DNA of 47,636 nt, taken from NCBI GenBank assembly GCA_021827925.1, contig JAKATZ010000018.1:1-47636 (forward strand), read 5' to 3'. The notes beneath the pieces were generated by a model. The model made no database searches. It had not been told where the DNA came from and saw only the letters and a list, made by a program, of their open reading frames with translations. This DNA comes from Microcaldota archaeon. GTDB taxonomy: Archaea; Micrarchaeota; Micrarchaeia; Micrarchaeales; CABMGC01. Position 1 is the stretch's first letter; each line of letters starts with the position of its first letter. Of this stretch, positions 1-47,636 are shown in pieces. The translations under genes and the position numbers were made by a program.

Positions 1-360
1 ATATTTTATCCTGACTCCCAGTTCTGTGCCGTCCCCGAAGTACTCCACGATGTCATCGCTTCCCTTGCCTATAGTTACAAGCACATCGGTTATCCCGTTC
101 CTTTTAAGCTCATTCAGTATGTATTCCATTATGGGCTTCCCGCCTATCCTTATCATTGGCGGGTAAATAAGCTTACCCTCAACATCGATTCCTCTGCCCC
201 CGGCAAAAAGCACCGCCTTCTTGGGCGTCGCGTGTATTAGCGCTGCGTTTAGCAGATGCTCTATCGCATGCGATCTGTTGCGTATATCCACCCCATCAAT
301 GCTCGCATCCACCTTTCTGAGCAATTCCTCATCGAGTGTTATTGTAAGCCTCTCCTTCAT
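1..360 (-). CDS. RHH DNA-binding domain fused to sugar-phosphate nucleotidyltransferase-like domain (C-terminus runs off window)
   Basis: Manual reverse translation from ATG at 360: MKERLTITLDEELLRKVDASIDGVDIRNRSHAIEHLLNAALIHATPKKAVLFAGGRGIDVEGKLIYPPMIRIGGKPIMEYILNELKRNGITDVLVTIGKGSDDIVEYFGDGTELGVRIKY. Ribbon-helix-helix pattern followed by NTP_transferase pattern. Missing from the ORF track because it has no stop in the window. Confidence 0.8.
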   Translation of the reverse strand, partial: MKERLTITLDEELLRKVDASIDGVDIRNRSHAIEHLLNAALIHATPKKAVLFAGGRGIDVEGKLIYPPMIRIGGKPIMEYILNELKRNGITDVLVTIGKGSDDIVEYFGDGTELGVRIKY

Positions 361-427
361 CCCATCCTCCCTATCGTTCCCAAACGCGCAGTTTCATGTC
401 GTTTTCAACCAGTTATCTCTGGAAAGG

Positions 428-437
428 CTTAAATACC
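428..437 (+). promoter_or_regulatory. Candidate archaeal TATA box (CTTAAATACC)
   Basis: TATA-like element about 25-30 bp upstream of ATG 461, compatible with a leaderless transcript. Confidence 0.4.
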
Positions 438-440
438 ACT

Positions 441-480
441 ATGATGAAATATGATAAAGTATGATAAATTATGAAAAGAG
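441..480. repeat. Four tandem 10-bp imperfect repeats (ATGATGAAAT ATGATAAAGT ATGATAAATT ATGAAAAGAG)
   Basis: Read directly; 10-bp period in the divergent intergenic region beside an RHH-domain gene. Confidence 0.7.
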
Positions 481-1396
481 GTTTTGTACAATGATAGAGA
501 AGAGCACCCCTATAGGCATTCCTATGGCAAACGTGGGGAGCTATGCCATAATACACGATACAGTCCCGTACCTGACACGTCTTGGGGGAATCGGTGCAGT
601 ATCTCCAGGCCTCGCCGCAGAGGTGGCAAGGTTAGAACGGATGTTCACTGCGGATTTTCACGACATTTTGCCGCAAGGAAGCAATGTAACGGGCATAGGG
701 ATTGGGGCTATGTCTGCTTCGATTGCCGATAGAGCAATGAATAAGTTCCACGATCACACAATAGTAAGCCTGGACCCTTCACTGTCCAAGTTTGCGCATC
801 TATCACTAGACCTGACACGCGAGGTGGACCCGAACACCGGGACTGCGGCGCTCAGGCCACGCTTCGGAGCTCCAAGTGTGGATTCGCAGCTCCTCCGGCT
901 AAGTATAGCTCTTGCGTCAAGGGGGCGCAACGACGGCGTTGTGCTTGCGGAGGTTAGCTGCTTTACCGGCCGTACAATAACTGCGATAACCTCCCTACTA
1001 TCCGGGAACGGAATCAGGGTCAATGCAGTGCTTCTGGGATTTGCATCAGAAGACGCGATGACTGTACTTCGCAGCAGCGAGACAGGCCCAAGGCCTGAGG
1101 TTGATACTATACACACCGCGACACACGGTGCTGAAAGCAGGAAAATGCTTGGTATCTGCGGCAAAAATGCTCCATTGAACCCGTTGAGCGGTGCAAGGAG
1201 ATTCATACCCTTCACGGAGCATCCCGATTGGGTGGGAATCCCAGAGGAATATCATTCGGAGTTCGCCTCCCTGAGTCGGAGATACAATGCACTGATCATG
1301 GGAGCTCTAAAGAATCATGGTTTTGACTCATCTAAGCTGGGAGAGCCTGTGGAGCTCAGGCGGCCGCCTCAGGAAAGACCTCGCGTCAAGGTGTAA
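461..1396 (+). CDS. Uncharacterised protein with phosphoribosyltransferase-like motif
   Basis: 311-aa ORF; VVLAEVSCFTGRT resembles a degenerate PRPP-binding loop. Alternative start ATG 491. Confidence 0.5.
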   Translation: MINYEKRFCTMIEKSTPIGIPMANVGSYAIIHDTVPYLTRLGGIGAVSPGLAAEVARLERMFTADFHDILPQGSNVTGIGIGAMSASIADRAMNKFHDHTIVSLDPSLSKFAHLSLDLTREVDPNTGTAALRPRFGAPSVDSQLLRLSIALASRGRNDGVVLAEVSCFTGRTITAITSLLSGNGIRVNAVLLGFASEDAMTVLRSSETGPRPEVDTIHTATHGAESRKMLGICGKNAPLNPLSGARRFIPFTEHPDWVGIPEEYHSEFASLSRRYNALIMGALKNHGFDSSKLGEPVELRRPPQERPRVKV

Positions 1397-1398
1397 TT

Positions 1399-1935
1399 AT
1401 GGAAGGAAAGCCGCGCAAGCGCATAATAGGGGTCATGGGTCCTGGTGATGCCGATGAAAAGGAATCTGCCCTTGCGTACGAATTGGGTAGGCTCATAGCA
1501 AAGAACGGATGGATCACGCTCAGCGGCGGAATGGGTGGGGTTATGGACTCTGTAAGCAAGGGTGCCAAAGAAGCCGGGGGTCTGACCATAGGCATACTCC
1601 CAAACAACGATCCGTCTACATGGTCGCGATACCTTGACATACCAATTGTGACAGAGATGGGCCAGGCCAGGAATTGCATAAACGCACTATCGAGCGATGT
1701 AATACTTGCAGTTGGCATGAACCCTGGTACGGCTAGCGAAGTTGCGCTTGGAACAAGGAACGGCAAACCGGTAATATTGCTTGGAAACAGCAATGAGACT
1801 CTCTCCTTTTTCAAAAAGCTTGGCAGCGAAGTCTGCATTGCAAATACCGCAGAAGAAGCCATTGAATTGATAACGAAACTCGCCGAACAATCTGCCGGAT
1901 CTTACGCTACGGCAGGCCAAGGTGCAAAGGCATAG
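1399..1935 (+). CDS. LOG/TIGR00725-like Rossmann protein
   Basis: IIGVMGPGDADE, LSGGMGGVMDSVSKGAKEAGG, PGTASEVALGTRNGKPVILLG. Confidence 0.75.
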   Translation: MEGKPRKRIIGVMGPGDADEKESALAYELGRLIAKNGWITLSGGMGGVMDSVSKGAKEAGGLTIGILPNNDPSTWSRYLDIPIVTEMGQARNCINALSSDVILAVGMNPGTASEVALGTRNGKPVILLGNSNETLSFFKKLGSEVCIANTAEEAIELITKLAEQSAGSYATAGQGAKA

Positions 1936-1945
1936 CGGTGTCTGT

Positions 1946-2635
1946 ATGAACTACGCGAACGAAGAATCACAAGGAAATCCAGCCAATAAAATAAGCATAT
2001 CGACATCGATACTCTCAGCGGATCTTTCGAGGATCGGCAGCGTACTTGAAAGTCTGGAGTCCAGCGGTGCGGACAGCGTGCACATCGATGTGATGGATGG
2101 CCATTTTGTAAACAATATTGCTTTCGGTCCAGCCTTCGTAAAATCGATGAGAAGGCACACAGCCTTACCCTTCAAGGTTCATCTTATGATAGAAAAGCCT
2201 GCAGCATACGCACCGCAGTTCATAAGCGCGGGATCTGATCTGTTGATATTCCACAGGGAAACAGTTTCAGATGTGGCTGGCACAATTGACCAAATAGAGA
2301 GTCACGGGGCAAAAGCAGGGATAGCGCTAAACCCAGAAACACAGATTTCCGAAGCAGCGGAATTCATACCTCGCATATCTTCTCTGTTGATAATGGGCGT
2401 GAATCCTGGATTCGCAGGCCAGAAGTTCATTCCTACGGTATTGCCTAAGATAACCGAAGCTCGCAGACTCATCAGTGAAAAAGGACTGAGAACCGGGGTT
2501 GCGGTGGACGGGGGAATAAACTCCGCAACCGCTCGTGATGCGATAAGATCCGGAGCAGATGAACTCATAGCGGCAACATACGTCTTTGGGTCGGAAAACA
2601 TAGCGGACGCAATAAGCAGCCTGAGAAACTCATAA
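1946..2635 (+). CDS. rpe: Ribulose-phosphate 3-epimerase
   Basis: STSILSADLSRIG, DSVHIDVMDGHFVNNIAFGP, KVHLMIEKP, MGVNPGFAGQKFIP, VAVDGGIN. Confidence 0.93.
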   Translation: MNYANEESQGNPANKISISTSILSADLSRIGSVLESLESSGADSVHIDVMDGHFVNNIAFGPAFVKSMRRHTALPFKVHLMIEKPAAYAPQFISAGSDLLIFHRETVSDVAGTIDQIESHGAKAGIALNPETQISEAAEFIPRISSLLIMGVNPGFAGQKFIPTVLPKITEARRLISEKGLRTGVAVDGGINSATARDAIRSGADELIAATYVFGSENIADAISSLRNS

Positions 2636-2668
2636 TAATACTCCTAATTTACTATTAAAGGGATCAAT

Positions 2669-3520
2669 ATGTCTGACACCAGCACAAACAAAGCAGCAGA
2701 ACCCGCCGAGGCCGAGCGCCTCAGCAGGATGGCTTCTCAAGTACGCGAAGACATAATAAATACACTTGCCGAATCAAAATCTGGCCATCCTGGCGGCTCT
2801 TTAAGTTGCACCGATATACTCGTATCCCTGTACTTCTCCAAACTACGTCATGACCCTAAGAATCCAAAATGGCCAGACAGGGACAGGTTTCTTCTTTCAA
2901 AAGGGCATGCAGCTCCGGCATTGTACTCTGTCCTTGCCGAAGCCGGCTACTTCCCTAAGGAAGAGCTCAAAACCTTGAGGAAGATTAACAGCAGGCTGCA
3001 AGGACATCCTGATCCAAACAAGCTTCCTGGAATAGAGATACCCGGAGGACCTGAAGGCATCGGCCTCTCGGAAGGTGTCGGCATGGCTGCTGCCGCGAAG
3101 CTAGACGGCAGTCAGATAAAAATATACGTGCTGATGGGCGACGGCGAGCTTGACGAAGGCGAGGTGTGGGAGGCTGCAATGGCAGCCGTAAAGTTCAGGC
3201 TGGACAACCTCATTGCCATAGTCGACATGAACGGCCTGCAGCAAGAGGGCGCAACATCTGAGATAATGCCAACAGCATCGATAGCTGACAAATTCCGTGC
3301 GTTTAACTGGAATGTTCTTGAGATAAACGGGCATGATATTCCTGCGATACTTTCCGCTCTCGACAGAGCGTGCAAACACTCCGGTGCACCAACCGCAATA
3401 ATAGCGAGTACGGTAAAGGGTAAGGGCGTGGGCTTCATGGAAGGCAAGGTCGAGTATCACGCAAAAACGCTCTCGCAGGACGCTGTGCAGAAGGCTCTGG
3501 AAAGCATCAAGGTTGATTGA
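2669..3520 (+). CDS. Transketolase, N-terminal subunit
   Basis: SGHPGGSLSCTDILVSLYF, LSKGHAAPALY, GDGELDEGEVWEAAMAA (TPP-binding region). Confidence 0.93.
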   Translation: MSDTSTNKAAEPAEAERLSRMASQVREDIINTLAESKSGHPGGSLSCTDILVSLYFSKLRHDPKNPKWPDRDRFLLSKGHAAPALYSVLAEAGYFPKEELKTLRKINSRLQGHPDPNKLPGIEIPGGPEGIGLSEGVGMAAAAKLDGSQIKIYVLMGDGELDEGEVWEAAMAAVKFRLDNLIAIVDMNGLQQEGATSEIMPTASIADKFRAFNWNVLEINGHDIPAILSALDRACKHSGAPTAIIASTVKGKGVGFMEGKVEYHAKTLSQDAVQKALESIKVD

Positions 3521-4451
3521 TATGGATGAAAACACAGAATCGATGCGGGAAGGAATAGGCGAGGTGCTCCTCGAGCTAGGCGACGCCAATCCTGACATCG
3601 TCGTTGTAGGTGCGGATACCACCGAATCGCTTTCGCTGGACAAGTTCGGGAAGAAATTTCCCGGCAGGCTGTTCAACGTGGGAATAGCTGAGCAGAATAT
3701 GATAGGGGTATCCGCGGGCCTTGCGCTGTACGGCAAGAACGTATTCTGCGGCACGTATACGGTATTCATCGAGAGGGCTCTAGATCAGATACGGAACACA
3801 TTGGGGTACTGCAGGCTTAATGTCAAGATCATAGGGTCACACACCGGAATATCCGTGGGTCCTGATGGGGGCAGCCACCAGGCGGTGGAGGACATTGCAA
3901 TAATGCGGGCAATACCAAACATGAGGGTTGTGGTACCGTCAGATTCATACTCTGCAAAGGCTTTAGTACGGGAGATCTCCGAAATAAGGGGCCCATTCTA
4001 TCTGCGGCTTATACGTTCAAAGGGGCCAGACCTTCACAAAGGCCAGAATGTTACTCTCGGAAAGGCAAACGTTCTAAGGGATGGCAACGACATTGCAATA
4101 ATAGCGTGCGGCATAATGGTGTACGAAGCGGTCAAAGCAGCAGAGAAGCTTGGAAAGGAGGGGATACAAGCAATGGTTATCGATTGCCACACCATAAAGC
4201 CGATTGACGAAGAAACCATAGTAAACGCGGCAGAGAAGACGGGAAGGGTGGTAACCGCCGAGGATCACAACATCTACGGCGGCCTAGGATCTGCTGTCGC
4301 AGAGGTGCTATCACGGAGAAGGCCAACCCCAATGGGGATGGTTGCTGTCAACGATGTCTTTGGCGAGTCTGGAAAGGACACTGAGCTCATGGAGAAGTAC
4401 GGCATAAATGAGAATGCGATATTCAAAAAGGCAAAAGAGATGATGAAATGA
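3513..4451 (+). CDS. Transketolase, C-terminal subunit
   Basis: GRLFNVGIAEQNMIGVSAGLAL, GPDGGSHQAVEDIAIMRAIPNM, GPFYLRLIRSKGP; overlaps the N-terminal subunit gene. Confidence 0.93.
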   Translation: MIDMDENTESMREGIGEVLLELGDANPDIVVVGADTTESLSLDKFGKKFPGRLFNVGIAEQNMIGVSAGLALYGKNVFCGTYTVFIERALDQIRNTLGYCRLNVKIIGSHTGISVGPDGGSHQAVEDIAIMRAIPNMRVVVPSDSYSAKALVREISEIRGPFYLRLIRSKGPDLHKGQNVTLGKANVLRDGNDIAIIACGIMVYEAVKAAEKLGKEGIQAMVIDCHTIKPIDEETIVNAAEKTGRVVTAEDHNIYGGLGSAVAEVLSRRRPTPMGMVAVNDVFGESGKDTELMEKYGINENAIFKKAKEMMK

Positions 4452-5128
4452 AGTTCTTTATCGACAGTGCGAACTTGGAGATGATAAGCAGGTTCACGGG
4501 CATGAACGTGGTGGACGGGGTAACGACGAATCCCTCGCTTCTCGCCAAGGAGGGTGCAGATCCGATAGAGCAGGCAAAAAAGCTTCTCAAGCTTGTTCCG
4601 GGCCCAGTGAGCATAGAGGTGGTGGCTACCGAGTATGCGGGGATGGTGGCCGAAGCACATTCAATATCCTCACTCGGGAGCAATGCGGTCGTGAAGGTGC
4701 CTATGACGAAAGAGGGCATGCGCGCCGTACACTCACTGTCCAAAGAAGGGATAAAAACAAATGTAACGCTGATCTTCTCAGCTGCGCAGGCGCTCATAGC
4801 CGCGAAGGCCGGGGCCTCTTATGTCAGTCCTTTTCTGGGAAGGCTCGATGACATAGGCTCAAGCGGCATGTCACTGCTTAGTGACATATGCTCCATATTC
4901 AGGAACTATTCGATAAAGACGGAGGTGCTCGCAGCAAGCATAAGGAGCACCATGCATGTGATAGAGGCTGCGAAGCTTGGAGCCGACGTAGTAACCCTGC
5001 CTCCTGACATCCTTGATAAGATGTTCATGCATCCGCTAACCGACTCAGGGATGAAGAAGTTCCTCGACGACTGGAAGGTTCTTGAAAAACAGTACGGGAA
5101 CGTGTACATGCGCTCTGGGGGCGACTAA
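4448..5128 (+). CDS. Transaldolase / fructose-6-phosphate aldolase family
   Basis: MKFFIDSANLEMI, VDGVTTNPSLLAKEG, KTNVTLIFSAAQALIAAKAGASYVSPFLGRLDDIG. Confidence 0.93.
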   Translation: MKFFIDSANLEMISRFTGMNVVDGVTTNPSLLAKEGADPIEQAKKLLKLVPGPVSIEVVATEYAGMVAEAHSISSLGSNAVVKVPMTKEGMRAVHSLSKEGIKTNVTLIFSAAQALIAAKAGASYVSPFLGRLDDIGSSGMSLLSDICSIFRNYSIKTEVLAASIRSTMHVIEAAKLGADVVTLPPDILDKMFMHPLTDSGMKKFLDDWKVLEKQYGNVYMRSGGD

Positions 5129-5179
5129 GGGGATGAACGGGCTATACCTCATGGCTCATGCGCAAGCTGCAGAATTCGC

Positions 5180-5953
5180 ATGCATGGGTGGTTACCGGCT
5201 ATAACAGATGGTGAAATGGCAATCACAAGAAGCGCACATGGTCATGCCTCTCCTGCAGATCTTAGGGCCGCCGTATCAACTATTCCTGTATGGCTTGTTG
5301 ACCATGAAGGTGTTCTTGGGCCTGTCCTCCGTTCCACTCCGCAAGGTCCTGCTATACATGCCAAGCTGGTGGATTTCATAGCAATCCAGCGAAGAATCCC
5401 TGTGCGATTGGTAGAAGCGGAGATGTCCAGGCTAAAAGAGAAGTTTGGCACAGACGCGCTGCTCTACGCTATGCATCTGGAGTACGGAATTCCCTATTCA
5501 AAGATGATAAGCAGGATATATTTTCCGGAGCTCAATGAGCTCAGGCGCAACATCCCTCCGGATCCGGAGCTTTTAATGCTGCTGCGCTTGCTCCAGAAAA
5601 ACGGAAAGAGGATACTTGTCTTATCAAACAGCAATGCTTACGTCGTGCAGGCAATGCTTGACGCAATGAATGTGTACGGTGTCTTCGATGGCATACTCAC
5701 AGTAGAGTCCTTCAGGGGCCTTGTAAGGCCCAAGCCATACGCTGAGGCATACTTGTATGCCCTTGAGCGCGCTAGAAATTCCGACAGAGTTCCTGCGCCG
5801 CATGACGCGCTGTTCGCCGACGACAATCCTGAAAACCTTACCACTCCAAAGCAGCTCGGAATGCTGACTGTGTTGGTTGGCGGAAGGCCCTGCAGGGAAA
5901 AAGGCCATCTAAGGGTCGATACCTTCAAGGAAGTCCTAAGGACAGCTTTATGA
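5180..5953 (+). CDS. HAD-superfamily hydrolase
   Basis: Motif I VWLVDHEGVL, motif II RILVLSNSN, motif III K of RPKPYAEAYLYAL, motif IV ALFADDNPENL. Confidence 0.75.
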   Translation: MHGWLPAITDGEMAITRSAHGHASPADLRAAVSTIPVWLVDHEGVLGPVLRSTPQGPAIHAKLVDFIAIQRRIPVRLVEAEMSRLKEKFGTDALLYAMHLEYGIPYSKMISRIYFPELNELRRNIPPDPELLMLLRLLQKNGKRILVLSNSNAYVVQAMLDAMNVYGVFDGILTVESFRGLVRPKPYAEAYLYALERARNSDRVPAPHDALFADDNPENLTTPKQLGMLTVLVGGRPCREKGHLRVDTFKEVLRTAL

Positions 5954-5956
5954 TCT

Positions 5957-7468
5957 TCAGAATAGGTTGATAGCGATCCATCTAACGATCTTCTTCATCA
6001 TTAGGTAAGGCTTCCCACTATTCTTCTTAACGTCCTTAATTAGCGGCTTATACCTGCTTTTTTCTTCAGCGCTTAGCTTGCCCTCCTTCACTATAGTCTG
6101 CTTCTTGCCATCTATAACCTGTGTTTCCGTCTTGCTGATTATGTCCTTCTTGACCATTGCGTACCATTCGTCCAGCGTGTTTCCGTGGGTCTTGATCATG
6201 CGCATGAAATCCTTCATCTTTATCCTTCTCCTCTTTCCTGTCCTGTCTTCCTCAGCCGCAGGTATCAGGGCCGCTTTGTCTGAGATCTCTTCTATGTCTG
6301 CCTGAGAGAATCCCATAGTCGCCCTGGCAAGCCTTCCGAAGCTTATCCTTGATAGCGGCATCTTTCTCGTGTTGTAGATGAATGCCTGTTTCCTTGTCTT
6401 GTAGTCCGGCGGCGGTATGTATATTGCCTCCCCGAACCTCTTGCTCCTCTTCAGCGCCGGGTCAATGTCCCATGGCTGGTTCGTCGCCCCTATCACGAAT
6501 ATCCCCTCGGGGTTCTTCTCAACCCCGTCCATCTCCTGCAGGAACTGGTTCACAGCCATCCTCATATAGCTCTGCTGCTCGCCTCCCCCTCCGCCATCCC
6601 TCTTCATGCCAAGCGCGTCTATCTCATCGAAGAAAAGGACAACAGGGGTGTTCTGCCTCGCCTGCTCGAAAATCGCATGCATGTTCTTCTCCGTATTGCC
6701 TGCGTACATGTCCACGATCTCGTTTATCCTCGCTATAAGTACATTGGAGCTAGTTTCGCCTCCTATGGCATTCACAAAATAGGTCTTTCCGCAGCCCGGA
6801 GGCCCATAAAAGATAACCCCTAGTCCCAGTTTCTTACCGTATATCTTGAGCAGTTCGGGCTTCTTTATCGCGAGTATTATATTTTCATAGATGAGCTTCT
6901 TCTCCTTTTCCATTCCCACTACGTCCTTGAACGTTATGCTCGACTTGTGCCACTTTACCTTCTTTATCTGCCCCTCCTCGCTGACAGTCTTGTTTTCGTA
7001 TCCTCCTGCGGTCACTTTCGCCCCTGTTCCGGGAGCCGCCTGCGCTGGTGCCGGGGTCACTTCTGTGCTAAGTTTTGTCTTAAGCTGCTCCAGCCTCGCC
7101 TTCGCCTGTTCATAGCCCGGGTTCCTGCCGATCGCCTTCTCGTACCATTCCTTGGCTCCCTGATAGTCATGTTGGTACTCTGATATTATCCCCATTACAT
7201 AAGGCGCATCGTAGCTATCCGGCTCCATGTCCATGACAGCGTCAGCGTCCCTTGTTGCCTCTGTGTATTTGTTGAGTATTGCATACGATAGCGCCCTGTT
7301 GAAATAGGCACTTGCGTACTTGGGATCTGCTTCTATCGCCTTGCTGTACCACTCGATCGCCTCATCGAACTTATTCTCCTCGAAGGCCTTGCCACCCTTT
7401 GTGTACATCTCCTTCGCTGTCGGATTGTTTGTGCCTTCCTTCGGCGTTCCTTCACTCATCCCTCTCAC
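5957..7468 (-). CDS. TPR-repeat protein fused to AAA ATPase
   Basis: N-terminal TPRs (FEENKFDEAIEWYSKAIEADPKYASAYFNRAL); AAA with Walker A GPPGCGKT, Walker B VVLFFDEIDALG, ATNQP, RSKRF. Confidence 0.88.
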   Translation of the reverse strand: MRGMSEGTPKEGTNNPTAKEMYTKGGKAFEENKFDEAIEWYSKAIEADPKYASAYFNRALSYAILNKYTEATRDADAVMDMEPDSYDAPYVMGIISEYQHDYQGAKEWYEKAIGRNPGYEQAKARLEQLKTKLSTEVTPAPAQAAPGTGAKVTAGGYENKTVSEEGQIKKVKWHKSSITFKDVVGMEKEKKLIYENIILAIKKPELLKIYGKKLGLGVIFYGPPGCGKTYFVNAIGGETSSNVLIARINEIVDMYAGNTEKNMHAIFEQARQNTPVVLFFDEIDALGMKRDGGGGGEQQSYMRMAVNQFLQEMDGVEKNPEGIFVIGATNQPWDIDPALKRSKRFGEAIYIPPPDYKTRKQAFIYNTRKMPLSRISFGRLARATMGFSQADIEEISDKAALIPAAEEDRTGKRRRIKMKDFMRMIKTHGNTLDEWYAMVKKDIISKTETQVIDGKKQTIVKEGKLSAEEKSRYKPLIKDVKKNSGKPYLMMKKIVRWIAINLF

Positions 7469-7551
7469 GCGCTAAAATAAGCTTCTGTATCTTTTATATA
7501 TACTCTTTTGTGATATTTATACCTTCTGAGCCCTGGATCGATCTCAACGGA

Positions 7552-8001
7552 TCACAGCGCTTCCTGCTTGCCCGCCTTTCCGTCCCGCATTCCTTCCATC
7601 CTGTCAAGAAGCTCGTTCAGGGCCCTGTCAACCTCGGCGATATGCCTGTCCTCCCTGCTGACGCTGCTTAGGCTGAACGATCCGAATCTGCTGAGAAGCG
7701 CAGAGGCCTCTTCGTTCAGCTTCTTGAGATCACTATCCCTGGTCTTGTAAGTGCCCTTCAGCTGGTTGACCATGAGCTGGCTGTCAGAATATATGCGCAG
7801 TTCCGCATCGCTCCCATACTCGCTTGCCTTCTGCAAAGCTTTTATCAGCGCAAGATACTCTGCCTGATTGTTGGTCTTTATTCCGTTGTAAAAACTCTCC
7901 CTTGCAATCACCCTGCCTTTCCAGTCAAGAAGCTGGTATCCTGATGCGCTTTTGCCAGGATTAGATCTCGACGCACCGTCTGTGTATACGTAAATTATCA
8001 T
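7552..8001 (-). CDS. Ribonuclease HI family protein
   Basis: MIIYVYTDGASRSNPGKSASGYQLL, TNNQAEYLALIKAL, IYSDSQLMVNQLKG, HIAEVDRALNELLD. Confidence 0.88.
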   Translation of the reverse strand: MIIYVYTDGASRSNPGKSASGYQLLDWKGRVIARESFYNGIKTNNQAEYLALIKALQKASEYGSDAELRIYSDSQLMVNQLKGTYKTRDSDLKKLNEEASALLSRFGSFSLSSVSREDRHIAEVDRALNELLDRMEGMRDGKAGKQEAL

Positions 8002-8097
8002 TTCAAAGTTCCTCAAATGGCATGGGCGTTTCCCCGCCTGTCACAGAATTTACAACGTTTCTGACAACGCATTCATTGCAGGGAGTTTCTACTCCAG

Positions 8098-8910
8098 TCA
8101 CTTGACCCTCCTCTTTCCCTTGGGTTGTTCGATCCCCATGATCCTCTCCACTTTTCTTATCATTGCCGCCCTCTCATATTTCTCCAGCTTTACCGCCGCC
8201 TCCTCGTAATCAAGCAACCTCGCAACGCGCGCTGCAGTCATTCCAGAATTATCGGTATTCAGAGGATCAGCCCCTTTGTTTATTAGAAAATGTATGGTGG
8301 GGATGTGGCCTTCCGAAGCGGCGAGATGGAGCGGAGTGATTCCTAAGTCACTTTTTGCGTTTACAGGAACACCATGGTCAACAAGCAACGCCACCGCATG
8401 GATCCTTCCATTTCTCGCTGCTTCATGGAGCGGAGTCAAACCCTCGTTGTCTAGAGCATCGATATGGGTTGTGCTTCTCATCAGAAGCTCGACAAGCGGC
8501 TCATCTATAACACTAAACGCATTGTGCAATGGAATCCTGCCTGTGCTGTCCCTTGCGTCTGGATCAGCGCCGTTCTCCATAAGGAACTTAGCCACTTGAA
8601 GCCTATCTACCCTCGCTGCTTCCTGGCGCGGAATCAAACTTCCCATCGCTGCTTCATGGAGCGGAGTTCTGAGCTTATCGTCAGCGATTCTTGGATCGGC
8701 TTTCATCTCTACCATAAATGTTACAACGGTAATGTCTCCCCTGAGTGCCGCATCATGAAGCACTCCCTGCCCGAACTCGTTCCTGACATTGGGATCAGCG
8801 CCCCTTCCGATTAGGTCTCTGGCCTTTTTCAAGTCTCCCGCTTCTATTGCTTCAACAAATGCACTGTCTATGAGTGCGCGTCCTTCCATAATATCCACGA
8901 TCAGCAGCAA
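8098..8910 (-). CDS. Ankyrin-repeat protein
   Basis: Multiple ANK units (TPLHEAARNGRIHAVALLVDHGVPVNAKSDLGITPLHLAASEGHIPTIHFLINKGAD). Confidence 0.9.
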   Translation of the reverse strand: MLLIVDIMEGRALIDSAFVEAIEAGDLKKARDLIGRGADPNVRNEFGQGVLHDAALRGDITVVTFMVEMKADPRIADDKLRTPLHEAAMGSLIPRQEAARVDRLQVAKFLMENGADPDARDSTGRIPLHNAFSVIDEPLVELLMRSTTHIDALDNEGLTPLHEAARNGRIHAVALLVDHGVPVNAKSDLGITPLHLAASEGHIPTIHFLINKGADPLNTDNSGMTAARVARLLDYEEAAVKLEKYERAAMIRKVERIMGIEQPKGKRRVK

Positions 8911-8997
8911 AGCCAGAGCCTTCCCGTTTTCAATATATACAACTTGGTCTATAAGGTTTTAAACCTTCATCAATCTTACTCACAGAACATCTGCCGA

Positions 8998-9750
8998 CTA
9001 TCTGACCGCTGCATTGCGCAGGTCTCCTATCCTGCCAAAATCGAGGGTTTCGCCCTCCCCTATGCATAATGCACGCATACTGTCAACATCAAGCATCTTT
9101 TTGAATATCGGTGCCATGCCATCAACCCTCTCGGCATTGACGCCTACCCCCTCTGCGAAATAGTTCATCGCAGGCAGTACTATTATCTTTCTACCGTCAT
9201 TTGTCTTCCCGTAGAGGAAGCATTTCAACTTTTCCCTAACGCCGAGGTCGCTGTACACCGTTATCGCGGGATGCAGATGGCCCATCACGAGCAAATCGCC
9301 AGTACCCGCATTAGGGAGCTCCTCTCCGTGGAAGAATAGGATTCCAGATAGAATGGCTTCCTGCCTGTGTATTTCCAGGCCTAGCGGCACCTTCAGCCTT
9401 TCGATGAAATTGTCGTGGTTGCCTTTTATCAGCGTTATCCTACTGATACGGAGCTCGTTTCTCAGGAATATGGCCAAATCCCTGAACTCATTGAATTCCT
9501 CCCTGTGCACTTCAGAAAATTCGTTCTTTATGTCTCCGTCTATTATGATCCTTTCCGCACCTGTCTTATCTATGGCTTCGGCCACAGCCTCCTTTATCCC
9601 ATTAAGGTTTACCTTTGGGAGGAACGTTCCCCTGTCTGCCTTCACCCCTTCGTATCCCAGATGCAGGTCAGAGCACGCTATCGCCGAGAGTTTTTCTATG
9701 TATAGCAACGGCAGTCCATCTATTATCTCTATTCCCTTACCAAGTCTCAT
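8998..9750 (-). CDS. SbcD-related archaeal metallophosphoesterase (Lhr-associated)
   Basis: CSDLHLGYEG, IIDGDIKNEF, LIKGNHDNFIE, FHGEELP, MGHLHPAI; overlaps the lhr ORF. Confidence 0.85.
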   Translation of the reverse strand: MRLGKGIEIIDGLPLLYIEKLSAIACSDLHLGYEGVKADRGTFLPKVNLNGIKEAVAEAIDKTGAERIIIDGDIKNEFSEVHREEFNEFRDLAIFLRNELRISRITLIKGNHDNFIERLKVPLGLEIHRQEAILSGILFFHGEELPNAGTGDLLVMGHLHPAITVYSDLGVREKLKCFLYGKTNDGRKIIVLPAMNYFAEGVGVNAERVDGMAPIFKKMLDVDSMRALCIGEGETLDFGRIGDLRNAAVR

Positions 9751-12416
9751 CTTTTCGCCGGTTTGCCTATCCTCGAGAGAACCTGCTTCTGAAGTTCCCT
9801 TATCCTTTTCCTCCTGTCCTTCATCATTATGACATCTGCAGACCCGAACGTAACCAGCAAATGCGCTATCGGTGATGGCACTTCCGTCTCTATAACAGCG
9901 TGCCTTATCTCCCCTCCACTAACCTTCCTCAGTATCTCTTTTGTGCGCGGGAGATCCATGACATCATCGAATATCTCCCTGTAAGTCTCCTTTATTATCG
10001 GGAAGTCCTGGCTTATCTCCTCAGCTGCCTTGAGTATGAGCTGCGAGTTTATCTGTTGCTTCCTCACACTTATTTTCTTCCCCTTGTAGTTCCTGAGAAC
10101 CATGAAGCTTCTCGCGGCATTGTGCCTGAACCTTCTCCTCATCATCTCCGTCCTTCTTATATTCCTCCTTAGCATGTTTGCTATGTCTGCTTCTTCAGCC
10201 TCCTTCATTATCACTTCAACATCGCTCTTCCTTACATTCACTGAAGGCTCAAGGCCTATCACAAACCCGTTATCGTTTATGTTCACTGCAACGTCAGTCT
10301 CGTACGCGTCCCCAAAGAGTATCGCGAATACTCTAGAAAGGGCATCGTTTACCCGCCTTCCATACAGGGTGTGGAAGATAACGAGCTTCTTTTCAGATTC
10401 GCTGTCCCTCGTAATCTCCACCAGTATGAGCTTGTCATTTGGCATGTATCCTGTGTACAGTAGCTGCTCTGCGAAGTAGTTGAAGATCGATGCCTTCGCG
10501 TTCTCGTCTATGGGCATCCTGTCCAGGATCTTCCTGCTCCCAGTATCTGGCCTAAGCCCAACTTTCGAGAGCAGCATCGCAGATCTTTTGTTCCTCTTGA
10601 TAGACTTGCTTACCGCAGAGGCGAGTTCTTCCCTGAAGCGCCCTATCTCCAGTGCAAGTTCATAGGTGAGCGGCAGCTGCTCGGAGAACCATGGGGGTAT
10701 CGTTGGCACCTCACCCTGGGCATCGCTCACGTAGCATTTCATGACCCTCGATGAATCGAACCTGTAAGGCCTGCCGCCGAGAACAAAAACGTCTCCGGGT
10801 TTGAGCCTCGAAAGAAATTCCTCCTCTATGCTGCCTACCCATTTGTTTCCAGCGGTAACAACGTCTATCGCCACTTCGTCAGGTATGGTTCCCAGATTCA
10901 GGAAGTATATGAGTCGGGTAAGCTTACCCCTTCTTCCGAAAGTACCCTCCTTCTCATCGTACCATATCTTCGCATACACCCTCCTGCTCTCCAGGCCAAC
11001 GTACATGCCCGAGAGATACTCCAATAAGGATATGAAATCCTTTCTCGGCAGGTTATGGTAAGGATACGCCCTCTTTATCACAGAATACGCCTCATCGACG
11101 TTCCATTTCTTTGTCTGCGACATGCCTACTATGTGCTGCGAGAGCACGTCGAGCGCGTTCTTCGGTGTGCTGAACGAGTCTATATGCCTTTTCTTGGCTG
11201 CGTCAAGCATGACCGAGCATTCCACAAGATCATCCCTATTTGTGACCACCGTCTCCCCTCTCGCCACGTCGTTGAAGCTGTGTCCGCTCCTTCCTATCCT
11301 CTGCACTGCCCTGGCTACGCTCTTAGGCGAACCTATCTGCACCACATTGTCTATGGATCCGATGTCAATCCCAAGTTCAAGGCTTGTCGACGAAACTACG
11401 CACTTAAGCCTGCCCTTCTTCAGCAGCTCTTCGACCCCGAGCCGTGTCTCCCTTGATAGGGAACCGTGGTGAGCGGCAATCGAAGATTCATTATACCCAA
11501 ACCTCTTCCCGAGGTTGTAGACCACCCTCTCCGTCCCGCTCCTCGTGTTAGTGAATATAAGCGTTGTCTTGTTCTTTTTGATTATCTTGTCTAGCATTCC
11601 GTATATCGATTCCTCTATGCTCCTGTCTGTGGCATTCACTATGTCCTTCACTGGGCTCATCGCTATGAAGTCCATCTTCTTGTTCCATGTCGCGTCTATT
11701 ATGTGACAGTCCCTCTCCTTGGAATCTCCCTCATACCCTACGAGGAACCTCGCCGCTTCATCAAGCGGATGAAGCGTGGCTCCAAGCCCCACCCTTACGA
11801 AGTCATGGCCTATGAGTTCCGAAAGCCTTTCTATCGACAGAGAGAGATGCACCCCCCTCTTGTTATTGGCCAGCTCGTGCAGCTCGTCAACTACAAGATA
11901 CTTCACGTGAGAAAGGCTCTCCGCAAATTTCGGAGAATTAAGTATTATTGCAAGGGTCTCCGGCGTCGTGACAAGTATGTTCGGCGGCGTTCTGAGCATC
12001 TTCTGTCTGTCCTTCTGCGGTGTGTCACCTGTTCTTATCCCTACTGTTATCCTCTTCAGGTCGATCCCTATGCCCGCGTAGATCTCGTCCAGCGGACCGC
12101 TGAGGTTCCTGTATACGTCGTTATTCAGAGCTCTGAGTGGCGATACATATATGCAGTACACTTTACTCTCAAGCTTTCCTGCCATTGAGAGATTCATCAG
12201 GTCGCTGAGTATCGCTGTGAATGCTGAAAAAGTCTTTCCACTGCCGGTAGGCGCGGTGATGAGTATGTTCCTGCTGTCTTTTATTAGCCTGAACGAATAT
12301 CTCTGCGGAGGCGTCAGGTCACTGTACCTAGATTCGAACCACTTCCTTATGAATACGTTAAGGCTCTCAAGGCTCTCCTCCCGGCTGAACGGCTCCTTAT
12401 AGTAATCAATCATCAT
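9747..12416 (-). CDS. lhr: Lhr-type DEAD/DEAH superfamily 2 helicase
   Basis: ITAPTGSGKTFSAFTAI, LVVDELHELANNKRG, LVSSTSLELGIDIGSIDNVVQIGSPKSVARAVQRIGRSGH. Confidence 0.92.
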   Translation of the reverse strand: MMIDYYKEPFSREESLESLNVFIRKWFESRYSDLTPPQRYSFRLIKDSRNILITAPTGSGKTFSAFTAILSDLMNLSMAGKLESKVYCIYVSPLRALNNDVYRNLSGPLDEIYAGIGIDLKRITVGIRTGDTPQKDRQKMLRTPPNILVTTPETLAIILNSPKFAESLSHVKYLVVDELHELANNKRGVHLSLSIERLSELIGHDFVRVGLGATLHPLDEAARFLVGYEGDSKERDCHIIDATWNKKMDFIAMSPVKDIVNATDRSIEESIYGMLDKIIKKNKTTLIFTNTRSGTERVVYNLGKRFGYNESSIAAHHGSLSRETRLGVEELLKKGRLKCVVSSTSLELGIDIGSIDNVVQIGSPKSVARAVQRIGRSGHSFNDVARGETVVTNRDDLVECSVMLDAAKKRHIDSFSTPKNALDVLSQHIVGMSQTKKWNVDEAYSVIKRAYPYHNLPRKDFISLLEYLSGMYVGLESRRVYAKIWYDEKEGTFGRRGKLTRLIYFLNLGTIPDEVAIDVVTAGNKWVGSIEEEFLSRLKPGDVFVLGGRPYRFDSSRVMKCYVSDAQGEVPTIPPWFSEQLPLTYELALEIGRFREELASAVSKSIKRNKRSAMLLSKVGLRPDTGSRKILDRMPIDENAKASIFNYFAEQLLYTGYMPNDKLILVEITRDSESEKKLVIFHTLYGRRVNDALSRVFAILFGDAYETDVAVNINDNGFVIGLEPSVNVRKSDVEVIMKEAEEADIANMLRRNIRRTEMMRRRFRHNAARSFMVLRNYKGKKISVRKQQINSQLILKAAEEISQDFPIIKETYREIFDDVMDLPRTKEILRKVSGGEIRHAVIETEVPSPIAHLLVTFGSADVIMMKDRRKRIRELQKQVLSRIGKPAKR

Positions 12417-12486
12417 ACCAGCTAGGAAATGCGAATATTATACGAATATTTATAATACTATCAATAAATATCTATCTCTTGGTGGC

Positions 12487-12744
12487 ATGGCTGGAAAAAC
12501 GGCTAAGAACAGGAAGCAGGCTGTCCTGGATAAGATAAAGGCACTAGCGCGCGCAAGGGAGATCAACAATCTCCTTGCCAAAGGTGCTCTACAGAGTGAG
12601 GCCCTGCAAAACGCAGGAGAGGACAGACCTGCGGATGAGTCGCACGTGCTTGATCTATTGAGCAGCAACAGGGAGGAATCACAACAAGGATGGATGCAGA
12701 AAAAGAAAAAGGGGAATAAGCCCAAGAAGGAACATGCCTCTTAA
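12487..12744 (+). CDS. Small basic hypothetical protein
   Basis: 85 aa, Lys-rich C-terminus, AT-rich upstream region; no recognised domain. Confidence 0.45.
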   Translation: MAGKTAKNRKQAVLDKIKALARAREINNLLAKGALQSEALQNAGEDRPADESHVLDLLSSNREESQQGWMQKKKKGNKPKKEHAS

Positions 12745-12747
12745 TAT

Positions 12748-13959
12748 TCACTGCTCCTTTCCTGAACCTCCCTTACCTACGGAGAGTCTTACTCCATTAG
12801 GGTCCCTTGTTATGGTTATGTCTAGGTCATCGCTACCTAGCATATGTCTGAGTTCTTCATAAGTGTACGAACCAATGTCTCTGTCTCTTCCTTCGCCCTC
12901 GCCCTTGTTTTTCAGGATTTCGGCCCTCCTTTTTATCACGGCCTCCTTCTCTATCGGCGTGTACACCAAGCCTAGCTTTGGATTCTCCGCACCGTAGACA
13001 TCCTCAATTCCCAGCTCCATGAATTTGTAGCCTTCATCCTGGTATACGAACGGAAGGACAGCGCTGAACTCAGCCCTTATCTCCTCAGAAAGCTTTCCCA
13101 CCGTCTTTTTGTCCCCGGCTATCACGAAATCGTCGCTGTTCAGAAAACCGACGAATGCATTCTTGTAGTTCTCATTGACCTTGTCCTGCATCAGCTGTGA
13201 GACAAGCCTTAGTATAGTCATTCCAGCCTGCGTGCCGTACCTGCCTGCAAAAGCGGCAAGACCGTCAACCCTGAAGCGTCCTATCTCGTACTCACTGCCT
13301 CCTTCCCCTATTGCACGCTCTACTGCGTCTGATATCTTCTCCTCGTTCGGTAGGTCTATCAGCGGGTCGAATCTCTTCCCCTTCTTCCTGAGGAAAATGG
13401 TCACAAGGCCCCTCAGCTCAGCCGGATCGAAAGGCTTCTTCATGTAATAATCCGCGCCGTACTTTATCCCCTTGAATCTGTTGGATGTCGCGCTCATCGC
13501 ACTGACTATAATAACTACCGTATCCCTGAGCTTGGGGTCCATCTTTATGGACTGGCATATTTCAAGGCCGTCTATCCCCGGAAGCATCAGGTCTAGCACC
13601 ACAAGGTCTGGTTTCTCATACCTTATCCTTTCCAATGCTTCCATGCCATTGTAAACCTGCGCTATCTCGAATCCCCTTCCAACAGAAAGTGCCATAAGAT
13701 TGTTTATGTTCTTATCGTCCTCAACTATGAATATTCTCCTGATCACTGGTTTCTCCTGCAGCACGTAATACGTGGGGATGCCACCGCTGCTCCTAGATGC
13801 GATCGCATTGGCCTTCTCAAGTTCGGCCAGGCTCCTCTTCAGCATCTCCTCGTCGATCTCCATCTCCAATGCAAAACCGCGCAGCTCGTTGTATGTTACC
13901 TCCTGCCTCTCGTTAATCAATGATATCAGGTCTGCTTCAGCATCCTCCAAACTCTTCAT
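12748..13959 (-). CDS. Response regulator: N-terminal helical/HTH-like segment + REC + degenerate GGDEF-like domain
   Basis: REC: IFIVEDDKNINNLMAL, DLVVLDLMLPGIDGLEI, MKKPFDPAEL. C-terminal DPLIDLPNEEKISDAV...GRYGTQAGMTILRLVSQL...GFLNSDDFVIAG resembles GGDEF. Confidence 0.82.
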   Translation of the reverse strand: MKSLEDAEADLISLINERQEVTYNELRGFALEMEIDEEMLKRSLAELEKANAIASRSSGGIPTYYVLQEKPVIRRIFIVEDDKNINNLMALSVGRGFEIAQVYNGMEALERIRYEKPDLVVLDLMLPGIDGLEICQSIKMDPKLRDTVVIIVSAMSATSNRFKGIKYGADYYMKKPFDPAELRGLVTIFLRKKGKRFDPLIDLPNEEKISDAVERAIGEGGSEYEIGRFRVDGLAAFAGRYGTQAGMTILRLVSQLMQDKVNENYKNAFVGFLNSDDFVIAGDKKTVGKLSEEIRAEFSAVLPFVYQDEGYKFMELGIEDVYGAENPKLGLVYTPIEKEAVIKRRAEILKNKGEGEGRDRDIGSYTYEELRHMLGSDDLDITITRDPNGVRLSVGKGGSGKEQ

Positions 13960-14075
13960 CCGATCGCCGTAGAGTATAACCATGCAAAATATATTATTGC
14001 TTATTGCGTGCCAGTACACTGCAGATTACTCTCAAATCTCGCAAGCCTTTTAAAGACAAGCCTCTAAAGCTTACT

Positions 14076-15080
14076 ATGGCAGTACACCACGGCCACGCAA
14101 GGAGAAGGATGCCCATCAGGGTGCTCTCGGCAGCCGTATTGATAATTTTCGCAGTGCTGGCTCTGGCTTTGCTGCTGGGCTCAGGTGTGCGCACAATAAG
14201 CACGAGCGAGGCCGCAACTCTGAAACCCGGAACCGGGGTTTATTTCGGGATCAAGGGCATCTCTGGTACTGCTGTCCTCTATCTAATAAACTCATCCAAC
14301 GGTACATCGGCATTCTACCTTAGCAATTACCCAATCCTTGAGAACCCTATAAAGGTATTCGCCCTGCGCAACGGCGGCATAGCAAACGTAAGCACCTCCG
14401 CATCAGGGACGGCCACCCTGCAGATAAAGCTCATAAGCGCAAGCGCAGCGGCGGCAGATGTGGAGCTTACACCAATACCTCTGGGAATAAATCTGCGGCA
14501 GAGCTCCTTCATAAGCCCCATATACCCTATCGCATTCTATGCCAATAGCTCCGCAACGCCATCTACATCGCCAACAACAATTGCGGCTACCACTACCATT
14601 TCCCAGGCGTCCACCACCACTGTGCAGAGCCAGCAGAGTGCACCTAGCGTAAACATCACCGAGGCCATGCAATTCGCCAACGGCACGTACATCGGCATAA
14701 TAATGAACGATTATCGCAACCTGTATCTGAAGGCGCAAAACTGCACACCTCCAGTCTACAATTCCACACTCAAGATCAAGACAGGGGAGAATCCTAACGG
14801 CCCGCTGAGCTTTTACAACATCAGCTACACGACTCCTACTGATATAACCTGGGCTGTGTCTGGCGTTAGCGAGTATGTATACTTCGTTAACTACACCACT
14901 GTAACACGCTCGACGCAGTACAACCGTGTTGCCGTCTCGCTGCAGTTGAATGACTCTGCGCACACTGTGCTAGGCGTGAAATTCTCCGGCCTTTACGCAG
15001 GATTCAACTACACACAGCTGAGAAACGCATACAATTTCCAGAGCAGCATAGGAAACAACTGCGCCGCATACATACAGTGA
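14076..15080 (+). CDS. Secreted/surface protein with N-terminal TM segment and Ser/Thr-rich linker
   Basis: VLSAAVLIIFAVLALALLLGSG hydrophobic segment; SSATPSTSPTTIAATTTISQASTTTVQSQQ; many N-x-S/T sequons. TATA-like CTTTTAAAG near 14048. Confidence 0.6.
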   Translation: MAVHHGHARRRMPIRVLSAAVLIIFAVLALALLLGSGVRTISTSEAATLKPGTGVYFGIKGISGTAVLYLINSSNGTSAFYLSNYPILENPIKVFALRNGGIANVSTSASGTATLQIKLISASAAAADVELTPIPLGINLRQSSFISPIYPIAFYANSSATPSTSPTTIAATTTISQASTTTVQSQQSAPSVNITEAMQFANGTYIGIIMNDYRNLYLKAQNCTPPVYNSTLKIKTGENPNGPLSFYNISYTTPTDITWAVSGVSEYVYFVNYTTVTRSTQYNRVAVSLQLNDSAHTVLGVKFSGLYAGFNYTQLRNAYNFQSSIGNNCAAYIQ

Positions 15081-15131
15081 TGTATTCGCCTGGTTCCGTA
15101 TGCGAGTTCAGTAAGCGGAAGCGTCATGTTC

Positions 15132-16274
15132 TCAGCCGAATCTCTCTATTATCCTGCTAAAGAGCTCAGCAAGATCATCCAGGCTCTGCTTGGAGACGCA
15201 TTCGTTCGCAGAATGCGCACCTTCTCCCTCGGGACCTATCTTTATCACAGGAACATCAAGTTCATTGGCCAGCACGTTCTCGTCAGAAACCGAGCTACCG
15301 TACGCTATCTCTGGTTTTCCGAATCCATCCCTTATTATATCTAGCACTTTCCTTACCTGCGGCGCCCTGATATCAGTGATGTATGGCTGTAGGAAAGGCG
15401 TTTCCCTCTCCTTCACGCTCACGACAACTTCTGCTCTTCCATCCACTTCTCCTGATTCCTGCAATTTTTTCACGAATCTCTCAACCCTCGTCCGCCCGTC
15501 CTCCGTTGTCCCTGGTGGCACTATTCTCATGTCTATCTCAAAGTGCGCCGCCTCCGGCAGGCTCAGTCCTTTCGACTCGCCGTGCATAGCCCTGACGAAT
15601 ACCTCGTCACTCCCCAGCCTGCTCTCACTCCTAAGCTGCATCTTCTCGATGCTCGCCATTATCGTTGCAGCCTCTTTTATGGCGCTGACCCCAGCCGCCC
15701 TGTTTCCCTGGTGGGCAGCCCTTCCTTTCACATCAACGCAGATAACGCTTCTGCCGCCTCTTCCTACTGTCACTGCCGTGACTCCAGATGCCTTCTCTCC
15801 TATGTTCATGGGTGGCTCGGGCGATACTATTATGGAGGCATCATTCAGCCAGGCGCTCTCCTTCCTTACTGCCGCCCACGCCCCCTTTGAGATGTTCTCT
15901 TCGTCGGCGCATAACAGCAGCTTTACCTTACTACCTCTCATGCTCTCCGCAGCTGCGAGGACAGCGGCAATGCCTCCCTTCATGTCATACGCTCCAAGCC
16001 CGTAAAGCATACCCTCCTTTTCGATAAGCGAGAACGGGTCCGTCTTCCATCCTGATGCCACCGGCACAGTGTCCATGTGTGCGAGAAAGAGTGCAGGCCT
16101 CTTTCCCTTCCCTTTTTCAGCCAGAAGATTGAATCTTCCCTCGCTTATATACTGCCTCCTTACTTCGAATCCGTGCTCTTTAAGATAATCCTCAAGGAAG
16201 GAACCCATCCTGCCCTCGTTTGGGAATACCGATTCTATGCCCACCATCTTTCTTAGGACTCCTTCAATCTCCAT
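15132..16274 (-). CDS. M20-family metallopeptidase / deacylase
   Basis: LFLAHMDTVPVASGW, LYGLGAYDMKGGIAAVLAA, LCADEENISKGAWAA, HSANECVS. Start chosen at internal Met (MEIEGVLRKM). Confidence 0.87.
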   Translation of the reverse strand: MEIEGVLRKMVGIESVFPNEGRMGSFLEDYLKEHGFEVRRQYISEGRFNLLAEKGKGKRPALFLAHMDTVPVASGWKTDPFSLIEKEGMLYGLGAYDMKGGIAAVLAAAESMRGSKVKLLLCADEENISKGAWAAVRKESAWLNDASIIVSPEPPMNIGEKASGVTAVTVGRGGRSVICVDVKGRAAHQGNRAAGVSAIKEAATIMASIEKMQLRSESRLGSDEVFVRAMHGESKGLSLPEAAHFEIDMRIVPPGTTEDGRTRVERFVKKLQESGEVDGRAEVVVSVKERETPFLQPYITDIRAPQVRKVLDIIRDGFGKPEIAYGSSVSDENVLANELDVPVIKIGPEGEGAHSANECVSKQSLDDLAELFSRIIERFG

Positions 16275-17382
16275 CCAATCCCCTCCCAAGCCCGACAAAG
16301 TGTTCAAGACCATCAAGCCTAGCCACGCCCTCCCTCCTGTTCAGCTGCATCACAGCAAGGCTTCTCATCTCGCCGCTTATCTCTGCGTGGTTGGGCAGTA
16401 TGCCTGCGAAATGTCCGCCATAAAGTGCAAGGGTGCGCGGTATCGGAGTAGAAAGATTTGCCTCTGCATAGATGCAGCAGCCCTCAGGCTCGCTGCCGAT
16501 GTGTAAGAGCCTTGCAGCAGTGAGCATTACGCTAAGTCGGTTTCCCCTATGCTCAGAAAGCACTATTATATCCGTAAACTCTGCTATGCGTATGGCACCT
16601 CTGCCAGTGCCTATAGTTTCGCGCTCCACAAGAGCCATGCCTGCAAGCTCCCTTCCCCTGTGCAGTATTGCAAGCAGGTTCTCCTGATTCGCTATCGATG
16701 ACCTTGCATCCGCTTCAGGATATCCATATGTGCTGCTCATGAGGCTTACCATATGCTCCATGCCTACGCGCTCTCCCGAAGCTGTTACAAGCCCCAGGCC
16801 ACCTACCATCTCTGCCTTTCCTGCCCCGCCAAATACCTTTGCCGAGTACCCTTTCCTCATGGCTCCGATAAGAAGTTCTTGAAGGGCCTCTCTCTCGGCT
16901 TTTGCATAAGCGCTTCTGACACTTTGCTCGAACGTTTCCTGCACCGCAGGGGTAAGCCTTCTTTCTTCTGTGCTGTAGCCTATGTAAGGCACCACGTAAT
17001 CTCTTCCCTGTATCCTCATTGTCAGTTCGGCCTCGATGCTCGCGCCCACACCCCGCAGCTCCTTCCTCAGGTACTCCATAACCTCTCTGTTCACTGGCAC
17101 GCGTATGCTAAGCCTTGACCATTGGCCATCATTCTCAACCATCCTGACTCCATGTTCAACAATCCCAACGAGCATCTCTGCGCGCTCCTCATTATCCACC
17201 CTTAGGTTAAGGAAACCTTTCAGTCTGCCGTACCCCGCAGGGCCTACGTATCCCCTGGGCCCGATGCTGGACTGCGGAGGATTTGTGTTGTAGAATCTTT
17301 GCGCCATTTCTTCACTTAATCTATTCTTTCCTCTAATCGTCATGATGAATCCTCTCATGGGTATGGAATATGAAACAGCCAA
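16264..17382 (-). CDS. Probable GNAT-fold acetyltransferase-like protein
   Basis: C-terminal half (IRIAEFTDIIVLSEHRGNRLSVMLTAARLL...CIYAEANLSTPIPRTLALYGGHFAGILPNHAEISGEMRSLAVM) resembles GNAT. Confidence 0.5.
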   Translation of the reverse strand: MAVSYSIPMRGFIMTIRGKNRLSEEMAQRFYNTNPPQSSIGPRGYVGPAGYGRLKGFLNLRVDNEERAEMLVGIVEHGVRMVENDGQWSRLSIRVPVNREVMEYLRKELRGVGASIEAELTMRIQGRDYVVPYIGYSTEERRLTPAVQETFEQSVRSAYAKAEREALQELLIGAMRKGYSAKVFGGAGKAEMVGGLGLVTASGERVGMEHMVSLMSSTYGYPEADARSSIANQENLLAILHRGRELAGMALVERETIGTGRGAIRIAEFTDIIVLSEHRGNRLSVMLTAARLLHIGSEPEGCCIYAEANLSTPIPRTLALYGGHFAGILPNHAEISGEMRSLAVMQLNRREGVARLDGLEHFVGLGRGLDGD

Positions 17383-17447
17383 GATATATAAGCCTTACTA
17401 CGAATTACGGTGGTATAATTTCGAAAATCGTAATAAGGAGCCTACAG

Positions 17448-19700
17448 CTACTCCTCCGCTTCAGCACCCTCGGCATCCTTTTCATCGCGAGCCTTCTTCT
17501 TCTGAGGCCCGTACACCGGCAGTGTAAACCAGAAGATGCTTCCCCTTCCTGGTGCGGGTATCTCCGATATCCTGCCTCCGTGCAGAGTGACTATCTCCTT
17601 TGTTATGGTAAGCCCCAGGCCTGTGCCGGCTCCCTGCTGCATCGTCAGCCCCTTCCTCTGCAACTGGAAGAATTTCTTGAAGAGCTTAGGCCTATCTTCC
17701 TTAGGTATGCCTATTCCTGTGTCCTGCACCTCCACCCTGATGTTCTTGCCTTTCCTGAATACCTTGACGTTTACGCTTCCCTGCTCTGTAAACTTTATCG
17801 CATTCCATATCAGATTTACGAACGCCTGTATGAGCCTATTCGGGTCTGCCTCTATCTCGGGCACATTGTAATCCACGCTGAACGTGAATTCAAGTCCCTT
17901 CTTTCTTGCAGCATCCGCAAGCGCCTGTATGCTGGGATTGTCCTTAAGTACATTGAAATTAACCTGCTGCAAGTCCAGCTTTATCTTTCCCGAAGAGAGC
18001 TTCGCAGCATCAAGTATCTGCGCTATCAGCTGCAGCAGCCTGCCGGACTCCTCTCTGACTATAACCATCGTCTTCTCCTGCTCCTGCGTCAGTTCGCCGA
18101 ACTGCTTCTGCAGCATGAGCTTGGTGTACCCTATTATGCTAGTGAGCGGCGTGCGCAGATCATGCGATATGTTGTATATGAACTGGGTTTTCAGCTCGCT
18201 CTCCATCTTCGTCTTCTGCATCTGCTTCGATACGAAATCGAGATCCCTCTTGAGCTTGTCAACGAGCGCTTTCGTGGCAAGCTCCCTGCCAATTAGCATA
18301 TAATCGACCTCTCCGCCTACCCCCGACCTGACTGCGCGTATGCTGAAGCTGAAAGGGATCGCCTCGCCATTGTCTTTCCTGGTGAGCACTATCTCCGTTT
18401 CGGAAACGTGTCCGTTGGCCTTTGCGTATCCCAGCGCAGAGCTCAGTTTTCTCTGGCTCTCCTCATCATGACACACCGACGCGAGCGGTATCTCCTTCAT
18501 CGCTTCACCATCATATCTGAGGATCCTCGCCGCGCTCCTATTGGCGTTCTTCACATAGCCGACGTTGTCAAGAATCAGGACGGCATCGCCAGAAAACCTT
18601 ATTATCTCCTCTATGTTTTTTTGTGCGTTCTCAAGGTACCTTGTTATGTCCTTCGAAACAACAAGCGAGAAGCCCGCAGCGCTTCTATGTGCTCTTATCG
18701 CAACGTCAATCTGCTGAGCTCCTGGGGCCCCGAGCCTCGCTTTCCCCAAGTACTGCTCGCTTTTTTCTTCCAAGATCCATCTGAGCATCTTTCCGTCGTC
18801 TACAATCTCGCCTATCCATGCTCCCGCCTTGTCTTCGCTCTCCGACCTGAGGATCTCCTCTGCGTTCCTGCTAATCCAGGATATCCTGCCTTTTCCGTCA
18901 AGCAGTACGAAGAACTCGGCATCACCTCTTCCCATCATCTCCTCCCTGATCGCGAGAGCCTCTGCGTCAGAAAGGTCTGTCATCATCACGTGCATCGCGC
19001 TCTCGCTTATCAATTCAGCGGTGACCTTGAACATCCTCGCCCCGATGCTCGTCTTTACCGGGAAGCCCCGTCCAAGCTCCGAAACCCCCTCAGCATCGAT
19101 CCCGAACAGCTCCCCTGCACTCTTGCCGACTATCTCCTTCGACGGCTTTCCGATAATGTTCAGAAGCTCCTTGTTAGCCTTCACAAGATTGCCGCTCCTG
19201 CCGAGTATTGCCTGCGGAGCCGCATTATCGAAAGCGGCATTGAAATATTTTGCCGCATTCATGCCCTTTTCCTTCTCTATCCTCGAGCCGTACGCGTGGC
19301 TTGCAAGATCTAGTACCGGGCCAAGCACCTCGGCTGCGCCTCCGAACGCCTCCTCCCTGCGGGACAGCAGGGTTATTGCGCCAAGGGCCTTGCTCTCCGT
19401 AGTGAGCGGAAGTATCATGCAGCTCTTGAATCCATTGTTGTAATAGTTTATGAGCTCGGAAAACGCCGAATATCCGCTTAGGTTGTAATCCGTATAAGGT
19501 TTCCTCGTGTTCAGCGCAAACTCCTCGGCGGTGCTTGCCCTCTCGCCCTTCTTTGCAGTGTTCCTTATTATCACATCGTCGGCACCTAGGGCTCCTTTGA
19601 GAAAGCTTCCCACCCTGCCCAGGAACTCTTCGACTCCTGCTTGCTCGCTGCACAGCCTGGCCATCTGAGAGACAAGATCGTTTACCTGAAGCGCCTCCAC
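17448..19700 (-). CDS. Multi-sensor histidine kinase (GAF/PAS-like sensors + HisKA + HATPase)
   Basis: H-box FIYNISHDLRTPLTSIIGYTKLML; N-box NRLIQAFVNLIWNAIKFT; G boxes VQDTGIGIPKEDRPKLFKKFFQ and GAGTGLGLTITKEIVTLHGG. Confidence 0.92.
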   Translation of the reverse strand: MEALQVNDLVSQMARLCSEQAGVEEFLGRVGSFLKGALGADDVIIRNTAKKGERASTAEEFALNTRKPYTDYNLSGYSAFSELINYYNNGFKSCMILPLTTESKALGAITLLSRREEAFGGAAEVLGPVLDLASHAYGSRIEKEKGMNAAKYFNAAFDNAAPQAILGRSGNLVKANKELLNIIGKPSKEIVGKSAGELFGIDAEGVSELGRGFPVKTSIGARMFKVTAELISESAMHVMMTDLSDAEALAIREEMMGRGDAEFFVLLDGKGRISWISRNAEEILRSESEDKAGAWIGEIVDDGKMLRWILEEKSEQYLGKARLGAPGAQQIDVAIRAHRSAAGFSLVVSKDITRYLENAQKNIEEIIRFSGDAVLILDNVGYVKNANRSAARILRYDGEAMKEIPLASVCHDEESQRKLSSALGYAKANGHVSETEIVLTRKDNGEAIPFSFSIRAVRSGVGGEVDYMLIGRELATKALVDKLKRDLDFVSKQMQKTKMESELKTQFIYNISHDLRTPLTSIIGYTKLMLQKQFGELTQEQEKTMVIVREESGRLLQLIAQILDAAKLSSGKIKLDLQQVNFNVLKDNPSIQALADAARKKGLEFTFSVDYNVPEIEADPNRLIQAFVNLIWNAIKFTEQGSVNVKVFRKGKNIRVEVQDTGIGIPKEDRPKLFKKFFQLQRKGLTMQQGAGTGLGLTITKEIVTLHGGRISEIPAPGRGSIFWFTLPVYGPQKKKARDEKDAEGAEAEE

Positions 19701-19760
19701 ACAAAAACCATTAAAGAATCTCCATTACAATATTCTTATACGTAGCGCAGCAGAGATTTT

Positions 19761-20420
19761 ATGAAGATAAAAAGCGTATCGGAATGCGCATTCCTGATTG
19801 ACGGCAAGTTAGCCACGCTGAATCTCGCAAAGGGGCAGCGTGTCTACGGGGAGGAGCTCCTTATTCACGAGGGCAGGGAATACCGGCTATGGAATCCGTA
19901 CCGGAGCAAACTTGCAGCCGCGATAATGAAGGGAATGCGTCACATCGAACTCCGTAGAGGCGACAACGTACTTTACCTTGGCGCGGCTACGGGCACGACC
20001 AGCAGCCATATCAGCGACATGGTCGGCAGCGAAGGCACCGTCTACTGCGTGGAGATCTCGGAGAGAAGCATGCGGGACCTTCTAAGGGTATGCGAAGCCA
20101 GGGAGAACATGCTGCCGATGCTGAAGGACGCAATGGACGCAATGGCGTATTCCGATGAGGTGGGCACCGTCGATGTGATATACCAGGATGTCGCCGCAAA
20201 GGACCAGGCGGAGATACTTCTCAGGAATTCTGAACTCCTGAAGTCCGGAGGCATAGCATACGTCGCGATAAAATCGCAGAGCATAAGCATATCGAGGGCG
20301 CCTTCCGAAGTGTATGGCGAGTTTCTAGAGAAGGTATCCCGAAGATTTGAAATCCTGGAGCGGATTGACATTGAGCCTTACGACAGCCTGCACCTCTTCG
20401 TGGTGCTCAGGAAGAGGTGA
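19761..20420 (+). CDS. flpA: Fibrillarin-like rRNA/tRNA 2'-O-methyltransferase
   Basis: NVLYLGAATGTTSSHISDMVGSEGTVYCVEIS, VDVIYQDVAAKDQAEILLRN, YVAIKSQSI. Confidence 0.92.
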   Translation: MKIKSVSECAFLIDGKLATLNLAKGQRVYGEELLIHEGREYRLWNPYRSKLAAAIMKGMRHIELRRGDNVLYLGAATGTTSSHISDMVGSEGTVYCVEISERSMRDLLRVCEARENMLPMLKDAMDAMAYSDEVGTVDVIYQDVAAKDQAEILLRNSELLKSGGIAYVAIKSQSISISRAPSEVYGEFLEKVSRRFEILERIDIEPYDSLHLFVVLRKR

Positions 20421-20424
20421 CGCA

Positions 20425-21399
20425 GTGCTCACGCTAGGCTTGGAAAGCAGCGCACACACGTTCGGCGCGGGCATAGTCGATGATGGCAAGGTCCTTGCCA
20501 ACGCGAAAGCCATGTACGACATAGGCGCAGGGGGAATGGTTCCATCGAAGGTGGCCGAGTTCCATGCCCTGAATGCGGCAGGCGTGATACGCGATGCGCT
20601 GGATAAGGCCGGCATAACGCTTCGCGACCTCGAGGGCATAGGGTACACCCGCGGTCCTGGTTTGGGTCCGTGCCTTCAGGTTGCACAGCTATCCGCAAGG
20701 ACGCTCGCCCATAGGCTGGGCCTCGGGGTTGCGATGGTGAACCACTGCGTTGCGCACATCGAGATAGCCAAGCATGCATCGGGGCTGAAAGACCCAATAG
20801 TATTATACGTGAGCGGCGGCAATTCCCAAATCCTCAAGCTTGCCGGGAAGCCGTTCCGGCATTATCGCGTGATAGGTGAGACGCTTGACATAGGAATCGG
20901 CAACATGCTCGACTCGCTGGCAAGGAAGCTCTGCCTTAACCCTGCATGGGGATCTACGGTAGCGAAGACTGCCGAAGGCGGGAACTACATAGAGCTTCCT
21001 TACACTGTGAAGGGAATGGACTTCTCATTCACAGGGCTTCTCACAAGGGCAGAGGAGCTTGCAGCTAAAATGAGCCCCAAAGATATCTGCTTTTCTGTGC
21101 AGGAAACTTCGTTTGCGATGCTCTGCGAGGCATTGGAGAGGGCGCTGCTCCTGACCAATAGCAAGGAACTATGCGTATGTGGCGGGGTCGCGCAGAGCAC
21201 GAGGCTGCGCAGCATGCTCACCTCACTTGCACGTGAGAACAAGGCGAGATTCGGATACGTAGAGAACGAATTCAATGCAGACAACGGAGCAATGGTGGCA
21301 TTCACCGCAGAGAGGATGCTCCTTCACGGGGCATCCACAAGCCCTGAAAACTGCGACATAATGCAGCGCTACAGGGCCGAAGAGGCTGCTGTATTCTGA
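20425..21399 (+). CDS. kae1: Kae1 (tRNA t6A threonylcarbamoyltransferase subunit)
   Basis: GTG start; LTLGLESSAHTFGAGIV, HCVAHIEIA, LYVSGGNSQI, ETLDIGIGNMLDSLARKL, CVCGGVAQSTRL. Confidence 0.93.
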   Translation: MLTLGLESSAHTFGAGIVDDGKVLANAKAMYDIGAGGMVPSKVAEFHALNAAGVIRDALDKAGITLRDLEGIGYTRGPGLGPCLQVAQLSARTLAHRLGLGVAMVNHCVAHIEIAKHASGLKDPIVLYVSGGNSQILKLAGKPFRHYRVIGETLDIGIGNMLDSLARKLCLNPAWGSTVAKTAEGGNYIELPYTVKGMDFSFTGLLTRAEELAAKMSPKDICFSVQETSFAMLCEALERALLLTNSKELCVCGGVAQSTRLRSMLTSLARENKARFGYVENEFNADNGAMVAFTAERMLLHGASTSPENCDIMQRYRAEEAAVF

Positions 21400-22055
21400 T
21401 GGTAACAATGAGAAAGCTATCGCGCGGAGCAGAGGCAACGATCTATCTTACGAAGATATTTGGCAAAGAAGCCGTTGTAAAGATCAGGGAAAGCAAGGGC
21501 TATCGCGTAAGGGTCCTTGACGAACGCATAAGGTACTACCGTACAAGGAGCGAAGCCCGGACAATCTTTCGCGCAATGGCCGCGGGTGTACCCGTGCCTA
21601 CGCTATTCGGAGTCGCCAGATTCTCAATATGCATGGAGAAGCTGGAAGGCGTTCTCCTAAAAGACTCTAGGATAACCCCGAGGCAGATGCGCTATGCAGG
21701 AGCCATCCTTTCACTGCTGCACAACAGCAATATAGTACACGGGGATTTTACTCCCGCGAACCTAATCGCAAAAGGAGGGAAACTACATGTGATAGATTTC
21801 GGACTGTCCGAATCAAGCAACAGCTACGAAGACAAGGCAGTTGACCTGCTGCTGATGAAGCGTGCGGTGTCCGGTCCCCTCTATAAGCACTTCTCCGATT
21901 CCTACTTCTCATCAAGCAGATCCTCCAAGGCGGTACTCGCAAGGCTAAGCGAGATCGAGTTAAGGGGCAGATACCGGCTTAGGACTCTTGGGCCAGCAAC
22001 TCCTGGAAAGAGCAGCGGGAACCAGAGATCCCAAACCCCACAGCGGCAGGGATAA
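21399..22055 (+). CDS. bud32: Bud32 / PRPK kinase
   Basis: SRGAEATIYLTKIFGKEAVVKIRESKGYR, NIVHGDFTPANLI, LHVIDFGLSESS. Confidence 0.9.
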   Translation: MVTMRKLSRGAEATIYLTKIFGKEAVVKIRESKGYRVRVLDERIRYYRTRSEARTIFRAMAAGVPVPTLFGVARFSICMEKLEGVLLKDSRITPRQMRYAGAILSLLHNSNIVHGDFTPANLIAKGGKLHVIDFGLSESSNSYEDKAVDLLLMKRAVSGPLYKHFSDSYFSSSRSSKAVLARLSEIELRGRYRLRTLGPATPGKSSGNQRSQTPQRQG

Positions 22056-22082
22056 AAAGGCTAATGTCTAATTCTCGTTTCA

Positions 22083-22460
22083 ATGGTTGGGAGAAGAGTG
22101 CCTAAAGGCTGGTTAGCGGCGGAGGCGGAGAGAAGGTACTGGTTCGTCTTCCTTGGTACCTTCCTATTTGCCACGACTCTAATCACGTTCACTGCAGACT
22201 ACCTGCACTCCTTCAATAACTGGGGAGCTCTTGTAGCAAGCATCCTCTCCCCGCTTGTAATCCTGACTGTTGTACTGATGCGCAAAAATAAGAGCTACCA
22301 TGGATTCAGAAAGCAGAACGACATAATACTGGTGATCTCCATGATCATAGTCACAGCATCGCTTTACGGCTACATCCTCGAAGCTGGCACTTCCGGATTT
22401 TCAGTTGAGATCCCCTCGCTGGTTATATCAATAATGCTTGTTGCTAGCAGGTTCGTATAG
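22083..22460 (+). CDS. Small integral membrane protein
   Basis: 125 aa with several hydrophobic helices. Confidence 0.6.
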   Translation: MVGRRVPKGWLAAEAERRYWFVFLGTFLFATTLITFTADYLHSFNNWGALVASILSPLVILTVVLMRKNKSYHGFRKQNDIILVISMIIVTASLYGYILEAGTSGFSVEIPSLVISIMLVASRFV

Positions 22461-22468
22461 GCGCGGCT

Positions 22469-22876
22469 ATGGACTCCTTGATACACGAAAAACTGAAAAG
22501 AAGGGCATACTCCTACCTCTTTCTAGTATTCGTCTCAATTCTAGTGACGCATTATATCCTGTTTATAATAACAGAGGTCCTTCCGGGGGTCCATCACCGC
22601 AACTATTCCGGAACGCTCAACATAGCTTCGTATATTGTTCTTGCTGTCTCTGCAGCAGGTTTTGCATACAGCATGCTGCGCATTGGCAATGATTCCCTTT
22701 CCGACCTAAAACACCAGAATCGCATAAGGCTCGCACTCACTGCGATAGCTCTCATCTGCGGTATAATCGCGCTTCTCTCTGCAAAGAACATCGCCGGGCC
22801 CGTAGGGAATATTGCCCCTGTTGTGATAGGTTCTTCTATGCTGATACTACTGCATTTCTTTCCGCGCAGCAGGTAG
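22469..22876 (+). CDS. Small integral membrane protein
   Basis: 135 aa, about four hydrophobic segments; follows the similar-sized membrane ORF. Confidence 0.6.
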   Translation: MDSLIHEKLKRRAYSYLFLVFVSILVTHYILFIITEVLPGVHHRNYSGTLNIASYIVLAVSAAGFAYSMLRIGNDSLSDLKHQNRIRLALTAIALICGIIALLSAKNIAGPVGNIAPVVIGSSMLILLHFFPRSR

Positions 22877-22918
22877 CACAGTTCTATCTTCGTACTCCTG
22901 CACCACTAACTTAACACG

Positions 22919-24271
22919 GTGAGCGGGAAATCCCACATGCTTTAGCAGCGGGATGAGAGCGAACCGTAGTAAGGCGTATAAATATGGATGGAAATATAGG
23001 TTGCATGGAACTGACAAGAGCCTACAAGTTCAGAATCTACCCTGACACCACAAGGCAGGAGGAGATAGATGAAAGACTGGTTCTTGCGCAACAGTTCTAC
23101 AATAAACTTCTTGAGAAATCTATCCAATCATATAAGAGTGGGAACCATAAAACATCAATGGCACAATTCAACAGATTTGTGAAAGAGATAATTCAAGAAG
23201 ACAAAAAATACCTGAAACTGTATTCGCAGACAAGATGCGAGATAGAATACAGACTTATGAAGGCGTATCAGAACTTCTTCAGAAGAGTAAAGGAGAAGAA
23301 GCAAGGAAAGAAACAGGAAGTCGGATTTCCGAGATTCAGGCCGATGGACAGATGCAAGTCAATGACTTATCCTCAGGACAACGGTTCCTTCTCAATTCAT
23401 AAAGGAAGACTCAGGGTTTCAAGGATAGGGACTATGCCAATAGAACTGCACAGAACAATCGAAGGCAAAATCAAGACCCTTTCAATCAAGAAGGATGCTG
23501 ACAGGTATTATGCAATCTTCACTGCAATAACCGACATCAAGATTCCAGAAGTGGAAAATTCGAATCCAGTAGGAATAGACCTGGGGCTAAATTCATTCAC
23601 CGCACTTTCTGATGGAACAAAGATAGAGAAGCCGAGGTTCGTGCAGCAAAAGAAAAGGAGGATTGCCATATGGCAAAAAAGAGTTGCAAGAAGGGATAAG
23701 GGGTCAAAGAGAAGAGAGAAGGCAAAGGCAGGTCTCCAGAAGACATATGAACACCTGGCAAACCAATCCGATGACTATCTGCACAAGTTGTCAAAAACAC
23801 TGGTAACCTCTGGATACACCTCATTTGCAGTTGAAGACCTTCAAATTCAGAAGATGGTAAAGAATCACCGGCTCGCAGGTGCGATTCATAACGCTTCAGG
23901 GAATAGGTTCATCCAACTGCTCTCATACAAGGCTGAAAGTGCTGGTTTGAGTGTAGTCAAAGTGGACGCAAAAAACACCTCAAAGACATGCAGTAATTGT
24001 GGCAACATCCAAGAGATGCCGCTTTCTGAAAGGACATACAACTGCCAGAGATGCGGAATGTCAAAGGACAGGGACATAAATGCATCAATAAACATACTCA
24101 ATAGAGCTACCCTCGGACAGAGGGGAAGTCACGCTCAGGGAAAGAATGTAAGACCTCAACAGGAGGCAACTCTCGAAGAACTGAGAACCGATAAAACACA
24201 TCCTTTGCGGGATGCAGTGATTGCATGAACGCAGAGGAAGCCCACGCCGTTCACTGGTGGGAGGATGTCAC
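22919..24271 (+). mobile_element. IS200/IS605-type element with TnpB and no TnpA seen (boundaries approximate)
   Basis: Left-end hairpin at 22930-22954 shared with a copy at 47546; intact tnpB; right-end-like GAAGCCCACGCCGTTCACTGGTGGGAGGATGTCAC. Confidence 0.8.
23005..24228 (+). CDS. tnpB: RNA-guided endonuclease TnpB
   Basis: RuvC motifs GIDLGLNSFTAL, SFAVEDL, DRDINASINILNRA; zinc finger CSNCG...CQRCG. Confidence 0.94.
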   Translation: MELTRAYKFRIYPDTTRQEEIDERLVLAQQFYNKLLEKSIQSYKSGNHKTSMAQFNRFVKEIIQEDKKYLKLYSQTRCEIEYRLMKAYQNFFRRVKEKKQGKKQEVGFPRFRPMDRCKSMTYPQDNGSFSIHKGRLRVSRIGTMPIELHRTIEGKIKTLSIKKDADRYYAIFTAITDIKIPEVENSNPVGIDLGLNSFTALSDGTKIEKPRFVQQKKRRIAIWQKRVARRDKGSKRREKAKAGLQKTYEHLANQSDDYLHKLSKTLVTSGYTSFAVEDLQIQKMVKNHRLAGAIHNASGNRFIQLLSYKAESAGLSVVKVDAKNTSKTCSNCGNIQEMPLSERTYNCQRCGMSKDRDINASINILNRATLGQRGSHAQGKNVRPQQEATLEELRTDKTHPLRDAVIA

Positions 24272-24303
24272 GATATCGGGTTTAGGATAGTAACAGATAT
24301 GCG

Positions 24304-25053
24304 TTGGGTAGTATCTTGTTTCGCGTCAAGGGAAGATTTATAGCGTACGCGTTGGGAATGGCAATCGTACTCCTTTACGGCACGTTGGGGGCCTACTATT
24401 TCGGCAGTAGGGGAGATTTCAACGTCGCAATACATTCGCCGCTTGATGCGTTCTATTTCACGATTACGACAATATCCACGGTAGGGTACGGCGACATCGT
24501 GCCCGTTACATCTGCCGCAAAGGCATTCGCCATAGTCCTGATAGTTTCAGGGCTTTCGGTATTCCTTGTTGCCCTTACAGAGATATCTGGTGAGTTGATG
24601 AGTTCCAGGATAGAAAAACTTTCTATGAGGCTCTCTTCGGTGGAGAAGAGCAGGCTGAAGGACCATACAGTTCTGGTGGGATACGATTCCACTAATGCCG
24701 CTCTTGCGGAGATGCTCAAGGAGAAAAAGGAGCATTTCATGATAATAACTGCGGAGAAGACAGTAGCGGATGTGCTTCGCGAGCGAGGCTATCTGGCATA
24801 TACTGCAGACTACACCCTGAGATCCGACATGGAGAAATTCAACCTGCAAAAGGCGAAGAGGATAATCGTTGATCTGAAGAACAGTTCCAATACCATATAC
24901 GTTGTACTCGTGGTAAGGAAACTCGCAGAGAACGTTGAGCTATTCGTGGTAGCGCCACACACGGATACGGAAGCGCACCTGAAGGACCTAGGAATAGAGA
25001 ACATTGTCAACCCTGCGCAGGTTGCAGCTAAGACCATCATGGGCAGAAGATAG
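24304..25053 (+). CDS. Two-TM potassium channel with cytosolic RCK/TrkA-N-like domain
   Basis: Selectivity filter TTISTVGYGDIVPVT; Rossmann-like C-terminus. TTG start is the best available. Confidence 0.87.
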   Translation: MGSILFRVKGRFIAYALGMAIVLLYGTLGAYYFGSRGDFNVAIHSPLDAFYFTITTISTVGYGDIVPVTSAAKAFAIVLIVSGLSVFLVALTEISGELMSSRIEKLSMRLSSVEKSRLKDHTVLVGYDSTNAALAEMLKEKKEHFMIITAEKTVADVLRERGYLAYTADYTLRSDMEKFNLQKAKRIIVDLKNSSNTIYVVLVVRKLAENVELFVVAPHTDTEAHLKDLGIENIVNPAQVAAKTIMGRR

Positions 25054-25060
25054 AGAGCAG

Positions 25061-25498
25061 TCAGATGTCCACAACGACCTTTACTGAAAAGGTACCCTTC
25101 CTCTCATTGACCTCGAGGCCATGAGGAGTGACAGCCTTCACTTCCATGAGGAGGAAATCTCCAGTGGTTTCCTTGCATATGAGCTCGCCTCTCATGGAAA
25201 ACTTTCCGTTGTGGGAGAACTTTCCGACCTTGAATGCAAATGCGTTAAGACCACCTATCTCGCGCTTTGAGAGTATGTCCTGCAGTACGAACCATGCCAG
25301 ATCCTCGATGCTCTCTGCTGTCTCCCGTATATCGATGCGCCGTACTTTCCCGCGGGCTTTTTCCAGCTTTTTAACATCGAGGATTATGCTGAGGAGTGCC
25401 CCTGCTGCGTTTTCAATGGCCTCCCCGAAGCTGTTGCCGTAGGCGACGTACGCCATGTCTGCCGTATGCGGCACATAATGGAATCTTGCCCTGACCAT
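25061..25498 (-). CDS. Archease
   Basis: FHYVPHTADMAYVAYGNSFGEAIENAAGALLSII; KAVTPHGLEVNERKGTFSVKVVVDI. Confidence 0.93.
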   Translation of the reverse strand: MVRARFHYVPHTADMAYVAYGNSFGEAIENAAGALLSIILDVKKLEKARGKVRRIDIRETAESIEDLAWFVLQDILSKREIGGLNAFAFKVGKFSHNGKFSMRGELICKETTGDFLLMEVKAVTPHGLEVNERKGTFSVKVVVDI

Positions 25499-25579
25499 GT
25501 TCTCTCATTTCACAATAAAGGCTAAATAGGTTATATCCGTTAATCTATTGTCCTGTGAAGACAAGAGTAACTGCTGAAT

Positions 25580-27139
25580 ATGATGACGCCTATATCGGCC
25601 GAGGACAAACAGGTGTTTTTTTTGCGCTATGACAAGAGAGTGGGCATAGCACTCCTTACGCTGCTGATACTGATCGCGATAGCGGATCCGTTGCGCATAA
25701 CGTCGGCGTACATAAGCGATACGGACCCGTCCACATACGTGATTATGCCGCTGCTTATGCTGCCACTGCTTTCGCTTTTCACGGCAAAAGAGAAGCTAGT
25801 GCCAGATGTACAGCGCAGGGACCTGTTTACCGGAGCGGGAATCTTTGCGTTATTCGTCCTTGCGGTTGCAGGCCTGAGGTTTGAACTCTCTTACCTTTTC
25901 GTAAGCTACGGTGTCGAGATGCTGCTCATGCCTCTTTTCGTCGTGTCTGCTGCAATTCTCCTGTTTGGAAGAAGGAACCTGTCCAGATTCAAGGCCCTCA
26001 TCGCTTATCCGATAGTGGCGTCACCTGCGGTGCTGATGCCTGTGATAAAGCTTAACAGCAGCTTCGCGGCGCTGAATACAATGGCGATATATAACCTGCT
26101 TCTCCTCTTCGCTAAAAACGCTACGTATTACGCACCGATGACAATAGCGGCGAACGGATACAGGATAGGGATAGGCGAGAGTTGCATAGGGATAGGCATA
26201 CTTATCGCAATGGCTGCGCTGCTGTTGCCACTGGCGTATTTTTACGAGGGAAAACCGGGCAGGAAAGTGCTCTGGGTCTGCAGCGGCGTGGTACTTCTGC
26301 TAGTACTGAACTTTGCCAGGATGTTGGGCATAGCAGCGGCGTGGCTTGGCTACGGACCTAATGCAGCGACATCGTTGATACACTCGTTCGCCGGAATCGT
26401 GCTTTTCTACGCAAGCATAATAGTAATAATACTCCTATCGGGCAGATACGGGCTCAGGGTAACGCAGGTGAGAGCCGAGACAGTGAAAAGAAGGAAGGCG
26501 GTGCAGATGGGAGCTTATCAGAAGGCAGGGATAGTGCTCTCCCTGATTTTCGGAGCAGCATATTTCCTCATGTACCTCGGATATCCGGCGTCTATGCGGA
26601 TATCGCCGACGGTACTGGCGGCGAGCGTTCCGTTCAACTTTAACAATAGCGGAGTCATGACATTCGCAAAGGATATTGCAGGTTCGGGCAACTTTATGAG
26701 CATTATAGAGAGCATGCCGGGAGGAGGAAGCGGCGCTGTCTTGTTTACAAACGCCACCATAAACACCTCTGAACCCATGGTCGCGTACATAATACCGCAG
26801 AACGTACTGATAGTCAACCAAGTTCAGGCAAAGAACAGGATAATATCGAAGAGCTACTTTGTAGGACAGGACGGCGTCAGTGCCGGCGTATACAATGTAG
26901 ATTCCAACGGCACAGCGTTCATGGCTTACCTCACTGACCTGCCGGTGGACACACACAACGGCACATCGACCACTGCGCGCGTATTCATAGTGATACCTTC
27001 CTCTGAGATGGGCAATTCCACATGCGGGTACAGCGGATTTTATACAGACCTCGCAAATGCGGAGGGCCTGAACTTCAATAATGTGAGCTCCTGGAAAAGG
27101 CTTCTCAGCGCATACTGCATAATGGGAAGGGTTGTTTGA
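25580..27139 (+). CDS. Archaeosortase/exosortase-family membrane protein with C-terminal extension
   Basis: Ordered Cys/Arg/His in TM segments: IGESCIGIGI, LLVLNFARMLGI, SLIHSFAGIVLFY; then about 200-aa extension. Confidence 0.75.
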   Translation: MMTPISAEDKQVFFLRYDKRVGIALLTLLILIAIADPLRITSAYISDTDPSTYVIMPLLMLPLLSLFTAKEKLVPDVQRRDLFTGAGIFALFVLAVAGLRFELSYLFVSYGVEMLLMPLFVVSAAILLFGRRNLSRFKALIAYPIVASPAVLMPVIKLNSSFAALNTMAIYNLLLLFAKNATYYAPMTIAANGYRIGIGESCIGIGILIAMAALLLPLAYFYEGKPGRKVLWVCSGVVLLLVLNFARMLGIAAAWLGYGPNAATSLIHSFAGIVLFYASIIVIILLSGRYGLRVTQVRAETVKRRKAVQMGAYQKAGIVLSLIFGAAYFLMYLGYPASMRISPTVLAASVPFNFNNSGVMTFAKDIAGSGNFMSIIESMPGGGSGAVLFTNATINTSEPMVAYIIPQNVLIVNQVQAKNRIISKSYFVGQDGVSAGVYNVDSNGTAFMAYLTDLPVDTHNGTSTTARVFIVIPSSEMGNSTCGYSGFYTDLANAEGLNFNNVSSWKRLLSAYCIMGRVV

Positions 27140-28119
27140 TGAAGTTCGAATACTCAGCAGGCGCGTTCATCTATAGGTATCTTGAGGGCAAGCGGCTTTT
27201 CCTTTTCATGATAAAGGAGAACGGGGAGTACGACCTTGCCAAAGGGCACATTGAAAAAGGGGAGAACGCAAGAACTGCGGCGCTAAGGGAAGTTAAGGAG
27301 GAGACCGGCATCGAGGTTAAGCTGTTGCCATACTTCTCTGTCAGAACCAAATATTTCTTTAGGGCAGGAAAGGAAAAGATAGTGAAACAGGTCAGGTTCT
27401 TCATATCCATGGTGGAAGGCGCAGATGTTAGCATATCGCATGAGCACAAAGGATACGAATGGCTCGATTACGAATCTGCAATGAGGAAGATCAAATTCAA
27501 GGACCTGCGCAGCGTGCTGGACAAGGTGAACGAGTATATAAACAAGCACGAGGAGATGGCGGAGCTGAACTACAGATACGCAATGCTTCCGAAGGAAACA
27601 ACAGGATGGGAGCTTAGCGTGAAACTAGTTGAAGGAGAGGGGCCCCTTAACGCTAAAGTCATGTTCCTTGGCCAGGCCCCTGGAAGATTTGAGGATGAGA
27701 GGGGAAGGCCGTTTGTAGGCAGAAGTGGAATGCTGCTTGATAAAGAGATGAGAAGAGCGGGAATACGGAGGGGTTCTGTTTACATAACCAGTGTGGTGCA
27801 GTTTTTTCCCCCAAAGAACAGGATGCCTACGGATATGGAGATAGAAGCATGCAGGCCGTTCCTCCTTGGACAGATGAAGATAGTCAAGCCGCAGTTCGTG
27901 ATACTTTTGGGCAACCTCGCCTCATACACAATGCTCGGTGAGGACGAGGTTGAGAAGAACCATGGAAGGATAATCAGGAAGGACGGAGTCACGTACATGG
28001 TTACGTTCCACCCTGCGGCTGCTCTCCGCTTCAAGGAGAAGGAGGCGCTTATGAGAGAGGATTTCTCGTCATTCAGGAAAGAGATCTCTAGCGGTTCGGC
28101 AATAGAAATAAAGAGTTGA
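27139..28119 (+). CDS. Nudix hydrolase fused to family-4-like uracil-DNA glycosylase
   Basis: Nudix box GHIEKGENARTAALREVKEETGI; UDG motifs LGQAPGRFEDERGRPFVGRSG and TFHPAAALR. Confidence 0.9.
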   Translation: MKFEYSAGAFIYRYLEGKRLFLFMIKENGEYDLAKGHIEKGENARTAALREVKEETGIEVKLLPYFSVRTKYFFRAGKEKIVKQVRFFISMVEGADVSISHEHKGYEWLDYESAMRKIKFKDLRSVLDKVNEYINKHEEMAELNYRYAMLPKETTGWELSVKLVEGEGPLNAKVMFLGQAPGRFEDERGRPFVGRSGMLLDKEMRRAGIRRGSVYITSVVQFFPPKNRMPTDMEIEACRPFLLGQMKIVKPQFVILLGNLASYTMLGEDEVEKNHGRIIRKDGVTYMVTFHPAAALRFKEKEALMREDFSSFRKEISSGSAIEIKS

Positions 28120-28143
28120 CGCATCAATATTAAAGGCGTGTGA

Positions 28144-28218
28144 GGGCCCGTAGCTCAGCTTGGTTAGAGCGCTTCTCTGATAAGGAAGAGGCCATGAGTT
28201 CAAATCTCATCGGGCCCA
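28144..28218 (+). tRNA. tRNA-Ile (GAU)
   Basis: Acceptor GGGCCCG/CGGGCCC + A; D-arm GCTC/GAGC; anticodon loop CTGATAA; T-arm ATGAG TTCAAAT CTCAT. Confidence 0.95.
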
Positions 28219-28450
28219 TTTTCAAAAATCGACGACAAAACAGGGGTTCAAAACCAGATTCTGGGCCCGATAATGGAAGCATAGAAAAGGCGGGTTCGGG
28301 ATGCGTTTTGTGTTATCCGAATTTAAAGCGCTGGGTTCCGGATGGTTTCCGTAGGGTGGATCTTAATTTTTACATTTTTCAGACGAGAAAACCGTAACAA
28401 AATCGAAGTATTGCAAAACGTATATTAAAATATTCTGCCATAACAGAGTT

Positions 28451-30058
28451 ATGAAGGTAGGTAATATGAGCAAAACATGGGACACTAAAAAGAAAATACT
28501 GAGACTATTATCTAAGAAGCAGATGACCGCCACTGAGATAAGCAAGGAGCTTGGAGTGGGAATATCAACTGTCAGCGACCATATAGGAGAGCTTGAAAGG
28601 ATCGGCGCAGTGAACAGGATCGATAACCCGTTCATAAAGAAGTGGAAGTATTACAGGACCGATCCGAATTTCAGCGCTAGAAAGTTTATTGATGAAGGAA
28701 TGATCAGAGGAGGAATAGGGAGCAGGATGCCGCAGATCGCGGCGGGTATCGTAATAGCCATGATGGTATTAGGGTTCCTGGCTTTCGGTTTGGGGGGGCT
28801 CTCTGCGAATACAGGAGTACTGCCGGGAAGTATGCTCACGGTAAGAATGACTGATCCGCCCCATGTACCAAACGGCACAACTGCGCTTAACATAAGCTAT
28901 TCATCGCTGCAAGTCCATGAAATAGGGATTGATAATTCTTCTGGGTGGGCAACAAGCAATTCGGGCGGTTCGCTTGACCTGCTATCCATCATAAATTCAA
29001 GCGAGGTTATAGGGGAGGCGCCAGTGCCTGCGAATGCCGTAGTTGACGCGGTTAGATTCAACATAACGTCAGCGCAAATGACAGTCAACGGCAGCACGTA
29101 TAACGTGATAGTGCCTGGAGGCGAGATTACGGCAAGGCTATCGGAACGGAGCAGGGTGAACGGCTCTTCTAGCGTATTGATAGATTTTTCACCCACCGTA
29201 GCAGGCATATACACTGACAATTCGACGATATTTGTAATGGTGCCTTCAGTAAAGGCAGTTATAGTTGGGGGAGGTGGAGAAAAAGTTGGGTCGCGGTCTG
29301 AACTGAACAGTAGCACAGAAGGGATATTAGGATCGGTGCGTGGCGGCATGAGCATCTCGGAGGCATCGCTGCAGGAAAACGGGAACATTACGAACATCTC
29401 TGTGACAGTTATGAACGATGGCAGGAAGCCTGTTGATGTGAAGCACATCATGGTATATGGCAGCGAGGGAGTCTTTGTTTCCGAAGGGACTGCGGGAACC
29501 AACTCAATACTGAATGAAAACATGAGACCGCTTCCTGGCGCCGGATTAGGAAAAAATGCGGGAAATGGAAGTGTGTTTCTGAACCTCACAGTCGCTGGTG
29601 AGACTGATGGGGCAGGATATCTTCACTCCGGACAGCGTAATGGTACGCCGTTCTCCGCAGGCAATGAAGTCGGCATTTTCGGGAACGGACTTGGCACGGA
29701 AATGAAGATGCATGGAATGCGTATGGTTGAAGTGCATTCGGGAGGCGTAGCTAACGGGTCGGGTGGATCGATAGACAGGAAGCTGCTCGGCCAGGGAGAG
29801 ATGGCAGACAGGATGAGGTCGCTGCTTTTCGTCGTAGGAAGCAATGGAAGCCTGGAGCTTCCGTCAGACATCTCAGGAATTAACAGCGGGGGATATCTGA
29901 TAGCACCGAATGGATCGGCCACATTCAGGTACAGCGGGGAGATTTCATATGCCGGAGGAAAGATAGCAGTTAACTTCGTGCCAGGTACTGAATACACTGT
30001 AAGCGTGCAGGGGGAGGAGGATGCGGGCGCATCGGCGCTCGTCAATGCTACCGGATGA
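28451..30058 (+). CDS. Membrane-anchored winged-HTH protein with extracytoplasmic DUF4382-like domain
   Basis: TATEISKELGVGISTVSDHIGELERIGAV wHTH; single TM IAAGIVIAMMVLGFLAFGLGGL; exterior LTVRMTDPP...VPSVKAVIV pattern. Confidence 0.7.
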   Translation: MKVGNMSKTWDTKKKILRLLSKKQMTATEISKELGVGISTVSDHIGELERIGAVNRIDNPFIKKWKYYRTDPNFSARKFIDEGMIRGGIGSRMPQIAAGIVIAMMVLGFLAFGLGGLSANTGVLPGSMLTVRMTDPPHVPNGTTALNISYSSLQVHEIGIDNSSGWATSNSGGSLDLLSIINSSEVIGEAPVPANAVVDAVRFNITSAQMTVNGSTYNVIVPGGEITARLSERSRVNGSSSVLIDFSPTVAGIYTDNSTIFVMVPSVKAVIVGGGGEKVGSRSELNSSTEGILGSVRGGMSISEASLQENGNITNISVTVMNDGRKPVDVKHIMVYGSEGVFVSEGTAGTNSILNENMRPLPGAGLGKNAGNGSVFLNLTVAGETDGAGYLHSGQRNGTPFSAGNEVGIFGNGLGTEMKMHGMRMVEVHSGGVANGSGGSIDRKLLGQGEMADRMRSLLFVVGSNGSLELPSDISGINSGGYLIAPNGSATFRYSGEISYAGGKIAVNFVPGTEYTVSVQGEEDAGASALVNATG

Positions 30059-30193
30059 CGGGTACATGAAGGAGGGCATGCAGTTTCATTAGCATGCCTT
30101 CCTCGCACCTGCGGCCCGGGCCAGGAATGGGTGCATCTATACAATCACACAACCCTTAATAAAATTCCTTTTTCATAAGTATCCTGAAGATAC

Positions 30194-31951
30194 ATGAATG
30201 TAAGAATCGGCTCACTTGAATACTTCAAGAAGTGGCTTGTACTGGGAGTACTCATAGGCGTCGTCGCAGGAGTAGGGGCGCTTGTGTTTTATTATGCGAT
30301 AATATACGCACAGGCGCTTTTCCTCGGGGGCATTGCGGGAACGCAGCTGCCGAATCCACTCAGCGAGGGAGGGCAGTCGTACATTCCAGGAAATTACATG
30401 CTTGTGCCGCTCTCGATAATAATCGGCGGCCTTTTCTCCGGGTTTCTCGTTTACAAATTCGCGCCGGAAGCTGAAGGGCATGGAACAGACGCCATGATAG
30501 ACGCATTCCATAACAAGGGAGGGAAGATACGCAGGAGGGTTCCGATAATAAAAACCATAGCGTCTGCGCTGACCATAGGCTCGGGTGGCAGCGCAGGCAG
30601 AGAGGGCCCCACCGCTCAGATCGCAGCAGGAATAGGATCTGCGCTCTCGGATATCTTTAGGCTTGATGAAAAAGACAGGAGGATAGCTGTCCTTGTAGGC
30701 ACGGGAGCAGGAATAGGCACGATATTCAAAGCTCCGATGGGAGGAGCGTTGCTAGCGGTTGAAGTCCCTTACAAGAGGGATTTTGAGACAGGGGCGCTTT
30801 TCCCTGCCATTGTGGCAAGCGCGATAGGCTATTCAATTTTCGGATACATTGTTGGCTTCCAGCCGATATTCGGATACTATCTTGGAGCGTTCAGCCCGTT
30901 CAACCTGCCTCTTTACGCCATACTGGGAATCGCGGCAGGAACGTTTGTCATATTTTATGTCAAGGTCTTCTATTTCGTGCAGAACAGATTCAAAACACTT
31001 AGAATAAGCAATTATTTCAAACCAGCGATAGGCGCGGCTTTTGTCGCAGTCATTGCGCTTGCCTTTCCTGAAGTGATGGGCGTAGGATACGGATGGATGC
31101 AGGTTTTGCTCAGCGGAAATCTTAATGCACTTCCGACTTTCGGACTGCCGCTCGTCGCAATGTTGATACTGCTCCCGTTCGCGAAAGTCTTCGCAACCTC
31201 GTTTACAATAGGATCCGGAGGATCAGGAGGGGTTTTTGCGCCGGGAATACTGATAGGCGCATCATTAGGGCTGCTTTTCGGTCTGCTATTCAACCATTTT
31301 CTGCCGATCGTGGCAGTGTCTGTGACTCCTTTCGTTATAATAGGCGCCCTTGCATTTATGGGTGCTGCAGGGAAGATACCAATGTCGGTGCTGCTTATGG
31401 TTACGGAGATGACAGGCAGCCTGCAGCTTCTCCCTGCTGCGATGGTAGCAGTGGCTCTGTCGTACCTCTTCTCAGGCCAGAACACCATATACAGATCGCA
31501 GGTAATGCAAAGATCCGATTCGCCTGTGCATAAGTACGATTACAATGTGCCGCTTCTGGAGAATATCAGGATAGCGGATCTTGTGCTCAGGGACATTTCG
31601 CTGAGGCCCGACGATACGGTGAGATACGCAAAGAGGAAGATGCTCGCTATCGGAGCGTCTGAGCTTCCGGTAGCAGCAAAGGGCAGGTTGCTTGGCAAGA
31701 TATCGCTTGCAGCTATAAGCGGCACAAAGGGATCGGTGAGGATAGCCCACCTTAAGGAGAAACGGGTCGAGAGTGTCGATTACGAAGGCAATTCTATGGA
31801 GGCGATGGATGCGATGGTGAGGAACGGATCCACCTGGGTGCCTGTCGTCTCAGGCAAGAAATACATCGGCTGCGCAACACTTAGATGCGTAGAAACGCAG
31901 TACAAGAAAATAGTCAAGGGCACGGATATGGGAGAAAAACGCGCAGCATGA
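30194..31951 (+). CDS. ClC-family chloride channel/transporter with CBS domains
   Basis: GSGGSAGREGPTAQIAAGIGS, GTIFKAPMGGALLAVEV, GSGGSGGVFAPGILIGA; C-terminal CBS-like region. Confidence 0.92.
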   Translation: MNVRIGSLEYFKKWLVLGVLIGVVAGVGALVFYYAIIYAQALFLGGIAGTQLPNPLSEGGQSYIPGNYMLVPLSIIIGGLFSGFLVYKFAPEAEGHGTDAMIDAFHNKGGKIRRRVPIIKTIASALTIGSGGSAGREGPTAQIAAGIGSALSDIFRLDEKDRRIAVLVGTGAGIGTIFKAPMGGALLAVEVPYKRDFETGALFPAIVASAIGYSIFGYIVGFQPIFGYYLGAFSPFNLPLYAILGIAAGTFVIFYVKVFYFVQNRFKTLRISNYFKPAIGAAFVAVIALAFPEVMGVGYGWMQVLLSGNLNALPTFGLPLVAMLILLPFAKVFATSFTIGSGGSGGVFAPGILIGASLGLLFGLLFNHFLPIVAVSVTPFVIIGALAFMGAAGKIPMSVLLMVTEMTGSLQLLPAAMVAVALSYLFSGQNTIYRSQVMQRSDSPVHKYDYNVPLLENIRIADLVLRDISLRPDDTVRYAKRKMLAIGASELPVAAKGRLLGKISLAAISGTKGSVRIAHLKEKRVESVDYEGNSMEAMDAMVRNGSTWVPVVSGKKYIGCATLRCVETQYKKIVKGTDMGEKRAA

Positions 31952-32247
31952 GTGATGCGGTGGAGGTCATACTTATTGTTCACGGTTTTGTGCAGGGAGT
32001 AGGATACAGGAGTTTGGTGAGGATCGCTGCGGAAAGGAATGGGATAAGAGGCAGGGTAATGAACCTTAGTGATGGAAGCGTCGAGATAGTTGCCATAGGA
32101 GGGGCAGGTTCCATTAAGCGCTTCGAGAAGGAGATCGATGTGAGCATGAAGAACGGGCCGCAGGTGATGCGCATTGAGAGGTCAGTAAGGAATAGAAGCA
32201 TGTCCAGATGCCCAGTGAGCGGATTCAGAGTGGAAGGAGAGGAATGA
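31948..32247 (+). CDS. Acylphosphatase
   Basis: VHGFVQGVGYRSLVRIAAERNGIRGRVMNLSDGSVEIVAIG; ATG overlaps the stop of the ClC gene. Confidence 0.92.
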   Translation: MSDAVEVILIVHGFVQGVGYRSLVRIAAERNGIRGRVMNLSDGSVEIVAIGGAGSIKRFEKEIDVSMKNGPQVMRIERSVRNRSMSRCPVSGFRVEGEE

Positions 32248-33561
32248 TCATACGGAGTGCTCGCTCTTCAGGCGCGGCACTATGGCAGAATATTTACCTG
32301 AAAGGGATTTTGCGAATTCGTGCGATTTTGCCTCTTCGCCATGCACCACGAAGATCTTCTCGAGATCCTCAATCTTGCTTACGAAGCTTGAGAGCTGGCT
32401 TCTGTCTGCGTGGGCGGAGAGGCGGTACTGCTCCACAGAGAGCTTTATCTCTACGCTGCGATTGCCGATGCTTATCTTCTTCGCCCCTTCGATCATCTCC
32501 CTGCCGCGAGTGCCGTCTGCCTGGTAGCCCACGAATATTATCTTGTTTCCTTCAGTACCGGAAAGGCGCTCGAGGTACTTTAGTATCGGCCCGCCGGTGA
32601 GCATTCCGCTGGTAGCGACAACTATCCCCGATGTGTTCTCGGATATTATCTTCCTGCGCTGTTGCGTCGTATCCACGGCCACAAAATTCTTGCTCTTGAA
32701 CGGATCGTCATCGTTCATCAGTATGCGCCTCTGGAGCTCCTCCCTGCAGTATATGACGTTATGCCTGTGGATCCTCATGGCCTTGTTCACCATGCCGTCA
32801 GTGTAGATTGGCACTTCAGGCAGTGCGCCCGACTTCATGTAATCATCGAGTATTAGGAGTATCTCCTGGGCCCTCCCGACACCGAAGCTCGGCATCAGGA
32901 CCTTGCCTCCGGAGTCAAGCGTCTCTTTTATGCTTGCAGTCATCGCGCCAAGGGTTACCTTCTCCGGAGGAAAGATGTCGGCATCTCCACCATAGGTGCT
33001 CTCCGTTATGAGTGTGTTGGCACGTATCCCTTCGGTCTGTGCCCCGTCCAGCAGCCTGGTCTTCCTGAAGTTCACATCCCCGGTGTATATGGCAGTTTCT
33101 TTACCATCACTGACCTCGACCATCGCGCTGCCGAGAATGTGCCCGGCGTGGAGGAACCTCACTGTAAAATCCTTTATCTTGATTTTGGAGCCGTACTCGG
33201 CAATGGCGATATGTTTCTGCAGCCCCTGCATGCAGTCCTTTGAGACGTTATCCGGCTCCGATATCTTCAGGTAGTCATTGACCAGGATGTTGACAAGCTC
33301 CGAAGTCGGTTTTGTGGCGTACGTCTTGTTCTGATATCCTTCGGAATATATGTGTGGCAGATAAGCCGAATGATCGAGATGCGCATGGGAGAGGAATATC
33401 CCGTCTATGCTACCAAGATCATCGTCGCCTATCAGCGGGTACTCCTCCTTTTCATTGCCTATCTTGACTCCTGCGTCGAGAAGTATCCTGCTATCTCCGC
33501 TCTCTAGCATTATGCAGCTCCTGCCGACCTCGGCAGCTGCACCGAAAAAGGAGACTCTCAA
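32248..33561 (-). CDS. Metallo-beta-lactamase/beta-CASP RNase (aCPSF-like)
   Basis: LSHAHLDHSAYLP, LHAGHILGSAMVEV, IYTGDVNF, TESTYGG, MPSFGVGRAQEILLIL, ATSGMLTGGP, HADRSQL. Confidence 0.92.
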   Translation of the reverse strand: MRVSFFGAAAEVGRSCIMLESGDSRILLDAGVKIGNEKEEYPLIGDDDLGSIDGIFLSHAHLDHSAYLPHIYSEGYQNKTYATKPTSELVNILVNDYLKISEPDNVSKDCMQGLQKHIAIAEYGSKIKIKDFTVRFLHAGHILGSAMVEVSDGKETAIYTGDVNFRKTRLLDGAQTEGIRANTLITESTYGGDADIFPPEKVTLGAMTASIKETLDSGGKVLMPSFGVGRAQEILLILDDYMKSGALPEVPIYTDGMVNKAMRIHRHNVIYCREELQRRILMNDDDPFKSKNFVAVDTTQQRRKIISENTSGIVVATSGMLTGGPILKYLERLSGTEGNKIIFVGYQADGTRGREMIEGAKKISIGNRSVEIKLSVEQYRLSAHADRSQLSSFVSKIEDLEKIFVVHGEEAKSHEFAKSLSGKYSAIVPRLKSEHSV

Positions 33562-34269
33562 TCAAGCACCGCTGTCTTTGGGCTTATCCTCCTTCCTATC
33601 TTTTATTACGGCTATATCGGCAAGGCTTATCTCCATCGGCTTCTTTTCCTGGATAGGATGCCTTACCATAGGGCCAGGGCGCCTCCTCTCCGTAGCATTC
33701 ATCCGTCTAAGCCTTGAGTAGAGATCGTCAAGTTTCAACTCTATGCCCTTCAGCTGTTCTGATGTATCGTCAATCCTTTTTGTGAGCTCTGCTATGTCAT
33801 TGGCAATGTACTCGGCCTTCCTCCTGAGCCTGTAGCTCTTTATCGCTTCCTCGAGCTCGGCATCCACCTCGCTCTTCTTGCGTATCAGGTCCTTCTCAGC
33901 CTCCAGGGTGTAAGCCTCAGTTGCTATTCTGAATTCAAGCCGCTCCTTCCTGCGGCGCAGGAAGCCAATGTTCTTGGTGCTCTTCTGGCTCATTTCGGAG
34001 AGCTTCTTCGTTGCCTCCTGCTCCGCCAGTTTGTATGCCAGCCTCTGCCGGTATCGCCTTACGCTCTCAATTAGAATGGACTTTTTGCGCCTCTCCGCGT
34101 CGATCTCCCCTGATAGGAGATTCCTCTCGCTCTCCTCTTTTGTGAGCTCCTTCGCAGGCGCCTTCTTCTGTTCCTCTTGCTTCACAGGTGCGGGAGCCTT
34201 CGGTTCCACGACTTTAGGAACGCGCTCAGAAGGCTTAGCCACTGCCCCTATCTCCGGACCCGCCTCCAC
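33562..34269 (-). CDS. Coiled-coil protein
   Basis: Long charged heptad-like region after a Pro/Lys/Glu-rich N-terminus. Confidence 0.65.
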   Translation of the reverse strand: MEAGPEIGAVAKPSERVPKVVEPKAPAPVKQEEQKKAPAKELTKEESERNLLSGEIDAERRKKSILIESVRRYRQRLAYKLAEQEATKKLSEMSQKSTKNIGFLRRRKERLEFRIATEAYTLEAEKDLIRKKSEVDAELEEAIKSYRLRRKAEYIANDIAELTKRIDDTSEQLKGIELKLDDLYSRLRRMNATERRRPGPMVRHPIQEKKPMEISLADIAVIKDRKEDKPKDSGA

Positions 34270-34317
34270 CGCGGTCGCTTCTTCCCCAATTTCTTTGTTA
34301 TCAGTCAGTAAATCGCC

Positions 34318-35478
34318 TTAAGCTGCCAAGACTAGATTGTAAACATCGAGAAGCTTGTCTGTCACTTTCTCTTTTGAAAACTCCTTCGCTGTTTCCAGTG
34401 CGTTGTTAATATATGCATCGGTATTATTTAAAACCTTTTCTATCTTCTCCGCACATGCTATATAATCACCGGGCCTGAACTTCTCGCCGTTCTTCCCGCT
34501 CTTTATGAGCTCCTTCAGGGCGAGGTAGTTCGCTCCGACAACAGGCTTGCCCGACGCCATAGCTTCAAGCGATACTATGCCCTGCGTCTCGAATGTGGAT
34601 GGCAGACAGAGCGCGTCTGCAGCGGCGTAGAGTTTCGGCAGCTGCCTCCTGCTCACGCTTCCGGTGAATATCACATTCTTCTGAAGACCTAGCCTTCGTG
34701 CCATGCCCTTGTAGTAAGCTTCGGAGGGGCCTGCGCCGCCTACGACAAATCGTATATCCTTCCTCTTCCTCGTTATCTTCGAAGCCGCCCTGAGCATAAC
34801 GTCTATCCTTTTTTCCCTGCTGAGCCTGCCGAGGTAGAGGACCATCTTCTCGCCGTCTCGCATGCCGAGGCTCTCACGCATGGCTTCCCCTGAGACGCGC
34901 CCGTTAAATACCTTGAGGTCTACGCTGTTAGGCACAACACTTACGTTCTCGATGCCGTATCGCTGCAGCATGCCCATTATCGCATGTGAGGGTGCAGTAG
35001 TAGCGTTACACTTCCTGTAGAAGAACTTGACGTACTTCAGTAGGTACCTGCTGGTGAACCTCTTGAGCTGCTTGTTCTTCGGATAATATGCCTTGATCAC
35101 TTCCCTGTTGTTTATAAGAGTATGGTATGATCCTACAAGCGGATACTTCTGAACCTTCGAACTGACAAGTGCTGCGAAGCCCATTATGAAAGGCGTGTGT
35201 GCATGCAGAAGATCTATCTCGAGGGATTTCAGCTTATTCATCGAATTGTACGGGAATAGGGCAAGAGAGTACTGTGGATATGGCCTGAACTCGAGTCCAG
35301 GATAAAGGAATACCCTGCTCTCCGGATGGCTGCTACCCCTGGTTATGTTCCTGCTGCCGAACAGATATACCTTGTGCCCCCTGCGTTCCAGCTCGCTCCT
35401 GAAATTAAGTATAGAAGTTACTACGCCATCGACTGCAGGAAGATAAGTGTCGGTATAGAATGCGATGTTCAGGCCCAA
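34318..35478 (-). CDS. GT4-type glycosyltransferase
   Basis: FYTDTYLPAVDGVVTSILNF, LYLGRLSREKRIDVMLRAA, PSTFETQGIVSLEAMASGKPVVG. Confidence 0.9.
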   Translation of the reverse strand: MGLNIAFYTDTYLPAVDGVVTSILNFRSELERRGHKVYLFGSRNITRGSSHPESRVFLYPGLEFRPYPQYSLALFPYNSMNKLKSLEIDLLHAHTPFIMGFAALVSSKVQKYPLVGSYHTLINNREVIKAYYPKNKQLKRFTSRYLLKYVKFFYRKCNATTAPSHAIMGMLQRYGIENVSVVPNSVDLKVFNGRVSGEAMRESLGMRDGEKMVLYLGRLSREKRIDVMLRAASKITRKRKDIRFVVGGAGPSEAYYKGMARRLGLQKNVIFTGSVSRRQLPKLYAAADALCLPSTFETQGIVSLEAMASGKPVVGANYLALKELIKSGKNGEKFRPGDYIACAEKIEKVLNNTDAYINNALETAKEFSKEKVTDKLLDVYNLVLAA

Positions 35479-35482
35479 AAAG

Positions 35483-35878
35483 TCACAGTTTTACGGCTTC
35501 CCCTCCGGCAGCCTTTATCCTCTCTTCGGCCTTCTTTGAGAAAGCGGACGCCTTTACATGCACAGCTCTTGAGATCTTCCCGCCTCCGAGTACCTTGTAC
35601 CCGGGCATTTCCAGAGTAAGCTTCCCGTCGGAAGAGCTCGATGCCCTTGCTTCTATCGCATCCAGGTTTATTTCCTTAAGCTTGTCCTTCTTCCAGGGGC
35701 TGAAGCCGACGCTGCCTACACGCTCCTTCTCATACTTGACAGTGTGAGTGAACTTGTGCTTTATGCCCCCTTTGCCCGTACCTCCCCTGCTTCCTGCGCC
35801 TCGCCTATTCTTGATGTTTCCAGCTCCCCAGCTTCTTGCGCCGAGATACTTCCTCTCTTTTTTTATCCTGATAACCAT
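35483..35878 (-). CDS. Ribosomal protein uL15
   Basis: GAGNIKNRRGAGSRGGTGKGGIKHK; KVLGGGKISRAVHVKASAFSKKAEERIKAAGG. Confidence 0.93.
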   Translation of the reverse strand: MVIRIKKERKYLGARSWGAGNIKNRRGAGSRGGTGKGGIKHKFTHTVKYEKERVGSVGFSPWKKDKLKEINLDAIEARASSSSDGKLTLEMPGYKVLGGGKISRAVHVKASAFSKKAEERIKAAGGEAVKL

Positions 35879-35889
35879 GAATATGCACC

Positions 35890-36315
35890 TTACATCATTC
35901 TTTGTATGAGCTCTGCTATCTTCTCTCCCCTGTAGCCTAGGGCACCCTTGTTCGAATACCCGCGCTTTATGCCTTCGTAACCTTTTCTCGGGGGATGCAT
36001 GCGTATCGGAAGGTTTGTCAGCTCCTTGGCGGACTTCTTGCCATCAAGCAGCAGGCGTATATCGTCCGAGGTGGCCTGTAGCTTCTTCCTCTCTACCATC
36101 TCCTGCAACAGTTCCTGCGTGACCTCTCCGTAGGTTATGAAATCGTTGCACTTCGTGATCATGCCTATGTTTGATGGAGTGCCGTATAGCAGCGTCAGGT
36201 TGTTCACTCTCTTTAGATTAAGCCTTGCTAGTGTCTCGTTTATGCTCCTTCTCGTACCTGCGCTTCCCTTGACACGTATTAATGCCAATAACTTATTATC
36301 TATCTTGGCCTTCAT
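35890..36315 (-). CDS. Ribosomal protein uL30
   Basis: LLALIRVKGSAGTRRSINETLARLNLKRVNNLTLLYGTPSNIGMITKCNDFITYGEV. Confidence 0.92.
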   Translation of the reverse strand: MKAKIDNKLLALIRVKGSAGTRRSINETLARLNLKRVNNLTLLYGTPSNIGMITKCNDFITYGEVTQELLQEMVERKKLQATSDDIRLLLDGKKSAKELTNLPIRMHPPRKGYEGIKRGYSNKGALGYRGEKIAELIQRMM

Positions 36316-36486
36316 AAAACACGACCTGTACTACTCATTCTGAATAAAGGTATTTAATCCTATCGCATGTCCTGCGTGATGATTATGGGGCAGTTTAGCC
36401 TCGGCGGGATGCACGCTTACTATTCCCAAGAAACCATAAATACCTTTTGATGTATAAGGTAATGGGTGTTTTGAATAAGAGCCCCG

Positions 36487-37266
36487 ATGCTTCTGAGCAC
36501 TGCAGCGCTGATGCTTCTCTTTCTGGGCAGCATGTCTGCTTATTACAATGTCACTTACCTCAATACTACGCTAATACTGAACAAGAACCAGAGCGCTCAG
36601 GTCATAGAGAATATCGGGATATACGTAAGCAACGCTTCTGTAAGTCAGTACATAGCCAGTAGGGGCGCTTTCGGCCTCGGGCTCGCGGACTGGCAAAGAC
36701 TCATATCCAGCACAGAAATAGTCGAGCACATAGTCAATGCCGGTCACAGTCCTTACGACTTCAAGTTCCTCCCGGGGCCGCTCTCCAACATAGGCAATGG
36801 CGGATACGCGATCCTGACGATGAATTATTATGTCAATAACGTAACTACAGTAAAGAACATAGCGCCGAGGAAGTTCGAATACACATTCAACAACAGCGTG
36901 TTCAATTTCGAGAATACTGCGAGCGGGCAGGTGCTGCCTGCGAATACAAAGCTGAACCTTATAACACCGGCAGGGGCCCATGCAGTTTCCCTTTACCCTC
37001 TACCCGACTCGCCTCCGCCGAACTTTCTAGGCAATTACACCAACGCTACAGAATTTTCATGGTACACCGAAGAGCCGCTCTCAAAGTTCTCGTTCAGCTA
37101 CATAGTTTCTGAATCGCTGCAGGATGAGGTCGTAGCTTATTTCTCAAGGTTGTACGACGCCTACTCCGGGCAGATGTACGCGATCCTGATAATCGCGGTG
37201 GTGCTCATACTCGTGTACCTTTACCTTAAATCCGGAAGTGGCAGCGTGTTTGAAGCGCGCAGATGA
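36487..37266 (+). CDS. Surface protein with N-terminal signal and C-terminal TM anchor
   Basis: LLSTAALMLLFLGSMSAYY N-terminus; MYAILIIAVVLILVYLYLKSG C-terminal TM; N-x-S/T sequons. Confidence 0.65.
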   Translation: MLLSTAALMLLFLGSMSAYYNVTYLNTTLILNKNQSAQVIENIGIYVSNASVSQYIASRGAFGLGLADWQRLISSTEIVEHIVNAGHSPYDFKFLPGPLSNIGNGGYAILTMNYYVNNVTTVKNIAPRKFEYTFNNSVFNFENTASGQVLPANTKLNLITPAGAHAVSLYPLPDSPPPNFLGNYTNATEFSWYTEEPLSKFSFSYIVSESLQDEVVAYFSRLYDAYSGQMYAILIIAVVLILVYLYLKSGSGSVFEARR

Positions 37267-37308
37267 CGCACGCGGTTTTGTAAGCATTGCCGGCCTTGAG
37301 GGAGACAT

Positions 37309-40077
37309 TCACAGCCGCCTGTGCTCCGTGATGAATGAGTAGTACCTGCTTAGTGCAGATGCCGGAGCTGAGGGGCGCGTGTTGCGTATTATCTCATCGA
37401 GCATCTGCTCTTCAACCTTTGCCTCGGAGGAAGTATCGAGGCTTTTCTCAAGAGCGGCCATCTTCGCCTCCCTGCATACGTTTGCTATATCTGCGCCAGT
37501 GAACCCTTCGGTCTCCTCGGCTATCCTCGCGAAATCTATATCTCCGGTTGGTGCTTTCTCCATGTTCTTTTTGAATAGTGCCATCCTGTCCTCCTTCTCA
37601 GGAGCAGGGGTGAATATCAGTTTATCGATCCTTCCAGGGCGTATTATCGCAGAGTCAAGCGCGTCGGGCCTGTTTGTCGCGCCTACGATGAGAACCTCAT
37701 GGGTTTCCCTTATACTGTCCATTTCCTGGAGGAATTCACCGGTTATCTGAACTCCGAACTCGCTTGCGTTGGATCTCTCCGGGAAGATCGAATCCATCTC
37801 ATCTATGAAGATTATCGAGGGTGCATTCTCCTTTGCCCTGTTGAATGCACCCTTTATTGCCTCGACGGCTTTGTCTATGCCCTCCTTGCTCACCTCATTG
37901 CCGGAGAGCCATATCATCCGGTAGCTGCCAACTTCTGAAGCAATAGCCTTCATCAGCATTGTCTTTCCCGTGCCAGGAGGGCCCAGCAACAGTATTCCGT
38001 TTATATTCTTGATGTCGTATTTCTTTATGAGGGCAGGATGCAGCAGCGGAAGCTCAACTGCTTCGTAGAGAGCCTTCTTGGCCTCGCGCAGGCCTATCAC
38101 ATCGTCGAGGGAACTAGTCTTCTGTGCCTGTTCCGCCTCAGGATGCGTTCTGCGCTCATAGTCTAGCTTGAACTTCTCATACTCTGCGACCTGGGCGAGC
38201 GAAGTTGATGGCTTGGTGGCCTTTATCACATCAAGAAGATCATCGGTCTCTATTCGCAGCACCTTTACCCTCTTCATGGCTATCTCGGCAACCTGTCTGG
38301 CAGCTTCTAGGCATACGTTCGCTATGTCGGCGCCAGAGAATCTGTTTGTGAGCGCTGCGAGCTTGGAGTAATCAAGTTCGGGGCTCACGGGATAGCGCTT
38401 TGCTACCTTCCTGAATATAGCCTCCCTGCCCTTTTTATCCGGAAGTGCCATGTATATTATCTTGTCAAACCTACCAGGCCGCAGAACACTCGGGTCTATC
38501 GATTGCGGCGTATTGGTAGAACCCACTATAACTACGCCTTCAGTCTTCTGAAATCCGTCCATCTCTGCGAGGAGAGTGGATATGAGCTGGCGTGAGGCCT
38601 CGCTTTCCATTGAATCCCTCTTCCCGGCTATGCCGTCTATCTCATCGAAGAACAATACACTGGGAGGATGCTTTGCAGCTACGCCGAATATCCTTGAGAG
38701 GGTCTGCGAACTCTCCCCAGGGTAAGGAGATATGAGTGAAGATGTCTTCACATAGAAGAACCTCGCGCGTATCTCGTTTGAGAGTGCACGCATGATCATT
38801 GTCTTTCCCGTGCCGGGAGGGCCGAAGAGTAGAATACCCTTTGACGGTTTCACGTGATACGCACCGGCGATCTCCCTGTGCTCTATGGGCTCAAGCACAG
38901 CCTGCCTCAGCTCCTTCTTCGTCTCTTCGTAATCCCCAATGTCATCAAGCGTTTCCCTGCTGTTTGCCGTGAGTTCCTCAAAGGCCTCCCCGAACTTTCC
39001 GAGAAAGTCTTGCTTCATTACAGAGAGGGACCTCACTACATCAATGTCGCTGAGCTCAAGGAAGAATATGAGAGGCGGAGCCATGATGAAGCCCAGCAGC
39101 GAATGCCATACTATGCCGCCTTCGAAAAGAAGGCCGAGCAGCATGTACGCAGCTAGAATTATGACAAGATAGAGACTGGCCTCGGCTCCCTTGAACGGTG
39201 ACCTGCTCTTCACCACGTAGTTGCTCATCGTGAAAACTACGAGGAGCCAGACCACTGCCTGAACAAGGACAAGCTCTATGTTTGAGACAAATGAAGATAT
39301 GCCGACGTAGAATCCCGAATATAGGAGCGAGACCACATTGTAGCTTACGAATGTTCCTGCGGCAGAGGACCAGCCGCTAAAGAAGCCGGAGAGGGTTGTC
39401 ACACTCTTGGAAGGGGACATGAACTGAAGAGCCTGCGCGGCGCCGCTTGAAAGCGAGGAGGAGGACGCATTGAATGCTATTGGGGCGGTATTCTGGATTC
39501 CCGTCATCCCCGAAAATATGCACACCAGAACTACAGTCACTATCGCAGCTATACTTGCCCTCTTGTACCCAACGAATAGAGTACCGAGGGCGAAGACAGG
39601 AATTTCAAGCATGTATCCCAGATAAGAGAAAGGAAGCGTGACAAGAGCGTACACCAGCATGATGGTGCGGTAATGGCGGTATCCTATGAAGAGCGATGCG
39701 CTGATGAAAAGGGTGAATATCCATGCGAAGAGCGGTGCCTGGTATATGAGCATGGGCAGCGTTATGAAGAAGAGCGCCATAAGCCCGGCTAGCGGGTGTA
39801 TTCTCGTTATTGCAAACGTAAGCACGATTAGCGCTATCAGCACCGGGATGGGATAGAAAGGAAAGGCTATCGCAACGCTTGCCATGGCAAGTACCGATGC
39901 GACGGAATCAGGAAAGTTCTTGTGATTAACGAACTCCTTTGCAAAATCCTTGAACCAGTAGAATGAAAGAGGTACGTACGTTTTCCTTTTCCTCTTTGCA
40001 GAGAGCGACTTCCGTACGGTGGTTCCGGAGGAGACCCTGCCCTTCGGTGTTTCCTTTTTCTTATCCGCCACCCTCAT
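37309..40077 (-). CDS. Polytopic membrane protein with tandem AAA ATPase domains (Cdc48-like modules)
   Basis: Several N-terminal hydrophobic helices; Walker A GPPGTGKTMIMRAL and GPPGTGKTMLMKAI; Walker B VLFFDEIDGIAGKR and IIFIDEMDSIFPER. Confidence 0.9.
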   Translation of the reverse strand: MRVADKKKETPKGRVSSGTTVRKSLSAKRKRKTYVPLSFYWFKDFAKEFVNHKNFPDSVASVLAMASVAIAFPFYPIPVLIALIVLTFAITRIHPLAGLMALFFITLPMLIYQAPLFAWIFTLFISASLFIGYRHYRTIMLVYALVTLPFSYLGYMLEIPVFALGTLFVGYKRASIAAIVTVVLVCIFSGMTGIQNTAPIAFNASSSSLSSGAAQALQFMSPSKSVTTLSGFFSGWSSAAGTFVSYNVVSLLYSGFYVGISSFVSNIELVLVQAVVWLLVVFTMSNYVVKSRSPFKGAEASLYLVIILAAYMLLGLLFEGGIVWHSLLGFIMAPPLIFFLELSDIDVVRSLSVMKQDFLGKFGEAFEELTANSRETLDDIGDYEETKKELRQAVLEPIEHREIAGAYHVKPSKGILLFGPPGTGKTMIMRALSNEIRARFFYVKTSSLISPYPGESSQTLSRIFGVAAKHPPSVLFFDEIDGIAGKRDSMESEASRQLISTLLAEMDGFQKTEGVVIVGSTNTPQSIDPSVLRPGRFDKIIYMALPDKKGREAIFRKVAKRYPVSPELDYSKLAALTNRFSGADIANVCLEAARQVAEIAMKRVKVLRIETDDLLDVIKATKPSTSLAQVAEYEKFKLDYERRTHPEAEQAQKTSSLDDVIGLREAKKALYEAVELPLLHPALIKKYDIKNINGILLLGPPGTGKTMLMKAIASEVGSYRMIWLSGNEVSKEGIDKAVEAIKGAFNRAKENAPSIIFIDEMDSIFPERSNASEFGVQITGEFLQEMDSIRETHEVLIVGATNRPDALDSAIIRPGRIDKLIFTPAPEKEDRMALFKKNMEKAPTGDIDFARIAEETEGFTGADIANVCREAKMAALEKSLDTSSEAKVEEQMLDEIIRNTRPSAPASALSRYYSFITEHRRL

Positions 40078-40165
40078 CCCACCATTCTTCGGCTGCCTTT
40101 TTAGGCATGCTTTTATATTTAATAGATAGAGATATAAATAGTTACCTGGCGAGAAATACTCTTAT

Positions 40166-40262
40166 CCCGTTGTAGCTCAATGGCAGAGCGGCCGGCTGTA
40201 GTTTGTATGCTTCAGCACATGAAGAAACCGGCAGGCTGGGTGTTCGAGTCACCCCAACGGGA
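40166..40262 (+). tRNA. tRNA-Tyr (GUA) with probable intron of about 25 nt after position 37
   Basis: Acceptor CCCGTTG/CAACGGG + A (C1-G72); anticodon stem GCCGG/CCGGC around CTGTA[...]A; T-arm GGGTG TTCGAGT CACCC. Intron edges approximate. Confidence 0.9.
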
Positions 40263-40586
40263 AATAACTTTTAAGCAGTAGGCACTTTGTTAATGCATGC
40301 GGCTGGTTCGCATGGCTGATGCGGTCTTATTTGTTTGTATGAGAAAGAGCACACAGGCATAATACTGCTGATCGCGGTATTGCCCGTAACCGGAGGATGC
40401 ATCAACGTAGCTTTTCTTACTCGCCGTTCTTACGCTTGTTCTGCCGCTGCAGAAGGAGACCACGGCAGCCAGTACGAGCAGCAGGCCCGTTATCGTTGAG
40501 GTTTCATGGAAACCGACAGTGAACTCTTTGCCTATCGCATTTGAAACGAATGTCCTGCTCACAGTACGTTATGTCAACAGCCTGAG

Positions 40587-41105
40587 TTAAAGTTTCAGGC
40601 ACATGTACTCCAGATCTATGTACCTGCCGTTTCTCTTTACGTATCCAGGTGCTATGCCCCACTTCCTGAAGCCGAACTTTTTGTAAAGATGCTTTGCAAC
40701 TTCATTGTTTGCGAATACGGAAACTTCCAGAATGTCGAATTTACCTTTGCACTCCTTAATCGTATGCTCTAGGAGCTTGCTTGCAATGCCTCTGCTTCGG
40801 TACTGAATTGCAACCTCTATCCCGAGTACACCAACATGCGATATCTCAGAATCAGGAACATCAGATTTCTCTACATAACAAATGCCGACTATTTTACCAT
40901 TTTCCATGGCTATGTTGTAGATAATGTTTCCAATTAATATATCAGTGTAAAGATTCTTTGCCCATATCGCCTCCTTCTTCCGTGAAGGTTTTTTTAAGCG
41001 TAATATAACCCCGAGGTTAGGATTGGTTTTTACTTCTATGTAATCCTTCGCAAGCATTTTGATTAAGATACTTGAATCTTTTTTTTCCAGTTCTCTAATT
41101 TCCAT
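40587..41105 (-). CDS. GNAT (RimI-like) N-acetyltransferase
   Basis: VLGIEVAIQYRSRGIASKLLEHTIKECKGKFDILEVSVFANNEVAKHLYKKFGFRKWGIAPGYV. Confidence 0.85.
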   Translation of the reverse strand: MEIRELEKKDSSILIKMLAKDYIEVKTNPNLGVILRLKKPSRKKEAIWAKNLYTDILIGNIIYNIAMENGKIVGICYVEKSDVPDSEISHVGVLGIEVAIQYRSRGIASKLLEHTIKECKGKFDILEVSVFANNEVAKHLYKKFGFRKWGIAPGYVKRNGRYIDLEYMCLKL

Positions 41106-41263
41106 TAAACCAGAACATTACAGTATATAGATACAGGGAATATGTTTTTATTAAGCGTGGTACAATGTAATTTGTGAGGAGTGTTATAATGGTTGCACCT
41201 GGACGTAGACCGTGAATTATTGCTTGGTCTGATCTGTTGGTAGTAGGTTTCTGGAATTTTGGT

Positions 41264-41956
41264 TCATTTGTTATCATTTATATTATTGTAACTAATTATT
41301 TTTACGGGCTCAAGTACCCTATATTCCTCCACAAGTAAGCGGTATTGTCTGCTGTAAGTGTTATCAAATTTTCTGTAACAAAAAGAACCGATTAAGATGT
41401 TTGTTATTATAAGTGTTCTTAGATCTATGCCTTTAACGCCGTTTACAAGTTTTTCTGCGTAAGTCTGAAGTTCATCGTCTTTAAATATTGGTAGTACTAA
41501 AAAACCACCGATTGGAACGCCTATATTGCTTGCGTACGCATATTTTGTTGTAGAAGTCGTAGTATCCTCGTATATATCCAGTAACAATGAAGTTCGTGTT
41601 GAAGAGGCAATACCCCCATATATTATTTGAGATAGAAATATTACATTGTATTTTATTTGTAGATTAGTTTCGGTTATAGTAATCCGCCTTAGAATATTCT
41701 TTTTTACCAGGGAATAATAGGCATATTGAGATGCACCGTGATTAAGAGAATATTTTCTATCTATTGCAGTGAAAGACATCCGTCCATCTTTATTTAGTTC
41801 CTTAAGGACTTTTTTTTCTCTTTCCGAAATGTTCGCATTTTTCACTTTTAGGGATACACTACCATAAGAATTCTCGTATCCTAATAATTCGAGAAATTTC
41901 TCTCTGAAGGGTATGAAACAATAAGCATCGAAGTTAGGAGTAATGTTCCATTTCAT
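41264..41956 (-). CDS. Probable winged-HTH regulator (divergent Lrp-like)
   Basis: ISEREKKVLKELNKDGRMSFTAIDRKYSLNHGASQYAYYSLVKKNIL resembles wHTH. Confidence 0.5.
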   Translation of the reverse strand: MKWNITPNFDAYCFIPFREKFLELLGYENSYGSVSLKVKNANISEREKKVLKELNKDGRMSFTAIDRKYSLNHGASQYAYYSLVKKNILRRITITETNLQIKYNVIFLSQIIYGGIASSTRTSLLLDIYEDTTTSTTKYAYASNIGVPIGGFLVLPIFKDDELQTYAEKLVNGVKGIDLRTLIITNILIGSFCYRKFDNTYSRQYRLLVEEYRVLEPVKIISYNNINDNK

Positions 41957-42006
41957 AGCATAATCTTTAAAAACGGATTTGCTTTGAATATCTAGCAGTA
42001 TTAAAT

Positions 42007-42651
42007 TTACATCGCGGTTGTCTTTTGCAAGGAAAAAAGTATGAGATCGTAGTCGCCAGTAGTAGTTATTGCTAATTGTATTCGTGGTTCGTTTTCTAAT
42101 ACGTTTTTAAGTTCTTTTACAGGAGGGAGTTTGTTATCTATTAACTTTATAAATACTATGTAGCTAAGATATCCTAATTTTTGCGCATCAATTTCTGGAA
42201 TATAAGAAATATCATATTTTTTCTCTAATATTTTTACGCGATTATATGCTGCGGAAGCAGTTAAGCCCGTTAGCTTCCCAATAAAGCTATAGCTAGCTCT
42301 GCCATTCATGCTAAGAATCTTAAGTATTTTCCTTTCGATATCAGTTGACTTAGTTATTTTGATTGGATTTTTTACTTCGGGCAAGAACACTTTTCCCCCA
42401 TGTGCTTCGATTATTTCTTTTGCATTACGAATTTCGTCCTCTTTTTCTTTAAGTTTTTTAATGAATGTACCATCGTTATTTATCTTGCCTAAGTACTCCG
42501 CTTCGGTTTTAGGCTTTTTTAGTTCTTTGACCCAAGTAGAAGTTTGTCTGTACACATAATACGTACCGTTAAGTCGTTTTAGCACTATATGGAAAGGGAA
42601 ACTTTCTTTTAGTTCTTTGAATTTGTTATTTATCGTGTCAGGAATATCCAT
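42007..42651 (-). CDS. Lrp/AsnC-like regulator with N-terminal extension
   Basis: TDIERKILKILSMNGRASYSFIGKLTGLTASAAYNRVKILEKKYDI, then RAM-like YIVFIKLIDN...ITTTGDYDLILF. Confidence 0.7.
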   Translation of the reverse strand: MDIPDTINNKFKELKESFPFHIVLKRLNGTYYVYRQTSTWVKELKKPKTEAEYLGKINNDGTFIKKLKEKEDEIRNAKEIIEAHGGKVFLPEVKNPIKITKSTDIERKILKILSMNGRASYSFIGKLTGLTASAAYNRVKILEKKYDISYIPEIDAQKLGYLSYIVFIKLIDNKLPPVKELKNVLENEPRIQLAITTTGDYDLILFSLQKTTAM

Positions 42652-42853
42652 ATTGGTATTAATAACATATGATTATTTAAATATAATGTTATTAGCAATG
42701 TCGAAAATAGATAGTTTAGGAATATTAAAGTGGACAAAAATTACAAAATTAGAGTTTTAAATAAATATATTAAAAAGAGAATGAAAAAATATAAGAGCAG
42801 AATTATATACAAGTTCTACCATAATACTTACGTGGTACTGGGGTACCTGTACA

Positions 42854-43225
42854 GTGGTGGGAGAAACGTTTTATAACATACACGTCATCCCCTCTTCCGC
42901 CTTGTCGGATATCCCATTATCATATCAGAATAGGCAAGGTGGGATAGTGGGAAGTGGAAAAACAAAAGTGCAGAGAGAGGGACATCCTTACGGTTTGTTT
43001 TTTATAAAAACCGAAAAGAGTTGTAATGCGGATGTTTTCGCAAAAAAAGTGATGGGTAGAAAAGGTGTTGAGGAGATATTGCTCACCACTGGAGAATATG
43101 CGTTCGTAGTAAAGGCAAAGACTATTCCTGAGAAGGCACATGATGATGTGGGGAGATATTTGAAGGAGAGATTTGGGCAGTGCATGAAGATTGAGAGCCA
43201 TATCAGATACAGGAGGATTAGATGA
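42854..43225 (+). CDS. Stand-alone Lrp RAM-like ligand-binding domain protein
   Basis: GLFFIKTEKSCNADVFAKKVMGRKGVEEILLTTGEYAFVVKAKTIPEKAHDDVGRYLKE resembles the AsnC/Lrp C-terminal domain; GTG start. Confidence 0.5.
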   Translation: MVGETFYNIHVIPSSALSDIPLSYQNRQGGIVGSGKTKVQREGHPYGLFFIKTEKSCNADVFAKKVMGRKGVEEILLTTGEYAFVVKAKTIPEKAHDDVGRYLKERFGQCMKIESHIRYRRIR

Positions 43226-43377
43226 GTATATTATCTAAATTTCATAAGAAGAGCGAAGTGAAAGAAAAACGGATAAAAGTGATCAAAGAGGCAGAGAACG
43301 TATGGCGTCTGGTCTATGAGGAGGAGCAGATAGAGCCAATGAAAGCTTGGCATTCTGAAAAGTATTATGTGAACTAA
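43222..43377 (+). CDS. Small protein (51 aa)
   Basis: MSILSKFHKKSEVKEKRIKVIKEAENVWRLVYEEEQIEPMKAWHSEKYYVN; ATGA overlap with preceding ORF. Below ORF-track cutoff. Confidence 0.4.
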   Translation: MSILSKFHKKSEVKEKRIKVIKEAENVWRLVYEEEQIEPMKAWHSEKYYVN

Positions 43378-43408
43378 ATGTGCATATCATACTGACGTCA
43401 GGCGGAGA

Positions 43409-43453
43409 AAGCCCTGGCAGCGTCCGCAGTACCCCACTGCGCGGCCAGGGCTT
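43409..43453. repeat. Compound hairpin: AAGCCCTGGC/GCCAGGGCTT outer stem with CGCAGT-ACCCC-ACTGCG inner stem
   Basis: Perfect 10-bp outer and 6-bp inner stems read directly. Confidence 0.8.
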
Positions 43454-43536
43454 CCAATGCGTAGTGTTTTGCTCGGAAAAGTATATTTGCATAAGCTTTA
43501 TAAATCATAACAGACCATAACTTAAGGGGATGGGGG

Positions 43537-44385
43537 ATGGGACTTCGGTTGAAGGACTGGTACAGTTTAACTAAAGTAAATAGAGTCGTAATGCCTGCTT
43601 CGTGCTTTTTATTAGGAGTGTTTGCGTTCTCGACATTTAATGAATTGTATGTTTTGCCAATATTTACTATTTTATTCCTGTATGCAGCATCAGCAACTTT
43701 GAATGATTTGTCGGATATAGACATTGACAAAATATCAAATCCAGATAGACCACTTCCTGCACGTAAACTTACACGACTAGATACCTTCAAGATATCCATT
43801 TTTTTTGCGATTGTTGGAGTTATCTCTTCGTATTTCATCGGGATTATATTTAATAAACCGTATTTTGTGTTATTTGGGGCAGGGTGGTTAATGCTAGGGA
43901 TTATTTATGCAGTAATTACTTCGCATCATTTTATTACTTCGTCATTTACATTATCACTATCGCACGGCTTACTGCCGTTTTTAGCCTCTCTTTATCTAAG
44001 TAATAGCGCCATGATCAGTTATAAAGCATTGGTCTTCATGGGAGTTATACTAAGTACATTATTTATGACGTATAATGTAAAAGATTTCAAGGATATGGAA
44101 GGAGATAGACTGAGCGGCAGGGTAACTATCCCTCTTCTTAAAGATGCTAGCTTTGGAAAGAAAGTTATGCTGATCCTTTTTATTATGACATTCCCAACAG
44201 CGATCATAGCTTGGATTTTGTTAGACGGATCATACCTTAGTCTGGTTGGATCAGTATTTTTTAGTTTGATTTTGATATATTCTGGTATTGACTTGTTCAA
44301 AGCTAATAGTAGAAAGGAATTTTCAAGGATAATAACTAGATGTACTTATGTGAGGGCACTCTTTATACTTTCCTTCCTATTATAG
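43537..44385 (+). CDS. UbiA-family prenyltransferase
   Basis: NDLSDIDIDKISNPDRPLPA and DFKDMEGDRLSGRVTIPLL Asp-rich motifs; polytopic. Confidence 0.88.
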   Translation: MGLRLKDWYSLTKVNRVVMPASCFLLGVFAFSTFNELYVLPIFTILFLYAASATLNDLSDIDIDKISNPDRPLPARKLTRLDTFKISIFFAIVGVISSYFIGIIFNKPYFVLFGAGWLMLGIIYAVITSHHFITSSFTLSLSHGLLPFLASLYLSNSAMISYKALVFMGVILSTLFMTYNVKDFKDMEGDRLSGRVTIPLLKDASFGKKVMLILFIMTFPTAIIAWILLDGSYLSLVGSVFFSLILIYSGIDLFKANSRKEFSRIITRCTYVRALFILSFLL

Positions 44386-44390
44386 GAACA

Positions 44391-45581
44391 TTACTGTTCA
44401 CAAACTATTGTCAAGTTATCAGTTGCAGTCCCGCTTGATCTTTTGAATCTAACTTCATGACTTAGACATCCGGAAATAAAACCGGAGATTATGCCTTTTG
44501 GTATTAGATAGTCGGATGTGTCAGAATAAACACTCCACGGATAATACATTAGGACTATTTTTATATTGGTCCCTTTTTTAATAGTAAATACATCGCCCCA
44601 CCCAAGCGAAGGGAAATAGTCATTAATAAATTTTTCATAGTCTTGGCTGCCATATTCTTTTTGTAAATATTTCCCATGTTCGAAGCAGATATCGAACAGA
44701 ACATCGGCGCCTTTTGGTAGCTTGCGTATTTCATTTTCAATTATATATATTAAATTTGAATCAACCATCAAGTAACGTATATCATGATATTTTATCATTC
44801 CTTTCTCATACTTAAAAAAATGTAGATCTAGGAGGGATTTTAGTGAGTTTTTAGCGTGTTCGACTTTTCTCACTGTATTCATATCTTTGTATTTTTTATT
44901 GAAAGGTAGAAGGGTTATGTTGGTATTCCTAAAATGAGTTATTCCTTCTTTTTTAAGTTCCGCGTCAGGTTCTGCTACAATGATACAGGATTTGTCGCCC
45001 CTGCCCTGGCATTTCAATTGTACTCCTTCTACAGCTTTGTCTTTAACCATGTATGCCCAGATGCCGGAGATACCGCCTTCTGCCATTATGTACCCTATTC
45101 CGTTCTTACTGCACACCACATAATCAGTTACTTCTATCTCGAATCTTTTATTTTTGAGAGTTACATTATAATCCGCAGCAGAAGCGTAAGTAGTAGTTAT
45201 AAAACGCGTAAGAAAATACGTAAAAGTTAGGAATTTCTTTGTATCGGTACCGCCAATTTGCGGAAAATTTGATAAACTAGCATAGTTATAACCAAATTGT
45301 TTACCTATAGCGTATAATGCTTGTTTTCCCCTTTCTTTGTATTTATTAACAATATGTTGCTCTATATGCGAAATTAGAGGCTCTTCTAGGAATAGCAGTC
45401 TCCGATAGGATTTAGTCTCATCTCCACTCACTACAGTTACTATAAATCCAGGCGAGTCTAATTTTTGCATTTTTGGGTTTAGAATATGTTGTATGAACCA
45501 AGAAAATGCGCTATCTTTCAATGCCATGTACATACCAATAGTGTATTGTCTTTTTCTTGCGCAACGAGCATCAACGCTCAA
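44391..45581 (-). CDS. V4R-domain protein (probably tandem V4R)
   Basis: AEGGISGIWAYMVKDKAVEGVQLKCQGRGDKSCIIVAEP matches V4R; a second weaker unit at the C-terminus. Confidence 0.72.
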   Translation of the reverse strand: MSVDARCARKRQYTIGMYMALKDSAFSWFIQHILNPKMQKLDSPGFIVTVVSGDETKSYRRLLFLEEPLISHIEQHIVNKYKERGKQALYAIGKQFGYNYASLSNFPQIGGTDTKKFLTFTYFLTRFITTTYASAADYNVTLKNKRFEIEVTDYVVCSKNGIGYIMAEGGISGIWAYMVKDKAVEGVQLKCQGRGDKSCIIVAEPDAELKKEGITHFRNTNITLLPFNKKYKDMNTVRKVEHAKNSLKSLLDLHFFKYEKGMIKYHDIRYLMVDSNLIYIIENEIRKLPKGADVLFDICFEHGKYLQKEYGSQDYEKFINDYFPSLGWGDVFTIKKGTNIKIVLMYYPWSVYSDTSDYLIPKGIISGFISGCLSHEVRFKRSSGTATDNLTIVCEQ

Positions 45582-46389
45582 TAACTATCCCGTTGTCATT
45601 GAAATCAAAATTATGACTTACGGTAATTATCTTGGTATTTCGCAATTTTTTGACTTGTATTGACCTGCTTTCTTCTGTGCCTATTTCTCCACGGCTGAGC
45701 GTCACATAACCATCGCAAACATATTCGCTTACTCCGTCAGCCGTGAGCTGGTCATCCTTTCCTGCATCTGTTATGATGAGATTCGTGGTTCTGAGGTCTG
45801 CGAGCGCGTTGATCACCAGATAGATTATTCTGCTTTCCGATGCGCCAGTGTAGAAGGTCCTCCCTTTCGGGTCCTGCCCCAATGCAGGCATGACCTCGTA
45901 CCGATACTTCTTGTCCTTCATCTTCGCCGGGTCTACCGTGATAGAAGGATTCAGGTCGGTCTTGTATGACAGCGGAACGACGAACTGGTCTAGATTTACA
46001 TGGAATATCGAAAGGTTGTCAAAAACAAGCCTTTTTGCGCCAGTTTCCTCAACTGCATCCTCGATCATGCTGAATATGTTTACCTTTATGCTGCCTTCTG
46101 GAACCTTTACAAAAGATACTTTCTTCTGCTTCTCCAACGCGTCGAAATCCCACCCGAATTGCTTTGCCTGCACCTTGAGCTGATCTGCAGGAGCATCGAG
46201 AGAAACGTAGACGCCGGACTCGCCCTGTTTGGCGCCGTTGTAAAGATACTGCAGGCCGAATATCGTCTTTCCCGTGCCTGGAAAGCCAGTTATTAGCACG
46301 TTGAAGCCGCGCGGTATGCCGCCCTCTACCAACTTATCGAATCCGGGTATTCCCGTTTTGGCTCTTTCCATGTCGATCAACATTTTCAA
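45571..46389 (-). CDS. KaiC-like RecA-superfamily ATPase
   Basis: GIPGFDKLVEGGIPRGFNVLITGFPGTGKTIFGLQYLYNGAKQGESGVYVSLDAPADQL; RLVFDNLS. Confidence 0.9.
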   Translation of the reverse strand: MKMLIDMERAKTGIPGFDKLVEGGIPRGFNVLITGFPGTGKTIFGLQYLYNGAKQGESGVYVSLDAPADQLKVQAKQFGWDFDALEKQKKVSFVKVPEGSIKVNIFSMIEDAVEETGAKRLVFDNLSIFHVNLDQFVVPLSYKTDLNPSITVDPAKMKDKKYRYEVMPALGQDPKGRTFYTGASESRIIYLVINALADLRTTNLIITDAGKDDQLTADGVSEYVCDGYVTLSRGEIGTEESRSIQVKKLRNTKIITVSHNFDFNDNGIVIER

Positions 46390-46391
46390 TT

Positions 46392-47144
46392 CTATGCGAA
46401 TATCTCCTTCTTCTTGCTTATCACTATGCCTTCCTCAGTAACATCGAACTGTGGCTGCAGGCTTTTGTACTTGGTGTACCTCATCTTTAACACGGATATC
46501 CTGTGCATCAGCTCCTCGCCATAGCCGTAGCTCGCGAGCTTTATGACGCCGTCGAACATCGAATCCTCAAGCAGGCCGGGTATCCTAACCGAGCTTGCGG
46601 AAGGCACCTCTATGGTCACTATCGTGGTTACCCCGAGCCGGTGTAGATTCTCCACCATAAAGTTTACCGACCTAGTGAATATCCTGTCGTTCTCAAGGAG
46701 AGAACGGAGAAGGCTGAGTGAGTCTATCACTATCAGTTTCGAGCCGGTTGCGGTTACAGTCTTGATTATCTCGGAGATGAACAGAGTCATGTTCTCATCT
46801 GTCTTGAACGCCGTGTCCATCTCTCTCTCGACTATCGTCAGCTTCTTCCTGCCTATCAGGTCCTGTACTCCGCTAAATCCGGGGAACGTGCTAGAAACGT
46901 TCTTCAGCAGGTCGCGCTTTGTCTGGTCTATGGAGATGTCTGCGCAGGGTATCCCTGCCTTTGCACTACGGTAGAGCATCTCGAATGCAAAAAGGCTCTT
47001 GCCAGACCCGGCGTTACCTATTAACAACACCTGATTTCCTTCAGGTATGCCTCCGCCTATCATTTCGTCGAATCCACTAATGCCTGTGCGCAGCCTCGTT
47101 ATTGACGATGCGTCTGCAGAACCCACGTTTCCCATTTTCCCCAC
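46392..47144 (-). CDS. KaiC-like RecA-superfamily ATPase
   Basis: GISGFDEMIGGGIPEGNQVLLIGNAGSGKSLFAFEMLYRSAKAGIPCADISIDQ; LIVIDSLSLLRSL. Confidence 0.9.
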   Translation of the reverse strand: MGKMGNVGSADASSITRLRTGISGFDEMIGGGIPEGNQVLLIGNAGSGKSLFAFEMLYRSAKAGIPCADISIDQTKRDLLKNVSSTFPGFSGVQDLIGRKKLTIVEREMDTAFKTDENMTLFISEIIKTVTATGSKLIVIDSLSLLRSLLENDRIFTRSVNFMVENLHRLGVTTIVTIEVPSASSVRIPGLLEDSMFDGVIKLASYGYGEELMHRISVLKMRYTKYKSLQPQFDVTEEGIVISKKKEIFA

Positions 47145-47545
47145 TTTTTAAGCATTGACACATACGATTCTAGTGCACGTAACTGAGCACTCAAAGTATG
47201 CACTTGCTCGAATCCCTTCATTTCCCACTGGCCTCGCATATATAGCATCAGAAAGCTTTATTAACCCTTTACTGAAAGCCTTGATGCTTGCGAGGCAACT
47301 TTGTACCCGCATTCCCCTTAAATCTGTTAGTGGATTTGTGATATTTAAAACTTTGCTGCCCGTTGCAGGAGGGTTCTTAAAGATGGCACATGACTACGAG
47401 ACATTGAAGAGGTTGATAGAAGGATAAGAGACTTAAACAGAAGGGCATTTTGAAGTTTTGCACAGTTAGAATAAGCGCCATGACATGAACACAATCCCAT
47501 AATAGAGGCTATATGAATCCGCACATGCCATGGTTATTTAACAAA

Positions 47546-47636
47546 GTGAGCGGGAAATCCCACACCATTCATGGGTGGGATGAAAGCGAACCGCAGTAAG
47601 GCGTATAAATATGGATGGAAATATAGGTTGCATGGA
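47546..47636 (+). mobile_element. Left end of a second TnpB-type element (continues beyond window)
   Basis: 91 nt aligning without gaps to 22919-23009; differences almost confined to a hairpin. Ends just after ATG of ttgcATGga. Confidence 0.85.

Follow-up and report, generated by a model that had tools for sequence, protein, structure and literature searches.

What a pair of KaiC-like ATPases does beside the gene of a putative small-molecule sensor is the question raised by the last genes of a 47,636-nt stretch (the window), Microcaldota archaeon contig JAKATZ010000018.1 (GCA_021827925.1) of the Micrarchaeota lineage, analyzed on its forward strand and belonging to a tiny uncultured archaeon. 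A preliminary description, made from the sequence alone, had read these genes as two KaiC-like ATPases, here called KA and KB, leading into a V4R-domain gene, and had suggested a ligand-gated ATP-binding switch with slow hydrolysis. The coordinates and minus-strand orientation that it gave for the three open reading frames (ORFs) were correct (Table 1), while it had left out the neighboring UbiA gene, from which the best indication of function was eventually obtained. The contig ends at position 47636, so that genes upstream of KA lie outside view, and many other contigs carrying these genes likewise end nearby. Searches of the window for promoters, terminators, and repeats gave nothing above chance level. 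Farther from these genes, positions 37309 to 40077 encode a protein of 922 aa that has two AAA+ domains and a hydrophobic region at its N terminus.

Table 1. Features of the window discussed in the text, with forward-strand coordinates
Feature	Coordinates	Strand	Basis
KA, single-domain KaiC-family ATPase, facultative member of the module	46392..47144	-	PF06745, 137 bits
KA D73-Q74 codons, opposite KaiC CI E77/E78	46923..46928	-	Alignment; ISIDQ meets the pair
KB, single-domain KaiC-family ATPase, constant partner of the V4R gene	45571..46389	-	PF06745, 172.9 bits
KB D65-A66 codons, opposite KaiC CI E77/E78	46192..46197	-	Alignment; VSLDA meets the pair
Tandem V4R-type sensor protein, ORF from TTG	44391..45581	-	Profiles, AF2, Foldseek
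First V4R-type domain, residues 39-205	44967..45467	-	AF2 strand/helix pattern; hhalign; homologue alignment
Second V4R-type domain, residues 257-396	44394..44813	-	AF2; hhalign
UbiA-superfamily prenyltransferase, recurrent genomic partner of KaiC-V4R	43537..44385	+	PF01040, 92.1 bits; linkage
Split Lrp/AsnC-like two-part regulator, N-terminal part	42007..42651	-	PF13404; aligns to L034 homologue
Split Lrp/AsnC-like two-part regulator, C-terminal part, other frame	41264..41956	-	Aligns to L034 homologue

The KaiC-like label of both ATPases was borne out, each consisting of one KaiC domain that scored far above the PF06745 cut-off of 26.6 bits (Table 1). The AF2 model of KB (pLDDT 89.7) had PH0186/KaiC CI as its best Foldseek match (E 3.6e-22). 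As the preliminary description had it, the Walker motifs are intact: both Walker A sequences (GFPGTGKT and GNAGSGKS) and the Walker B Asp are present, and the Walker A Lys and Walker B Asp were invariant in the alignment of scorable relatives. The K-x-R finger, which in KaiC (K224/R226) reaches the ATP of the neighboring subunit (PMC2777353), is formed in KB by K248/R250, with the Lys kept in 66/66 and the Arg in 65/66 scorable KB sequences; in KA, the Lys was found in 6/7 and the Arg in 7/7 scorable sequences. KB carries an insert at about residues 131 to 185 and probably starts at ATG 46371. A scan of genome contigs with KB yielded three loci. KB shares PF06745, the fold, the Walker motifs, and a trans K-x-R finger with cyanobacterial KaiC and with archaeal PH0186/PH0284, whereas cyanobacterial KaiC has two fused domains, the Glu-Glu pair, and KaiA/KaiB, in place of which KA and KB have a single domain without the pair and a V4R partner. 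A clock reading of KA and KB was rejected because both are single-domain proteins and KaiB had no match in the genome, which is about 93% complete.

Both ATPases had been described as lacking the Glu-Glu pair that follows the core strand in KaiC. Alignment to the KaiC E77/E78 positions revealed that the pair is replaced, not displaced, by D65-A66 in KB and D73-Q74 in KA, although the word "lacking" hides a conservative E-to-D change at the base position. In KaiC, E77 has been assigned the role of base, and E78 coordinates a Mg ion (PMC2777353). Because the glutamate of the D-T-E motif in RadA-like proteins occupies the first-position column of the same alignment, that position corresponds to the RecA-type catalytic base. 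KA and KB therefore retain an acid at the base position and have lost the second carboxylate, at the Mg-coordinating position. In home-family KB genes the first position is commonly D or E and the second S, M, A, T, N, or Q; since most KB relatives share the loss of the pair, it is a widespread family state rather than the decay of one copy. Some KB-like genes from other families and from other archaea do have E-E, as do three further KA-like paralogues encoded in the window's genome. Three consecutive KA-like KaiC genes with intact Glu-Glu pairs were also seen at locus L058 (G000 C15, 8131 to 10380), with a 318-aa protein on each flank, one of which was scanned and had no Pfam match. Results for KaiC E318D and E77Q/E78Q make reduced turnover plausible (PMC2777353, PMC5007536), and by analogy the D at the base position may make ATP hydrolysis by KA and KB slow. 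One could go further and regard both as degenerate pseudo-ATPases in which the loss of the pair is decay, given that D-A and D-Q stand where KaiC has E-E. This is highly improbable, considering that most relatives keep the acid at the base position and that the Walker A Lys, Walker B Asp, and K-x-R finger are essentially invariant, and we dropped it because the nucleotide-site residues are retained.

Pfam and NCBIfam alone did not place the third gene, the match to PF02830 reaching 14.1 bits against a cut-off of 31 (E = 0.051), and the gathering score was passed by 0/22 members of its tandem V4R homologue set. The V4R label holds nonetheless on profile-profile comparison, the AF2 model, and Foldseek, but the same evidence turns the single domain of the preliminary description into two tandem ones. 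When family profiles were used, V4R was returned: the tandem V4R profile (A1), built from 22 homologues, matched a second profile, made from 22 small proteins encoded in KaiC-V4R loci, some of which (several) score above the PF02830 cut-off. By hhalign, the C half matched V4R with a probability of 98% (E 1.9e-13) and the N half with a probability of 90% (E 1.7e-6); one row of the small-protein profile (L047, 6639 to 7214) is not V4R and was dropped for this split-half comparison, having been kept in the full-length one. The AF2 model consisted of two similar alpha/beta domains (pLDDT 84.5, pTM 0.86), and its Foldseek matches were the phenol sensors PoxR/DmpR/MopR, Thorarchaeota TRAPPC3, MJ1460, and palmitoylated Bet3 (6aq3), with a probability of 1.00 and E values of 5e-4 to 2e-2 for PoxR, TRAPPC3, and MJ1460. 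The first domain retains the V4R ending E185, C191, and C199, these Cys being absent from most homologues. The name that best fits the third gene product is divergent tandem V4R protein. For V4R domains, binding of hydrophobic ligands and signaling in cis or in trans have been proposed (PMC2253512), and the window protein may, by analogy, bind a hydrophobic small molecule.

A PDB sequence search with this protein produced nothing beyond a designed repeat protein and some weak matches to topoisomerases, which were deemed chance. The PF02830 proteins of about 345 aa (A4) were considered as a parent family and rejected, as they have a different neighborhood and are only distantly similar to the tandem V4R protein. 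PF02830 proteins occur in 77/79 family genomes, including G000 C5 (L090, 6572 to 7663), most of them about 345 aa long, and SecY adjoins the A4 gene in L091.

The 11-nt overlap from which coupled translation of KB and the V4R gene had been suggested depends on a doubtful start at the first in-frame TTG. Because most homologues begin near residue 19 of the window ORF and residues 1 to 21 have pLDDT below 50, the V4R gene likely starts at ATG 45527, which leaves 43 nt between it and KB; the gap in relatives is typically about 10 nt.

How constant this arrangement is was surveyed in 79 genomes of the home Micrarchaeota family, of which 21 have the V4R protein and 32 have KB (47 genes). The KB census was independent of V4R, and the counts were made over the 39 KB genes whose contig extends through two or more downstream genes. 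A V4R gene, tandem or small, lay within a few genes of KB in 37/39 cases and directly downstream on the same strand in 31/39, so that the KB-V4R neighborhood is strongly conserved among relatives. The two KaiC genes, which had been taken as one unit, do not form one: the constant pair is KB and V4R, and KA is close in only 7/47 home-family loci, though it was never seen among the distant genes of those 47. In a second phylum, reached via a Woesearchaeota locus, KB is accompanied by V4R in 12/14 loci. The KB-V4R pair is a conserved two-gene module that recurs in two DPANN phyla.

Several further arrangements were observed around V4R genes. At L049 and L050, tandem V4R genes without a nearby KB are convergent with the gene of a 307-aa protein, which at L049 matched a sulfate permease model below the cut-off. 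In L167 (6538 to 9762), a stretch without KB, six small V4R genes follow one another, and the row ends at a convergent FAD oxidoreductase. Immediately upstream of KB, second-phylum loci including L203-L209 encode a conserved ∼100-aa protein, in many cases together with a divergent copy; one was scanned, with no Pfam match. In addition, the 3' end of V4R is overlapped by its convergent neighbor in 22/46 cases, compared with 20/114 other convergent pairs (Fisher P 1.5e-4); for the FAD oxidoreductase of the second phylum, the figure is 8/9.

The module is linked to enzymes of isoprenoid-lipid synthesis. Using a family list compiled after the neighbors had been viewed, we found an isoprenoid enzyme within four genes of KB in 29/39 cases, against a background of 0/282 more distant genes of the same loci searched with the same profiles. 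UbiA, the commonest isoprenoid neighbor of KB, was tested separately with an independent Pfam model, and UbiA genes above the Pfam cut-off lay beside at least 15 of the KB genes; the chance expectation, which we estimated from gene density in the Pfam search, is about 2% per KB (P about 1e-15). Where loci of other families were chosen by V4R alone, 14/16 had an isoprenoid enzyme, and the second-phylum loci had UbiA in 9/14 and an FAD oxidoreductase of the geranylgeranyl-reductase/lycopene-cyclase kind in 9/14. The enzyme partners vary, including UbiA, PcrB/GGGPS with a HAD phosphatase, cis-prenyltransferase, GHMP kinase, and a GGR-like FAD enzyme, and methyltransferases and B12 radical SAM proteins are further neighbors. 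Overlaps of 4 nt between V4R and UbiA or GGGPS genes were found in seven loci. Some KB-V4R pairs, e.g., those of L118, L119, L096, and L098, have no recognized isoprenoid enzyme nearby. Citrate-synthase C-terminal-domain proteins were seen among the UbiA/FAD genes of second-phylum cassettes, at L203 (3331 to 4107) and L210 (8308 to 9183) by Pfam hits and at L202 (3442 to 4209) by a profile match.

The UbiA of the window is convergent with the V4R gene across a 5-nt gap. It resembles archaeal DGGGP synthase and the UbiA superfamily in its Pfam match, in both Asp-rich motifs (NDLSDIDID and DFKDMEGD), and in its nearest solved structure, DGGGP synthase 6m31, but falls outside the clade of the canonical enzyme. 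In the tree, canonical-type UbiA genes of the same genomes formed a 100%-supported clade that contained neither the window UbiA nor the module UbiAs, which fall in several groups, with several long branches and an unsure finer grouping. The window's genome also encodes a canonical-type UbiA (contig C21) and a GGGPS (contig C10), which makes the UbiA of the window an additional enzyme. Moreover, V4R genes were AT-rich relative to their neighbors in 30/31 loci (mean -0.085), as were module UbiA genes in 25/27 (mean -0.09), whereas KB (-0.009) and control UbiA genes were not. In the window, an AT-rich block from about 40.8 to 45.6 kb, with about 28 to 43% GC against about 50% around it, takes in a GNAT gene, the split regulator, UbiA, and V4R, and excludes KB and KA. 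One reading is that V4R and the enzyme were acquired horizontally beside a resident KaiC; another is that relaxed or different constraint produced the AT-richness. The two parts of the split regulator align to residues 8 to 227 and 248 to 457, respectively, of an intact 470-aa homologue at L034, and the Lrp/AsnC-like two-part regulator is intact in relatives as a protein of ∼370 to 470 aa (L034, L044, L047, and L098).

Because the conserved KaiC-V4R pair adjoins enzymes of membrane isoprenoid lipids, it probably serves as a lipid-sensing switch and not as a clock. Our best explanation, to which we give roughly an even chance, is that the V4R protein responds to a prenyl lipid or intermediate by gating a KaiC-like ring, which in turn controls the adjacent isoprenoid pathway; the broader proposal of a two-protein switch that senses prenyl lipids and controls swappable isoprenoid-lipid pathways in two DPANN phyla is made more tentatively, its chances being somewhat below even. 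What the data show is the gene pair, the linkage of that pair to prenyl enzymes in both phyla, a fold of the V4R type, and conservation of the nucleotide site; the remaining steps are predicted as follows. KB would assemble ATP-bound, KaiC-like rings with the nucleotide at the subunit interface, as argued from the retained Walker A Lys, Walker B Asp, and K-x-R finger and from the KaiC-domain model. The tandem V4R protein would bind a hydrophobic prenyl product or intermediate, its putative ligand, and would dock on KB, altering ring assembly or nucleotide turnover. The altered state of KB would then raise or lower the activity, membrane placement, or expression of the neighboring prenyl-lipid enzyme, which would be UbiA here and GGGPS, cis-prenyltransferase, or the GGR-like FAD enzyme elsewhere.

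Such action in trans would parallel that of the V4R sensor of DmpR, which acts in cis on its ATPase and keeps it inactive until ligand permits oligomerization (PMC7264223). DmpR, PoxR, and MopR, the best Foldseek matches, likewise combine a V4R-fold sensor with a P-loop ATPase, but theirs is fused to an AAA+ ATPase, whereas the module has a separate two-domain sensor and a KaiC/RecA-type ATPase, without a sigma54 or DNA-binding part. The ligand-gated ATP switch of the preliminary description thus remains the best mechanism, backed by the KB-V4R pair in two phyla, the fold likeness to these sensors, and the kept nucleotide sites, except that KA is not in the constant unit. Several points count against a switch: UbiA is not co-transcribed with V4R in many loci, including the window, because the genes are convergent; some KB-V4R pairs are without an isoprenoid enzyme; the tandem V4R genes of L049/L050 are without KB; and most homologues have lost the Cys residues.

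Alternatively, KaiC-V4R could be a working part of the pathway, with V4R carrying or presenting a hydrophobic substrate to UbiA and the reductase and KB powering its loading or release with ATP. V4R, UbiA, the GGR-like FAD enzyme, B12 radical SAM protein, and methyltransferase resemble the gene kinds of bacteriochlorophyll tail assembly (BchJ, BchG, BchP, BchE, and BchM), in which the same kinds of enzymes surround a V4R protein; this is a likeness of gene kinds rather than an established orthology, no chelatase or porphyrin enzymes occur among the scanned module neighbors, and KaiC is extra. Bet3, a V4R relative matched by Foldseek (6aq3), is fatty-acylated, which also suits a carrier. A regulator sensing a shared prenyl lipid is favored, however, because the enzyme partners swap while KaiC-V4R remains, which suits a regulator better than a substrate-specific carrier, and KaiC relatives are best known as regulators. 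We therefore regard a pathway part as rather unlikely, if worth keeping in mind.

Two readings give the prenyl enzymes or the ATPase a different place. KaiC ATPases have been proposed as archaeal signaling hubs (Makarova, Galperin, and Koonin 2017, as cited by PMC5847659), and KB could be a general hub of this kind, for which V4R is one of many input domains, the prenyl enzymes are mere frequent neighbors, and output runs through the nearby Lrp-like regulator. The likeness is that of a KaiC-like ATPase tied to input and output partners, and the two-part Lrp-like gene is indeed close to KB in 10/47 home-family loci. Yet Lrp genes also occur among the distant genes (5 far, 14 near) and are absent from the second-phylum loci, while prenyl enzymes number 0 far; the regulator is broken in the window, so that a general hub seems improbable. 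What distinguishes the module is its specific linkage of V4R and isoprenoid enzymes to the ATPase. A TRAPP-like membrane tether or vesicle role, with V4R as a Bet3-like scaffold and KB as its ATPase, draws on the Foldseek matches to TRAPPC3/Bet3, including a Thorarchaeota protein, and on the proposal that V4R is the ancestor of Bet3 (PMC2253512). Against it, the closest fold matches are ligand sensors, the module is linked to enzymes of lipid synthesis, and the scanned neighbors included no small GTPase, which makes such a role very unlikely.

A KaiC-V4R-UbiA linkage was found nowhere in the literature searched, which is weak evidence of absence, the 2017 archaeal KaiC survey lying outside that search. 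For most KaiC-like ATPases of archaea neither input nor output is known, and a conserved cassette that combines KaiC with a hydrophobic-ligand fold and prenyl-lipid enzymes predicts concretely what to expect at each end of the signal. V4R, from which Bet3, a trafficking subunit of eukaryotes, has been proposed to descend, also gains a testable lipid-linked role in archaea. In addition, the module points to specialized isoprenoid lipids in DPANN archaea with very small genomes, and the proposed lipid-sensing switch, if true, would tie KaiC-type ATPases to membrane-lipid metabolism.
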